NCBI RefSeq assembly: GCF_006539685.1
Contig: NZ_BJNM01000001.1
Coordinates: 62,001-126,000, forward strand
DNA length: 64,000 nt
Source: Gluconobacter oxydans
Lineage (GTDB): Bacteria; Pseudomonadota; Alphaproteobacteria; Acetobacterales; Acetobacteraceae
Direction: 5' to 3'
Numbering within the stretch: position 1 is the first letter of the stretch; every line of letters begins with the position of its first letter. The notes beneath the pieces are model-generated. The model did no database searches, was not told where the DNA came from, and saw only the letters and a list, made by a program, of their open reading frames with translations. Below are positions 1-64,000 of the stretch, piece after piece. The position numbers and the translations under genes are program-made.

Positions 1-217
1 GGTCCCCTCTGGGTTCACGCCAACTCCCGGTCCGCCCGGCGCCGTTTTCCTGCGTGGCCATTCGTCACATTTATGGAAATGCGCGTCTTGTCCCGCCGGG
101 TGGTGAGCGTGTAGCGTTGTCGAAAGGCCCGCCCTGACTGTTCCGCCCTCGCGATGGAACATACGGGAGACGTCCTAGACAGAGAGTGTTCTTTTCCAGA
201 TCCGCAGCGGGGTTTCC
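1..217. other. unresolved left edge before the bactofilin gene
   Basis: I cannot assign this stretch. Plus-strand frame 3 stays open from the edge to a TGA at 133-135, so it could be the 3' end of an upstream gene. A minus-strand ATG at 61 reads open to the edge (MATQENGAGR...) and could be the start of a divergent gene. Neither has a recognisable domain or a clear ribosome binding site. Neighbouring upstream sequence would settle it. Confidence 0.2.
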
Positions 218-910
218 TTGTTCAGAAGACGCAAACCGGAAGATGACTCCAAACCTGCAGAGAACAGCAAGCTCGCAGGACAGCCCATTTTCCCCAACCG
301 GCCGGACGCTCCCAGCCAGACGGCTCCCGCGTCAGGATCCGGATCGCCTACCAGTCCCCAGCAGCCCAACCAGCAGAAGGACCCCGCTCCCATGGGTCGT
401 ACCCCTTTCCCGGCACCGCCGTCCCCCAACTCTCCGACGGGCGCGATGCCGGCAGGGGCTCCGCGCCCCGGTGCGGCTGCCGTTCCGGGCGCACCGCGCC
501 AGACCGGTCCGGAGCGTCGCACGCTCGTCGTGGGCCGCGGCATCAGCGTCCAGGGTTCGGTGCAGGACGCCGAGCGTCTCGTGGTCGAGGGGACCGTCGA
601 ATCCAGCATGATCCAGGCCAGCGAGCTTCAGGTCACGCATGGCGGCGTCTTCCGCGGTGGCGTTGAAGTCGAGGACGCGGAACTGGCCGGCACGATTGAC
701 GGGACCCTGACCGTCAATGGCAGCCTGACGATCCGCTCCACCGGCCGTCTGATCGGCAAGGTGAAGTGCCGTCGCCTGCAGGTCGAGGACGGTGGCCAGA
801 TCACCGGTCAGCTCGAAATGATCACGGATGGTGCGCCCGCACGCCCGGCTGCCAGCGAAGCCGCCAAGGCCGAGCCGGCTGCTGGTGAAGGCTCCAGCGA
901 AGCACCCTGA
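218..910 (+). CDS. bactofilin (polymer-forming cytoskeletal protein)
   Basis: This 230-residue protein has a bactofilin (DUF583) domain at about residues 97-205, with the characteristic short beta-helix rungs rich in V, G and T (for example LVVEGTVES and GTIDGTLTVNG). Bactofilins self-assemble without nucleotide into filaments at the membrane and organise cell shape or wall enzymes. The N-terminal 95 residues are Pro/Ala/Gly/Ser-rich and probably disordered, longer than the usual short bactofilin tail. The C-terminus is Ala/Glu-rich. The start is a TTG (MFRRRKPEDD) with a GC-rich purine stretch (AGCGGGG) just upstream. No in-frame ATG precedes the core except ATG codons inside the low-complexity linker, so the start is likely but not certain. 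A terminator follows closely. Confidence 0.85.
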   Translation: MFRRRKPEDDSKPAENSKLAGQPIFPNRPDAPSQTAPASGSGSPTSPQQPNQQKDPAPMGRTPFPAPPSPNSPTGAMPAGAPRPGAAAVPGAPRQTGPERRTLVVGRGISVQGSVQDAERLVVEGTVESSMIQASELQVTHGGVFRGGVEVEDAELAGTIDGTLTVNGSLTIRSTGRLIGKVKCRRLQVEDGGQITGQLEMITDGAPARPAASEAAKAEPAAGEGSSEAP

Positions 911-932
911 TCCGTTTTCCCGGACCAGCAGG

Positions 933-966
933 AAAGCCCGTTCCCGTGTCGGGGCGGGCTTTTTTG
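933..966 (+). terminator. Rho-independent terminator after bactofilin gene
   Basis: Inverted arms AAGCCCG (934-940) and CGGGCTT (955-961) are followed by a run of T. The hairpin lies 23 bp after the bactofilin stop codon. Confidence 0.75.
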
Positions 967-1029
967 TGTCCGGGCCCTTTCCGCCGGCGGCAGAACATCG
1001 CACAGGGCCGCCCAGACAGGAGAAATTCC

Positions 1030-1524
1030 ATGAAATTCCGTCTGCTCCCCGCAGTTGCCGCAGCCCTGCTGTGCGCCCCGTTCGCCGCTTCCGCACAGGG
1101 TCTTTTCGGTCAGGCCCTGACGGGCCAGACCACCCATGACATGCCGGCCACCTGCGATAATGCCCGTTTTCTTGCGGATCAGCAGGGTCTTGAGCAGTCC
1201 GGCCCCACTCGCATCGATCTTCCCGAGCATCTGTGCGGGCAGGTTCTCGCCATTTCCCCAAAAGCCAAACGGACCCGCAGCGGCTGGCATGGCTATTTCT
1301 ATGTGTCGGTCGGGCAGGGCGTTTCCATTCGGATCGTCTCCGATCTGGACCAGATGAACGCTCCCCAATGGCCCTGGGTCAACAAGGGCGATCAGGTCGA
1401 GGTGCAGGGCCGGTACTATTACGACAGCCTGCGTCGTCAGGGCGTGGACTGGACCCATCACGGTACGAGCCGCAAATGGCGCTGGCCCGGCTATGTGGTC
1501 GTGAACGGCACCCGGTACCAGTAA
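1030..1524 (+). CDS. exported DUF3465 domain protein
   Basis: The product is 164 residues with a clear Sec signal peptide (MKFRLLPAVAAALLCAPFAASA, cleavage after ASA). The mature part matches the DUF3465 pattern: a small OB-like beta domain with GYFYVSVGQGVSIRIV, a KGDQVEVQGRYYYD segment and the conserved WTHH motif followed by a Trp/Gly-rich end. Its function is unknown; similar proteins are small periplasmic nucleic-acid-binding-like folds. The open frame extends to 946, but the ATG at 1030 has a good AGGAGA site (1017-1022) and starts the signal peptide. It sits alone between two terminators and converges on clpA. Confidence 0.8.
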   Translation: MKFRLLPAVAAALLCAPFAASAQGLFGQALTGQTTHDMPATCDNARFLADQQGLEQSGPTRIDLPEHLCGQVLAISPKAKRTRSGWHGYFYVSVGQGVSIRIVSDLDQMNAPQWPWVNKGDQVEVQGRYYYDSLRRQGVDWTHHGTSRKWRWPGYVVVNGTRYQ

Positions 1525-1529
1525 CGAAA

Positions 1530-1567
1530 AAGGCCCGGTGAGACGATGTCTCCCGGGCCTTCTCTTT
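1530..1567. terminator. bidirectional terminator between DUF3465 gene and clpA
   Basis: AAGGCCCGG (1530-1538) pairs with CCGGGCCTT (1553-1561), and the stem is extended by GAGAC/GTCTC around a GAT loop. T-rich sequence follows on the plus strand and A-rich sequence precedes it, so it can serve both convergent genes. Confidence 0.8.
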
Positions 1568-1579
1568 TAAAGCTGGGCT

Positions 1580-3895
1580 TCAGTTTGTCGCTTCGTCTTT
1601 CTTCGAAGCGCCATCTTCGCCCTTGGTGCTGTCCCGGCCTTCGATGATGTCGAAGTCGAGCGCACCGTTCTTCATGCCGATCTTCACGGCACCACCCTGA
1701 GCCAGCCGTCCGAAGAGCAGCTCTTCCGCCAGGGGCTTCTTGATGTGTTCCTGAATGACACGCCCCAGAGGACGCGCGCCATACAGGCGGTCATACCCGC
1801 GCTCGGCCAGCCATTCCTTTGCGCTTGAGGAGATCTCGATCGTGACGTGACGATCGGCCAGCTGGGCCTCAAGCTGCAGTACGAACTTCTCGACCACACG
1901 GCCCACCGTTTCCGGCGTGAGGTTGGCGAACGGAATGATCGCATCCAGACGGTTGCGGAATTCCGGCGTGAACAGGCGCTTGATTGCCTCTTCATCCTCG
2001 CCGCTGCGCACGGTCCGGCCAAACCCGATCGTCTCCTTAGACAGATCCGCCGCACCCGCATTCGTGGTCATGATCAGGATCACGTTGCGGAAATCAACGA
2101 CCTTGCCGTTGTGATCCGTCAGGCGACCATGGTCCATGACCTGAAGCAGGACGTTGAACAGGTCCGGATGGGCCTTCTCGATTTCGTCCAGCAGCAGGAC
2201 TGCATGTGGATGCTGATCGATGGCATCCGTCAGCAGGCCCCCTTGGTCGAAGCCGACATAACCCGGCGGCGCACCGATCAGACGGGAGATCGAATGACGC
2301 TCCATGTATTCGGACATGTCGAAGCGGATCAGCTCAATCCCAAGCGAGTTGGCAAGCTGCTTGGCCACTTCCGTCTTGCCGACGCCCGTGGGGCCGGAGA
2401 ACAGATAGTTGCCGATCGGCTTTTCCGCATCGCGCAGTCCGGCGCGGGACAGCTTGATCGCCGCGGCCAGCGCGTCGATCGCCTTGTCCTGTCCGAAGAC
2501 CATGTTCCGCAGATCCCGCTCCAGGTGGCGCAGGGTCTCGCGGTCATCGGCCGAGACGCTCTTGGGCGGGATGCGGGCGATCTTGGCGATGGCCTCTTCC
2601 ACGTCTTTCAGCGTCACCGTCTTGCGGCGCTTGTTCTCGGGCACGAGCATACGGGCTGCGCCGACTTCGTCGATCACGTCGATCGCCTTGTCCGGCAGCT
2701 TGCGGTCATGCACATACTTGGCCGCCAGTTCGACCGCGCCGCGCAGGGCCTCGTCGGTATAGCGGACCTTGTGATGCTTCTCGTAGCTGCCCTTCAGGCC
2801 GCGCAGGATCTTGACCGCATCCTCGATCGAAGGCTCCGGCACATCGATCTTCTGGAACCGGCGGACGAGCGCCCGATCCTTCTCGAAATGCTGGCGGAAT
2901 TCCTTGTAGGTCGTGGATCCGATGCAGCGCAGCGTTCCCGCGGCAAGCGCAGGCTTGAGCAGGTTGGACGCATCCATCGCCCCACCCGACGTCGCACCGG
3001 CACCGATCACGGTATGGATCTCGTCGATGAACAGGATGGCGCCAGGGGTCTGGTCCATTTCCGTCACAACGGCCTTCAGCCGCTCTTCGAAATCGCCACG
3101 ATACCGCGTGCCGGCCAGAAGCGAGCCCATGTCGAGCGAGTAGATCGTGCTGTTCAGCAGCACTTCCGGCACATCGCCTTCCACGATCCGCTTGGCCAAA
3201 CCTTCGGCAATGGCCGTCTTGCCCACGCCCGGATCACCCACATAGAGCGGGTTGTTCTTGGTGCGGCGGCACAGGATCTGGATCGTGCGTTCGATTTCCT
3301 GATCGCGGCCGATGAGCGGATCGATCCGCCCTTCACGCGCACGCTCGTTCAGATCGACGCAATAGGTTGCCAGTGCGCCTTCCTTGGCACTTTCTTTGCG
3401 CTCCTCACGTTCGGACGTGTCCTTGGAAGCCGCGGCCGGACGCCGTCCCGCGCCACGGTCCGGAGCCTTGGCAATGCCGTGGGAGATGAAATTGACCGCG
3501 TCGAGTCGCGTCATGTCCTGCAACTGCAGGAAATAGACGGCATGGCTCTCGCGTTCGGCAAACAGGGCCACAAGCACGTTCGCGCCCGTGACTTCGTCCC
3601 GACCCGTGCTCTGGACGTGAATCGCTGCACGCTGGATTACGCGCTGGAAGGCCGCGGTCGGCTTGGGTTCTGTCGGGCGTTCTGCCGCCAGTCCCGCCAG
3701 GTCCTTGTCCAGGAAGTCCGTCAGGTCGGAGCGCAGCTTGTCGAGGTCGATGCCGCAGGCCCGGAAGACCGTCAGGGCATCGTCGTCCTCTGTCAGCGCG
3801 AGCAGAAGATGTTCGAGGGTTGCATATTCGTGACGCCGGTCACCTGCGAATGTCAGGGCGCGGTGGAGCGTCTGTTCGAGCGTACGGGACAGCAT
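1580..3895 (-). CDS. clpA: ATP-dependent Clp protease ATPase subunit ClpA
   Basis: ClpA is the AAA+ unfoldase that feeds substrates into the ClpP peptidase in the cytoplasm. The 771-residue product has the N-terminal Clp repeat domain (about 1-145), AAA1 with Walker A GDPGVGKT at 220-227 and Walker B LFIDE near 288-292, and AAA2 with Walker A GPTGVGKT at 501-508 and LLLDE near 567-571. The IGF loop that docks on ClpP is visible at 623-625. Full length matches the family. The ATG at 3895 is preceded on the minus strand by a GAGAGGAG ribosome site. The adaptor gene clpS lies directly upstream on the same strand, 129 bp away, so the pair is probably co-transcribed. Confidence 0.97.
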
Positions 3896-4024
3896 GTGAT
3901 GGCGCTCCTCTCGACCTCTCGTAGGAAAGGTATCTTGTCGCGGAGTAACGTGTAACGCCAGTCAGAAACGCAGATGGAAACAAGAAAATATCCTGCGTCC
4001 GCGCTTTTCTGTCTGTCAGACGGA

Positions 4025-4456
4025 TCAGTCTTTCTCGATCGTGCACTGAAGGGGGTGCTGGTTCTGGCGCGCCAGATCCATCACCTGTGTCACCTTGCTC
4101 TCGGCCACTTCATACGTGAACACACCGCAGATTCCGACGCCACGCTGATGGACCTGGAGCATGATGGACGTCGCCTCATCGCGCGTCTTGGCAAAGAAAC
4201 GCTCCAGGACATGCACCACGAACTCCATCGGCGTGTAGTCGTCATTGAGCATCAGGACCTTGTACATGGAAGGCTTGCGCGTCCGGGTTCGCGGCCGCAC
4301 CACCACCCCGATGTCAAGGTCCTGATCCCCGTCTCCGTTCCCGGGCCCATGGGGCGGAATGGAGTCGGGAGACTCCGGCCCCATGCGGGATGCGAGCCGC
4401 GGGAATGCGGCACGGGGAAGGCCATTCGGACAGGGGGGAAGATCATAAGAAGACAT
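4025..4456 (-). CDS. clpS: ATP-dependent Clp protease adaptor ClpS
   Basis: ClpS delivers N-degron substrates to ClpA by binding its N-domain. The 143-residue product carries the ClpS core from about residue 60, with the signature [20 protein letters not shown] (the NDD and the hydrophobic pocket residues that bind the N-terminal residue) and the [19 protein letters not shown] segment. The first 55 residues are a Pro/Gly-rich extension, longer than in enterobacterial ClpS, as often seen in Acetobacteraceae. An internal start would be needed for a shorter form; none is obvious. It is followed by clpA on the same strand. Confidence 0.95.
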
Positions 4457-4699
4457 GACCGGTATGATATGGTGCGAATTTCGGTCTTGAGAAGGGCCGC
4501 ACGCCTCTGAAATGAGGTTTTTATGCGCCTTCTGCCATGATGCTGCCGCGTTTGCCGTCTGCTTACGAAAAATTAAGGAAAGTCCTTCAAAGCTGGTGGA
4601 CGGGAAGTTTTCAATGCGCCTAGAGTACCTGCAATGCAGGTGGCTTTAGAGCCCGAAACCCTTCCCGCGACGATGTTCCGTTCAGAGGCTGTCAGACAA

Positions 4700-5746
4700 A
4701 TGCGTTTCCCGTTCCAGAAAGCTTTTCTGTTGTGCGCCATGACAGCCATGGGTCTGGGATCTGCCAAAGCGCAGTATGCCGGACATATCTCCAGCTATGT
4801 GATGGATGCCCGCACGGGCGCGGTTCTCTCGGCAACGGATGCCGAGCTTCAGCGCTATCCGGCCTCCCTGACCAAGCTCATGACCCTCTATCTGACCTTC
4901 CGCGCTCTTGAGGCCCATCAGATCACGCTGGACGAGCAGGTTCCGGTCTCCATCCACGCATCCGTTCAGGCGCCTTCCAAGCTCGGGCTCGTGCCGGGGA
5001 CGCGCCTGACGGTGGAACAGGGTATTCTGGGACTCGTCACCAAATCCGCCAATGACGCCGCCTGCGCCCTTGGCGAGTTTCTCGGTGGAGGGGACGAGGT
5101 CCGCTTCGCACAGCTCATGACGCAGCAGGCCCGCGCCCTCGGCATGACCAACACGACCTTCCGCAATGCGTCCGGCCTGCCGGACCCCGATCAGGTCACC
5201 ACGGCCCATGATCTTGCCCTGCTGTCACAGCATCTGATTTCGGATTTCCCGCAGTATTATCACTATTTCAACGTGCCTTCGTTCTACTTCCATCGCCGCA
5301 TGGTCCCGAACCATGACCCAATGCTGAAGATCTATGCGGGCGCGGACGGTCTCAAGACCGGCTATACCGATCTTGCGGGTCACAATCTCATCACGTCCGC
5401 CCAGCGCGGCAATGTCCGCCTGATCGGTGTGGTCATGGGGGCGCCAAACAATACCCGCCGTTCGATGGAAATGGTGTCGCTGCTCGACAAGGGCTTCGCC
5501 GATGAGGGGGTCGCGCCCCAGCCGCTTCTTCACCCGGTGGCACCGTCCGGCGTGCTGATGGCTTCGGCCCGTCGTCGCGGTCATTTCCGTCACTCTGTCC
5601 TGCTCGCGTCGTCGCGTCCGATGGAAGTGGCCGATGCCCCGACCGCTCCGCGCCGTTATGGGCGGATTTCCCATCATGGCGCGGCCGTCCGGATGGTCAG
5701 CGCGCGTCATGTCGTCGCCCACAAAAAGCGTTCCCGGCACAGCTGA
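4700..5746 (+). CDS. D-alanyl-D-alanine carboxypeptidase (peptidase S11)
   Basis: This low-molecular-weight penicillin-binding protein removes the terminal D-Ala of peptidoglycan stem peptides in the periplasm. From the ATG at 4700 it is 348 residues, with a signal peptide (MRFPFQKAFLLCAMTAMGLGSAKA). The three active-site motifs of the S11 family are present: SLTK (56-59, nucleophile Ser and general-base Lys), SAN (116-118) and KTG (219-221). The open frame begins at 4634, and ATG codons also occur at 4634 and 4673, but only 4700 gives a typical signal peptide. The C-terminal 60 residues are Arg/His/Ala-rich and do not resemble the usual PBP5_C domain. The gene is divergent from clpS. Confidence 0.92.
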   Translation: MRFPFQKAFLLCAMTAMGLGSAKAQYAGHISSYVMDARTGAVLSATDAELQRYPASLTKLMTLYLTFRALEAHQITLDEQVPVSIHASVQAPSKLGLVPGTRLTVEQGILGLVTKSANDAACALGEFLGGGDEVRFAQLMTQQARALGMTNTTFRNASGLPDPDQVTTAHDLALLSQHLISDFPQYYHYFNVPSFYFHRRMVPNHDPMLKIYAGADGLKTGYTDLAGHNLITSAQRGNVRLIGVVMGAPNNTRRSMEMVSLLDKGFADEGVAPQPLLHPVAPSGVLMASARRRGHFRHSVLLASSRPMEVADAPTAPRRYGRISHHGAAVRMVSARHVVAHKKRSRHS

Positions 5747-5778
5747 TGCCGAAAATCTGACCTGCCGCCTTGCGATCC

Positions 5779-5811
5779 AGCCCGGACAGACGCATTTTGT
5801 CCGGGCTTTTT
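5779..5811 (+). terminator. Rho-independent terminator after the D,D-carboxypeptidase gene
   Basis: AGCCCGGACA (5779-5788) pairs perfectly with TGTCCGGGCT (5798-5807), followed by TTTT. It separates the carboxypeptidase gene from map. Confidence 0.85.
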
Positions 5812-5837
5812 GAAGATTGAAGGATCGGGCAGCAGAT

Positions 5838-6638
5838 ATGGACAAGGCACGGGGTATCGTTCTCTACGATCAGGACGATTTCAAACATCTGCATCGCGTC
5901 GGTCGTCTGACGGCAGAGGCGCTGGACATGATCACCCCCCATGTTCAGCCTGGCGTCACCACGGAAGAGCTTAACCAGCTTATCCATGACTTCACGATCG
6001 CTCATGGCGCCACGCCGGCTCCGCTGAACTATCGCGGCTATCCGAAATCCTGCTGCATCTCGATCAACCATGTCGTGTGCCACGGCATTCCGGGCTCCAA
6101 GAAGCTGTCCAACGGTGACATCGTCAATATCGACGTCACCTCCATTCTGGATGGCTGGTATGGCGACAGTTCGCGCATGTATGTCGTGGGCAAGGCGCCC
6201 AAGAAGGCCGAGAAGCTGGTCGATGTGACCTATGACGCGATGATGCGCGGCATCGCCCAGGTCCGTCCCGGCAATACGCTTGGCGATATCGGCCATGCCA
6301 TCCAGGAATATGCAGAGGCCAACCGCTTCTCCATCGTGCGGGATTTCTGCGGTCATGGCATTGGCCGTGACTTTCACTCCGAGCCGAACATCCTGCATTA
6401 CGGCAGGCCGGGTGAGGGTGTGCAGCTCGTGGAAGGCATGGTCTTCACGATCGAGCCGATGCTGAACATTGGCCGTCCGGACGTGAAGATCCTTGATGAT
6501 GGCTGGACAGCTGTCACCCGTGACCGCACCCTGTCTGCCCAGTTCGAGCATCAGGTCGGCGTGACGGCCGATGGCTGCGAAATCTTCACCCTGTCCCCCA
6601 AAGGCTATACCAAGCCTCCTTATGGAGAGACTGCATGA
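5838..6638 (+). CDS. map: type I methionine aminopeptidase
   Basis: The enzyme removes the N-terminal Met from nascent proteins. The 266-residue product shows all five dinuclear metal ligands of the family: Asp in IVNIDVT, Asp in YGDSSRM, His in FCGHGIG, Glu in FTIEPML and Glu in AQFEHQVGVT. No N-terminal zinc finger is present, as usual for the bacterial type I enzyme. A TTG at 5817 would add seven residues, but the ATG at 5838 fits the family better, with AAGGA 13 bases upstream. The stop codon overlaps the ggt start in an ATGA arrangement, which implies translational coupling. Confidence 0.95.
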   Translation: MDKARGIVLYDQDDFKHLHRVGRLTAEALDMITPHVQPGVTTEELNQLIHDFTIAHGATPAPLNYRGYPKSCCISINHVVCHGIPGSKKLSNGDIVNIDVTSILDGWYGDSSRMYVVGKAPKKAEKLVDVTYDAMMRGIAQVRPGNTLGDIGHAIQEYAEANRFSIVRDFCGHGIGRDFHSEPNILHYGRPGEGVQLVEGMVFTIEPMLNIGRPDVKILDDGWTAVTRDRTLSAQFEHQVGVTADGCEIFTLSPKGYTKPPYGETA

Positions 6639-8434
6639 GAGCGTTTCCGCTTCTTCTCGCCACGCTCCTGATCAGCAGCACGACGCTCGCCAATGCCGCC
6701 CCTCAGGCGCTCAGCTCCGCCCATGATCCGCTGGCCTTTGGCCCGGATCATGTCAGTGCCGGTGTTCTGGCTTCGGGGCGTCACGGCATGGTGGTGTCGG
6801 CCCAGCATCTCGCCTCCGATGCGGGCGCGAAGATTCTGGCGCAGGGCGGAAATGCGGTCGATGCGGCTGTGGCTGTCGGATATGCGCTGGCCGTGGTTTA
6901 TCCCGCAGCCGGCAATATCGGCGGTGGGGGTTTCATGACCCTGCGCCTGAAGAGCGGCCAGACGGTCTTCATTGATTTCCGCGAGCATGCACCAGGTGCG
7001 GCAACGGCGACGATGTATCAGGACGCTTCGGGGAAGGTTATTCCGGGCCTCTCCACCGAGGGCTGGAAAGCCGTTGCCATCCCCGGCACGGTGGCGGGTC
7101 TGGACGCTATCCTGCAGAAATGGGGCCGTCTGTCCCGGGAAAAGGTCATGGCGCCTGCCATTGCGTTGGCCCGTGACGGCTTCATTCTGAATCAGGGCGA
7201 TGCGGATCTCCTGCATACGTCCACGCGCTATTTCCAGAAGGATCCGTATGCCCCGGCGTTCTATCTGCGCCCTGATGGCACGCCGCTTCAGGCCGGTGAC
7301 CGTCTGGTGCAGAAGGATCTGGCCAACTCCCTTGAGCTGGTCGCAAAGGAAGGTCCCAAAGCCTTCTATGAAGGTCCGATCGCGAAAGAAATCGTACGTG
7401 CCAGCACGGAAGGCGGCGGTCTGCTTCAGCCTGCCGATTTCACGTCCTATCACATCCGGCATCTCGAACCGATCCGCTGCACCTATCGCGGCTACACGAT
7501 CGATACCGCGCCCCCGCCGAGCGGTGGTGGCGTTGCGCTTTGCGAGATCCTGAACATCCTGTCCGGCTACGACATGCATGCGCTGGGCCTGCACACGGCA
7601 CCGTCCGTGCAGCGTGAAGTCGAGGCTATGCGTCACGCCTATTCGGACCGTCGCGATCTTGGCGATCCGGATTTCGTGCACAACCCCGTCGAGCACCTGA
7701 TCGACCCGGCCTATGCCTATCAGATCCGTCAGGGCATCCCGACCGATCACGCCTTGTCGTCCAGCACGCTCAGGGCAGGGGAGCCGCTTCCCGCTCCCGT
7801 GGCACAAGCAGCACCTGACACGCAGGAAAAGCACGAGACGACGCAGTTCTCCGTGCTCGATCATGATGGCATGGCCGTTTCCGCGACCTATACTCTCAAT
7901 GGATGGTTCGGTGCGGGCGTGATGGGCGGGCATACCGGCATCTGGATGAATGACGAGATGGACGATTTCTCGTCCAAGCCGGGTGCGCCCAACATGTTCG
8001 GCATTGTCGGTTCGGAAGCGAATGCGATTGCGCCGGGTAAGACGCCTTTGTCGTCGATGTCCCCGTCCATCGTCTCGCGTGATGGTAAAACCGTCATGGT
8101 CATCGGCAGCCCGGGTGGGTCGCGGATTCCGACCATCACGCTGTCCGTCATTCTCGGTGTGATCGATTACGGGCTGGATATCCGTCAGGCCGTGGATCTG
8201 CCGCGAATCCACGAGCAGTGGGAGCCTTCGGCTGTCGAGCTGGAACCCGGCGCGCTGTCTGACGAGACCATGCAGACCCTCAAGGCCGAAGGTTATGCCC
8301 TGTCGCCGCATCGCCCCTGGGGGGTGGCCGAAGGCATTCTTGCCGACCACCCGAGCCTCTCTGCTGCCAAGACCGGCCTGATCTATGGTGCGGCTGATCC
8401 GCGGCACATGGGCGGGGCGGCTGTCGGAGAATAA
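6635..8434 (+). CDS. ggt: gamma-glutamyltransferase (glutathione hydrolase)
   Basis: GGT is a periplasmic Ntn-hydrolase that cleaves the gamma-glutamyl bond of glutathione. The 599-residue precursor has a signal peptide (MRAFPLLLATLLISSTTLANAA), the Ntn large-subunit region with GGNAVDAAVAVGYALAVVYP, and the autoprocessing site with catalytic Thr at about 402 (TTQFSVLDHDG). This is followed by the small subunit with YTLNGWFGAG, PLSSMSPS and the GGSRIPT oxyanion region. Length and motifs are complete. It overlaps map by four bases, so the two are probably one transcript although their jobs are unrelated. Confidence 0.95.
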   Translation: MRAFPLLLATLLISSTTLANAAPQALSSAHDPLAFGPDHVSAGVLASGRHGMVVSAQHLASDAGAKILAQGGNAVDAAVAVGYALAVVYPAAGNIGGGGFMTLRLKSGQTVFIDFREHAPGAATATMYQDASGKVIPGLSTEGWKAVAIPGTVAGLDAILQKWGRLSREKVMAPAIALARDGFILNQGDADLLHTSTRYFQKDPYAPAFYLRPDGTPLQAGDRLVQKDLANSLELVAKEGPKAFYEGPIAKEIVRASTEGGGLLQPADFTSYHIRHLEPIRCTYRGYTIDTAPPPSGGGVALCEILNILSGYDMHALGLHTAPSVQREVEAMRHAYSDRRDLGDPDFVHNPVEHLIDPAYAYQIRQGIPTDHALSSSTLRAGEPLPAPVAQAAPDTQEKHETTQFSVLDHDGMAVSATYTLNGWFGAGVMGGHTGIWMNDEMDDFSSKPGAPNMFGIVGSEANAIAPGKTPLSSMSPSIVSRDGKTVMVIGSPGGSRIPTITLSVILGVIDYGLDIRQAVDLPRIHEQWEPSAVELEPGALSDETMQTLKAEGYALSPHRPWGVAEGILADHPSLSAAKTGLIYGAADPRHMGGAAVGE

Positions 8435-8504
8435 GACGGGATAATGAGGGCGCACTCTGATGATTGGGGGTTGTCAGACACCCCTCTCTCCGTGTTAGGA
8501 GAGC

Positions 8505-8606
8505 GCCGGGAGGTCGGCTTTGGACGGATACCTTGCCAACCCGGTCAGGTCCGGAAGGAAGCAGCCGCAGTGAGTTTTATCCGGGTTGAATGTCCGGCCT
8601 CCTACC
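8505..8606 (+). ncRNA. ffs: signal recognition particle 4.5S-type RNA
   Basis: The segment contains the highly conserved SRP RNA domain IV: GGTCAGGTCCGGAAGGAAGC (8543-8562) with the GGAA tetraloop and the symmetric loop that binds Ffh. The ends pair: GGAGGTCGG (8509-8517) with CCGGCCTCC (8594-8602). The size, about 100 nt, is that of the small bacterial SRP RNA. It lies between ggt and dnaX on the plus strand, a common position next to dnaX. The exact 5' and 3' ends are estimated from the pairing. Confidence 0.92.
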
Positions 8607-8617
8607 TCACACAGATC

Positions 8618-8637
8618 ACCGGACGCTCCGGTTTGTT
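8618..8637 (+). terminator. weak terminator downstream of ffs
   Basis: CCGGA (8619-8623) and TCCGG (8627-8631) form a short hairpin followed by TTTGTT. The stem is only 5 bp, so it may end the SRP RNA transcript or be incidental. Confidence 0.4.
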
Positions 8638-8700
8638 AAGTGCAGCGTCCCGACCGTTCCTCCACGGTCCCATCCTCAGTGCTGAGGGTCAGACAATTTC

Positions 8701-10659
8701 ATGACTGATGAAAACGACGATCTCCCCCTGCCGCCCGAAAATGGCGGCGGCTTCTTTGGAGACGCGCCAGAGCCGGAAATGTCTGCGCTTCCGGCTGCCG
8801 AGGCCACGCCCTATCGCGTTCTGGCCCGCAAATACCGCCCACAGACTTTCGATGACCTGATCGGTCAGGATTCCCTCGTCCGCATCCTGCGCCGCGCTTT
8901 CGAGCTCAAGCGTGTGGCACATGCTTTCATGCTGACCGGCGTGCGGGGTGTGGGTAAGACGACGACCGCCCGGATCATCGCCCGTGCCCTGAACTGCGTT
9001 GGCCCGGACGGCAAGGGCGGCCCGACCGCCGATCCCTGCGGCGTCTGCCCCAACTGCACCGCCATCCTCGCTGACCGTCATCCCGACGTGCTGGAAATGG
9101 ATGCCGCCTCCCGCACCGGTGTGGACGACGTGCGCGAAATCATCGAGGCCACGCGCTTCCGCCCGATGCAGGCGCGCATGAAGGTCTTCATCATCGATGA
9201 AGTCCACATGCTCTCTCGCAACGCTTTCAACGCGCTGCTCAAGACGCTGGAAGAGCCGCCACCGCAGGTCACGTTCATTTTTGCCACGACCGAACTGCGC
9301 AAGGTTCCGGTGACGGTCCTGTCGCGCTGCCAGCGTTTCGACCTGCGCCGCGTTCCGCAGTCTCTTCTGGCCGGGCATTTCCACAATATCGCCGTCAAAG
9401 AAGGCGCAACCCTTTCCGAAGATGCGCTCGCCCTCATCGCCCGCGCGGCAGACGGCTCCGTGCGTGACGGCCTCTCGCTGCTCGATCAGGCCATCGCCCA
9501 GGGGGCCAGCGACGCCGATGCCGTGGCCGATATGCTCGGCCTGGCGGATCGCGGACTGGTCTTCGATCTGCTGGATGCCCTGATGGCTGGTAAGCCTGCG
9601 GATGCGCTGGACCTGACCGATCAGGCCTATGCCCGCGGCGCCGATCTCGGCGTTCTGCTGGCGGATCTTCTGGATCTGCTGCATCTGATTTCGCGTCTCA
9701 AAGCTATACCCTCACTGCGGGAAGGCCGGGATCTGCCGGAAGCCGAGCGCACACGCGGCGCGGCTCTGGCTGACCGGCTGTCCAATGCCGTGCTGGGGCG
9801 TGCCTGGCAGATCCTGCTCAAGGGCGTGCAGGAAGTCGAGACCGCTCCGGATCGCCGTCAGGCGGCCGAGATGGTGCTGATCCGCCTGTGTCATGCCAGC
9901 CTGCTGCCCACGCCGGACCGCCTGATCCGCCAGTTGACGGAAGGGGGACAGGACCTGTCGCTCCCGACTGGTCCATCCGGCCCTACGGGGGGCGCGTCTT
10001 CCGCCGCGCCGTCCGGGGCGGTTAGCGGCATCGCGTCCAGCAGTGTCAGTGAGACCTCTGGTGGTCCCGGGCCCCGCGCGCATGTCCGTCTGGTCGCGAA
10101 TGGTGGCGAGATCGTCGAACCCGGTATCGGTTATGCCGAGGCGGCCCCGGAACCCGAGCCCGAACCCGAGCTTCCGCCAGCACCTCGCACATGGCGCGAA
10201 ATGGTGGCAATGGTGGCCCGCGAACGCGAACCCGTCCTGCATGGACTGCTTCGGAATGCCGTTCATCTGGTGCGCTTTTCGCCGCCGGATGTGCAGATCC
10301 GTGCCGAAGAGCCACAGGCCCGCATCGAACGCCAGCTTCAGAAGCTGTTGGACCGCGTCTATCCCGGCCAGTGGCGCGTCAGTGCCTCGACGGCTCCGGG
10401 CGAGCCGACGCTGGATGAGCAGGGCGCCGAAGTCGTGGCCCTCAATCAGGCTTCGGTGGAGCAGCACCCGCTGGTACAGGCCATCCTGAAGACTTTCCCG
10501 GGCGCGAAGATCGGGGAAGTGCAGGATCATTCCCTCGATGAATACGGTCTGCCGCCGGAAATCACCGTGCCGCTGACCGATGACGAACCGCCCGATCTGG
10601 AATTCGCACCCCTGGATGCCGATTTCCTTGATGAAGACGATCTGAACCTGAACCGATAG
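8701..10659 (+). CDS. dnaX: DNA polymerase III subunit gamma/tau
   Basis: DnaX is the ATPase of the clamp loader that places the beta clamp on primed DNA and tethers the polymerase. The 652-residue protein has an AAA+ domain with Walker A GVRGVGKTT (about 80-88), a zinc module (C99, C113, C116, C119 in CGVCPNC) and the DEVHML Walker B region. Clamp-loader domains II and III follow, then a Gly/Ser/Pro-rich linker from about residue 420 and a tau-like C-terminal domain. It starts the conserved dnaX-ebfC-recR cluster. I see no slippery A-run that would suggest programmed frameshifting. Confidence 0.96.
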   Translation: MTDENDDLPLPPENGGGFFGDAPEPEMSALPAAEATPYRVLARKYRPQTFDDLIGQDSLVRILRRAFELKRVAHAFMLTGVRGVGKTTTARIIARALNCVGPDGKGGPTADPCGVCPNCTAILADRHPDVLEMDAASRTGVDDVREIIEATRFRPMQARMKVFIIDEVHMLSRNAFNALLKTLEEPPPQVTFIFATTELRKVPVTVLSRCQRFDLRRVPQSLLAGHFHNIAVKEGATLSEDALALIARAADGSVRDGLSLLDQAIAQGASDADAVADMLGLADRGLVFDLLDALMAGKPADALDLTDQAYARGADLGVLLADLLDLLHLISRLKAIPSLREGRDLPEAERTRGAALADRLSNAVLGRAWQILLKGVQEVETAPDRRQAAEMVLIRLCHASLLPTPDRLIRQLTEGGQDLSLPTGPSGPTGGASSAAPSGAVSGIASSSVSETSGGPGPRAHVRLVANGGEIVEPGIGYAEAAPEPEPEPELPPAPRTWREMVAMVAREREPVLHGLLRNAVHLVRFSPPDVQIRAEEPQARIERQLQKLLDRVYPGQWRVSASTAPGEPTLDEQGAEVVALNQASVEQHPLVQAILKTFPGAKIGEVQDHSLDEYGLPPEITVPLTDDEPPDLEFAPLDADFLDEDDLNLNR

Positions 10660-10669
10660 GACGATACTG

Positions 10670-10993
10670 ATGAAGAACCTTGCCGGACTGATGAAGCAGG
10701 CCAGCCAGATGCAGGCCAAGATGGAAGCCGCCCAGAGCAATCTGGCATCTCTCATTGTCGATGGCTCTGCCGGTGCCGGTCTTGTGACCGTCAAGCTGAC
10801 GGGGAAGGGCGAGATGCGCGATCTGAAGATCGACCCGCAGCTGGCTGATCCGAGCGATATTGAAACGCTGCAGGACCTGATCGTCGCCGCCTATACGGAC
10901 GCCAAGACCAAGGCCGAAGCCGCAAGCTCCGAAGCCATGCGCGATGTCACCGGCGGTCTCGATCTCCCGGCCGGTCTGAAGCTGCCGTTCTGA
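10670..10993 (+). CDS. YbaB/EbfC family nucleoid-associated protein
   Basis: The 107-residue protein matches the YbaB/EbfC family: an N-terminal helix MKNLAGLMKQASQMQAKMEAAQ, a central beta region with GLVTVKLTGKGEMRDLKIDP, and a C-terminal helix rich in Ala/Lys/Glu. Members are homodimeric DNA-binding proteins of the nucleoid. The position between dnaX and recR is the conserved one for this gene in many bacteria. The start lies 10 bp after the dnaX stop. Confidence 0.93.
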   Translation: MKNLAGLMKQASQMQAKMEAAQSNLASLIVDGSAGAGLVTVKLTGKGEMRDLKIDPQLADPSDIETLQDLIVAAYTDAKTKAEAASSEAMRDVTGGLDLPAGLKLPF

Positions 10994-11018
10994 TCCGGCT
11001 GACAGGGACTGCACGCCC

Positions 11019-11615
11019 ATGATGGGCCATGGCGATATTGACCAGCTGATCACCATGCTTGCGCGCCTGCCGGGGCTGGGGCCACGCTCCGCCCGCCGGG
11101 CCGCGCTGGCCCTTCTGCGCCAGCCGGAAAGCCGGATGCTGCCTCTTGCTCATCTGATGGAGCGCGCCGCCACGAGGGTGAAGACCTGCAGCCTGTGCGG
11201 CAATCTCGATACGGTCGATCCGTGCCATATCTGCACGGATGCAGGGCGTGACCGGGGCCTGATCTGCGTGGTTGAGACCGTGGGCGATCTCTGGGCGCTG
11301 GAACGCGCAGGGGTCCATCGCGGGGTTTATCAGGTGCTGGGCGGCACCCTGTCCGCGCTGGCCGGACTTGGCCCCGATGACCTGAACGTCCGCCCGCTGT
11401 TCGAGCGGATCGAGGAAGGCGGGGTGCGGGAAGTCATTCTTGCTCTCAGCGCCACTGTCGAAGGGGCGACGACTGCCCACTGGCTTCAGGAGCGTCTGTT
11501 GCCTACAGGCGTGACCGTGACGCGCGTGGGACATGGTGTGCCCATGGGCGGCGCGCTGGATGTGCTGGATGACGGCACACTGGCTGCGGCTCTCACGGCC
11601 CGTCGGTCCCTCTGA
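11019..11615 (+). CDS. recR: recombination mediator protein RecR
   Basis: RecR works with RecF and RecO to load RecA at gaps. The 198-residue product has the helix-hairpin-helix start (LITMLARLPGLGPRSARRAA), a four-cysteine zinc finger (C57, C60, C69, C72 in CSLCGNLDTVDPCHIC) and the TOPRIM domain (LICVVETVGDLWALE and EVILALSATVEG). It is full length. It is third in the dnaX-ebfC-recR block, 25 bp after ebfC. Confidence 0.95.
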   Translation: MMGHGDIDQLITMLARLPGLGPRSARRAALALLRQPESRMLPLAHLMERAATRVKTCSLCGNLDTVDPCHICTDAGRDRGLICVVETVGDLWALERAGVHRGVYQVLGGTLSALAGLGPDDLNVRPLFERIEEGGVREVILALSATVEGATTAHWLQERLLPTGVTVTRVGHGVPMGGALDVLDDGTLAAALTARRSL

Positions 11616-11617
11616 CC

Positions 11618-12376
11618 ATGGTTTTGCCCTTCCGGATTCCCTCACGCGTCCCCCGTGTCGCACTCGTCACGGGAAGCGCGCGCCGTATCGGTGCGGCTCT
11701 CGTGGAGATGTTGGCGGAACAGGGATTCGCGGTCGCCATTCACTGCCGTGACAGCACCAGCGAGGCCGAAGCCCTGCTGGAGCGGATCGGCGGCAAAGGC
11801 TGTGTTTTGCAGGCGGATCTGCAACGCGAGGAAGAGGTCGAGGCGCTTCTGCACCGCACCAGTGCCGCGCTTGGCCCGGTCGGAATCCTCGTCAACAACG
11901 CCTCCGCCTTTATCCGCGACGAAATGGGCAGCGTGACCCGCGAAAGCTGGGACCTGCATCTGGAAACCAATCTCCGCGCCCCCTTCGTTCTCTCACAGGC
12001 GATGGCTCAGGCGCTTCCCGAAGGTGCCGAGGGTCTGATCCTGAACATGCTGGACCAGCGTGTCTGGAACCTGACCCCGCATTTCGTCAGCTATACCCTG
12101 TCGCGCACAGGATTATGGACCCTGACGCAGACCATGGCTCTCGCCCTCGCGCCCCGGGTGCGTGTGAATGCGATCGGCCCTGGTCCGGTCCTGCCGGCCG
12201 TGCGTCAGAGCCAGGAGCATTTTGACAGCATGTGCGCGCGAACTCCGCTGCAACACGGCTCCTCGCCCGAGGAAATCGCTCAGGCCGCGCTTGCGCTGTT
12301 CGCGCTTCCATCCGTGACGGGCCAGATGCTGGCACTCGACGGCGGGCAGCACCTGAACTGGTCGCCCGCGTCCTGA
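11618..12376 (+). CDS. SDR oxidoreductase resembling pteridine reductase
   Basis: A 252-residue short-chain dehydrogenase with the Rossmann motif TGSARRIG (about 18-25), typical of the pteridine reductase/FolM-like subgroup that binds NADPH. The NNASAF motif and the GPGPVLP segment are also present. At the catalytic position the usual YxxxK reads YTLSR, so the conserved Lys is Arg. That may lower or change activity. It begins two bases after the recR stop and probably shares its transcript. A role in pterin or folate reduction is inferred only from the subgroup motif. Confidence 0.8.
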   Translation: MVLPFRIPSRVPRVALVTGSARRIGAALVEMLAEQGFAVAIHCRDSTSEAEALLERIGGKGCVLQADLQREEEVEALLHRTSAALGPVGILVNNASAFIRDEMGSVTRESWDLHLETNLRAPFVLSQAMAQALPEGAEGLILNMLDQRVWNLTPHFVSYTLSRTGLWTLTQTMALALAPRVRVNAIGPGPVLPAVRQSQEHFDSMCARTPLQHGSSPEEIAQAALALFALPSVTGQMLALDGGQHLNWSPAS

Positions 12377-12380
12377 ACTC

Positions 12381-12944
12381 TCAGGGTCGGACAGCGGCCG
12401 GAAGATAATCTTCCACGACGAGTGAAATCGGCGCGTCATCGACCCCGCGCCTCAGCAGCGCCCGGTTTTCCAGAACGATTCCCGATGCTCTGCCCGGAAA
12501 ACGTGTTTCGAGTCTCTGACGCCGGAAAGCCGTCTGCTGCACAACGCGTCCGAACGGCGTGTCAGTCTGTTCCAGCAGGGTATTCATGGCGGGGGAGAGG
12601 CGCTCTGGCACATACCAGTTCCACGCATCCGACAGCACGGTCTTGCCGCACAGCAGCCGGACATGCCGCGTCATGACCTGATGGGTCTCGGTGACCTGCA
12701 GCAGGGTCAGGATCTCTTCCGTCACCGGCCGGTCCACGCTCAGGCGGATCACGCGGATCGGGGTGGGGCAGCGGGCCTGAAGCGCCGCCGTAGCACTGGG
12801 TTGGCTGTCGAGCCGGGCCCTGAATGCGCGAACGGCTGCGCTGCCCGGGGCAAAAACACCTTCCGGATCAGAACAGCCGCTCATCAGTACCGCCAAAAAA
12901 ACAGCGCAGAGGACTTTGGAGACAACCTTAGTTGTCGTCGCGGT
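12381..12944 (-). CDS. putative lipoprotein with chorismate lyase-like (UbiC) domain
   Basis: From the ATG at 12944 the protein is 187 residues. It starts with a lipoprotein-type signal (KVLCAVFLAVLMSGC, lipobox LMSGC), so the mature protein would be anchored at Cys25. The rest resembles the UbiC/chorismate pyruvate-lyase fold: RHVRLLCG, WYVPE in the strand before the lid helix, TPFGRVV in place of the usual PLG(R/K) motif, and ISLVVEDYLPA at the C-terminus like the E-x-F-LPA ending of UbiC. UbiC itself is cytoplasmic, so an exported version is odd. The frame opens at 12992, but the upstream Met codons give a poor signal sequence. The start overlaps the TIGR02300 gene by 17 bp. It converges on the SDR gene. 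Confidence 0.6.
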   Translation of the reverse strand, partial: TATTTKVVSKVLCAVFLAVLMSGCSDPEGVFAPGSAAVRAFRARLDSQPSATAALQARCPTPIRVIRLSVDRPVTEEILTLLQVTETHQVMTRHVRLLCGKTVLSDAWNWYVPERLSPAMNTLLEQTDTPFGRVVQQTAFRRQRLETRFPGRASGIVLENRALLRRGVDDAPISLVVEDYLPAAVRP

Positions 12945-13254
12945 CATCCTTGTCGTTCGGGACTTCGATGTCATTGCTGAGATCATCGTCATCGTCCAGA
13001 TCGTCGTCCGGGGCGATCACATCATCATCGTCCTCGTCTTCGGCGACTTCCAGATCCACATCGTCCTCAAGCTCGGCGGCCTTGGGCTTCGGATCCTTCT
13101 CTTCCGGCAGCGGAACCTCGCTGCGCTTGAGACGGGAATCGTCCGGCTGCGTTGTGCCGCATTTCGGGCACACCGCAGGGACGCGGTTCAGGTCATAGAA
13201 GCGGGCGCTGCATTCAACGCATGTCCGTTTCAGACCAAGTTCGGGTTTTGCCAT
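12928..13254 (-). CDS. TIGR02300 (FYDLN acid) family protein
   Basis: A 108-residue protein with the signature CVECSARFYDLNRVPAVCPK. This is a two-CxxC zinc ribbon (CVEC and CPKC) surrounding the FYDLN motif that names the family. The C-terminal half is extremely acidic (runs of Asp). The family is restricted largely to alphaproteobacteria and its function is unknown; a zinc-dependent binding role is only a guess. The ATG at 13254 starts the conserved MAKPELGLKRTC; the frame runs open to 13320 but the extra residues are not conserved-looking. It overlaps the downstream lipoprotein gene by 17 bp. Confidence 0.88.
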   Translation of the reverse strand: MAKPELGLKRTCVECSARFYDLNRVPAVCPKCGTTQPDDSRLKRSEVPLPEEKDPKPKAAELEDDVDLEVAEDEDDDDVIAPDDDLDDDDDLSNDIEVPNDKDDRDDN

Positions 13255-13426
13255 TGTGCGGAGCCTGCTAATGCCTCGAATAAGGAACGCGGCCATGCCA
13301 GCTTGTGCGCGCTCTGTCAAATCCCGAAGCGTGATTCCTGACAGTTTTCAGGCGCATGACTGCGCCACCCCGGCATGATTCACGAGGTGATTGACAGGTG
13401 AGGGGAGCCCCAGCAAGAACATTGCC

Positions 13427-14755
13427 ATGCAAGTCTCGCGCCCCCTGACCGTCTCTGCGTCCCCCAAGGGACTTTCCGGCCGCACCCGTGTCCCGGGTGA
13501 CAAATCCATCAGCCACCGCTCGCTGATGTTCGCCGCCCTCGCCTCCGGCCGGACCTATGTGACCGGCCTGCTCGAAGGCGAGGATGTGCTGCGGACGGCG
13601 GACGCCATGCGTGCGCTGGGCGCGACCATCACGCGTGAAGGTGCGGACTGGGTGATCGAGGGGCGTGGCGTGGGCGCCCTGACCGAGCCCGCGGATGTGC
13701 TGGACATGGGCAATTCCGGCACGGCAGCGCGTCTGCTCTCCGGGATCCTGTCTTCCCATGCTTTCAACAGCATCATGACGGGCGATGCGTCCCTGCGCTC
13801 GCGTCCCATGCGCCGTGTGACTGTTCCGCTGGCGGCCAACGGCTCCGAGTTTCTGACCCGCGAGGGCGGCCGCCTGCCGATGGCGATCCGCGGCACCGGT
13901 GAGGCAAAGCCGATCGAATACCGCCTTCCGGTCGCATCCGCCCAGGTCAAGTCTGCCATTCTGTTGGCCGGCCTGAATGCTCATGGCACCACGGTTGTGG
14001 AAGAGCCCGTCGCGACCCGTGACCACACTGAAAACATGCTCCGCCACTTCGGCGTTGAGGTGGATGTCTCGCGCATTGATGCCGGCGGTCGCCGAATCGC
14101 CCTGACGGGGCCGGTGCAGATGACGGCCCGTGACGTCACTGTCCCTGGCGACCCGTCTTCCGCGGCCTTTCCGATCGTTGCCGCCCTGCTGGTTCCGGGT
14201 TCGGATATCTGGATTGAAGGCGTGGGGCTCAACCCGCTCCGCACGGGTCTGTTCACGACCCTGATCGAAATGGGCGCCAGCCTCTCCATCGAAAACGAAC
14301 GCGTCGAAGGTGGTGAGCCGGTCGGCGATCTGCATGTGCGTTACAGCAAGCTCAAGGGCGTGGATGTTCCGCCCGAGCGCGCGCCGTCCATGATCGACGA
14401 ATACCCGGTGCTTGCCGTCGCCTGTGCCTTTGCCGAGGGCGCGTCCCGTCTGCGCGGTCTGGAAGAGCTACGCGTGAAGGAAAGTGACCGTCTGGCGTCC
14501 ACGGTTGCGCTGCTGAACGTGAACGGCGCCGAAACCGAAGTGATCGGCGACGATCTCATCGTGAAGGGCTATCACGGCCCCCTCGGCGGCGGCACGGTCC
14601 AGACCCACATGGATCATCGCCTCGCCATGAGCGCCGTCGTGCTTGGTCTTGCCGCCCAGAAGCCTGTGAACGTGGACGACACGGCTTTCATCGAAACCAG
14701 CTTCCCCGGCTTTGTGGACCTGATGAACGCGCTCGGCGCAGGTCTGACGCCGTGA
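13427..14755 (+). CDS. aroA: 3-phosphoshikimate 1-carboxyvinyltransferase (EPSP synthase)
   Basis: AroA makes 5-enolpyruvylshikimate-3-phosphate in the shikimate pathway. The 442-residue product shows VPGDKSISHRSLM (PEP/S3P-binding Lys and Ser), the TRDHTENML motif, SMIDEYPVLAV with the catalytic Asp, and RVKESDRL. The overall pattern is that of the alphaproteobacterial class. However, the loop that determines glyphosate tolerance reads GNSGTAARLL, with Gly where the tolerant CP4 enzyme has Ala. The ATG at 13427 starts a family-like N-terminus; a TTG at 13391 would add 12 residues. The stop overlaps the cmk GTG start by four bases. Confidence 0.95.
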   Translation: MQVSRPLTVSASPKGLSGRTRVPGDKSISHRSLMFAALASGRTYVTGLLEGEDVLRTADAMRALGATITREGADWVIEGRGVGALTEPADVLDMGNSGTAARLLSGILSSHAFNSIMTGDASLRSRPMRRVTVPLAANGSEFLTREGGRLPMAIRGTGEAKPIEYRLPVASAQVKSAILLAGLNAHGTTVVEEPVATRDHTENMLRHFGVEVDVSRIDAGGRRIALTGPVQMTARDVTVPGDPSSAAFPIVAALLVPGSDIWIEGVGLNPLRTGLFTTLIEMGASLSIENERVEGGEPVGDLHVRYSKLKGVDVPPERAPSMIDEYPVLAVACAFAEGASRLRGLEELRVKESDRLASTVALLNVNGAETEVIGDDLIVKGYHGPLGGGTVQTHMDHRLAMSAVVLGLAAQKPVNVDDTAFIETSFPGFVDLMNALGAGLTP

Positions 14756-15393
14756 CCGTTCGTCCGCTTGTCATTGCTGTCGATGGTCCCGCCGCAGCCG
14801 GGAAGGGCACGCTCGCCAAGGCGCTCGCTGCAAAACTGGGGCTGCCCTATCTCGATACCGGCCTGCTCTATCGCGCCGTTGCTCGCCGGATGGTGAATGC
14901 CGGACTGGACCCGGCTGGCGATGCGTCGGCTGAGGCACAGGCTCTGCAACAGGCCGATCTGGCCCGTACGGATCTGCGCGTCCCCGAGATCGACAGGGGG
15001 GCCTCTCTCGTGGCGGCACAGCCCGCCGTCCGCGCGGCCCTGCTCGAACGCCAGCGCGTTTTCGCGTCCGAAACGGGCGCGGTCGTGGATGGGCGTGACA
15101 TCGGCACCGTTGTTTTCCCCGATGCGGATGTGAAGTTCTTCATCACGGCCTCCCCACGCACCCGTGCGCTGCGCCGGCATCATCAGGTCCATGGCGGGAC
15201 TCCGCTGGACGAGGGCGCCCTGGAAGCTGCCGTGGCCGAGATTGTGGCGCGGGATGAGCGCGACTCATCGCGTGAAACCGCTCCGCTGGTGCAGGCTCCC
15301 GACGCCATTCTGATCGAGACCGATACGCTCTCTGCGGCCGAGGTCCTTGATAAGGCATGCGAAACCGTTGCCCTGCGTTGCGCGCGAAACTGA
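14752..15393 (+). CDS. cmk: (d)CMP kinase
   Basis: Cytidylate kinase phosphorylates CMP and dCMP. The 213-residue product has a P-loop GPAAAGKGT near the N-terminus, YLDTGLLYRAVA (substrate-binding region), VVDGRDIGTVVFPDADVKFFITA and the lid region with ARDERDSSRETAPL. The start codon is GTG at 14752, overlapping the aroA stop. The order aroA-cmk-rpsA is conserved in many proteobacteria. Confidence 0.95.
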   Translation: MTVRPLVIAVDGPAAAGKGTLAKALAAKLGLPYLDTGLLYRAVARRMVNAGLDPAGDASAEAQALQQADLARTDLRVPEIDRGASLVAAQPAVRAALLERQRVFASETGAVVDGRDIGTVVFPDADVKFFITASPRTRALRRHHQVHGGTPLDEGALEAAVAEIVARDERDSSRETAPLVQAPDAILIETDTLSAAEVLDKACETVALRCARN

Positions 15394-15647
15394 TCTGACG
15401 CTGTAGCGCCCGAAAAAGCGCCTTTTTTTATTGACACCGCGCCCTCACAAGGTGTTGGTGCACCGTATCACCCGGCCGCAAGGGCAGGGAGAAGGTCTGT
15501 TCTGCGTCTAGCAGGCAGGTCAAACAACCAACAACCCGATCTGACCGTTCAGCGGCAGCGGGGAGACGTCCGGTCCGTCATGGATCTGGCGCAGACGTGG
15601 ATATCCGCTCCGCCAAAGGAACGGGCATCCGGGAATATAGTATCTAC
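15394..15647 (+). promoter_or_regulatory. rpsA leader region
   Basis: This 254-bp gap precedes rpsA. A T-run at 15423-15429 after a GC-rich segment may end the cmk transcript, but its stem is only about 4 bp. A TTGACA hexamer at 15431-15436 could be a -35 element, with no convincing -10 at normal spacing. No strong Shine-Dalgarno precedes the rpsA ATG; the bases just upstream are AT-rich (AATATAGTATCTAC), which is common for S1 messages. Confidence 0.35.
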
Positions 15648-17360
15648 ATGGCTTCAGCCACTCAGACCCCCACGGCCAATCACGGCACCGAAGATTTCGC
15701 AGCCCTTCTCGAAGAGACCCTGGGCCGTGACACCGGCTTTGACGGCTCCGTCGTTACGGGCCGCGTTGTCCGCCTGACCGACGAATTCGCAATCGTCGAT
15801 GTCGGCCTCAAGAGCGAAGGCCGCGTGTCCCTTAAGGAATTCGGTCCGGCCGGCGTTGCTCCGGACGTGAAGCCGGGCGATGTCGTCGAGCTTTATGTCG
15901 AGCGTTACGAAGACCGTGACGGCTCCATCGTCCTGTCGCGCGAGAAGGCTCGCCGCGAAGAGGCATGGACCGCCCTGGAGCGTGCGTTCGCCAACAACCA
16001 GCGCGTCAACGGCACGATCTATGGTCGCGTCAAGGGCGGCTTCACGGTTGATCTCGGCGGCGCCATGGCGTTCCTTCCGGGCAGCCAGGTCGACATCCGT
16101 CCGGTTCGTGACGTCGGACCGCTGATGGGCCAGCCGCAGCCGTTCCAGATCCTGAAGATGGACCGCGCCCGTGGCAACATCGTTGTCTCGCGTCGTGCCG
16201 TTCTCGAAGAGACCCGTGCGGAACAGCGCTCCGAGCTGATCCAGGGCCTGAAGGAAGGCATGATCCTCGACGGCGTCGTCAAGAACATCACCGACTACGG
16301 TGCGTTCGTTGACCTCGGCGGCGTTGACGGCCTCCTGCATGTCACCGACATTGCCTGGAAGCGCATCAACCACCCGTCCGAAGCCCTGCAGATCGGTCAG
16401 CCGGTTCGCGTGCAGGTCATCCGCTTCAACCCGGACACGCAGCGTATCTCCCTCGGCATGAAGCAGCTTGAAGCTGATCCGTGGGAAAACGTCGCCATCA
16501 AGTATCCGGCTGGTGCACGCTTCACGGGCCGCGTCACGAACATCACCGATTACGGTGCATTCGTGGAGCTGGAGCCGGGCGTCGAAGGTCTGGTGCACGT
16601 TTCCGAGATGTCCTGGACGAAGAAGAACGTCCATCCGGGCAAGATCGTCGCCACTTCGCAGGAAGTCGACGTCATGGTTCTGGATGTGGACAGCGCCAAG
16701 CGCCGCATCTCCCTCGGCCTCAAGCAGGTTCAGCGCAACCCGTGGGAGCAGTTCGAGGAAGAGCACAAGGTCGGTTCGATCATCGAAGGCGAGATCCGCA
16801 ACATCACCGAGTTCGGTCTGTTCGTTGGTCTTTCCGCAGACATCGACGGCATGGTTCACATGTCCGACCTGTCCTGGGACGAACCGGGCGAAGCCGCCAT
16901 GTCGCACTACGAGAAGGGCCAGGTCGTCAAGGCCAAGGTTCTCGACGTGGATCCCGAGAAGGAGCGTATCTCCCTGGGCATCAAGCAGCTTCAGGAAGAT
17001 CCGGCAGCTGACACCCTGTCCCGCGTCCAGAAGGGTGCTGTTGTCACCTGCGTCGTGACGGCTGTTCAGAGCAACGGTATCGAAGTGAAGGTCGACGACG
17101 TTCTGACCGGCTTCATCCGTCGCGCCGAGCTGGCCCGTGACAAGGCCGAGCAGCGTCCGGAGCGTTTCGCAGTCGGTGAGAAGGTTGACGCCAAGGTCGT
17201 CTCCGTTGACCGCGCTTCGCGCAAGCTGGCCCTGACGATCCGTGGCCGTGAGGTCGAGGAAGACAAGCAGGCCATCAATGAGTACGGGTCTTCTGACTCG
17301 GGCGCGTCCCTGGGTGACATCCTGGGTGCCGCCATCCGTCGCCGTAACACGGACGCCTGA
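15648..17360 (+). CDS. rpsA: 30S ribosomal protein S1
   Basis: S1 unfolds and docks mRNA at the small subunit. The 570-residue protein has six S1 RNA-binding repeats, starting near residues 30, 118, 205, 290, 377 and 464. Repeats 3-5 share the signature NITDYGAFV or NITEFGLFV followed by GL(L/V)HVSxxSW. The ATG at 15648 (MASATQTPTA) is chosen over the in-frame ATG at 15597 (MDIRSAKGTG), which reads through non-conserved leader sequence. It follows aroA and cmk but is separated by 254 bp, so it probably has its own promoter. Two hairpins follow the stop codon. Confidence 0.97.
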   Translation: MASATQTPTANHGTEDFAALLEETLGRDTGFDGSVVTGRVVRLTDEFAIVDVGLKSEGRVSLKEFGPAGVAPDVKPGDVVELYVERYEDRDGSIVLSREKARREEAWTALERAFANNQRVNGTIYGRVKGGFTVDLGGAMAFLPGSQVDIRPVRDVGPLMGQPQPFQILKMDRARGNIVVSRRAVLEETRAEQRSELIQGLKEGMILDGVVKNITDYGAFVDLGGVDGLLHVTDIAWKRINHPSEALQIGQPVRVQVIRFNPDTQRISLGMKQLEADPWENVAIKYPAGARFTGRVTNITDYGAFVELEPGVEGLVHVSEMSWTKKNVHPGKIVATSQEVDVMVLDVDSAKRRISLGLKQVQRNPWEQFEEEHKVGSIIEGEIRNITEFGLFVGLSADIDGMVHMSDLSWDEPGEAAMSHYEKGQVVKAKVLDVDPEKERISLGIKQLQEDPAADTLSRVQKGAVVTCVVTAVQSNGIEVKVDDVLTGFIRRAELARDKAEQRPERFAVGEKVDAKVVSVDRASRKLALTIRGREVEEDKQAINEYGSSDSGASLGDILGAAIRRRNTDA

Positions 17361-17374
17361 GCTTCCGCTCTGGT

Positions 17375-17403
17375 GAGCCGGGAGAGGGTCTCCTCTCCCG
17401 GTC
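17375..17403 (+). terminator. GC-rich hairpin after rpsA
   Basis: CCGGGAGAGG and CCTCTCCCGG form a near-perfect hairpin 15 bp after the rpsA stop. There is no T-run directly after it, so it may protect the 3' end rather than terminate. Confidence 0.6.
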
Positions 17404-17412
17404 GGATATGAA

Positions 17413-17440
17413 AAGGGTCGCTTCGGCGGCCCTTTTTTAT
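17413..17440 (+). terminator. Rho-independent terminator with TTCG loop after rpsA
   Basis: AAGGGTCGC (17413-17421) pairs with GCGGCCCTT (17426-17434) around a TTCG tetraloop and is followed by TTTT. This is a strong intrinsic terminator for the rpsA transcript. Confidence 0.88.
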
Positions 17441-17604
17441 TGAAAATTCATTCTTCCCGGGTGGGCTTTTTCTTAATGGCGCGATCCGCTACAAAAGAAA
17501 AAGCGCTGAGACGGAAATGTCGTGAACGGAGGGCATGCCCTGCTGTAATCCGGACGACTGGCCAATATTGAATATGGGAGTGGGCGTCCGAGCCCAAGAG
17601 ATTG

Positions 17605-20600
17605 ATGGCGGTCATTTACAACACAAACTACACCCACAATCCCAATTCCTATCTGACTCTTGCCGTTCAGCGGGCAGCCCAGACGCTTTTCGGAAAGGAG
17701 CAGGTGGTTGTCGCGGACAACATGAGCCTGGCCGGTATCGCGGCTTCAGGTGAACATGATGTCCTGATCTGCCTGGATGCCCAGCGCATCAATCTGCCCC
17801 TGATCCGGCGGGTGCGCCCTGCCTTCAAGACCATGATTCTCTGGACTTTCGAAGACCCCTTCATGCGGGACTTCAATGTCGAGAACGCCGAACTCTTCGA
17901 TTATGTCTTTACGAATGATCCGTCCTGTGCTGAATACTATCACGGCAAGGGCCATTACCTCCCGCTGGCCGCAAGTCCGTCAATTCACGAGCGCCCTGTA
18001 CTTCCCGCTGCCGAGCTGGAATATGATATTTTCTTTGCCGGTACGATGTGGCCCAACCGCGTCCATACCCTGCGCAAGGTCATCGCAGCGTTCCCCGATG
18101 CCCGCCTCAAGCTCGTCTGCCCGACCAACGAATTCCTTCCGCCCCTGCCGGCTGATCTGGCTGCGCTGGCCATCCAGCGCCCGATCAGCCACGAAGCCTT
18201 CATCGATTTCGCGAATGTCAGCGCCGTCACCCTGACCATGTTCCGTGACTATGCCAGCCACGGTGATGTCAGTCAGGCCACGGCTCCGGGGCCGCGCTTC
18301 TTCGAGCTGGCCCTGGCAGGCGCTGCCCAGGTCGTGGAAGCCCCGGAAAGCATGAGCGCCGAGCATTTCGAGACCGTGAATGGCATTGCCCTCGCCCGGG
18401 ATGCCAATCAGGTTGTGGATGCCATTGCGCGTCTGCTCAAGGAAAAGGGTGCGCGTCGCAATGCCGCGCTGGCTGCGCAGAAATCTGTCATGTCGCAGCA
18501 CCTTTACGAACACCGTCTCGAGAAGATGCGTGACATTACCGGAGCCGATTTCGGGCGCCGGACGCAGGCCCTGGCACCCCTGCATCGCCGCCGCCGTCTG
18601 CGTGTGCTGATGTGCACGCATTCCACGATTCACGAGCGGGCATGGGGTGGCGTTGAAGTCTACCAGCAGGGCCTGTGCACGCTTCTGTCGCGTGATGTGG
18701 AATATTTCTACTGGTTGCGTCGTGGCGGTTTCTGCCGTCTGACCACGGCCAATGGCCACGAACTGGAGCGTTTCGACGTGCCGGAAGTGGGCTGGCAGGA
18801 CGCGATGTGTGATTCGCCGGAAGAAATGGCGTTTTCCAGCGTCATCAGCCAGTACAACATCGATCTCGTCCATTTCCAGCATCTGGGGCATCATGCCCTG
18901 TCGCTGCCGATCATCGCGAAGGCCAATGGCGCGGGCGTGATTTTCTCCGCTCATGATTTCTGGCTGGTTTCTGCCCGGTACAACCTGCTGAACCACGAAC
19001 TCCGCTATGTCGAGGACGAGGTGCGCTCCGTTCTGGCGGCCGACATCACGCTCAAGGCCTCTGAAAATGTGGACCATGGCGGGGAGCAGACCCGTCGTGC
19101 CTTTGTGGTCAAGATGCTGCATTCCGTCGACGCCATCCTGTTCGGTACGGTCCATTCCCGGAACCTGACGCACGAAATCTATCCGGTGCTCGATAGCAAG
19201 CGCAGCCTTGTGATGGGCATTCCCAGCCCGGACAACACCGTTCCGGTCGTGATGAAGCCCTACGAGCCTCTGGGGGACCGTCCTCTTGGCGTTGCGATCG
19301 TCGGAAACTTCCTGCGCACCAAGGGTGCGGATACGATCCTCAACCTGATCGATATCGCCCATCCGGACCATTTCGTCTTCCATATCTTCGGCTATGTGCA
19401 CCCGGAATATGAAGCGGTCCTGACCTCGGTCCCGCGTCCGAATGTGAAGATTTACGGCCGCTACGAGATGGGGGATATCGATGCGCTGAAGGTGGCGGAT
19501 GTCGCGCTGAACCTGTCGATCTGGCCTGAGACCTACTGCATCTCCCTGTCCGAAGCCTGGCAGAATGGTCTCATTCCCATCGTGACCGATGTGGGCGCTC
19601 TGGGAGACCGCGTCGAAGACGGTGTCAACGGTTTCAAGGTTCCCATCAGTCGTCCAAGCATGGTGCTCGAGCGTCTGGAACTGCTGCGGTCGTCCGAGCC
19701 CCTGCGCCGTCAGATCATGCAGAACATTACGCCTGAGCTCTGGACCCATGCCCGGGACTATGCCGACGAACTGCTGACGCTTTATCACGATACGGCGCCA
19801 CGTCGCGAAATGGGTGTGTCGGAGCTTCGTCTGGATGCCGGGCAGGTTCACCTTCTGGCCCATCCTACCTGGCGCCACCAGGCACCGCCGCGTCACATCT
19901 TCGATCCGCCGACGGTACGGGACCTGTCCGTGGAAATGCCGGTTCCGGTTTCGGACTGGTTCTCGGTCCAGGGTGCGGAATGCTATATCGATGACATCTG
20001 TCATCACGTCTTTTCCGACATGGAAGAGAAACCTTTCCTGGGGGCTCCCGAGTTCCATATCCGCGGATGGATGATCCTGCCCGGGATCAGTTCAGCGGGT
20101 CAGATGTTCACGGTCCTGCTGGGCGAAGATCCCGACAGCGCCATGATCTTCCTGGAATGCCAGCGCGAGATCCGCGCAGACATTGCGGAGCTTTTCGCCA
20201 ACGCGCCACGCCGCGCCGGTTTCTCCGGCAAGGTGGCCCTGCGCGGCAAATGGTGTGAGGGACGTTTCCGCATCGGTCTGATCAACGTGGTCAACGGTCA
20301 GGGCGCGTTCCAGCTGACGTCCCTGCAAATCGAGGTCGAAGGCGGGCAGATCCGGAAGATCATCCGTTCTGCGCCTTCCAACGATCTCATCCTGTCCGAC
20401 TGCCGTCGTGTCTCCCATAGTGACGGTCTGATGCGTGGCGTGAAGCTGTCGGGTGTCGGCAAGCATCAGATGCATCCTTACACGGGCGGGGCGCTGGATT
20501 ATTCCATCGATGATTTCACGGGGCTGGCAGGTGATCCGCCTGCTGAACTGACGCCGGATGGTCCTCTGTCGGTCCGTGGCTGGATGTTCTTCCGCAATCT

Positions 20601-20952
20601 GTCCCGTGCTGGTCAGGCCTATGGCGGACTGGTGTCGGAAAGCCGTGACGAGATTGTGTTCTTTGCGCTGGAACGTGTGATCCGCGCCGATGTCGGGACA
20701 GCGCATCGCGATGCGCCGATCTGTGCCGGATTCAGCGGGACGTTCATGCCGCGCGAAGGCTATGCCCGTCCGCTCGATGGCGTCTATCGCTTCATTCTCG
20801 TGAATGTCGTGGGAGACGTCTACGGATCGAGAATGACGAATATTGCCGTGACATTCGACAACGGAGCGATCCTGTCTGCGGAATATGTCGACCTGCACAC
20901 CGAGAACGTTGAACGCGGGGAACGTCTTCTCGCGGGAAAAATCGTTTCCTGA
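17605..20952 (+). CDS. large multidomain glycosyltransferase (CgeB-like + GT4 + duplicated C-terminal module)
   Basis: This 1115-residue protein has three parts. Residues 1-330 resemble the CgeB-like/Glyco_trans_1_2 type (FTNDPSCAEYY, HYLPLAASPS, FFAGTMWPNR, APGPRFFELALAGAAQVVE). Residues 332-740 look like a GT4 glycosyltransferase (CTHSTIHERAWGGVEVYQQG, PETYCISLSEAWQNGLIPIVTDVGALGDRV). The C-terminal 350 residues hold two related beta-rich copies, near 815-915 (IRGWMILPGIS) and 985-1090 (VRGWMFFRNLS), each with an E-R-x-IRAD element. The two different glycosyltransferase domains suggest addition of two sugars to a surface glycan; acceptor and donor are unknown. No signal peptide or membrane segment is seen. 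The frame has a TTG one codon earlier; the ATG at 17605 is preferred. It heads a run of three glycosyltransferase genes. Confidence 0.8.
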   Translation: MAVIYNTNYTHNPNSYLTLAVQRAAQTLFGKEQVVVADNMSLAGIAASGEHDVLICLDAQRINLPLIRRVRPAFKTMILWTFEDPFMRDFNVENAELFDYVFTNDPSCAEYYHGKGHYLPLAASPSIHERPVLPAAELEYDIFFAGTMWPNRVHTLRKVIAAFPDARLKLVCPTNEFLPPLPADLAALAIQRPISHEAFIDFANVSAVTLTMFRDYASHGDVSQATAPGPRFFELALAGAAQVVEAPESMSAEHFETVNGIALARDANQVVDAIARLLKEKGARRNAALAAQKSVMSQHLYEHRLEKMRDITGADFGRRTQALAPLHRRRRLRVLMCTHSTIHERAWGGVEVYQQGLCTLLSRDVEYFYWLRRGGFCRLTTANGHELERFDVPEVGWQDAMCDSPEEMAFSSVISQYNIDLVHFQHLGHHALSLPIIAKANGAGVIFSAHDFWLVSARYNLLNHELRYVEDEVRSVLAADITLKASENVDHGGEQTRRAFVVKMLHSVDAILFGTVHSRNLTHEIYPVLDSKRSLVMGIPSPDNTVPVVMKPYEPLGDRPLGVAIVGNFLRTKGADTILNLIDIAHPDHFVFHIFGYVHPEYEAVLTSVPRPNVKIYGRYEMGDIDALKVADVALNLSIWPETYCISLSEAWQNGLIPIVTDVGALGDRVEDGVNGFKVPISRPSMVLERLELLRSSEPLRRQIMQNITPELWTHARDYADELLTLYHDTAPRREMGVSELRLDAGQVHLLAHPTWRHQAPPRHIFDPPTVRDLSVEMPVPVSDWFSVQGAECYIDDICHHVFSDMEEKPFLGAPEFHIRGWMILPGISSAGQMFTVLLGEDPDSAMIFLECQREIRADIAELFANAPRRAGFSGKVALRGKWCEGRFRIGLINVVNGQGAFQLTSLQIEVEGGQIRKIIRSAPSNDLILSDCRRVSHSDGLMRGVKLSGVGKHQMHPYTGGALDYSIDDFTGLAGDPPAELTPDGPLSVRGWMFFRNLSRAGQAYGGLVSESRDEIVFFALERVIRADVGTAHRDAPICAGFSGTFMPREGYARPLDGVYRFILVNVVGDVYGSRMTNIAVTFDNGAILSAEYVDLHTENVERGERLLAGKIVS

Positions 20953-20976
20953 CCTGCGAGCAGGAGGCTTGCCCTG

Positions 20977-23967
20977 ATGTCCGAAACCGTTTCAGCCCCG
21001 TTATCCGAGACGCGGGAACCCCGGTGGTCCCGCTTTGATACGCAGTGGTATCTGCTGCGCTATCCCGAGGTGCGGGACTGGATGCGGGAAGAAGGGCAGG
21101 ACGATCCGTATGCGTTCTATCTGCAGACGGGCCAGCGCTACGGGCATTCTCCGAATCGGTATTTCGATGAGATCTGGTATCGCGACGCGCACAAGGATGT
21201 GCGTCAGGGGCTGATCCGGGAAGAATGGGCGTCGGGTTTCGAACATTATACCGCAACCGGATACAAGACCCATTCGCCGCACTGGCTGTTTGACGAGCCG
21301 GGCTATCGGCGCCGTTATCCCGAACTGACGCAGCGTTTTCTGAGCGAGAACGGCTTCCGTAACGGTTACGATCATTATCTCGAAATCGGAGAGAGCCATT
21401 ATTACCGGGGGCATCATTTCTTCGATGATGAACTTTGCCGTGAGCTCGCCCTGACCTTTCCGGACTGTTTCGACAGCCGGATCGGGCTCTTCGGGTCATG
21501 GCTTGGACTGCCGGCCCATGTTGCCGATGCCGGGCGTGTCTCGTGGTATTTCGATCCGGTCTGGTATCTGACGCGCTATCCCGAGGTCCGGCAGGAAATT
21601 GCAGCAGGCCACTATTCGAGTGCCCTGCATCATTACCTGACCAACGAGACCCCGCGTCTTTTCGATCCGCAGGAATTCTTTTCCGAAGAGTTCTACCGGC
21701 AGGCCCATCCGGATATGGTGCCGTCGCTGGAGCATGGATATTTCCGTAACGGCTACGATCATTTTGTCCGTTACGGCGCGCAGGAAGGACGTACGCCGCA
21801 GGAAAACGTGGACCTCGCCGCTCACATGGCGCAGGCACAGGTCCGCAATGACGTGCGCAATCGCCTGTATGACAGTGCGTTCGCCCATCTCGTCGCCGGC
21901 CGGACGGGGCTGGGTGAGGGGCGGATGGCGGCGCTTGCGGCCGTGCCAGAGATTCCCGAGGAACAGTCCAGACTTCTGTTTGAACGTGAAGCCGAAGCCA
22001 TCCTGCCGTCTCTGGTCCGGCATCCGCTGGATTTCACGGTTCACGGCGTTCCTGAAATCAGCGTTCTCATGGTCGTCTATGACCGGGTTGCCCTGACGGC
22101 GCAGGCCCTGGCTTCGCTTCGGGCCAATTATGCCGGAGCCATCCAGCTCATACTTGTGGACTCGGGTTCGCATGATCAGACCCGCCATATCGGGCGGATG
22201 GTGCGGGGCGCCACGATTCTGCGGTACCGCTACAATATCGGCTATCTCCTGGGCTGCAATCTTGCGCTGGAAAAAGCGGAAGCCCCGTTTGTCCTGTATC
22301 TGAACAACGATATCCGCCTGTATCCCGATGCCATCGTCAATGCGCTGAAGCGTCTGCGCTCCGAGGCCGCGATCGGTGCGGTGGGCGGCAAGCTGATCCG
22401 CACGAACATGCGCCTGCAGGAAGCCGGATCGATCATCTGGCGGGATGGCGCGACTTACGGCTATCTGCGCGAGGATGATCCGAACCTGACGACGGCCAAT
22501 TTCGTCCGGGACGTCGATTACTGTTCGGCCGCTTTCCTGATGGTCCGCACGACATTGCTGCGTCGTCTGGGTGGGTATGATCCACGCTACACGCCGGCCT
22601 ATTTCGAAGATGCCGATCTGTGCGTGCGGATTCTCAAGGCGGGAATGCGCATTGTCTATGACCCGGACGTGGTCATCGAACATCTGGAGTTCGGAAGCTC
22701 CGGTGCAGTCGGGTCCCATGCCCTGATCCGGGGCAATCTCAAGACATTTTCCCGTCTGCAGCAGGATTTCCTGCGTCATCAGCAGCCGGCCCATATCCGC
22801 AACGCCGTTCTGGCGCGCGAACACCGGGTCAGCCAGCGCAAACGGATTCTCTTCATCGAGGACCGTCTGCCTCTGCGGCGTCTGGGGTCCGGCTATGTCC
22901 GCTCGAATGACATCATTCATGAGATGACGGCGCTGGGATATCAGGTCACGGTTTTCCCAGTGCTGCCCAGGGATCAGACGGCCATTGACCTGTTCGGGGA
23001 CTTTCCGGAGACAGTGGAACTGATCGTGGATCGGGATCTGTCCAGTTTCGCCGACTTCATTCAGGAGCGGGTCGGATATTACGATCTGGTTTGGATCGGC
23101 CGCACGCATAATCTGGCGCGTCTCCTGCCCCTGCTCAATGAATCGAGCCGCTATCTGCCTTCCGCCGGTCCGATCCTGGACACGGAAGTGATCGCCACGC
23201 CCCGCACGCTGGAGCGCATCCGCGTTCTGGACCTTCCGGAGCCGGATATCAGCTTCGATGATATGCTTCAGCAGGAACTGGACTGTGCCCGGTTCTGCCA
23301 GCAGATCATCGCAGTGACGTCCCATGACGCGGATCTGGTGCGTCGTGCGGGCTATGAGAATGTCTCGGTGCTCGGGCATGAACTGCAGCTCCAGCCGACG
23401 CCCGCACCGTTCGAGACCCGGCACAGCATCCTCTTTTTCGGCGCGATCCATGATGAGGGCACGCCCAACCACGACAGTCTTGTCTGGTTTGTGGATAGTG
23501 TGCTGCCGATCCTCGACAGGGTTCTGCCGCCGGATGTCCATTTCACGATCGCCGGTTATGTGGGGCCGGATGTGGATATGACGGTTTTTTCGACGAACAG
23601 CCGGGTGGAAATCGTGGGGCCTGTGGGGGATCCGCGGGAACTGTTCGACCGGCACCGGGTATTCGTCGCGCCGACGCGGTTTGCGGGCGGGATACCGTTC
23701 AAGGTCCATGAAGCGGCGTCCTATGGCCTGCCGCAGGTCGTGACGACGCTGCTTCAGGAAGAAGTCGGCTGGACGGATGGTGCGGAGATCCTGGCGGCTC
23801 CATCGGATGATCCCGAGGCGTTCGCGGCTGCTGTGGAGCGGCTTTATCAGGACGCGGAACTGTGGGAGACTCTGAGGGCTGGCGCGCTCGCGGCTGTCGA
23901 GCGGGACTGTTCTCCGGTCCATTTCCGGCAGGCGCTGTCAGGGATTGTTCAGGGCTGCATTGCATGA
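20977..23967 (+). CDS. glycosyltransferase with N-terminal repeats, GT2 domain and C-terminal GT4-like domain
   Basis: The 996-residue protein begins with about six copies of a roughly 43-residue unit starting near residues 20, 63, 105, 149, 192 and 235. The consensus is FD-x-x-WY-x-x-x-YP(E/D)VR then HY-x-x-x-G. Residues about 355-600 form a GT2 domain (ISVLMVVYDR, YLNNDIRLYPDA with the metal-binding NND, FEDADLCVRILKAG). Residues about 620-990 are a GT4-like domain (GSGYVRSNDIIHEM, APTRFAGGIPFKVHEAASYGLP). Proteins with such repeats and fused GT2/GT4 domains occur in polysaccharide clusters. It begins 24 bp after the preceding glycosyltransferase with GAGCAGGAGG upstream, so the genes are likely co-transcribed. 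The sugar specificity cannot be read from the sequence. Confidence 0.85.
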   Translation: MSETVSAPLSETREPRWSRFDTQWYLLRYPEVRDWMREEGQDDPYAFYLQTGQRYGHSPNRYFDEIWYRDAHKDVRQGLIREEWASGFEHYTATGYKTHSPHWLFDEPGYRRRYPELTQRFLSENGFRNGYDHYLEIGESHYYRGHHFFDDELCRELALTFPDCFDSRIGLFGSWLGLPAHVADAGRVSWYFDPVWYLTRYPEVRQEIAAGHYSSALHHYLTNETPRLFDPQEFFSEEFYRQAHPDMVPSLEHGYFRNGYDHFVRYGAQEGRTPQENVDLAAHMAQAQVRNDVRNRLYDSAFAHLVAGRTGLGEGRMAALAAVPEIPEEQSRLLFEREAEAILPSLVRHPLDFTVHGVPEISVLMVVYDRVALTAQALASLRANYAGAIQLILVDSGSHDQTRHIGRMVRGATILRYRYNIGYLLGCNLALEKAEAPFVLYLNNDIRLYPDAIVNALKRLRSEAAIGAVGGKLIRTNMRLQEAGSIIWRDGATYGYLREDDPNLTTANFVRDVDYCSAAFLMVRTTLLRRLGGYDPRYTPAYFEDADLCVRILKAGMRIVYDPDVVIEHLEFGSSGAVGSHALIRGNLKTFSRLQQDFLRHQQPAHIRNAVLAREHRVSQRKRILFIEDRLPLRRLGSGYVRSNDIIHEMTALGYQVTVFPVLPRDQTAIDLFGDFPETVELIVDRDLSSFADFIQERVGYYDLVWIGRTHNLARLLPLLNESSRYLPSAGPILDTEVIATPRTLERIRVLDLPEPDISFDDMLQQELDCARFCQQIIAVTSHDADLVRRAGYENVSVLGHELQLQPTPAPFETRHSILFFGAIHDEGTPNHDSLVWFVDSVLPILDRVLPPDVHFTIAGYVGPDVDMTVFSTNSRVEIVGPVGDPRELFDRHRVFVAPTRFAGGIPFKVHEAASYGLPQVVTTLLQEEVGWTDGAEILAAPSDDPEAFAAAVERLYQDAELWETLRAGALAAVERDCSPVHFRQALSGIVQGCIA

Positions 23968-24015
23968 CGTGCCGGGGAACTCCGGTTTGAAAAGTTTGGG
24001 AGAGCAGGGAAGGTT

Positions 24016-25056
24016 ATGGACGCAGTGAATGAAACGATCGTGGAAGCCGGAAGCGCCAGCAGCGGGACGGCCAGCGGAATGAGTGGCCTGACCGGGCGTG
24101 TTCTTGTCTGCAGCGGGGGCCGGTATGAAAGCCAGGCCAATGCGCAGATCCGCGAGTCCATCATGGATGGATGGGCGGACTGTTTTGGCGAGGATAATGT
24201 CACTGCGGTTCATATCTCGGCTGCGGCCAGTTCGATCCGGATACTGAAGCCGACGATTGTGTTCGCCATCGGCTCCTATCTTCCGGAAAGCACGTATTTC
24301 GGCGAAGTCTGCCGCGAGGCGAAGAAGATCGGCGCGGTGACGGTGTTCTGGGCGACGGAAGATCCCTACGAGCAGGATGCAAACTATCGCATCGCCGATG
24401 ATTTCGACGTGATCTTCTCCTGCGACCGCTGGGGGCATAATTTCTATCAGCGTGAGCGGGTCTTCCATCTGCCGCTGGCGGCAAGCCCGAAGCTGCATTA
24501 CGGCGAGATCGAAGCGGATTCCCAGAAGACGATTGACGTCCTGTTCTGCGGCGTGGCGTTCACGAACCGCAAGGACATCGTCCGCAACCTGCTGCCTGTT
24601 CTGCGGGACCTGAACATCAAGATCGTTGGTCCGGGCTGGGGCGAACTGGGGATCGGGTTTTCCGATGCGCGGATCGAGAAGTCCCAGCTTGTGGAGCTTT
24701 ATCGCCGCTCCAAACTGGTGCTGAATCTTGGTCGCTCGCTGAGCTTCGAGAACAAGCGCTTCGTGATTGCGCCGTCCACGCCGGGACCGCGGACATTCGA
24801 GGCTGCTCTGGCCGGGGCGTTCCAGGTGTTCCACGAGGATACGCATGAAATCCGCCGCTATTATTCCGCGGACGAGATCCCGGTGTTCTCCAACCGCGTG
24901 GATTTCGAGCGGCTGGTGACGACGTATATCGACAACAACGATCTGCGCGTGAAGATGGCCCGCAAGGCCCAGGCGCGGACGCAGGCCGAGCATCTGTACA
25001 AGCATCGCATCCAGTATGCGCTCCGCGTGCTCAAGGATGAGGGGCTGATCGGCTGA
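24016..25056 (+). CDS. CgeB-like glycosyltransferase
   Basis: The 346-residue protein matches the CgeB-like glycosyltransferase pattern: FWATEDPYEQD, FSCDRWGHNFY, FHLPLAASPKLHY, DVLFCGVAFTNRKD, LNLGRS and STPGPRTFEAALAGAFQVFHED near the C-terminal donor-binding region. The same arrangement is visible in the N-terminal third of the 1115-residue protein two genes upstream, so these are related domains. The ATG has a strong GGGAAGG site. It is the last gene of the glycan cluster; an intrinsic terminator follows. Acceptor unknown. Confidence 0.82.
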   Translation: MDAVNETIVEAGSASSGTASGMSGLTGRVLVCSGGRYESQANAQIRESIMDGWADCFGEDNVTAVHISAAASSIRILKPTIVFAIGSYLPESTYFGEVCREAKKIGAVTVFWATEDPYEQDANYRIADDFDVIFSCDRWGHNFYQRERVFHLPLAASPKLHYGEIEADSQKTIDVLFCGVAFTNRKDIVRNLLPVLRDLNIKIVGPGWGELGIGFSDARIEKSQLVELYRRSKLVLNLGRSLSFENKRFVIAPSTPGPRTFEAALAGAFQVFHEDTHEIRRYYSADEIPVFSNRVDFERLVTTYIDNNDLRVKMARKAQARTQAEHLYKHRIQYALRVLKDEGLIG

Positions 25057-25095
25057 GGGCCGGTCTGACCTGACGCTCTTTCCTGCCTGAATGAG

Positions 25096-25126
25096 AAAAG
25101 CCGGAGCGTGTCTCCGGCTTTTTTTG
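25096..25126 (+). terminator. Rho-independent terminator of the glycosyltransferase cluster
   Basis: AAGCCGGAG (25098-25106) pairs with CTCCGGCTT (25112-25120) and runs into a T tract. Confidence 0.88.
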
Positions 25127-25150
25127 TGTCCGGGGTTCAGGTGTTGGGCA

Positions 25151-25184
25151 TAAAAAAAGGCCGCGGAATGTCCGCGGCCTTTTT
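25151..25184. terminator. bidirectional terminator before the M16 protease gene
   Basis: AAAAGGCCGCGGA (25155-25167) and TCCGCGGCCTTTT (25171-25183) form a perfect stem with an ATG loop, A-tract before and T-tract after. It can end the minus-strand protease transcript and back up the preceding terminator. Confidence 0.85.
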
Positions 25185-25203
25185 CGTGTTGTTCAGGGTC
25201 AGA

Positions 25204-27918
25204 TCAGTTCGGCTGCGGGCCCATGACGATCTGGGCGAGATCGGTGGGGCGGACCCATTTGCGGAAGGCGGCCTGCACCTGTTCGGGCTTCATGTCGTAG
25301 ATCGCCTGAGCGGCCTTGGCCGGGCTGTCGAGCGGCAGGTCCAGGGCGATCAGGGACAGGTAGCTTCCGGCCAAGGCGCTGAAGCTGGCGCGGGACATGG
25401 GCTGGCTGCGCAGGAGTGACGCCTTGGCGAGATCGAGGCTCTCCTGCGAGACGGGGGTGTTGCGCATGTCCTCGACATCCTTGACGGCGAGGGCACGGGC
25501 CTTGCCCACCTTGTCCGGATCGGCGCCGAAGGTGATGCCGAAGCCGCTGCGGGTGCGGGAATAGGTGAAGCCGCTTCCGGCGCCATAGACATAGCCCGTC
25601 TTCACGCGCAGGTCCTGCATCAGGCGTGAGGAGAAGCCATCTCCGAGGATCGTGTTGCCGACGGCGAGAGCATGGCGGTCGGGGTCGGTGACCTTCATGC
25701 CGATGGTTTCGACGAGCTTGACCTCATCCTGCGAGCGGCCCGGATCCGCGACAACGGCCTGCGAGGCGCGGCTCAGAGGGATGTCGGGCAGATCGACGAC
25801 GGGCTTCGGTCCCACGGCCTTCCAGGCGCCAAAAGCCTTTTCGACATCTGCCTTCGCAGCCTCGGGGGTGATGTCGCCGACGATGACGATGGTGGTCAGG
25901 TCCGGGCGGTAGGCATGGGCGTAATAGGTCTGCACGTCGGCGAGGGTCAGCTTGCCGATCGTGGCAGGGGTGGCTTCACGCAGGGTGGGATCCTGCGGTG
26001 GGACCAGAGCCTTGCGGGCGGCGCGGCCGAAGCGGTAGCCCGGGGACTGGAGTTCGCCGGCTTGGGCCTGTGCGGCCTGCATTTGGGTGACGCGGAATGC
26101 CTTTTCCGGAAAGGCCGGGTTCAGCTCGTGATCGGCCAGCAGGGCGAGGCCCTTCTCAAAGTTCGGCGTCAGGGTGCTGAGCGAGAAGGATGGTCCGGCG
26201 TCTTCGTCCGCCGAGAGGTCGTCGAGGGCGCGGGCGAGGGCCAGACGGTCATGCGTCTTGCTGCCGTAGAGGAACATCTGCTCGGTGATCTCTGCCACGC
26301 CTTCCTGACCGGCAGGCTGTTCAAGGTCTGCATTCTGGCGGATACGGCCGACCAGTTCGATCGTATGGCTGACATGTTCGGGCTGGACGAGAAGATGCAG
26401 CCCATTCGACAGCGTATAGGCGGCGGGTAAGGGGGCTGCGGCCGGGATGGTCAGGCGGGCGAGGGCCTGCTGTGCCCAGTCGGGCAGGGCGACCTTGCCG
26501 GAAGGCGGCGTGTTGAAGGATTCCGCGCCGCCAAAGCCTTTCTGGCCGACCGGCTTGCCCGAGGGGCTCGGCGTCAGGGTCGCGGTGATGGCATGGGCGG
26601 GGTCGAGCAGCGTCTTGGCCAGAGCGTCAACCTGATCCTTGGTGACGTTGCGGAAGGCGGCGAGCATGTCCTGCGGGTCGTTCAGGTGCTGGATGGCGAC
26701 GGCCTGCGACCAGCTTTCCGCAAGGCCGGAAATGCTGTTGGCGTTGAACTCGAGCGAGGCGATTTCCTTGCGGCGGGCGGCTTCGATCAGCTCGGCCGGA
26801 ATGCCGTGGGTGCGGAAATTCTCCATGATGGTGGCGACGCTGGTCCGCAGGGCGTCCGGGTTGGCACCCTTGGGGAAGCCGGCATAGACGACGCCCAGAC
26901 CGGCCTGCGCCTCGGGGTCATACATGAAGCCGGTATCGAGCGCCTTGCCGGATGGGACGAGGTCGAACAGGGCGGCGCGCTGGCTGCTGATGGCGTCGGC
27001 GAGCAGGGTGGTTGCGGCGTAGTCGGGGTCACGCTGGCCGGGCATGCGCCATGCCATGGTCACGAGGCCGATCGGCAGATCTGTGTCGAGCGCGATGCTC
27101 TGCGCCTTGGCCGGGGTGGGGGAAACAGTGCCGCGCTCGGGCAGCGTGGAGGCGGGGATGTTGCCGAAAGCGGCCTGAACCTTCTTCAGCGTGTCCTGCG
27201 GGTCCACATCGCCGGTGATGACCAGCACGGCGTTGTTGGGCGCGTACCAGGAATCATAGAACTTCCTCAGCAGGGGCGCGGTTGTGGCATCGAAGGACGG
27301 GCGGGTGCCGAGGGCATCCTGCTCGTAAGGCGTGCCGGCATAGAGGGCGGCGCGGATCTGCGAGAGATAGCGATAGATCGGGCTGGAGAGGTCGCGTGAG
27401 ACTTCCTGCTCGATCGCGCCTTTCTCATGCGCCCATTCGGCTTCGGTGATGTTCAGGCCGCGCATACGTCCGGCCTCGATCCGCAGCAGGACGTCGAGGT
27501 CGCTGGTGGGGGCCTTGAAGTAATACTGTGTGACGTCGGATGTGGTGTCGGCGTTGTCGTTGTTGCCGAGCTGCGCGCTGATGGTGGAGAGCTGGTCGCG
27601 CGAGAGGGTCTGTGAGCCGTTGAACATCATGTGCTCAAGGGCGTGGGCCGTACCCGGAAAGCCTTTCGGTGCGTTCACCGAGCCCGTCTCATAGTTCAGC
27701 ATCGTCTGCACCACCGGGGCGAGGGTATCGCGCACCACGATGACCCGCAGGCCGTTGGAGAGGGTCGCCCGCGTGACCGTCGCGGGGGCGGCACTCGTTG
27801 CTGCCGCGTTCGTCGTGGGGGCCGTGGCCGGTGCGGCCTGGGCTCCCGCAAGGACCGGAGGCGCCAGCATGGTGGCTGCCAGCAGTGACAGGCGGGACAG
27901 ACGGGAGAGTGCGGACAT
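25204..27918 (-). CDS. M16 family zinc metallopeptidase
   Basis: A 904-residue pitrilysin/insulinase-type protease with two M16 halves. The inverted zinc motif HxxEH is at 92-96 (HALEH) and the third ligand lies in [10 protein letters not shown]. The second half (from about residue 490) lacks the motif, as in single-chain M16 enzymes. An N-terminal signal peptide ([19 protein letters not shown]) and an Ala/Thr-rich linker suggest a periplasmic location. Such proteases degrade peptides; the substrate is not evident. It stands alone between two plus-strand units. Confidence 0.92.
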
Positions 27919-36158: not shown

Positions 36159-36937
36159 CGCTGCTGTCGTGCCGGAACCTGGGATTTCGTCAGCCGCGGG
36201 GGACTGTTCCCGTGCTGGAGGGCATTGATCTCTCGCTGGAGAAGGGCGAGCTGGTCGGGCTTCTGGGGCTGAACGGGGCGGGCAAGAGTACGCTGCTGCG
36301 GCTGCTGATGGGGTTTCTGACGCCTTCGGTCGGGGATGTTTTTCTGGAAGGGCGCTCTCTGCGGGAGTGGTCGGCCTCCGCCATTGCGCGGCATCTGGCC
36401 TATGTGCCGCAAAGTCATGTCGCGACCTTTCCCTATACGGTGCGGCGGATGGTGGAACTGGGGCGTGTGCCTTATTCCGGGCTCACGGGGCGGCTGTCTT
36501 GGGAAGACCGGCTGGCCGTTGATGCCGCGCTGGAGCGGATGGGGCTGTCGGGATTTGCGGATCGTCCGGTGACGGAGCTTTCCGGCGGGGAGCGTCAGCG
36601 GGTCGTGCTGGCGCGGGCCATTGCGCAGGACGCGCAGGGCCTGCTGCTGGATGAGCCGATGACCGGGCTGGATTACGGGTATCAGCTGCGTCTGATGGCG
36701 CTGCTGGCGGATCTTGCGCGGGAAGGCCGGCTTGTTATGCTCACCTCGCACCGGCCGGAAGAACTGTATGTCCGCGCAAGCCGGGTTCTGGTCCTCGATC
36801 ACGGCCGGATTGACGCGGACGGGCCGCCACAGGATGTTGTGACGGCGCAACGGATGTCAGCGCTTTACGGTGTGCCTCTGACCCAGACGGACCATGCCGG
36901 AAACCGCTTTTTCCATCATGGAAGGGACGAGAAATGA
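36155..36937 (+). CDS. FecE/BtuD-type ABC transporter ATP-binding protein
   Basis: A 260-residue ABC ATPase with Walker A GLNGAGKST, Q-loop region YVPQSHVATFPYTVRRMVELGR, signature LSGGERQRV, Walker B GLLLDEPMTGLD and the switch His in LTSHRPEEL. It powers the adjacent FecCD permease. The ATG at 36155 overlaps the permease stop and its own stop overlaps the binding-protein gene (ATGA at 36934), so the three genes are translationally coupled. The open frame extends upstream to 35729 inside the permease gene but that part is not real. Confidence 0.93.
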   Translation: MTLLSCRNLGFRQPRGTVPVLEGIDLSLEKGELVGLLGLNGAGKSTLLRLLMGFLTPSVGDVFLEGRSLREWSASAIARHLAYVPQSHVATFPYTVRRMVELGRVPYSGLTGRLSWEDRLAVDAALERMGLSGFADRPVTELSGGERQRVVLARAIAQDAQGLLLDEPMTGLDYGYQLRLMALLADLAREGRLVMLTSHRPEELYVRASRVLVLDHGRIDADGPPQDVVTAQRMSALYGVPLTQTDHAGNRFFHHGRDEK

Positions 36938-37938
36938 CACTCTCACAACTCTTGAAGCGGTTTTCGGCCCTCACACTCCCGGCGGCCCTGCTGGGCGGGG
37001 CACTGGCCATATCCCTGCCGGCGCCTGTGGCGCATGCCGCCCCGCCCGAGCGGATCGTTGAAGGCTGGTACGCGCATAATGCGACGCTCATCATGCTGGG
37101 CGCGCAGGACCGGATCGTGGGTACCGTGGCGCGTCCGGCGATGCTGCCCTGGATGTTCCGCCTGGTGCCGGAACTGGCAAAGGCGGAGACGCTGGATCCG
37201 GGCAATCTGAACGCGGAAGAACTGCTGGCGCTGCATCCCGATCTGGTGTTCGTCACCAACTCGGGCCATTCCGCCGAAGCCCTGACACGCGCGGGGCTGA
37301 ATGTGGCGCCCGAAGGGTTCGACCGGTTCGATGCCATGCTCGACTGCGTGGACGGGACCGCGACCCTGCTTCAGACGCCGATGGCCGCCAAGCGGGCGCA
37401 GGCCTACCGTTCGGTGTTCCTTCAGGTCGTCTCGCAGGCCCCGACCAACCCGCAGGGGCCGCGTGTGCTGCATGTGGAGTCTCTCAAGCCACTGCGGGTG
37501 GATGGCGATGACAGCATCATCGACCAGTGGATCCGCAGTGCGGGCGGGCAGAATGCGGCGCAGGGGATCCACGGCAACAAGCAGCCTGTTTCCATCGAGC
37601 AGGTCCTCTCCTGGAACCCGGATATTCTGATCGTCGCTGCCAATGCGGGTGATCCGGCAGCCCTGAAAAAGGACCCCGTCTGGTCGAAGATCAAGGCCGT
37701 GCAATCGGGGCGGGTCTATCGCAATCCGACGGGTCTTTTCCCCTGGGACCGCTATGGGCCGGAGCTGATGCTTCAGGTGATCTGGGCCCGGCAGATCGTC
37801 CAGACCGGGCAGGTGGATGTCCCGGCGATGATCCGGTCGATCCGGTCTTTCTATCATGATTTCTATGGCATCGCGCTTTCGGCCGATGACGCGCAGCGGA
37901 TGCTCGATGCGCTGCCGCCCGCTACCGATACGCACTGA
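36934..37938 (+). CDS. FecB/BtuF-type ABC transporter substrate-binding protein
   Basis: The 334-residue precursor has a signal peptide (AALLGGALAISLPAPVAHAA). Its two lobes follow the helical-backbone class III binding-protein pattern: RIVEGWYAHNATLIMLGAQDRIVG, LNAEELLALHPDLVFV, and WNPDILIVAANAGDPAALKKDPVWSKIKAVQSGRVYRNPTG. It should deliver a metal chelate (siderophore, heme or corrinoid) to the coupled permease. No lipobox is visible, so it is probably free in the periplasm. The ligand cannot be told from sequence. Confidence 0.87.
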   Translation: MTLSQLLKRFSALTLPAALLGGALAISLPAPVAHAAPPERIVEGWYAHNATLIMLGAQDRIVGTVARPAMLPWMFRLVPELAKAETLDPGNLNAEELLALHPDLVFVTNSGHSAEALTRAGLNVAPEGFDRFDAMLDCVDGTATLLQTPMAAKRAQAYRSVFLQVVSQAPTNPQGPRVLHVESLKPLRVDGDDSIIDQWIRSAGGQNAAQGIHGNKQPVSIEQVLSWNPDILIVAANAGDPAALKKDPVWSKIKAVQSGRVYRNPTGLFPWDRYGPELMLQVIWARQIVQTGQVDVPAMIRSIRSFYHDFYGIALSADDAQRMLDALPPATDTH

Positions 37939-37966
37939 TCTTCCGATTTTCCAAGGAAAGCCCCGT

Positions 37967-40141
37967 ATGACGCATACCGCCCCGCCTCGCGGCCTGAGTT
38001 CTCCCCGCAGGTTTGTCCGTGCGGCGTGGCTGCTTCTTGCGGGAAGCGTGCTGGCCGGGGGGCTGGGGAGTGTTGCGCGGGCGGAAGAGACCCTGCTGCC
38101 CGTGCCGCAGACCGTTTCGGTCTCCAATGGGGTGGCGTCGATCGGGGGCGGAATTCAGGTTGTGTGGGACACGCGGCCCTCGCCTCTGCTGTTGCGGGCG
38201 GTGGCGCGGTTTACGACACGTCTGACCGCGATCGCCGGGCCTGCGGGCCGGTGGGCGCCTTATGTGCTGCATATCTCGGCCGGGCAGGACCGGACCTATC
38301 TGAGTGTGGACGAAAAGGAGCGTTATGCGCTCACGACGTCCGCCACTGGCGCGCGGCTGGAGGCGGAGGGGCCGGCAGGGGTGATCCACGGTCTGGCGAC
38401 GCTGCTTCAGCTTGTCCGGGTGACGCCGCAGGGGGCTCTGGTCGAGCGTGTGCATGTTGAAGACGCGCCCCGCTTTGCCTGGCGCGGTCTGCTGATGGAT
38501 GTGTCGCGGCATTTCGACACGGTCGAGACCATCGAGCGGCAGCTCGATGCGATGGAGCTGGTCAAGCTTAACGTCCTGCACTGGCATCTGAGCGATGGAG
38601 CCGGCTTCCGGGTTGAAAGCCGGATGTTCCCAAAGCTTCAGACTGTGGCGTCGCACGGCCAGTATTACACGCAGGCGCAGATCCGCGAGGTCGTGGCCTA
38701 TGCGGCGGATCGGGGCATCCGTGTCGTGCCGGAAATCGATGTGCCCGGTCATGCGCTGGCGATCCTTCAGGCCTATCCCGAGCTGGCGGCCCAGCCTCTG
38801 CCGGATGTGACCGCCAAGGGGCTGAACCTCAACAATGCCGCGCTGGACCCGACCAATCCGCAGACATTGCGTTTTGTGCGCGTGCTGTACGGGGAGATGG
38901 GCGGACTTTTCCCGGACCGGTATGTGCATACCGGGGGCGATGAGGTCGTCTCCTCCCAGTGGACGAAGAATCCGGCCATTGCGGCCTATATGAAGGCGCA
39001 TGGCTTCGAGACGGCCGCTGCGCTTCAGGCGGCTTTTACGGGAGAGGTCGCGAAGATCATTTCCGCCCAGGGTCATGTCATGATGGGCTGGGACGAGGTC
39101 AGCGAGGCGCCAATCCCGAAGAATGTCGTCGTCGAGCCCTGGCGGGCGTCGAAATGGACCGGAACGGCGACGCAGGCCGGGCATCCGGTTGTGGTGTCGG
39201 CGGGGTATTATCTGGATCTGCTGCGGCCGTCTGCCGCCCATTATGCGGTCGATCCGTTTGATACAAAGGCCGAGGGGATCACGGCGGAGCAGCTGGCAAA
39301 ATATCCGCCCAAACATCCTGAATTTTCGGTGCCGTTCGCGATGGACGAGCATGCTCCGCCGCTGGATGACGGGCAGAAGGCGCTGGTCATGGGGGCGGAA
39401 GGCACGCTCTGGGCGGAAATGGTGTCCGAGCCGATGCTGGATGGGCGGCTGTGGCCCCGGATGGCGGCTCTGGCCGAGCGGTTCTGGTCCGCGCAGGATG
39501 TACGCGACGTTCCCGATCTGGAACGGCGCCTGCCGCTTGTGATGGCGGAGCTTGAGACAACCGGATTGCAGGCGACGCAGCATCGGGAGGCCATGCGTGA
39601 GGCCATGGCGCCGGGACATTCGGAACCGCTGAAGATCCTGACCGAAGTGACGGTCCCGGTCCGCAACTACGCTCTCAACCATCTTGCTGCGCCCAGCGGG
39701 GATGCGATGCTGTCAGCGCCTGTTGCGGTGACGGACCCGGATGCGTTCGTAGCATTGCGGTTCAATGCGATGGCCGCGCGGTACGTCCGGGGCGAGCGCG
39801 CGTTTGCCGCCCCGCTGCGGCAGATGCTGCAGCGCTGGTCGGACAATGACGCGGCGTTTGTGACAAGCGCGAAGGGTGTTCCGGTGCTTGAGGCTGTCGT
39901 GCCGGTGTCGCATGCCGTCGCTCTGCTGTCGCGGGCGGGGCTCGGGGTTCTGGACGGACGGGATGGTTCAGCCTGGCGGATGGATGCGAACCGGCTGCTT
40001 CAGGAACAGCAGGCGGCCTTTGAAAACTCGGCCAGCATGCTGGCATCCGCACACAGCCCGCAGCCGCCAGGGGGATTGCTGATTGCAATCCTTCCTGGAA
40101 TCCGGGCGCTCCTGACGGGTGGGGCAGAGCGCGCGGAGTAA
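37967..40141 (+). CDS. GH20 beta-N-acetylhexosaminidase
   Basis: A 724-residue exported enzyme with a signal region (RRFVRAAWLLLAGSVLAGGLGSVARA), the GH20b N-terminal domain (about 45-160) and the GH20 catalytic barrel from about 165. The Asp-Glu pair that performs substrate-assisted catalysis is at about 325-326 (HTGGDEVVSSQW). Other markers are LNVLHWHLSDGAGFRVES, VPEIDVPGHALA and EGTLWAEMVSEP. It would release terminal GlcNAc or GalNAc from chitin, peptidoglycan fragments or glycans. The ATG has an AAGGAAAG site and lies 28 bp after the binding-protein gene, so it appears to be in the importer operon. Confidence 0.92.
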   Translation: MTHTAPPRGLSSPRRFVRAAWLLLAGSVLAGGLGSVARAEETLLPVPQTVSVSNGVASIGGGIQVVWDTRPSPLLLRAVARFTTRLTAIAGPAGRWAPYVLHISAGQDRTYLSVDEKERYALTTSATGARLEAEGPAGVIHGLATLLQLVRVTPQGALVERVHVEDAPRFAWRGLLMDVSRHFDTVETIERQLDAMELVKLNVLHWHLSDGAGFRVESRMFPKLQTVASHGQYYTQAQIREVVAYAADRGIRVVPEIDVPGHALAILQAYPELAAQPLPDVTAKGLNLNNAALDPTNPQTLRFVRVLYGEMGGLFPDRYVHTGGDEVVSSQWTKNPAIAAYMKAHGFETAAALQAAFTGEVAKIISAQGHVMMGWDEVSEAPIPKNVVVEPWRASKWTGTATQAGHPVVVSAGYYLDLLRPSAAHYAVDPFDTKAEGITAEQLAKYPPKHPEFSVPFAMDEHAPPLDDGQKALVMGAEGTLWAEMVSEPMLDGRLWPRMAALAERFWSAQDVRDVPDLERRLPLVMAELETTGLQATQHREAMREAMAPGHSEPLKILTEVTVPVRNYALNHLAAPSGDAMLSAPVAVTDPDAFVALRFNAMAARYVRGERAFAAPLRQMLQRWSDNDAAFVTSAKGVPVLEAVVPVSHAVALLSRAGLGVLDGRDGSAWRMDANRLLQEQQAAFENSASMLASAHSPQPPGGLLIAILPGIRALLTGGAERAE

Positions 40142-40203
40142 GACATCGGCCTGTTGTTGTGCGGGGGGATGGATTTCCGGCGCCGGGCAGGGGAAAAGGG
40201 GAT

Positions 40204-40869
40204 ATGACACGTTTTCCGATCCTTCTCCTCGACTATGACGGCACTCTGGCGGAGACGCAGCCAGCCATTCTGCACAGCCTGAAAGAGGCCTTTGATGCGG
40301 TGGGTGTGACAGCGCCTTCCGCGGATGTCCTCAAACAGGAACTGACACGGGGCGGGACGCTCCAGACCCTGTTCCAGGCGATCGCACCCAAAAGCGACGA
40401 ACGCGATGCCGCCTCATTCGTGCGGCACTACCGGGCGTTCTATCCGGCGGCCGACGAGGAAGAGACGGTCCTGTTCGACGGCGTGGTGGAGACGCTCACG
40501 GCCCTGAAGGAGCAGGGAAAAACCCTTGCCATTCTCAGCAACAAGCATGCGCCCACGGTTCATGCGAGCATGGCGCGGTTTGGACTGGAACCATTTTTCA
40601 GCGGTGTTGTGGCGTCAGAGCCGAATTTTCCGCACAAGCCCGATCCGCGCGTGATGGAAGAGCGCGTTCTTCCGCTTTTTCCCGATCTGCCCCGCTCGGC
40701 TTTCCTGATGGTGGGCGATACCGTGGCCGACCTCCAGTTCGCCCGTAACGCCGGGATCGCCTCATGCTGGGCCAGTTACGGTCATGGCTCGTCGCAGCAA
40801 TGCGCCGCACTGAGGCCGGATCTGCGGATTGATGCTTTCGCGGACCTGCCGACGGCGCTTCGGGGCTGA
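40204..40869 (+). CDS. HAD-family phosphatase (phosphoglycolate phosphatase-like)
   Basis: A 221-residue HAD hydrolase. Motif I is LDYDGTLAE with the nucleophile Asp, motif II ILSNKH, motif III Lys in FPHKPDPRV and motif IV MVGDTVADLQFARNAG. An alpha-helical cap between residues 20 and 90 fits the Gph/PGP subgroup. The true substrate is unknown. The ATG at 40204 follows AGGGGAAAAGGGG. It lies 62 bp after the hexosaminidase gene on the same strand and converges on the LacI-type gene. Confidence 0.85.
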   Translation: MTRFPILLLDYDGTLAETQPAILHSLKEAFDAVGVTAPSADVLKQELTRGGTLQTLFQAIAPKSDERDAASFVRHYRAFYPAADEEETVLFDGVVETLTALKEQGKTLAILSNKHAPTVHASMARFGLEPFFSGVVASEPNFPHKPDPRVMEERVLPLFPDLPRSAFLMVGDTVADLQFARNAGIASCWASYGHGSSQQCAALRPDLRIDAFADLPTALRG

Positions 40870-40889
40870 AGGTCTCCCGAAAGGGAAGT

Positions 40890-41963
40890 TCAGGCGGTAG
40901 GGCCGATGCTGCCGCGCAGGACCAGTTCGGTTTCGAGGATGACGTTTTCGCTGCTGCCTGTGGCGGCGCTCAGCAGACGGACGGCTTCCGTGCCCTTGCG
41001 CTCATGCGGCTGGCGGATCGTACTCAGATCCGCGCCTTCTGCGGCGGGGATGTCGTCAAAGCCGAAGATCGACACATCCTGTGGGATGTTCAGGCCAAGC
41101 GCACGGATGGTCTGCATGGCGCCGATGGCTACGCGGTCGCTCATGGCGAGGATGGCGGTTGGGCGCTGGGCGCGGTTGAGGAGATGGCGCACGCCCTGGG
41201 CGCCCATGTCCTCGGAATTGATCGGGATTTCCCAGGTCGGGACGTCTTCGGGCGCGATCCCGGCTTCCTGCAATGCGAGCACATAGCCTTCAAGCCGCAT
41301 GGCGATGGTGCTGTGGGCGATATTGGCGCGGCGTTTGGCGGTCAGCGGACCGAAATAGCCGTCATGGGCCGTCTTGAGTGACAGGATGCCGAAATGCCGG
41401 TGTCCGAGATCGAGCAGGGTCTTGGCTGCGCGGTAGGCGGAGCCGCGATCGTCGATCCCGACATAGGGCACGCCGTTGAGACGGGGCTGGTCTACCACCA
41501 CGAGGGGGACATTGCGCTGCTGGGCCATCATGACGCAGCGGCTGTCGGGGGCGACGGAATAGAGGATGTAACCGTCCACGGCAGCGTTGCCGAGCGAGAC
41601 GGGGGCCGTGCGGTTTCGCAGGTTGCTGCCCGCGGAAATCAGCGCAAGGTCGGTTTCCAGCTCGTCGCAGGAGCGGGCGACGCCGTTGAGGACACTGAGG
41701 ATCGCGGGATCGGTGAAGGCATAGGGCAGGTCCTCGCTGAAGAGGAAGCCCAGCGCGCCGGCGCGACCGGTGGCAAGCTGCTTGGCGGCCGGATCGGGGC
41801 CGGTGTAACCAAGCTCCTGTGCGGCGGCGAGGATCCTCTCGCGTAAAGCGGCCGAGAGCTGGCCTGGACGGATATAGGCGTTTGAGACTGTTGTATGGGA
41901 GACGCCGACCTGCGCTGCCACATCCTTGAGGGTTACTTTGCGGCGGTCATGCTGTCTGGTCAT
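40890..41963 (-). CDS. LacI family transcriptional regulator
   Basis: The 357-residue protein has the N-terminal LacI helix-turn-helix (VTLKDVAAQVGVSHTTVSNAYIRPGQLSAALRERILAAAQELGY). A periplasmic-binding-protein-like effector domain follows (VDGYILYS, VPLVVVDQPRLNGVPYVGIDDRGSAYRAA, ILAMSDRVAIGAMQTIRALGLNIPQDVSIFGFDDIPAA). LacI members usually sense a sugar. The gene points toward the HAD gene and its own promoter carries inverted repeats (see 42022-42065), so it may regulate itself. The inducer is unknown. Confidence 0.92.
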   Translation of the reverse strand: MTRQHDRRKVTLKDVAAQVGVSHTTVSNAYIRPGQLSAALRERILAAAQELGYTGPDPAAKQLATGRAGALGFLFSEDLPYAFTDPAILSVLNGVARSCDELETDLALISAGSNLRNRTAPVSLGNAAVDGYILYSVAPDSRCVMMAQQRNVPLVVVDQPRLNGVPYVGIDDRGSAYRAAKTLLDLGHRHFGILSLKTAHDGYFGPLTAKRRANIAHSTIAMRLEGYVLALQEAGIAPEDVPTWEIPINSEDMGAQGVRHLLNRAQRPTAILAMSDRVAIGAMQTIRALGLNIPQDVSIFGFDDIPAAEGADLSTIRQPHERKGTEAVRLLSAATGSSENVILETELVLRGSIGPTA

Positions 41964-42021
41964 GGGTATGGTCTGTCCAGTAACGACACCAGACCCGTCA
42001 TGTCAGATCCTGACGCTCGCA

Positions 42022-42065
42022 GTATGGTGTCAGTGCTCTTCGAAAAATCACTGAAAACACCATAC
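42022..42065. promoter_or_regulatory. inverted repeat upstream of the LacI-type gene
   Basis: GTATGGTGTCAGTG (42022-42035) is mirrored by CACTG (42049-42053) and ACACCATAC (42057-42065), with a 3-base offset between the two halves of the right arm. A further related half-site, GGTATGGTCTG, lies just before the gene start at 41965-41975. This is the kind of repeated operator half-site found at autoregulated LacI-family genes, but binding is an inference. Confidence 0.4.
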
Positions 42066-42194
42066 CCATTCTGCCGGACAGAAACCAGTCACGGGCGCGG
42101 GAGGATTTACGAAAATTGAGAATTTCCTATTCGCCTTTGCCCACGGTCTCCCTCGGGTCTCTCCACAAGCCGTCCGTGCCGGTCAGTCCGGAGG

Positions 42195-42452
42195 TCAGCC
42201 CTGTTTGGGCTTCGGCGCGGGTGCCTTCTTGGTCTGCGGCACCGGGGTGAACATCGCACGGCATTTCGGGGAAAGCTGGTCGATCTTCTTTTTCATGCAG
42301 GCGGTGATCTTGGCTTCGTTGGGAATGGCCAGCGTACACAGACGGATGGCGTCGCCCTGGCAGGCCTGCTTCTGTTCTTCGCGGGTAGCCGCGCCAGCGG
42401 CCTGCGTCAGTGCAAACGTCAGGCCGGTCAGAGCGATGAAATAACGGATCAT
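42195..42452 (-). CDS. small exported cysteine-rich protein
   Basis: The product is 85 residues with a signal peptide (MIRYFIALTGLTFALTQAAGA). The mature part has four cysteines in the pattern C-x8-C (ACQGDAIRLC) and C-x11-C (ACMKKKIDQLSPKC), resembling the cysteine-rich GLG1-type repeat found in small periplasmic proteins. The tail is Lys/Pro-rich. The ribosome site AAGGAGAAAGAAT before the ATG is excellent, which supports a real gene. Function unknown. Confidence 0.75.
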   Translation of the reverse strand: MIRYFIALTGLTFALTQAAGAATREEQKQACQGDAIRLCTLAIPNEAKITACMKKKIDQLSPKCRAMFTPVPQTKKAPAPKPKQG

Positions 42453-42579
42453 ATTCTTTCTCCTTACCTACAGGTAAGCGTATGGGGCCTTTTGCGGTTT
42501 CAGTCCCGAATAACTTTATCGCAACTACACTTCCCCTGTTGTCTTCAATAAGGACCGGACAATTCCTGATTAAGGACTG

Positions 42580-42963
42580 TCAGGGGTGAAGAATACGGGC
42601 AAAACGCGCCGAGGCTGCTGGCCCGGGGGTGGTTTCAGGTGTGGGGGAAGGGAGTTCTGGCGGGAGTGCGCCGGGCTGCAGGCTCATCAGCAGGGCGCGT
42701 GCTCGGCGGGCGTCCGGCGTGTCGGTCCAGCAGTAATGGATGGCGCGGGATTCGCGCTGGGATTCGATCAGTCCCGCACGTCTGAGGGCGCCCAGATGCT
42801 GGCTCAGCGTGGGCTGTCCAATGCCGGTCATGGTCTCGATCTCGCTGACGGCATGGGTGCTGTCGAGCAGGGCTGAGAGGATCATGAGGCGCTGCGGCTG
42901 GGCGAGGATGCGCAGCCATTCCGCCAGTTCGCGGCTTTTCTCAAGGGGGAGCAGGACGGTCAT
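42580..42963 (-). CDS. ArsR/SmtB family regulator (BigR/SqrR-like candidate)
   Basis: The 127-residue protein has a winged-helix ArsR domain (LAEWLRILAQPQRLMILSALLD, VSEIETMTGIGQPTLSQHLGALRRAGLIESQRESRAIHY). Sulfide- and persulfide-sensing members BigR and SqrR use a pair of cysteines. Only one Cys is seen here (HYCWTD), so the sensing chemistry may differ. The ATG at 42963 overlaps the peroxiredoxin stop (ATGA), so it is translated from the peroxiredoxin transcript. The gene context of persulfide-handling enzymes on the other side of the shared promoter suggests a sulfur-stress regulator; this is inference. Confidence 0.82.
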   Translation of the reverse strand: MTVLLPLEKSRELAEWLRILAQPQRLMILSALLDSTHAVSEIETMTGIGQPTLSQHLGALRRAGLIESQRESRAIHYCWTDTPDARRARALLMSLQPGALPPELPSPTPETTPGPAASARFARILHP

Positions 42964-43607
42964 GAGCGCTCCCGCGTCATGGGCTGGAAGAACCATTTCG
43001 CACCGGCCTTTTCCACGGCGGCCTGTGTCTGGAGCGGGGGTGCGACGGTGGGCTGTCCCGGCTGCCAGCTTTCGGGCGTGAGCGCGCCGGCGCGGTCCAC
43101 TTCCTGAAGCGCGCAGAGCAGGCGCAGCAGTTCGGGGACGGAGCGCCCGACCGTGGCCGGATAGTTCAGGATAGCGCGGATGGTGCCCGACGGGTCGATC
43201 ACGAAAATCGAGCGCACGGTGGCGCTGTCCTGTGCCGCGCTGTCGAGCATGCCATAGGCGCGGGCGACGGCGAGGGACGGGTCCTCGATGATGGGAAAGG
43301 GGATCTGGATTCCGAACTGCGTGTTGATGGCCTCGACCCAGGCGAGATGGGCCGGGAGGCTGTCCGCCGAGATGCCGAGCAGGACGCAGTCCCGCTTCTG
43401 GAACTCTTCCGCGCTGCGGGCCAGGGCGATGAACTCGCTGGTGCAGACGGGCGTGAAGTCGGCCGGATGGGCGAAAAGCAGGACCCAGTGTCCGCGCAGG
43501 GCGCTCATGATGAATTCGCCATGCGTGGTCCGGGCGCTGAAATCCGGAGCCCGGTCGCCAATGCGCAGAAACGGAAGGGGGGATTCAGCGGGAGTGGATA
43601 CGTTCAT
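42960..43607 (-). CDS. 1-Cys peroxiredoxin (Prx6/AhpC-TSA family)
   Basis: The 215-residue protein reduces peroxides through one peroxidatic cysteine: DFTPVCTSEF with Cys at about 55. The Prx6-type layout is clear, with IGDRAPDFSARTTHGEF at the N-terminus, the RSIFVIDPSGTIRAILNYP segment and a C-terminal extension. No resolving Cys in the usual place is visible. It is transcribed divergently from the metallo-hydrolase gene, and the ArsR gene is coupled behind it. Confidence 0.92.
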   Translation of the reverse strand: MNVSTPAESPLPFLRIGDRAPDFSARTTHGEFIMSALRGHWVLLFAHPADFTPVCTSEFIALARSAEEFQKRDCVLLGISADSLPAHLAWVEAINTQFGIQIPFPIIEDPSLAVARAYGMLDSAAQDSATVRSIFVIDPSGTIRAILNYPATVGRSVPELLRLLCALQEVDRAGALTPESWQPGQPTVAPPLQTQAAVEKAGAKWFFQPMTRERS

Positions 43608-43655
43608 GATCCGGTTCCAAAAGCATCAGGGCGCTTGACATGCAACACTTACAAT

Positions 43656-43673
43656 ATTAACTTAACAGTTAAT
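43656..43673. promoter_or_regulatory. palindromic operator between peroxiredoxin and metallo-hydrolase genes
   Basis: ATTAACT (43656-43662) and AGTTAAT (43667-43673) are perfect inverted repeats around TAAC, inside an AT-rich island. Weaker flanking arms ACACTT (43645-43650) and AAGTGT (43676-43681) surround it. A TTGACA (43635-43640) lies about 17 bp before the position expected for a -10, which the palindrome would cover. ArsR-family BigR operators are AT-rich palindromes over the promoter, so this is a good candidate site for the adjacent ArsR protein. Confidence 0.6.
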
Positions 43674-43715
43674 GAAAGTGTCGTAAAGGCATTCCACAGC
43701 CAGAAGGTGAACGCC

Positions 43716-44642
43716 ATGCATGATGCAGCAGTCCAGGCCGCAACAGGCCAGATCCGGCGAACCGAGGAAGGCGCGGCGCCCGCTCCCGATGTCTGTACGT
43801 TTTTCGACGAAGCCACGAATACCGCGAGCCACGTTGTCCATTGTCCCGTCACGAAGCGCGCAGCCGTTATCGACTCTGTGCTCGATTATGACGCGGCCGC
43901 CGGTCGCACGTCCCATGGATCGGCGCAGGCGATTGTCGATTACGTGGAGCGGGAAGGTCTGACCGTCGACTGGCAGCTTGAGACGCATGCCCATGCCGAT
44001 CACCTCTCCGCCGCTCCCTGGCTGCAGGAAAAGATTGGTGGGAAGCTCGGGATCGGCGCGGATATCACGCGGGTTCAGGCGGTGTTCGGCAAGATCTTCA
44101 ATGCCGGCACCCGGTTTGCGCGGGACGGATCGCAATTCGATCATCTCTTCACCGACGGCGAGACGTTCCGGATCGGAGACCTCCCCGTCACGGTGCTGCA
44201 TGTTCCGGGCCATACGCCGGCCGACATGGCCTTCGTGATTGGCAATGCGGCGTTCGTGGGCGATACGATCTTCATGCCGGATTTCGGCACGGCTCGGGCG
44301 GATTTCCCGGGCGGTGATCCGCGGCAGCTTTTCCGCTCCATCCGCCGTCTGCTGTCGCTTCCAGCCGAGACGCGGCTGTTCCTGTGCCACGATTACAAGG
44401 CACCGGGCCGGGATGAGTATGCCTGGCTGACGACCGTGGGGCATGAGCGGGATTACAACATCCATGTTCATGACGGGGTGAGCGAAGGGGAATTCGTGAA
44501 GATGCGGACGGAGCGCGATGCCACGCTGGCGATGCCGCGTCTGCTGATGCCGTCCGTGCAGGTCAATATGCGCGGGGGGCACCTGCCCGAACCCGAAGCT
44601 GATGGTGTGAGCTATATCAAGATCCCTGTCAATCGCGTCTGA
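43716..44642 (+). CDS. MBL-fold hydrolase (persulfide dioxygenase / Blh-like)
   Basis: The 308-residue protein has the metallo-beta-lactamase metal motif THAHADH (about 90-96), further ligands in HVPGHTPADM and GDTIFMPDFGTARADFPGG, and LCHDYKAPG. These match the ETHE1/Blh group that oxidises glutathione persulfide to sulfite using one non-heme iron. The ATG at 43716 has AGAAGGTGA upstream; the open frame continues back to 43347 inside the peroxiredoxin gene but is not coding there. It is first in a three-gene operon with the SQR-like fusion and TauE. Confidence 0.9.
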   Translation: MHDAAVQAATGQIRRTEEGAAPAPDVCTFFDEATNTASHVVHCPVTKRAAVIDSVLDYDAAAGRTSHGSAQAIVDYVEREGLTVDWQLETHAHADHLSAAPWLQEKIGGKLGIGADITRVQAVFGKIFNAGTRFARDGSQFDHLFTDGETFRIGDLPVTVLHVPGHTPADMAFVIGNAAFVGDTIFMPDFGTARADFPGGDPRQLFRSIRRLLSLPAETRLFLCHDYKAPGRDEYAWLTTVGHERDYNIHVHDGVSEGEFVKMRTERDATLAMPRLLMPSVQVNMRGGHLPEPEADGVSYIKIPVNRV

Positions 44643-44696
44643 CCTGGGCGCACCTGTACCTTATTCCCCGAGATTTTAGCCGTTTCTGGAATTCCC

Positions 44697-46385
44697 ATGC
44701 CAACCCGTCATCTGACCGACAGCTACGCCGTTTCCCCCCAGATTGCCGTGCAGGATATTGCGGATCTGAAGGCGGAGGGTTTTCGCACGATCCTGTGTTT
44801 CCGTCCGGACGGGGAAGCCCCGGACCAGCCGGAAATGACGGTGATTGAAGAAGCAGCCAAAGAGGCTGGACTGGCGTTTGCGGCAATCCCCGTGAAGGCC
44901 GGGACAGTGCCGGATGAGGCGCAGGTGGCGCAGACGCGGACGGCTCTGGCCACCCTTCCGGGCCCGGTTGTCGGCTATTGCCGTTCCGGGACACGGGCGG
45001 CGCAGATCTGGGCTCTGGCGGAAGCGGGCAAGCGTCCGGCTGCGGAGATTTTCGCGGCGGCGGCCAAGGCCGGGGTGGATATCAGCGGTCTGCGGGGCCG
45101 GATCGAGAGTGTTGCGGCACCGTCTGCGGCTCCACGCAAGGGAGCGGCGCATTTTCAGGTGCTGATTATTGGCGGTGGCGCGGGTGGCCTGTCGGTTGCG
45201 GGCAGTCTGCTCAAGCGCAACAGCCATCTGTCGATCGGTGTGGTCGAGCGCTCGAACGAGCATTTCTACCAGCCGGGCTGGACGCTTGTGGGCGGGGGTG
45301 TCTTTCAGGCGGCCCAGACGCGCCGCAAGGAAGCGGATGTCATGCCGAAAGACGTCGTCTGGGTACGTCAGGCGGCGAAGTTGTTCCGGCCCGATGTGCG
45401 GGAGGTTGTTCTGGGGGACGGGTCTGTCGTTTCCTATGATGCACTGATCGTGGCGACGGGGATTACGCTGAACTGGGATGCCATTCCGGGTCTGGCGGAG
45501 ACGCTGGGCAAGAACGGTGTGACGTCGAACTACCGCTTCGATCTGGCGCCCTATACCTGGCAGCTGGTGCAGCAGCTCAAGAGCGGGACGGCGATCTTCA
45601 CGCAGCCGCCCATGCCGATTAAGTGTGCCGGTGCACCGCAGAAGGCCGTGTATCTGTCCTGTGATGCCTGGAAGCGCCGTGGCGTGCTGGATAGCATTTC
45701 GGTCGAGTTCGACACGGCCACGCCGGGACTGTTTGGCGTGAAGGAATTCGTGCCGCCGCTGATGGAATACATCAAGTGCTATCACGTCGGGCTGCATACC
45801 GGATCGAAGCTGGTGGCAGTGGATGGTCCGAACCGGACCGCCGTGTTCGAGCGCAAGGTCGGCGAAGGTGTGGAGCGCGTCGAACGCAAGTTCGACATGC
45901 TGCATGTCGTGCCGCCGCAGAGCGCGCCGCAGGTGATCCGCGAGAGTGCGCTGGCGGGTTCGGACGGGTTCGTTGAGGTCAATCCGGCGACGTTGCAGCA
46001 TGTGCGTTTCCCGGATGTGTTCGCCATTGGTGACGTGATCGGCACATCCTCAGCTAAGACGGCTGCGGCGGTTCGCGTGCAGGCGCCTGTGGTGGCGACC
46101 AATGTGCTGGCCTTCCTGAAGCATCAGGCTCCGGTTTCGGAATATGAGGGCTATGGCGCCTGTCCGCTGACGGTGGAAAACGGGCGGATCGTGCTGGCCG
46201 AGTTCCGTTATGGCGGCAAGCTGGCGCCGACGCTGCCGAAATGGCTGCTCAACGGGCAGAAGCCGACGCGTCTGGCCTGGTGGCTCAAGAAATATGTCAT
46301 GCCGCTGATGTACTGGGACGGCATGCTCAAGGGGCGCGAACTCATGGTTGCGCCCAAGCCGCTGAACGCGAAGAAGGGCGGCTGA
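44697..46385 (+). CDS. fused TIGR01244 phosphatase-like domain and SQR-like FAD oxidoreductase
   Basis: The 562-residue protein has an N-terminal TIGR01244/DUF442 domain (about 1-110) with CRSGTR, the CX5R loop of protein tyrosine phosphatase-like sulfurtransferases. The C-terminal FAD domain starts at IIGGGAGGLSVAGSLL (about 157) and resembles sulfide:quinone oxidoreductase. It has Cys-containing segments PIKCAGAPQKAVYLSCDAWK and the C-terminal FAD motif VFAIGDVIGTSSAKTAAAVRVQ. Sulfide would be oxidised to persulfide, which the neighbouring MBL enzyme converts to sulfite. The fusion is known in proteobacteria as a sulfide-detoxification protein. It follows the MBL gene by 54 bp. Confidence 0.9.
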   Translation: MPTRHLTDSYAVSPQIAVQDIADLKAEGFRTILCFRPDGEAPDQPEMTVIEEAAKEAGLAFAAIPVKAGTVPDEAQVAQTRTALATLPGPVVGYCRSGTRAAQIWALAEAGKRPAAEIFAAAAKAGVDISGLRGRIESVAAPSAAPRKGAAHFQVLIIGGGAGGLSVAGSLLKRNSHLSIGVVERSNEHFYQPGWTLVGGGVFQAAQTRRKEADVMPKDVVWVRQAAKLFRPDVREVVLGDGSVVSYDALIVATGITLNWDAIPGLAETLGKNGVTSNYRFDLAPYTWQLVQQLKSGTAIFTQPPMPIKCAGAPQKAVYLSCDAWKRRGVLDSISVEFDTATPGLFGVKEFVPPLMEYIKCYHVGLHTGSKLVAVDGPNRTAVFERKVGEGVERVERKFDMLHVVPPQSAPQVIRESALAGSDGFVEVNPATLQHVRFPDVFAIGDVIGTSSAKTAAAVRVQAPVVATNVLAFLKHQAPVSEYEGYGACPLTVENGRIVLAEFRYGGKLAPTLPKWLLNGQKPTRLAWWLKKYVMPLMYWDGMLKGRELMVAPKPLNAKKGG

Positions 46386-46392
46386 ACCGGTT

Positions 46393-47160
46393 GTGCATAT
46401 TGCGCTTGAACTGGCCTGCGGTGTCCTGATCGGATTTACGCTGGGGCTGATCGGGGGCGGGGGGTCCATCCTTGCCGTGCCCCTGATGGTCTATGTGGTG
46501 GGGGTGAAAAACCCCCATGTCGCGATCGGGACGAGTGCGATGGCCGTGGCGGTCAACGCGTTGACCGGGCTGGTAAGCCATGCCCGGGCCGGGACGGTCA
46601 AATGGAAATGCGCGGCCATTTTCGCGCCCTGCGGTGTCGTGGGGGCGCTCATCGGGGCGGCCTTCGGCAAGGCGGTGAACGGGCAGAAGCTGCTGCTCTG
46701 CTTTGCGCTGCTGATGGTCGTGGTGGGCGTTCTCATGCTGCGGGGGCGACGCAACAAGGGTGAGGCGGGGGCGGCGTGCAATCGCCAGAACATGCCGCGC
46801 GTCATGATGGCCGGGGCCGGGACGGGTGTGCTGTCCGGGTTTTTTGGGATCGGTGGCGGGTTTCTGATCGTACCCGCGCTCATTGCCTGCACGCGGATGC
46901 CCATTCTCAATGCCGTGGGAACGTCGCTTGTAGCCGTGGCCGCGCTGGGAGCCAGTACGGCGTTGAGTTACATGCTTTCGGGCTATGTGGACTGGGTGAT
47001 GGGTGCGCTGTTCGTGGCGGGGGGAATTGTGGGCAGTTTCTTCGGAACCCGGGCGGCGAAGCGTCTGTCGGGTTCCGGTGCGGCGCTGACGACGTTCTTT
47101 GCGTGCGTCATCTTCACGGTTGCGGCCTATATGATCTGGAAGAGCCTTTCGGCCCTGTAA
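46393..47160 (+). CDS. TauE/SafE family sulfite exporter
   Basis: The 255-residue membrane protein has about eight hydrophobic helices and the family motifs IGGGGSILAVPLMVYV (first half) and GIGGGFLIVPALIACTRMP (second half repeat). TauE/SafE proteins export sulfite or related anions. It starts with GTG seven bases after the SQR-like gene, so it is in the same operon, where it would remove sulfite produced by the persulfide dioxygenase. Confidence 0.92.
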   Translation: MHIALELACGVLIGFTLGLIGGGGSILAVPLMVYVVGVKNPHVAIGTSAMAVAVNALTGLVSHARAGTVKWKCAAIFAPCGVVGALIGAAFGKAVNGQKLLLCFALLMVVVGVLMLRGRRNKGEAGAACNRQNMPRVMMAGAGTGVLSGFFGIGGGFLIVPALIACTRMPILNAVGTSLVAVAALGASTALSYMLSGYVDWVMGALFVAGGIVGSFFGTRAAKRLSGSGAALTTFFACVIFTVAAYMIWKSLSAL

Positions 47161-47166
47161 GAACGA

Positions 47167-47517
47167 TCAGTCGAGGCCGAAATTCGGGAAGATGGTGAAG
47201 CAGACCATCGAAAAATAGAACATCACCGCCAGCAGGATGTGACACATATAGAGCGGCGCGATCATGGCGCCGCGCCTGCGGAAGAAGGCCATCAGCACAC
47301 CGAAGGCGGCGATGGCCACGGCAAGCGCCACGTTCAGCATGAGCCGGCTGTCGCCGTTGCTGATGGCGATGACCAGAAAGACCGAGCCCACAATGGCCGA
47401 GCCGACATGCACGGGCGTGAGGAAGCTGAAGGGGCGTTTGTACCGGGCCGCGAAAATGGCGAGCCAGACGCCCATGATCACCGTGAGAGTGAAACATCCC
47501 GTCGAAGCGTACAGCAT
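47167..47517 (-). CDS. small integral membrane protein, unknown function
   Basis: From the ATG at 47517 (MLYASTGCFTLTVIMGVWLAIFAA) the protein is 116 residues with four predicted membrane segments. The second is PVHVGSAIVGSVFLVIAIS, the third LMLNVALAVAIAAFGVLMAFF and the fourth HILLAVMFYFSMVCFTI. A GGGTGG lies 8 bases before the ATG. The frame is open to 47715 but the extra residues are unlike a protein start. No family recognised. It converges on tauE with six bases between. Confidence 0.6.
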   Translation of the reverse strand: MLYASTGCFTLTVIMGVWLAIFAARYKRPFSFLTPVHVGSAIVGSVFLVIAISNGDSRLMLNVALAVAIAAFGVLMAFFRRRGAMIAPLYMCHILLAVMFYFSMVCFTIFPNFGLD

Positions 47518-47692
47518 CTGTAATCCACCCTGTTCCTGATGTCCCTGCGCAGACTCTCGGAGCCGTGACCAGAATATTCGGAAGTCTCCGCATTCCTCAG
47601 GTCTTGCAGAACACGTTGCTCCGACTGCGTATTTACTCCAGAACGGCCTTTTGGGCCAGACGTTCCCGGATGCGGGGCGCTTTCTCCCCTGA

Positions 47693-47715
47693 GTGGTGCA
47701 GAAAAATTGTACCAC
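47693..47715. promoter_or_regulatory. imperfect inverted repeat upstream of the XRE-cupin gene
   Basis: GTGGTGCA (47693-47700) and TGTACCAC (47708-47715) are inverted repeats with one mismatch around a 7-base A-rich centre. The site lies 88 bp before the XRE-cupin start and between divergent genes. It could be an operator for that regulator; nothing proves it. Confidence 0.35.
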
Positions 47716-47802
47716 CCCCCGGTATTCTGATTTTCAAGGTTTCCTTTCTGTTTCGATATGACATACTGGTGACACGCAAGAGGCCGGGGAGGATACAAAG
47801 GG

Positions 47803-48345
47803 ATGGATCTGGGAGCACGCCTGCGATTTGTGCGGACGGCACGGAACCTGTCCCAGCGTGAATTGGCCAAGCGGACTGGTGTGACCAATTCCACGATCTC
47901 CCTCATCGAATCAGGGGACATGAATCCTTCCGTCGGAACGCTCAAGCGTATTCTGGACGGGATTCCCGTGACGCTCGGAGAGTTTTTCAGCATTGCCCCC
48001 GAGGGCGGTGAAAAGATCTTCTACCGGGCGGACGAACTGATGACGTTCGAGCAGGGCGGCGTGACCTTCCGGCAGGTCGGGGCCCCCCTGTTTGGCCGGA
48101 GCCTTCAGATCCTGCGCGAGACCTATGCGTCCGGGGCGGATACCGGGGCCACGGTCTATGCCCATGAAGGCGAAGAGGGCGGGTTTGTCCTGCACGGCCA
48201 GGTGGAAATCACGGTGGGAGACAGGCGCGAGATCCTGGGCCCGGGCGATGCCTATCATTTCGACAGCCGTCAGCCGCATCGTTTCCGCTGTCTCAGCTCC
48301 GAAGGCTGCGAGATCATCAGCGCCTGTACGCCGCCAACGTTCTAG
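47803..48345 (+). CDS. XRE family regulator with C-terminal cupin domain
   Basis: The 180-residue protein has an XRE helix-turn-helix (LRFVRTARNLSQRELAKRTGVTNSTISLIESGDMNPSVGTLKRIL) and a C-terminal cupin_2 domain (GATVYAHEGEEGGFVLHGQVEITVGDRREILGPGDAYHFDSRQPHRF) with HxGEE and HRF metal-binding-type motifs. This is the PuuR-type layout; such regulators often control amine or amino-acid catabolism. No catabolic operon is adjacent. A strong GGGGAGG lies before the ATG. Confidence 0.9.
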   Translation: MDLGARLRFVRTARNLSQRELAKRTGVTNSTISLIESGDMNPSVGTLKRILDGIPVTLGEFFSIAPEGGEKIFYRADELMTFEQGGVTFRQVGAPLFGRSLQILRETYASGADTGATVYAHEGEEGGFVLHGQVEITVGDRREILGPGDAYHFDSRQPHRFRCLSSEGCEIISACTPPTF

Positions 48346-48522
48346 GATTTCCGTCCCGAACCTTCAGAAGCCCCGCGTTCAAAAGAACGGGAGGGATGTG
48401 CTTTCCCGCAGGCTGCGGCGTTGTGTTGTGGGACTATGCCTGTCCGTATTGTGGTCCAGGGCGGGCGTGCCCAGCGGAGAGCCACGGACATGCCAGACCG
48501 TCCGTACCCAGAGAGAAACATC

Positions 48523-48918
48523 ATGTTCCGTGTGGTCGCTGCTTCTTTGCGCAGGGGGCTGGGTGCGGGGGCGATGGTCTGCGTCCTGTTACTGAGCGGT
48601 CCGGCTGCGGCAGCGAGTGTGACGCGGACGCGGGACATCTGCCCGGTTCAGCGGGCGATGCTTCAGATCGAAACGAAGACCTTTGCCGCGGCCGTGGCAG
48701 AACTGTCCCGCAAGACGAAATGCCCCGTGCTGATGGATGAGGGGCTTCTGCGCGGCGGGAACAGCATTGCCGTCGCCGGAGTTTATACGCCGCGCGAGGC
48801 TCTGATCCGGCTTCTGGGCAATGCCGAGCTGGATGTGATCGAGACGGTTCAGGGACTGGCCGTCATGCCGCTGAGCTATCGGGCCGCGCATCGCATGGAC
48901 CATGCTGAACGGATGTAG
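48523..48918 (+). CDS. stand-alone STN (secretin/TonB short N-terminal) domain protein
   Basis: The 131-residue exported protein has a signal peptide (GAGAMVCVLLLSGPAAA). One STN domain follows (MLQIETKTFAAAVAELSRKTKCPVLMDEGLLRGGNSIAVAGVYTPREALIRLLGNAELDVI), as found at the N-terminus of transducing TonB-dependent receptors such as FecA. Here it is separate: no receptor, FecR or ECF sigma gene is adjacent. An ATG at 48490 would add 11 residues; the ATG at 48523 fits the signal peptide and follows GAGAGAAAC. Confidence 0.75.
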   Translation: MFRVVAASLRRGLGAGAMVCVLLLSGPAAAASVTRTRDICPVQRAMLQIETKTFAAAVAELSRKTKCPVLMDEGLLRGGNSIAVAGVYTPREALIRLLGNAELDVIETVQGLAVMPLSYRAAHRMDHAERM

Positions 48919-48928
48919 TTCAGCTCGG

Positions 48929-49621
48929 TCAGCGGCGCCCTTTCCAGATGCGGCGTTGCAGCAGGAAGGTCAGGAGCGCCATCAGGGCGAGATAGGCCAG
49001 GACATAGACGCCAATCCGTCTGCGCTTGGCCTGATGGGGATGGGCAACCCCGTCGAGAAAGGCCGAGACGTCGCCGGCCATCTGCGCGGATGTCGCAGGC
49101 GTGCCGTCGGGATAGGTGAGCATGCCGTCCTGAAGGGGCGGGGGCATGCCGATATGCTTCCATTTCAGGGCGGTGTTGTAATAGCGGCCCTCGTCGAGCG
49201 TCACGCCTGCAGGTGTAGGAGCATAAGAGAGCAGGATCTGCCGGATTTCTTCGGCGCCCCTGGGCAGCGTCAGGGCCAGCCGGGAGAGATCGGGCGGGAG
49301 CAGTCCGTGATTGGCGAGGCGCCCCATGGCCTCGTTGGGGTAAGGCGAGAGGATGGGATCGGTGGCTGTGGCGGGGCGGGTTTTCGGATCGCCATTATCG
49401 TCCGTGCCATTGGGCATCTGCCGGTCGGCGGCCCATTTGCGGATTTGAACCGGCGAGAGTCCGAGGCGGCTCATGTCGCCATACGTGACGTGTTCCATGC
49501 CATGGCAGGCGCTGCAGACCTGCTGGAAAACCATCAGGCCGCGCTGGGCGGGTGTGCTCGCACAGGCGGGCAGGGCTGTCAGGCTGGCAGCGAGTATGAG
49601 GTTCCGGGTCCAGCGCGTCAT
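48929..49621 (-). CDS. petC: cytochrome c1 of the bc1 complex
   Basis: The 230-residue product has an N-terminal signal (LILAASLTALPACA), a CSACH heme site, the axial Met region KHIGMPPPL, and a C-terminal membrane anchor (VYVLAYLALMALLTFLL), as expected for cytochrome c1. Its ATG overlaps the cytochrome b stop (ATGA), so it is the last gene of petABC. The frame is open upstream inside the cytochrome b gene, but that is not coding. Confidence 0.93.
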   Translation of the reverse strand: MTRWTRNLILAASLTALPACASTPAQRGLMVFQQVCSACHGMEHVTYGDMSRLGLSPVQIRKWAADRQMPNGTDDNGDPKTRPATATDPILSPYPNEAMGRLANHGLLPPDLSRLALTLPRGAEEIRQILLSYAPTPAGVTLDEGRYYNTALKWKHIGMPPPLQDGMLTYPDGTPATSAQMAGDVSAFLDGVAHPHQAKRRRIGVYVLAYLALMALLTFLLQRRIWKGRR

Positions 49622-50796
49622 GACGACATCTCCCGTTCGGAGGCCAGCGGCATGACGAGCAGGAAATGGATGAACCACCAGGCTATCGCCACGCGGCTGG
49701 CGAGCAGCCATGCCGGGGTGGGTGCGTGCATTCCGGCAATGCCGAGCAGAATGAAGGCTGCGAAAGCGAGGGGCAGGGACAGGCGCACCATCGGTCGCCG
49801 TGTTGCGGGGCGGATGGTGGAACGGTCCAGCCAGGGCAGCACGAACAGGACGGCGAGGCTCCCCGAGGCGAGGAGAAGCCCGCCGAGGCGTGAGGGTACT
49901 GCGCGGAGGATCGCGTAGAACGGGGCGAAATACCATTCCGGCCGGATGTCGCGCGGTGTGACGAGCGGGTTGGCCTGAATGTAGTTGTCGGCCAGCGTCA
50001 GCAGGTCAGGGAGGAAAAAGACCAGCCCGGCATAGACCATCAGGAACAGGCAGAGCGCGAAGCCGTCGCGGCTGGTGTAATAGGGGTGGAACGGCAGGGT
50101 CTGGCTCGGGTTGACGGGATCAACGCCCGAAGGATTGTTCGATTTCACGACATGCAGCGCCGCGACATGCAGGGCGATGACGCCGAGGATCGCAAAGGCC
50201 ATCGTGAAATGCAGCACGAAAAGCCGATGCAGCGCCACGTTCCCCAAAGTGTCTCCGCCCAGCAGGAGTTCGGACAGCGGCTGCCCGATCAGGGGAATGG
50301 CATGGACGGCGTTCAGGATCACCGTGGCCCCCCAGTAGGACATCTGCCCCCAGGGCAGGACGTAACCGGCAAAGGCCGTGACCATCACCATCAGCATCAG
50401 GCCAAGCCCGGTCAGCCAGAGCAGTTCGCGCGGGGCCTTGTAGGAGCCGTACCACAGGCTGCGTCCGATATGGATGTAAAGGCAGGCGAACAGCATCGTC
50501 ACGCCACCCATGTGCAGGCTGCGAATGAACCAGCCCGAGGGGACCTGCCGGTCGATGGCTTCAACGCTGGTAAAGGCCTGCGTGATGTCGGGCGTGTAGT
50601 TGATCGCGAGGAACAGGCCGCTGGCGATCATGAAGGCCATTGTGACGATCAGGAACGCGCCGAAGCTCCACAACGCATTGAGGTTGCGGGGCATCGGGAA
50701 GGCAACGTACTGGCGGCGCAGCAGGCTCATGACCGGCAAGCGGCGTTCGAGCCAGCCGGGCGGATCTGTGTCGGGCGTTTTCAGGGGCGAAGTCAT
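49618..50796 (-). CDS. petB: cytochrome b of the bc1 complex
   Basis: The 392-residue membrane protein has eight or more transmembrane helices and the heme-ligand histidine pairs in RSLHMGGVTMLFACLYIHIGR and HRLFVLHFTMAFAILGVIALHV. The Qo-site PEW motif is in RPEWYFAPFY and the YVLPWGQMSYWGA segment is present. It oxidises ubiquinol and recycles electrons to the Qi site. It lies 12 bp after the Rieske gene and overlaps petC by four bases. Confidence 0.96.
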   Translation of the reverse strand: MTSPLKTPDTDPPGWLERRLPVMSLLRRQYVAFPMPRNLNALWSFGAFLIVTMAFMIASGLFLAINYTPDITQAFTSVEAIDRQVPSGWFIRSLHMGGVTMLFACLYIHIGRSLWYGSYKAPRELLWLTGLGLMLMVMVTAFAGYVLPWGQMSYWGATVILNAVHAIPLIGQPLSELLLGGDTLGNVALHRLFVLHFTMAFAILGVIALHVAALHVVKSNNPSGVDPVNPSQTLPFHPYYTSRDGFALCLFLMVYAGLVFFLPDLLTLADNYIQANPLVTPRDIRPEWYFAPFYAILRAVPSRLGGLLLASGSLAVLFVLPWLDRSTIRPATRRPMVRLSLPLAFAAFILLGIAGMHAPTPAWLLASRVAIAWWFIHFLLVMPLASEREMSS

Positions 50797-50808
50797 GCGG
50801 GCCGGTCT

Positions 50809-51441
50809 TCAGATCTGCTGGATGTCGGACATGCTGAAGCCCGGATCACCCGCGCTGTGGCCGATGCGGAGTTTCGTGTCGGAAAGGAATGTCACGGGCG
50901 GGACCGGCAGATTGCAGGGCGCGGGTGCGCGGCGGGCAACACGCCCTGCAGCGTCGAAGTGTGATCCGTGGCAGGGGCAGAAATATCCCCCCTTTGCTTC
51001 GGGTGTGGAGCCGGGTTTTTCGAAAGAGGGCACGCAGCCAAGATGGGTGCAGACCCCAATCAGCACGCCATACTCAGGGCGGACCGAACGGTGCCAGTTT
51101 GTCGCGTCCTTTGGCTGCTGGAGGATTTTCGAGTCCGCGTCGCGCAGGGTGGCCAGGTGGTCCGGAGCCTGAAGTGCAGCCAGCATCTGAGGTGTGCGGC
51201 GCTGGATGAAAACAGGCCAGTCCCGCCAGCGCACGGTTATGTCCTGCCCGGGCGCGAGAGACGACAGATCGACGTCCAGCAGCCGGTCGGACAGGGAAGT
51301 GGCCGCCGGATTTTTCAGGCTCTCGACAAAGGGAACGGCCAGAGCGCAGGCCCCCGCACAGCCGAGCACCACGGTCCCGGTGGCCAGCAGATCCCGCCGT
51401 CTGGTGCAATCCGAAGAAGGGGGCGTCTCGCTCTGGGTCAT
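50809..51441 (-). CDS. petA: Rieske iron-sulfur subunit of the bc1 complex
   Basis: The 210-residue protein has a twin-arginine-type N-terminus (TRRRDLLATGTVVLGCAGACALAVPF) acting as Tat signal and anchor, and the two 2Fe-2S boxes CTHLGC and CPCHGSHF. It passes one electron from ubiquinol to cytochrome c1. The ATG at 51441 starts a normal N-terminus; the open frame to 51612 overlaps the divergent cytochrome c gene and is not coding. It is first in the petABC operon. Confidence 0.95.
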   Translation of the reverse strand: MTQSETPPSSDCTRRRDLLATGTVVLGCAGACALAVPFVESLKNPAATSLSDRLLDVDLSSLAPGQDITVRWRDWPVFIQRRTPQMLAALQAPDHLATLRDADSKILQQPKDATNWHRSVRPEYGVLIGVCTHLGCVPSFEKPGSTPEAKGGYFCPCHGSHFDAAGRVARRAPAPCNLPVPPVTFLSDTKLRIGHSAGDPGFSMSDIQQI

Positions 51442-51605
51442 GCGGAACCTCTGCCGGCTGCGCCGGCTGCCCGGCAGGAAAGATGTCCGCAGGATAGGCG
51501 TCTTTGCGCTTTCGAGAAAGGCGGCGTGCAGTAGCTTTCGGGTCGTTTGGGAGCTAGTGTTTTCCGAACTGATGTAACGACGCAAATTGCGGAAGGGCCC
51601 CGGAC

Positions 51606-52082
51606 ATGACAACGAAATCCCGCTTCAGGATCATGCTTGCGGCTCTTCTGGGCCTGATGCCGCTCATGGCGTCCCAGGCTATCGCGGCGGATGGAGTGGC
51701 GCTGTACCGGGGAAAATGCGCGATGTGTCACGGACCTGCGGGCGCCGGGCGTCCGGGGACTTTTCCTCCGCTTGCGGGTCGAGTCGGGCAGATTGCGGGC
51801 AATCCGGATGGGAAAGCGTATCTGGCGGCGGTGCTGCTGAACGGGCTGCATGGTCCGATCACGGTGGACGGACAGTCCTACAAGGGATTCATGCCCTCAT
51901 TCCGCGCATTGTCGGATGAGGATATCGCAGCCGTTCTGGCCTATGTCAGCACTCTGGGTAACAGCGCGGCGCCTGCGGGGATATCCGCCCAGGATGTGGC
52001 CTCCGTCAGGGCTGCGCCGATGGATGCGGCCGCGGTTCAGGCGAAACGGGCCGCCCTTCAGACGGCTCATGTGATCCCCTGA
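51606..52082 (+). CDS. monoheme cytochrome c (c-552-like electron carrier)
   Basis: A 158-residue exported class I cytochrome c with a signal peptide (IMLAALLGLMPLMASQAIA), heme site CAMCH and axial Met in GFMPSFRALSDEDIAAVLAYV. It is divergent from petABC, 164 bp apart, so it is the probable electron acceptor of the bc1 complex. Gluconobacter is known for having bc1 and a soluble cytochrome c but no recognised cytochrome c oxidase, so its final partner is unclear. Confidence 0.9.
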   Translation: MTTKSRFRIMLAALLGLMPLMASQAIAADGVALYRGKCAMCHGPAGAGRPGTFPPLAGRVGQIAGNPDGKAYLAAVLLNGLHGPITVDGQSYKGFMPSFRALSDEDIAAVLAYVSTLGNSAAPAGISAQDVASVRAAPMDAAAVQAKRAALQTAHVIP

Positions 52083-52209
52083 CCGAAAACGGACATATTT
52101 TGTTACCAAACAAACGTAAATGCGTCTTGTAACGGTGCGTCCATATCTGACTAGCTGCGTTCATTCCAAGTGATGCCAGCCGGTGAAATGGCCAGAGAGG
52201 GGAAGGACC

Positions 52210-52587
52210 ATGTCACAGACCATAGTGCCGCATACTTTACCGCTAAAGAACGTCCACGTTCCCGCTCGGGACCGGACGGCTACCCGGGCACCGGGCCGGC
52301 CGGTCAATCTGAGGCTCAAGGACAATATCCTGGCGGCGATCGCACGAGTGCTCGTGGAAGAGGGCTATCAGGGCCTCACCATCAGCCGCGTCGCCAAGGC
52401 TGCTGGTGTCTCGACCGCGACGGTCTATCGGCGCTGGCCGACGAAGCAGGCCATGTTCTTTGATGCGATGCGTCTGTGGCGTGATGATCTGACCCCGCAG
52501 ATCGATACGGGCAGCTTCGCCGGTGACGTGGATGAACTCATCGCCGCCCGTATCCGGTTTCTGGCGCGCAGCCTGATTGCCGGCTGA
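52210..52587 (+). CDS. TetR-type regulator, C-terminally truncated
   Basis: The 125-residue product contains a complete TetR helix-turn-helix (NILAAIARVLVEEGYQGLTISRVAKAAGVSTATVYRRWPTKQAMFFDAM) after a 40-residue extension. It ends soon after (RIRFLARSLIAG). Normal TetR proteins run to about 190-210 residues with a ligand-binding domain that is missing here. The stop is 15 bp from the end of the convergent TonB receptor gene, with no room for a lost domain, so a deletion may have joined the two. It could still bind DNA or be a remnant. The ATG has a GGGGAAGGA site. Confidence 0.72.
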   Translation: MSQTIVPHTLPLKNVHVPARDRTATRAPGRPVNLRLKDNILAAIARVLVEEGYQGLTISRVAKAAGVSTATVYRRWPTKQAMFFDAMRLWRDDLTPQIDTGSFAGDVDELIAARIRFLARSLIAG

Positions 52588-52602
52588 GCGCTTACAGAGG
52601 CC

Positions 52603-54951
52603 TCAGAAGCCGTACGACACGCGGCCGCCAATGAAACGGGGCGGCCCGGGGATGTAGAAATAGGTTGTCGTCGCCATGCCGCCGCTTTCAAAGAAGCTGC
52701 GGTTGAGCAGGTTGGACGCGTAGACCGTGGCTTCCCACTTCCCTGAAGAGGGACGCAGGGTCGCATGGGCGCCGAGCAGGAAATAGGGCGGCAGGCGATA
52801 GAAGCCCGTACCGCCGACCGCGATGGCCTGACTGCCGCGATAGGACCAGTCCGGCCCGATATCGAAGCCCAGCCCCGGCGTCAGCGCCTGCCGCCATTCG
52901 GCCTGACCGTTGAGGGTCAGTTTGGGCTGGCCGTTATCCACACCCGCGAAATTGCTGTTCACGGCCTGCCAGACGCCCGTCTTGGCGTAGGCGGCGTTGG
53001 TGGCGGCACGATTGACGTTCAGGAAATCCTGATAGTTACCACGCTGCCAGCCGATATTCTGCGTCACGAAGACATGGCGCACCGGGTGTAGTTCGATCGT
53101 CCCTTCGAAACCCCAGCTTTCGGATTTGGGGACGTTCGTGATCTCGCTCAGCGGTCCGTAATTCGGGATCAGCACCGTGCCCACGACCTGCTGGTTGTGG
53201 AAGTCGTTGTAAAACGCCGCTCCGTTCAGGCGCAGGACATTGGGGATCGGGTCGCTCTTGACGCCGAGTTCGTAGGTCAGCACCGTCTCAGGGCCGAACG
53301 GGTCGAGCTGGGCCTGGATCTGGGTGTTGTTGGCGCTGAAGCCCCCGGGTTTGAAGCCCTTGCTCATTTTGTAATAGACGAGCGTGCTTTTTGTCGCCTG
53401 CCATGACACGCCAACCTGTCCCGCAAACTGGGCCGAGGCCGTGCTTTCGCCGTGGAAGGCTGTCGTCTTGCCGCCGAAGATTTCCGACGTCAGGCCGGGC
53501 AGGCTGCGGTCGTCGATTTCGTGCAGCAGGCCTGCGAACAGCGTCACGTTATGGGGCAGGCGGTAGCTGATGTGGCCGAATTCGGACGTGCTCTCCTGAT
53601 TCATGGTGAAGGACGTGGCCATCATGTAACCGCGCGCCGCATAGTCGGTATAGTCGAAAAAGAAGCGCTGTTTCATGCGGCTGCGCTGGTAGAACGCCCC
53701 GACCACCCATTGCAGGCGGCTGTCTGGATTGCTGGAGCCCAGACGCAGCTCCTGCGTAAAGGCATTGGCGCTGATGGTGCGGTAGGTGTCGGCTTCGGAG
53801 CGGGACGTGCCGTCCTGATCGGTATATTCGCCCTGCCGCTCGGTCTCGAATGCGGAGACGGAGGTGAGTTTCGCGAACCCGAAATCATGGTCCATGTGCA
53901 GGTCCCAGCCCCAGAACTGGTTGTGTTCGCTGGGTTTGAGGCTTTCCGGACGTCCGATCAGGTTGGCGAATTGCGGACGGACAGACCATTCGGCCTGCGT
54001 CTGGCCAAGCTGGGGCAGGCCGGTCGTGCCGATCAGGCGGTGGACGGCCTGGCTGGTGACGACCTGGCTGTTGTCCTGCACGAAATGGCCGGACAGCAGG
54101 ATCGTGGTGCGGTTGTCATCCGAGTGCCAGCGCAGCTTGCCGCGCAGGGCGTAGGAATCTGCGTCTCCAAGATGGGCGCCGTTCTGCGGGTCGGTCTGCC
54201 AGCCACCGCCCTGCCGGATCTGCCCAGCCAGACGGAAATCCAGCCCCTTGGCGATCGGGCCGGAAATATAGGCCTCGCTGCGGCTGCGGGCATAGGAGGC
54301 GATGTCCTGACTGGCCCCGTAATGCAGGGTGCTGGTCGGATCAGCGGTTCGGAAGCGGACTTCGCCGCCGGTGTCGGACTGTCCATGTGTGGTGCCGACC
54401 GGGCCGGGAGTAACGGTCGCGTCCGCCAGATCGAACATCAAACCGCTCGCCATGGTCGAGAACGCGAACGGCACGTCATCGAAATAGGTCATGACGGTGG
54501 GGATGTTGTTCTGGGTGAAGTCGTTGAAGCCGACGCCACGCAGATAGAAATTGGTCGAGGCCGTGCCGTTGATGGACTGGATCGTCAGATTGGGCGCCAC
54601 GCGTTCCAGATCACGTAGGGTCACGACACCGCGCTGGGTCAGGCGGTCGGCGGTCAGGCGCGTATCGGCGTCCGGGCTGTGCTGTGCTGCAGCAAAGGCG
54701 AAGTCCGTCCGGCGTGCAGTGACGGCGATCGTTTCGGTGTCACGGGCCTGGATGGACTGGGGGGCGGCTTTGCGGGCTACAGGCTTTGCGGCCGGATGAT
54801 GGGCACTGGCGTGATGGGACGCTTCGCTCTTGCCTGCCAGAGGCTTCGCCTTTTCCGGCGAGGCCGCCAGGGCGAGGGACGGGCCAAGGAGACTGGCGCT
54901 GAAGCTGGCACTGAGGCTGGCGCTCAGGAGAAGGGCCTTGCGAAGCGTCAT
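52603..54951 (-). CDS. TonB-dependent receptor
   Basis: The 782-residue outer-membrane receptor starts with a signal peptide (MTLRKALLLSASLSASFSASLLGPSLALA), a His/Lys/Ala-rich linker and a TonB box (ETIAVTA). The plug follows (GVVTLRDLERVAPNLTIQSINGTASTNFYLRGVG). The rest is a beta-barrel ending in Phe (GGRVSYGF). The upstream frame to 55341 is spurious; the ATG at 54951 gives the proper signal peptide with AGGAGA 12 bases before it. It is divergent from a second receptor. The ligand is unknown; it may be a siderophore or a carbohydrate. Confidence 0.9.
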   Translation of the reverse strand: MTLRKALLLSASLSASFSASLLGPSLALAASPEKAKPLAGKSEASHHASAHHPAAKPVARKAAPQSIQARDTETIAVTARRTDFAFAAAQHSPDADTRLTADRLTQRGVVTLRDLERVAPNLTIQSINGTASTNFYLRGVGFNDFTQNNIPTVMTYFDDVPFAFSTMASGLMFDLADATVTPGPVGTTHGQSDTGGEVRFRTADPTSTLHYGASQDIASYARSRSEAYISGPIAKGLDFRLAGQIRQGGGWQTDPQNGAHLGDADSYALRGKLRWHSDDNRTTILLSGHFVQDNSQVVTSQAVHRLIGTTGLPQLGQTQAEWSVRPQFANLIGRPESLKPSEHNQFWGWDLHMDHDFGFAKLTSVSAFETERQGEYTDQDGTSRSEADTYRTISANAFTQELRLGSSNPDSRLQWVVGAFYQRSRMKQRFFFDYTDYAARGYMMATSFTMNQESTSEFGHISYRLPHNVTLFAGLLHEIDDRSLPGLTSEIFGGKTTAFHGESTASAQFAGQVGVSWQATKSTLVYYKMSKGFKPGGFSANNTQIQAQLDPFGPETVLTYELGVKSDPIPNVLRLNGAAFYNDFHNQQVVGTVLIPNYGPLSEITNVPKSESWGFEGTIELHPVRHVFVTQNIGWQRGNYQDFLNVNRAATNAAYAKTGVWQAVNSNFAGVDNGQPKLTLNGQAEWRQALTPGLGFDIGPDWSYRGSQAIAVGGTGFYRLPPYFLLGAHATLRPSSGKWEATVYASNLLNRSFFESGGMATTTYFYIPGPPRFIGGRVSYGF

Positions 54952-55100
54952 GGAAAGGGCGGTTCTCCTGAAGAGGGGGCGTTCCAAGCGGGCAGTCTTC
55001 CTGAAAAAGGACAGCAAAGCCCGAAAAATCACCGTGCTTATATTGTACTCATGCAACAGAGCAAACCCTCGATGCACAATGACGCACAGAGGCGCAGATT

Positions 55101-55129
55101 TTGCTTGAACTGTTATGATATAACATAAT
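55101..55129 (+). promoter_or_regulatory. candidate sigma70 promoter with overlapping Zur box for the TonB receptor at 55187
   Basis: TTGCTT (55101-55106) and CATAAT (55124-55129) are separated by 17 bp. The palindrome TGTTAT-GAT-ATAACA (55111-55125) fills the spacer and touches the -10. It differs at one position from the known Zur consensus core TGTTATA-N-TATAACA. Repression by Zn-Zur at this place would block RNA polymerase. The start codon is 58 bp further on. Confidence 0.7.
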
Positions 55130-55186
55130 AAGCATTCCGCTCTGACAATCTTTCGTCTCTGCCGTATCCCCCTGTCCGGAGGCTTC

Positions 55187-57493
55187 ATGCCGTCTATCGT
55201 GTCTGCCCGTTCCTTTCTTCTGCTTCTGGGCTGCACTACCGCCCTTGCCGATTCCGCGTTCGCACAGTCGGTGACCCCGTCCGTAACGTCTTCCCAGGCG
55301 GCTGCGGCCACCGCTGAAACCCAGACGGATGATGAGTCCACAGCTGCCCGCGCCAGCTTCGGTCATGCCGACGACCAGCATGGTACGACAACGACGGAGA
55401 GCAGTCGCACGGGCGAAGATGACATTACCGTCAACGCCCATCTCGAGCGCGCCCGCGCTGCCCTTCAGCCTTCGACGGGTGCGACGACCTATAATTTCTC
55501 GCGGCAGGCCATCGAGACGAATCCCGGCGGCGACAATGCAGGTCTGAACACGCTGCTGCTTCAGGCTCCGGGTGTGGCGCAGGACAGCTACGGACAGATC
55601 CATATCCGTGGCGACCATAACGAAGTGCAGTTCCGTCTGGATGGTGTGGCGCTTCCGGAAGGCATGAGCGTGTTCGGACAGACGCTCATGACGCGTTTTG
55701 CCCATTCCATGTCGCTGACGACCGGAGCACTGCCCAGTGAGTACGGTTTCCTTCAGGCCGGTGTGATCGATATCAACACCAAGAACGGCTATTCGGATGC
55801 TGGTGGTGACGTTTCGATCTATGGCGGCTCACGTGACTATTTCTTCCCGTCCGCGCAGTTTGGCGGCCATCATGGCAAGTGGGACTGGTTTGCGACGGGT
55901 GATTTCGTTCACAACCGTGTCGGCATCGAAAACACCACGCCGAGCTTCAATGCGATCCACGATCTGACGAACCAGTATCACTTTCTGGGTCATGCCCGTT
56001 ACACGGTGGACGAGAACACGCGGATCAGCCTGACCGCCGGTGTATCCAATGCCGAATACCAGCTTCCCAACAATCCGGGACAGCAGCGCCAGTTCGCCAA
56101 TCCGTCCTTTGCCAATAGTGACCTGTCGCAGAAGCTCTATGGTAATGGCGACAGCTCGAGCCTGACCGAGCATCAGAAGGAAATCACGGATTTCGGCATC
56201 CTGTCCCTGCAGAAGGACATGGGCAAGCTGAGCTTCCAGACCTCCGCCGTGCTGCGTTACAGCTCCCTGCGCTACTCGCCCGATCCGCTGGGAGATCTGG
56301 TCTATAACGGTATTGCCCAGCGCGCGGCGCGTTCGGTCTTCTCGACGGGAACGCAGTCCGACGCCACCTGGCAGGCGGCCAAGGATCATACGGTTCGCTT
56401 CGGCTATCAGATCTATGTGGAACGGAACGTTTCCAAATCGGATTCGACCGTCTATCCGCAGAGCGGCGAGGATTCTGACGGCAATGCAGTCTATTCCGAC
56501 AATCCGCTCACCATCCATGACGGCACGGGCCGGACGGGCTGGATGTACGGCCTTTATGCGCAGGACGAGTGGCGCCCGCTGAAGAACCTGACCATCAATT
56601 ACGGTCTGCGGTTTGACGGTGTGGATGAATATACCCATGCCAAGCAGGTCAGTCCGCGTCTGAACATTGTCTACAAGCCCTGGCACGGTGGCACGTTCCA
56701 TGCGGGATATTCGCGTTATTTCACGCCGCCGCCGTTCGAACTCGTGGGCGGTACGTCGCTCAACAAGTTCGCCAATACGTCAGCGGCTCCTGGGACGTTC
56801 CTGAACAGCAACGTGAAGGCCGAGCGCGATCATTACTTCGACGCCGGCTTCTCGCAGACGATCCTGCCGGGCTGGCATGCGTCCTTCGATGCGTATGTGA
56901 AGCTCGCCAAGAACATGATCGACGAAGGGCAGTTCGGCTCCCCGGTCATCCTGTCGGCGTTCAACTACCGTCGCGGTCAGGTTCATGGTTATGAATTCGC
57001 CACGGACTACACCCGCGGCGCCTTCAGCGTGTACGGCAATTTTTCCTGGTCGCGCGCCATCGGCAAGGACATCACCACGGCGCAGTGGAACTTCGATCCC
57101 GACGATCTGGCTTATACCAGCAAGCACTGGATCCATCTGGATCATGACCAGCGCTGGACGGCGTCTGCCGGCGCAAGCTACTCGTTCTTCCACAGAACCG
57201 GCCATCCGCTGCGCCTGTCTGCCACGATGGTCTATGGCAGCGGTCTGCGGGCCGATGGCGCGACGCCGAACGGGGATTCCGTGCCTCAGTATGCGACGTT
57301 CAACCTGTCGCTGGTCCAGTCCTTCAAGGATCTGTTCCAGGTGCCGTTCCTCAAGCGCACACAGCTGCGTCTGGACGTGACCAACCTGTTCGACCGGACC
57401 TATCTGCTGCGTGACGGCAGCGGCATCGGTGTGGGTGCGCCGCAGTATGGTCTGCGCCGGACGATCCTCACCGGTATTGACCAGCGTTTCTGA
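55187..57493 (+). CDS. TonB-dependent receptor, possibly zinc uptake (ZnuD-like role)
   Basis: The 768-residue outer-membrane receptor has a signal peptide (SFLLLLGCTTALADSAFA) and an acidic, Thr-rich linker with His residues (GHADDQHG). The plug contains LLLQAPGVAQDSYGQIHIRGDHNEVQFRLDGVALPEG, and the barrel ends in Phe (TILTGIDQRF). The ATG follows CCGGAGGCTTC. A Zur-box-like palindrome overlaps its promoter, so zinc starvation may induce it. That makes zinc the best-supported ligand, by regulation rather than by protein motif. It is divergent from the other receptor. Confidence 0.85.
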   Translation: MPSIVSARSFLLLLGCTTALADSAFAQSVTPSVTSSQAAAATAETQTDDESTAARASFGHADDQHGTTTTESSRTGEDDITVNAHLERARAALQPSTGATTYNFSRQAIETNPGGDNAGLNTLLLQAPGVAQDSYGQIHIRGDHNEVQFRLDGVALPEGMSVFGQTLMTRFAHSMSLTTGALPSEYGFLQAGVIDINTKNGYSDAGGDVSIYGGSRDYFFPSAQFGGHHGKWDWFATGDFVHNRVGIENTTPSFNAIHDLTNQYHFLGHARYTVDENTRISLTAGVSNAEYQLPNNPGQQRQFANPSFANSDLSQKLYGNGDSSSLTEHQKEITDFGILSLQKDMGKLSFQTSAVLRYSSLRYSPDPLGDLVYNGIAQRAARSVFSTGTQSDATWQAAKDHTVRFGYQIYVERNVSKSDSTVYPQSGEDSDGNAVYSDNPLTIHDGTGRTGWMYGLYAQDEWRPLKNLTINYGLRFDGVDEYTHAKQVSPRLNIVYKPWHGGTFHAGYSRYFTPPPFELVGGTSLNKFANTSAAPGTFLNSNVKAERDHYFDAGFSQTILPGWHASFDAYVKLAKNMIDEGQFGSPVILSAFNYRRGQVHGYEFATDYTRGAFSVYGNFSWSRAIGKDITTAQWNFDPDDLAYTSKHWIHLDHDQRWTASAGASYSFFHRTGHPLRLSATMVYGSGLRADGATPNGDSVPQYATFNLSLVQSFKDLFQVPFLKRTQLRLDVTNLFDRTYLLRDGSGIGVGAPQYGLRRTILTGIDQRF

Positions 57494-57522
57494 CGCTGGT
57501 GCCTGACGGGTCGGACGATCCG

Positions 57523-59301
57523 TCAGGCTGGTTTGGCTGCCGGGGGCAGAAGCGCCTGGTAGCGGATCTTTTCAAGAGCGGCCGGGATGTCCATGACCGG
57601 CACGGCCTCGCACAGAAAATCTCCCTGCACGAAATCGCATTCCATCTCCAGAAGCGCGCGGACCTGCGTGGCGTTTCCGATCCCCTCGGCCACGACCTTG
57701 CGCCCGAGGCTGTGGACGATGTCGATCACGCCCCTGATGATCGCGGCATCTGTCTCGTGCCGTTCCAGACCGGCCACAAAGGCCCGGTTGATCTTCACCG
57801 CATCGAACGTGATGGTCTTGAGATGCGTCAGGGATGCAAATCCCGTCCCGAAATCATCGAGGGAAATCTGGATGCCCTGGCAGTGAAGGGTGTCGAGTTC
57901 CTGCTCGATCTGCCTGTGATGTGGGCGCGAGAAAATGTTCTCGGTGATTTCGAGCGCCAGGGAGGTAAGCGGGATATTCATTTCCCCGGCAAGGAGAGCG
58001 ACTTTCCGGAAGAAATCGCTGCCCTCGAAATCACAGGACGTGATGTTGATGGCGATGCGTTCAAAGCGGATGTTCTGTTCGCGCAGCTTGCGCATGTCCT
58101 GCATGACCTGGCGGGTGACGAAGGTGTTCAGCGTCAGCGTCAGGCGGGGGTCTTCAAAGACTTCGGGGAAATGCTGTGGCGAGAGGACGCGGTGCTGCGG
58201 ATGGTCCCAGTGCAGCAGAGCCTCGAAGGAAATATTGCCGGGCGTGCTCAGGGAAAAGATGGGCTGGTAAAAGACCGTGATGCTCTGGTTGCGCAGTCCG
58301 GTCTGAACACGCCTGCGCAGGCGGGCGGCATGGTCCAGTTTCTCTTCCATGACGGGATGATATTCCCGGATACGGTTCCGGCCGCTGGTCTTGGCGGCAT
58401 AGAGCGCGAGATCGGCGCATTTCAGCAGGGCTTTTTCCCGCGCATCGACCAGGGGGACGCGGACATAGCCGATGCTGACGGTGCAGGCATGGGTCATGGT
58501 GCGGTTGCGGAAGCTGAAACGCATCTGCTCGTGGATTTCGAGAAGGATCTTCTCGAACAGCGCCGGACAGTCGCCCGTCAGGAGGATGGCGAATTCGTCC
58601 CCACCGATACGGGCAATGAAACAGCTGTCATTCTGGAAGGACTGAAGCTTCTCGGCGACCTTGCGCAGCAGCCGGTCTCCGGAATCGTGCCCGGACGTGT
58701 CGTTGATCGTCTTGAACGTGTCGATGTCGAGCAGAGCCAGACAGATATAGCCTGCGCTACTCTGGCGCAGGGTTTTGCGCAGGGTATGGGAGAAGTGCAG
58801 GCGGTTGGAAATCTTGGTCAGGAAGTCCGTATTGACGGCATGCTGGAGCTTCTGGCGGCTGGATTTCAGGTGGTTTTCTGCCTGTTTGCGCGCCGTGATG
58901 TCAAAGCGGATGGCCACATAGCTCGTGACCTTTCCGCTTTCCGAAATATGGGGAACGATCGTGGTGTCGACCCAGTAAAGGGAGCCGTCGCGCCGGCGGT
59001 TGCAGATCTCGCCGTGCCAGACATGGCCTGAGGCGATCGTCCGGTACATCTCCCGGAAGAATTTCCGGTCATGTTGGCCGGAACGCAGCATCCGGTGGTC
59101 ATTTCCGATGAGCTCGTCCCGGGTATAGCCGCTGATTTCCTCGAACCGGCTGTTGACGGAAAGAATGCGGCCGCGGGTGTCGGTAATGGCGACAATGGCG
59201 GAACAGTCCAGGGCATGAAGAACGAAATCGTCGCGGGGGCCCTGAGGCCAGTTCTTCACATAATCCAGGCTTCTCCTGAAATCATCCTCTTGCTTTTCCA
59301 T
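57523..59301 (-). CDS. PAS-GGDEF-EAL c-di-GMP turnover protein
   Basis: A 592-residue cytoplasmic protein. A PAS/PAC domain (about 26-150, VNSRFEEISGYTRDELIG and DGSLYWVDTTIVPH) is followed by a GGDEF domain with intact RIGGDEF near 232-236. An EAL domain follows with intact FEALLHW near 358, the metal and catalytic motifs INIT, LEITEN, DDFGTGF, VKIN and VAEG, and Gln in VQGDF. Both cyclase and phosphodiesterase sites look complete, although the AEGVE motif reads AEGIG. A GTG precedes the ATG by one codon. No membrane segment or transported-signal domain is seen; the PAS ligand is unknown. Confidence 0.92.
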   Translation of the reverse strand: MEKQEDDFRRSLDYVKNWPQGPRDDFVLHALDCSAIVAITDTRGRILSVNSRFEEISGYTRDELIGNDHRMLRSGQHDRKFFREMYRTIASGHVWHGEICNRRRDGSLYWVDTTIVPHISESGKVTSYVAIRFDITARKQAENHLKSSRQKLQHAVNTDFLTKISNRLHFSHTLRKTLRQSSAGYICLALLDIDTFKTINDTSGHDSGDRLLRKVAEKLQSFQNDSCFIARIGGDEFAILLTGDCPALFEKILLEIHEQMRFSFRNRTMTHACTVSIGYVRVPLVDAREKALLKCADLALYAAKTSGRNRIREYHPVMEEKLDHAARLRRRVQTGLRNQSITVFYQPIFSLSTPGNISFEALLHWDHPQHRVLSPQHFPEVFEDPRLTLTLNTFVTRQVMQDMRKLREQNIRFERIAINITSCDFEGSDFFRKVALLAGEMNIPLTSLALEITENIFSRPHHRQIEQELDTLHCQGIQISLDDFGTGFASLTHLKTITFDAVKINRAFVAGLERHETDAAIIRGVIDIVHSLGRKVVAEGIGNATQVRALLEMECDFVQGDFLCEAVPVMDIPAALEKIRYQALLPPAAKPA

Positions 59302-59533
59302 CACCCAGGCTGGCTCTCTCGATAGGAGATCTGAGTAATATCATAGAATAATTAAGCGTTCGTTAAAAGGATATCCTGCTGTTTTCAGGTATATTTTTGA
59401 AGGTCTGTTTCGGAGTTTTTCTTTCTTCCTGCGGGAAATGTCAGTTTTATTTTGACTGCTTCGTGAGAGGATTTTTTTAACAGAATGAGGCGTCCCCAGC
59501 CCTTTCAGAACCCTTAATGGGGCGCCCTTTTTC

Positions 59534-60217
59534 TTACAGTTCGGCCCACTGGCGCAGCAGGTTGTGATAGGTCGAGGTCAGGCCGAGGACGGCAGGGTGG
59601 CTGTCGGGCAGGGCCTTGCGGGTTTCGATGATGGAGCAGTCGAATTCGTAAAGCAGACGGCGCTTCGTATCGTCGCGGACCATGGACTGGGACCAGAAGA
59701 ACGAGGCCCAGCGGCTGCCGCGCGTGATACGGTTGACGCTGTGCAGGCTGGTCGAGGGGTAGAGCACCATGTCGCCGGCGGGGAGCTTGACGCTCTGGGT
59801 GCCGTAGGTGTCCTGGATGACGAGTTCGCCGCCGTCATATTCATCCGGGCCGGTGAGGAAGAGCGTGGAGGAGACGTCCGTGCGGATGCGCATCCCCGCA
59901 CCGGGGATCGGGCGGATGGCATTGTCCACATGGGCGTCGAAATGCATGCCGGTGTCGTAGCGGTTGAAGAGCGGCGGATAGACGCGCAGGGGCAGGGCGG
60001 CGCTGTTGAAGGTCGGGTTGCGGCCAAGCGCGCGCAGGACGAACTCCCCGAGTTCGCGGCATTCGGCAGAGTCCTGCGGGATCTGGAGATTCAGCTTGGC
60101 CTTGGCGGATTGTTCCCCCGCAGTGACGCGCCCGTCCGTCCATTCGGCGTCTTCCAGTCTGTCACGGAAGTAGCGGACTTCTTCGGGGGAGAGGACGTTC
60201 GGAATGTGAAGCAGCAC
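59534..60217 (-). CDS. PiuC-type Fe(II)/2-oxoglutarate dioxygenase
   Basis: The 227-residue protein matches the PKHD-type hydroxylase YbiX/Piu[33 protein letters not shown], the iron motif [10 protein letters not shown] (H-x-D), [33 protein letters not shown] with the distal His, and the Arg of [10 protein letters not shown]. The GTG at 60217 starts the family N-terminus and has GGAGG nine bases before it; the frame is open to 60436 but upstream residues are unlike the family. Members usually sit near TonB receptors and are iron-regulated. A Fur-like box lies 37 bp upstream. Confidence 0.9.
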
Positions 60218-60250
60218 GGGATTCGGCCTCCAGAGCAAGTATGGCCCGGT

Positions 60251-60272
60251 ATTGTAAATGATAATTACTCTT
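60251..60272 (-). promoter_or_regulatory. Fur-like box over the -10 of the dioxygenase promoter
   Basis: GTAAAT-GATAAT-T-ACTCTT (60254-60272) matches the three-hexamer Fur consensus at 13 of 19 positions, including a perfect middle GATAAT. On the minus strand TACAAT (60256-60251), a good -10, overlaps it; the -35 is weak. Iron-Fur repression of the PiuC-type gene is plausible. Confidence 0.5.
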
Positions 60273-60424
60273 ATATTGACCTTCATAGAACTGATCTGCA
60301 GGTTGCGCAATTGGGAAATGGCACGGAACCTTTTGTAAAAGACGTGATTATTCTTACGAAAAAAACATGAATTGTCGTATTTCCTTGCATTGACAGGGCG
60401 GGGGCGAGAGGGAATTAAACGGAT

Positions 60425-61723
60425 ATGGCATTTCATTTCATTTCCGTTGCGCGGTGTCTGGGGCTGCGGCGTGTCCGTCTGGCGCGTGTCTTCGGAATCG
60501 TGGTGGTGGGATGGATCGCGGGGGTGGGGCAGACTTTCGCCGCAGGGGGAATGGTGGCTCCGCTATCTGTTCATGATGCAATCGCCGCTGCCTGGAAGAT
60601 CGATCCCGTGCGTGCAGAGCTTGAGACCAATCAGGATTCCGCCGATGTGCGGGCGAAGGCAGCGCAGTCCTGGTTTGCGGGCGGCCCGACGCTGACGGGC
60701 GATTACTATGATGACCGCATCAGCGGTTCCAATCATGGCTATATCACCTGGCAGGGCGGGGTTTCGGTGCCGCTGTGGCTGCCAGGGCAGGGGACAGCGA
60801 CCGAGAACGTGGCCAAGGCCGAGGCGAAGACTGCAACCGTTCGTCTTGATGTAGAGCGGATGTCGGTTGCGGTACGGGTCGTGGATGCGGCGGGGGCTGC
60901 GATCATGGCCATGCGTCGGCAGACGGCGGCGTTGGCGACGGTGGCCGCATTGCGGCGGATCGAAGCGGATGTGCAGCGGGCCGGGCATGCCGGGGAAATT
61001 GCGGTGTCGGACCAGCAGGCCGTGGAGGCGCAACTGGCGCAGGCCCGCAGCGAAGCTGACATGGCGGCCGAGGAAATCGAGACCACGGCGAGTCAGTTGC
61101 GGACGCTGACGGGGCTGCCAGGGGTGCCGGATATCACGCAGGCGGATGAGCACTGGCTGGCGCTGACGCGGGCCAATGATGCGCGCTGGGTCGAGGACAT
61201 TGACCCCCGGGTGCGGGCGACGCATCAGGCGGTGATTGCGGCGCAGAACCAGATGAAGCTGGTGCGAAAGAGCTTCATGCCCAATCCGGAAATTGGCGTT
61301 GATGCGATCGATCAGGGGCAGTATCAGAGCCCCTGGGATACACAGGTAGGGGTTAATCTGCGGGTGCCGCTGCCCAGTGCGGTGACGAATACGCCGCAGG
61401 AATCCGCCGCCCGCGACCGGATGGCAGCGGCGACGCGACAGGAAATCGAGGCGCGGCGGGCCGTGCGCAACGAGATGGCGCAGGTGCGGGCGCATCTGGT
61501 GGCGGCGACGGGATCGTTGTCGAATTCGCGGGTCGAGGCGAGTTCCATGCTGCGCCGGGCGGATGGGATGGAGCGGTCCTGGCGGGTGGGTGAGACACCG
61601 CTGATCGAGGCTCTGCGGGCGCGGATGGATGCGTATCGGGCGCTGCTGGATCTGAACCGTGCGGAGATTGCCTGGCATGCGGCGATCATCCGGATGGGTA
61701 TTGCGACGGGGACCATTCCATGA
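60425..61723 (+). CDS. TolC/CzcC-type outer-membrane efflux protein
   Basis: The 432-residue protein is the outer-membrane factor of a heavy-metal RND system. It has an N-terminal signal-like stretch ([20 protein letters not shown]) and two long alpha-helical repeats rich in Ala/Gln/Glu ([12 protein letters not shown] and [20 protein letters not shown]). The [11 protein letters not shown] and VPLP turns between the barrel strands are those of the CzcC/CusC family. The gene leads a three-gene operon and is divergent from the PiuC-type gene; its stop overlaps the adaptor gene by four bases. Confidence 0.85.
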
Positions 61724-62883
61724 GCCGGTTTGTGCGTTTTCTGGTCTGTGGGGTGGCGCTGTGTGCTCTGTCGCGTGCGCGGGCAGCGGATGCGCCGGGC
61801 TGGATGCAGCCGCTGACGCTTGGGGCCGAGGCGCGGGACGGCGAGCATCTCCAGACCGCATTGGTGCGGCAGGGGACGCTGCATGACACGGTATCGGCAC
61901 TGGCGCGGGTGAGCGCGGATCTGTCGCGGACGGTCGTGATCCGCACGAGCGGGGACGGGAAAGTCACGGCGGTGCGGGTGACACCGGGGCAGACTGTGGT
62001 GCCCGGGCAGGCGCTCATTGATTACACGGATCATTCCCTTCACGTGCTGCATCTTCAGCTTGAGCAGGACGAGGCGGCTCTGGCCTCGGCGAAGGCGACG
62101 CTGGGGGAGGCCGAACTGTCGTACCGGCGCGGGCAGTCGCTGGTGGGCAGTACGGTATCGGCCGGGGAAGTAAGGCGGCGTCAGGCGGCGGTGCAGCAGG
62201 CGCGTAGTACGGTCGTGGCGCGGGAAGCAGATATCGGGCTGATCCAGCATCGGCTGACGGAGGAGTTCACCTCCGTGACGGAAAAGATTGTGCAGGATGA
62301 GGCGTCCACGCTGATTTCGCCGGTGCGGGGTGTCGTGCAGTCCATTCAGACCTCCGTGGCGTCGGATGTGACGCCGGGGCAGCCTGTGGCGACGGTCGTG
62401 GATCTGTCGGGCGTATGGATTGTCGCGGATCTGCGGCCGGATGAGGTGTCGCGGCTGGTGCCCGGTGGCGTTGTGACGGTTCGTCCGTCGGGGAATGCGC
62501 GGGCCGAGCCGTTCCGGGCGAAGATTACGACGATTGATGGTGTGGCCGATCCGGTGACGGGGCTGGTGCGGGTGGTGTGTGTCGTGGACCGGCCGGTGGC
62601 GTTCCTGCGGCCGGGGATCATGCTGGATGCGGCGCTTGAAACCAGCGAGGCCGTGGACGGCATGATCGTGCCATCAAATGCGGTGCAGACGATCGAGGGG
62701 CATGACCTTGTCTATGTGCAGACGGCCGAAGGGCAGTATGCGCCGCGCGAGGTCCGGGTGCGGCTGGCGACGGATGAGAGTGTCGTCGTGCAGGGCAATC
62801 TGAAGGCGGGAGATGCTGTGGTGACGGAGGGCAGTTTTGCCCTGAAATCCATGTCGCTCGTCAGCGGGCTGGATACGGACTGA
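61720..62883 (+). CDS. RND efflux periplasmic adaptor (HlyD/CusB family)
   Basis: The 387-residue membrane-fusion protein has a signal peptide (FLVCGVALCALSRARAADA), a beta-barrel/lipoyl core (VIRTSGDGKVTAVRVTPGQTVVPGQALIDYT and LISPVRGVVQSIQTSVASDVTPGQPVATVVDLSGVWIVADL) and a coiled-coil hairpin between (about 105-180). The end has the membrane-proximal domain (VRLATDESVVVQGNLKAGDAVVTEGSFALKS). It links the TolC-type protein to the RND pump. Its ATG overlaps the preceding stop. Confidence 0.9.
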   Translation: MSRFVRFLVCGVALCALSRARAADAPGWMQPLTLGAEARDGEHLQTALVRQGTLHDTVSALARVSADLSRTVVIRTSGDGKVTAVRVTPGQTVVPGQALIDYTDHSLHVLHLQLEQDEAALASAKATLGEAELSYRRGQSLVGSTVSAGEVRRRQAAVQQARSTVVAREADIGLIQHRLTEEFTSVTEKIVQDEASTLISPVRGVVQSIQTSVASDVTPGQPVATVVDLSGVWIVADLRPDEVSRLVPGGVVTVRPSGNARAEPFRAKITTIDGVADPVTGLVRVVCVVDRPVAFLRPGIMLDAALETSEAVDGMIVPSNAVQTIEGHDLVYVQTAEGQYAPREVRVRLATDESVVVQGNLKAGDAVVTEGSFALKSMSLVSGLDTD

Positions 62884-62892
62884 CCGGGTTTC

Positions 62893-64000
62893 ATGCTGCA
62901 TTTTTTCCAGTCCAACCGTTTTGTCCTGCTGGGTCTGCTTGTTGCGCTGATGATCGGCGGGGTGATGACCGTGCCGGGACTGCCGGTCGAGCCGGTGCCG
63001 GATATTTCGCCCAAGCAGGTCATGGTTTCGGTGACTGCGCCGGGGCTGGCGACGGAAGAAGTCGAGAAGCTTATCACCTTTCCGGTTGAGGCGAGCCTGA
63101 CGGGGATTCCGGGTGTGACGGACCTGCGCTCCGTGTCGCGGACTGGGGTGTCGGCGGTTTATCTGCAGTTCGATGACGCGACGGATATCGATCTGGACCG
63201 GACGCGGGTTTCGGAGCGGTTGCAGGCGGCACGGGACAGCATCACCATGCCGGGTGTGAGCGTCTCGATGGGGCCGCTGGCGACGGGCATGGGCGAGATC
63301 ATGCAGTTGCAGATCCGTGGCGCCGGGCTCTCGCTGATGGAGCTGAACCGGCTCATGACCTGGACGGTCGTGCCGCAGTTGCGGCTGGTGCCGGGCGTTG
63401 TGGACGTCAACGTCAATGGCGGATCGGTCGAGACGTATCAGGTGGCGGTTGATCCGGCGCGGATGCGGACGTTCGGGGTTTCGATCAGCGAGATCGTGCA
63501 GGCTGTCGATACGAACAATGCGTCGTCCGGTGGCGGCTGGATTGCGCATCATGCCGAGCAGAACGTGGTTGTGGGCCGGGCGCTGGTAGGCAGTCTGGCG
63601 GATTTTGGCGCCATTCCCGTGAAGCTGGGAGCGGGCGGCCATGTGATCCGGCTGCGGGACATGGGGGTTGTGTCCGCCGGGCCGAGGACGCGGCTTGGGG
63701 CCGTGACGCGGGACGGGCAGGGTGAGGTGGTCATTGGCGTCGTGATGATGCAGACCGGGGCCAGCTCGAATGCGACGCTGGGTGCGATCGGGCGGGCTTT
63801 GCCGGCGATCCGGCAGTCCCTGCCGTCGGGTGTGACGCTGGAGCCTTATTACAGCCGGGCGACCCTGACGGGGCAGACCATCCATACGGTGAAGGAAAAC
63901 CTGCTGATCGGCGCGGGGCTGGTGCTGTTCGTGCTTGTCGTCGTGCTGGGGGACTGGCGGGCGGCGCTGGTGATCGTATCGGTCATTCCGGCGGCTCTGG
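62893..64000 (+). CDS. heavy-metal RND efflux pump CusA/CzcA family, partial
   Basis: The ATG at 62893 begins a frame that stays open to the window edge (369 codons seen of roughly 1030 expected). The N-terminus (MLHFFQSNRFVLLGLLVALM) is the first membrane helix, followed by PVEPVPDISPKQVMVSV, TEEVEKLITFPVEASLTGIPGVTDLRSVSRTG and TIHTVKENLLIGAGLVLFVLVVVLGDWRAALVI at the second helix. These are HME-RND features. It starts 10 bp after the adaptor gene. The metal-selective transmembrane residues lie beyond the edge, so copper, zinc or other specificity cannot be read here. Confidence 0.93.
   Translation, partial: MLHFFQSNRFVLLGLLVALMIGGVMTVPGLPVEPVPDISPKQVMVSVTAPGLATEEVEKLITFPVEASLTGIPGVTDLRSVSRTGVSAVYLQFDDATDIDLDRTRVSERLQAARDSITMPGVSVSMGPLATGMGEIMQLQIRGAGLSLMELNRLMTWTVVPQLRLVPGVVDVNVNGGSVETYQVAVDPARMRTFGVSISEIVQAVDTNNASSGGGWIAHHAEQNVVVGRALVGSLADFGAIPVKLGAGGHVIRLRDMGVVSAGPRTRLGAVTRDGQGEVVIGVVMMQTGASSNATLGAIGRALPAIRQSLPSGVTLEPYYSRATLTGQTIHTVKENLLIGAGLVLFVLVVVLGDWRAALVIVSVIPAAL

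Follow-up and report, generated by a model that had tools for sequence, protein, structure and literature searches.

A conserved predicted Zur operator upstream of a TonB-dependent receptor gene in Gluconobacter oxydans

The stretch of G. oxydans DNA analysed here, referred to below as the window, is 64,000 nucleotides long and carries two divergent genes for TonB-dependent receptors. The following features lie at and between these genes.

52603-54951, minus strand: second, divergent TonB-dependent receptor, whose best NCBIfam match is a siderophore-receptor model, below its cut-off
55101-55129, plus strand: possible promoter TTGCTT-17-CATAAT, weak (8 of 12 sigma-70 consensus positions) and overlapped by the box
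55112-55129, no strand assigned: predicted Zur box, the 18-base near-palindrome GTTATGATATAACATAAT, overlapping a 15-mer at 55111-55125
55177-55181, plus strand: GGAGG, likely ribosome-binding site, from the sequence
55187-57493, plus strand: TonB-dependent outer-membrane receptor of 768 amino acids with plug, beta-barrel and a TonB-box-like EDDITVNA

Further downstream (60425-64000; L025:8894-11971), the window encodes an outer-membrane efflux protein, an RND periplasmic adaptor, whose best metal-efflux match is CzcB-like and below cut-off, and an RND pump. No Zur box was found in the window for these efflux genes at up to 5 mismatches to the 18-mer. A receptor paralogous to the one at 55187 is encoded about 9.6 kb past the window end (G000:C1:135564-137588; L192, L272).

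The preliminary description of this locus had drawn attention to the 15-base palindrome TGTTATGATATAACA as one base off the Zur core TGTTATA-N-TATAACA. Its coordinates, 55111-55125, are exact, the single difference falls at position 7, and the palindrome lies 61 bases 5' of the receptor ATG at 55187, from which a frame of 768 codons, preceded by GGAGG, runs. The 18-mer GTTATGATATAACATAAT describes the site better than the 15-mer and consists of two overlapping GTTA-N5-TAAC boxes, one perfect and the second weaker. The elements TTGCTT (55101-55106) and CATAAT (55124-55129), which are separated by a 17-base spacer, had likewise been placed correctly on either side of the box, but their reading as a promoter is weak, as only 8 of 12 consensus positions agree and a promoter scan of 54900-55260 returned 0 sites.

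Within the 64-kb window, TGTTATN3ATAACA occurred twice at up to 2 mismatches against 0.24 expected from shuffling, one match being perfect and the other the same site read in an overlapping register. With up to 5 mismatches allowed, the 18-mer has just three positions in the window, namely 34738, 55107 (the overlapping register) and 55112. The searches were extended to the whole genome (2.7 Mb in 107 contigs), where the 15-mer pattern gave 32 matches at up to 2 mismatches versus 13 for a reversed control, and the even-centred 18-mer GTTATGTTATAACATAAC gave 4 matches at up to 3 mismatches versus 0. The exact 13-mer GTTA-N5-TAAC was found 9 times versus 8 for its reversed control, therefore this short motif is uninformative alone. 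When 17 genomes were scanned with the 18-mer, matches were present in 14 and absent from 3, and the control equalled the real count in G054, G581 and G201.

The four genomic 18-mer sites with up to 3 mismatches belong to the receptor, the second zur gene with folE, the ZigA chaperone and an S46 peptidase. Those outside the window, together with the peptidase gene, are listed here.

C35:2959: 18-mer site between the ZigA metallochaperone gene (617 bits, cut-off 600) and a DUF1826 gene
C49:6304: 18-mer site between the DUF1826-zur-thrS unit and folE
C49:2926: 18-mer site 5' of the S46 peptidase gene, 2 mismatches
L021:698-2785: S46 dipeptidyl-peptidase gene

At znuA (contig C17), the box GTTACTTTATAAC starts 42 bases 5' of the ATG. 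In a survey that matched 21 genomes and read 20 loci, exact GTTA-N5-TAAC lay 5' of znuA in 20/20 same-genus loci, own locus included, with three different middles. A genome scan for the motif at znuABC or zur had been proposed together with the palindrome, and it bore the proposal out, with the 13-mer at znuA and the 18-mer at the second zur/folE and at zigA. The core zur gene C4:87917 was absent from both the 18-mer matches (up to 3 mismatches) and the exact 13-mer matches. An EamA transporter gene at C17:23792, preceded by a site with 4 mismatches, was considered as a lead to a metallophore exporter and rejected, as a clear box was present in 0/29 other loci (5 mismatches at best, in L073, and 6 or more in the rest). 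Separately, an EamA-family transporter adjoins the receptor in four relatives, namely G158 (L057), G170 (L058), G118 and G032; its own-genome homologue (L022:15858-16928) has a weak box that is not conserved.

The box is conserved together with the receptor. In 78 of 80 named loci from acetic acid bacteria, the receptor was preceded by the 18-mer (up to 6 mismatches, within 350 bases), and in the two loci lacking it the DNA extends just 100 and 2 bases upstream. With the limit set at 4 mismatches, the count was 64/80. Of 1406 control segments of the same size, 0 reached 4 mismatches and 42 reached 6, and 14 of the 78 sites are individually weaker because they lie at 5 or 6 mismatches, the level attained by those 42 controls. 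Of 30 family loci, 29, the window's own copy included, had a match to the 18-mer with no more than 6 mismatches in the 400 bases upstream, and one locus of this set (L038) ends before the upstream region. The sites from the 80 named loci (2 skipped, 78 sites thinned to 53 non-redundant ones) contained 1.33 bits of information per box column versus 0.18 in each flank. The left receptor neighbours the right one in 18 of the 80 loci, all from Gluconobacter, a count that includes some loci with short flanks; therefore the box follows the right-hand gene and the left receptor is not its conserved target. At the class level, 8 of 18 homologues from other genomes had a box at up to 5 mismatches (L176-L180, L182, L189 and L190), and those outside the family (L177-L180, L182, L189 and L190) come from four families. 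No clear box was seen before the other 10 (L175, L181, L183-L188, L191 and L193), nor before the paralogous receptor of the same genome (L192, 40% identical).

The Zur homologue presupposed by the preliminary description is present in the genome. Three Fur-family proteins were found, of which two match Zur best, both below the curated cut-off of 167 bits of the NCBIfam Zur model. The protein encoded at C4:87917 scores 100 bits and matches PDB chains 7dh7 (4e-27) and 4mtd (2e-20), and the one at C49:5072-5644 scores 71.8 bits with the same two chains, 7dh7 and 4mtd, as its best. The third protein (L028) looks like Fur/Irr. The C4 and C49 proteins are 28% identical to each other, and of seven family proteins that were compared, six cluster with the C4 protein. 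Genomes G008, G048 and G079, whose receptors are boxed, have a single Zur match each, which is of the C4 type, thus the core Zur is the likelier regulator of the receptor over the plasmid-type protein. A census of 200 family genomes counted 54 with both Zur (E up to 1e-12) and the receptor, 25 with the receptor only, 78 with Zur only and 43 with neither, and no co-variation was detected (p = 0.65) in what is a weak test, the query being the divergent plasmid Zur. In G181, G049 and G064, a receptor homologue has a zur-type gene no more than about 2 kb away. In G181 this gene is directly upstream of the homologue in the same direction, with a box in front, and in G064 the two are separated by a TonB gene (PF03544). 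In one relative (L270:1865-5388), a receptor homologue, a divergent TonB gene and a zur-type gene are adjacent.

The contig encoding the second Zur (L021, C49:1-8775) is 99.9% identical to a G. oxydans plasmid. It is matched in 8 plasmid records, 7 of them from Gluconobacter or Acetobacter, and the matching plasmids include NZ_CP102495.1, NZ_CP014690.1, NZ_CP068420.1 and NZ_CP023190.1. The two records that were examined have a transcriptional repressor, folE, hisI and zigA annotated. The set that accompanies the second Zur on the C49 contig and on plasmids comprises DUF1826, thrS, folE, hisI, zigA and the S46 peptidase, part of the contig being found on Acetobacter plasmids, and Zur-like boxes are present on the C49 contig itself. 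The annotation of the near-identical G. oxydans plasmid splits the S46 peptidase gene into three pieces.

The receptor has copies of 98-99% identity in Gluconobacter records, for example those of G. sphaericus and G. potus. Its sequence reaches the Pfam barrel model (102 bits) and does not reach the plug model; EDDITVNA was recognized by eye as resembling a TonB box, and the plug contains HIRGDHNE. A structural model built from 59 sequences (pLDDT 81.6), for which an earlier one from 12 sequences (pLDDT 54.3) was set aside, has the predicted fold of a TonB-dependent receptor. Its residues 53-768 align with BtuB (2guf) over 528 residues with a Z score of 33.5 and an rmsd of 3.0 A in VIA-align, and many other chains give values near those of BtuB, the best structural neighbours being receptors for cobalamin, siderophores and other cargos. 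ZnuD was absent from the best 50 fold matches in each of two structure comparisons, which proves nothing. A profile search of solved chains at E up to 1 returned the colicin I receptor as its sole, weak match over 76 positions, and no ZnuD chain was among the matches. Residues D143, H242, H265, H549 and H650 are commoner in boxed (n=48) than in unboxed (n=10) homologues, a comparison confounded by kinship, and H144 has nearly the same frequency in both; L175 was placed in neither group and the frameshifted L123 was left out of the alignment (A2).

The preliminary description had read the site as a Zur box, and this reading is supported by the presence of Zur homologues, the enrichment of the motif at zinc genes and the retention of the box with the receptor in 78 of 80 loci. 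From these computed features we infer Zur binding, repression of the receptor, the identity of the acting Zur and the cargo. We hold with considerable confidence that the site is a Zur operator through which zinc-bound Zur represses the receptor gene, that zinc shortage relieves this repression, and that the receptor would then import zinc, free or chelated; the receptor is very probably switched on at zinc shortage. In the proposed mechanism, Zur loaded with zinc, most likely the core protein (G000:C4:87917), would occupy the box and block transcription of the receptor gene. As zinc falls, Zur would leave the box and the receptor would be made. Powered by TonB, the receptor would carry free or chelated zinc into the periplasm, where ZnuA, itself under a Zur box, would pass it on to the ZnuABC importer. 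Regulation is the sole basis on which zinc, free or chelated, is proposed as the cargo. Acetic acid bacteria are used to produce vinegar, the vitamin C precursor and cellulose. The analysis provides a working Zur motif for this group and a testable function for an otherwise generic receptor, and it raises the prospect that a plasmid-borne second Zur may share operators with the chromosome.

Other explanations of the site were weighed against this one. That the palindrome arose by chance in an AT-rich intergenic stretch is hardly credible given its retention in 78 of 80 loci and an information content of 1.33 versus 0.18 bits, even though it was first spotted by eye in a single sequence and GTTA-N5-TAAC alone is unenriched in the genome. 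Fur-family boxes resemble one another and the genome encodes the Fur/Irr-like protein L028, which would favour an iron or manganese regulator of this family acting at the box instead of Zur. The same kind of box is, however, found at znuA in 20/20 loci and beside the second zur and zigA, and the identical 15-mer lies inside a predicted Zur site of Caulobacter crescentus (PMC4176598), therefore we regard such a regulator as very improbable. The box could also serve the divergent left receptor (52603-54951), or both receptors, as it lies 160 bases from the left ATG in the 235-base intergenic stretch between them, and in C. crescentus the divergent genes znuK and znuG are both listed with the one site (PMC4176598). 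We consider this improbable, since the left gene adjoins in just 18 of the 80 loci and the box stays with the right gene.

A different possibility accepts the Zur operator but assigns the receptor a cargo other than zinc, either another metal chelate or a zinc-sparing nutrient. The closest structural neighbours of the model, which transport cobalamin, siderophores or other cargos, would fit this, as would the boxed genes that encode enzymes and the S46 peptidase besides importers. On the other hand, the Zur-controlled receptors with a tested role, ZnuK and ZnuL, support growth without zinc (PMC4176598). Boxed homologues often have D143-H144 in the plug and several of the histidines, yet H144 occurs almost as often in unboxed homologues. 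We judge a non-zinc cargo unlikely, though the least unlikely of these alternatives, and retain zinc import under Zur control as the preferred explanation.

Switches of this type have been described before in related bacteria. In C. crescentus, repression of znuK, znuL and znuM by zinc and Zur was demonstrated with lacZ fusions and a zur mutant, and a predicted Zur site lies between znuK (CC1517) and znuGHI (PMC4176598). The locus described here resembles these three genes in placing a TonB-dependent receptor behind a Zur box in an alphaproteobacterium, and the predicted znuK/znuG site, as given there, contains the window's 15-mer TGTTATGATATAACA letter for letter (PMC4176598). It differs in its neighbour: in C. 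crescentus, znuK and an ABC importer have one site in common (PMC4176598), whereas the present receptor adjoins another receptor. The exact znuK site was found twice in 385 class genomes, neither time beside a receptor. ZnuD of Neisseria meningitidis is likewise TonB-dependent, binds zinc with a plug Asp-His pair among the ligands and has a described His-rich loop (PMC4557270). Its pair is D99-H100 (PMC4557270) and the one here is D143-H144; that the two are equivalent is our guess. Among the titles listed in searches of the open literature, none dealt with Zur or with the uptake of zinc by acetic acid bacteria, which is no proof of absence, and a Gluconobacter screen names a TonB-dependent receptor, GO_19, without the words zinc or zur in its accessible text (PMC12041372). 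Members of Zur regulons listed in a review include COG0523 chaperones, a second threonyl-tRNA synthetase, GTP cyclohydrolases and znuABC (PMC6103462), and the legend of a figure showing COG0523 clusters under Zur control names DUF1826 (PMC2770081). The genes found here have in common with the reviewed regulons COG0523/ZigA, threonyl-tRNA synthetase, GTP cyclohydrolase, DUF1826, znuABC, an outer-membrane receptor and a self-controlled zur (PMC6103462, PMC2770081); the cyclohydrolase is folE here and folE2 in the review (PMC6103462). Unlike in the reviewed regulons, some of these genes are located, together with a second Zur of their own, on a contig nearly identical to a plasmid. We tentatively suggest, as a possibility short of an even chance, that a receptor lineage of acetic acid bacteria which has no sequence match to solved ZnuD chains is linked to Zur in several families of Alphaproteobacteria, and that Gluconobacter and Acetobacter plasmids bring in a second Zur with zinc-starvation enzymes reading the same operator, so that the plasmid would tap into the chromosomal response to zinc starvation, the receptor included, and may retune it.
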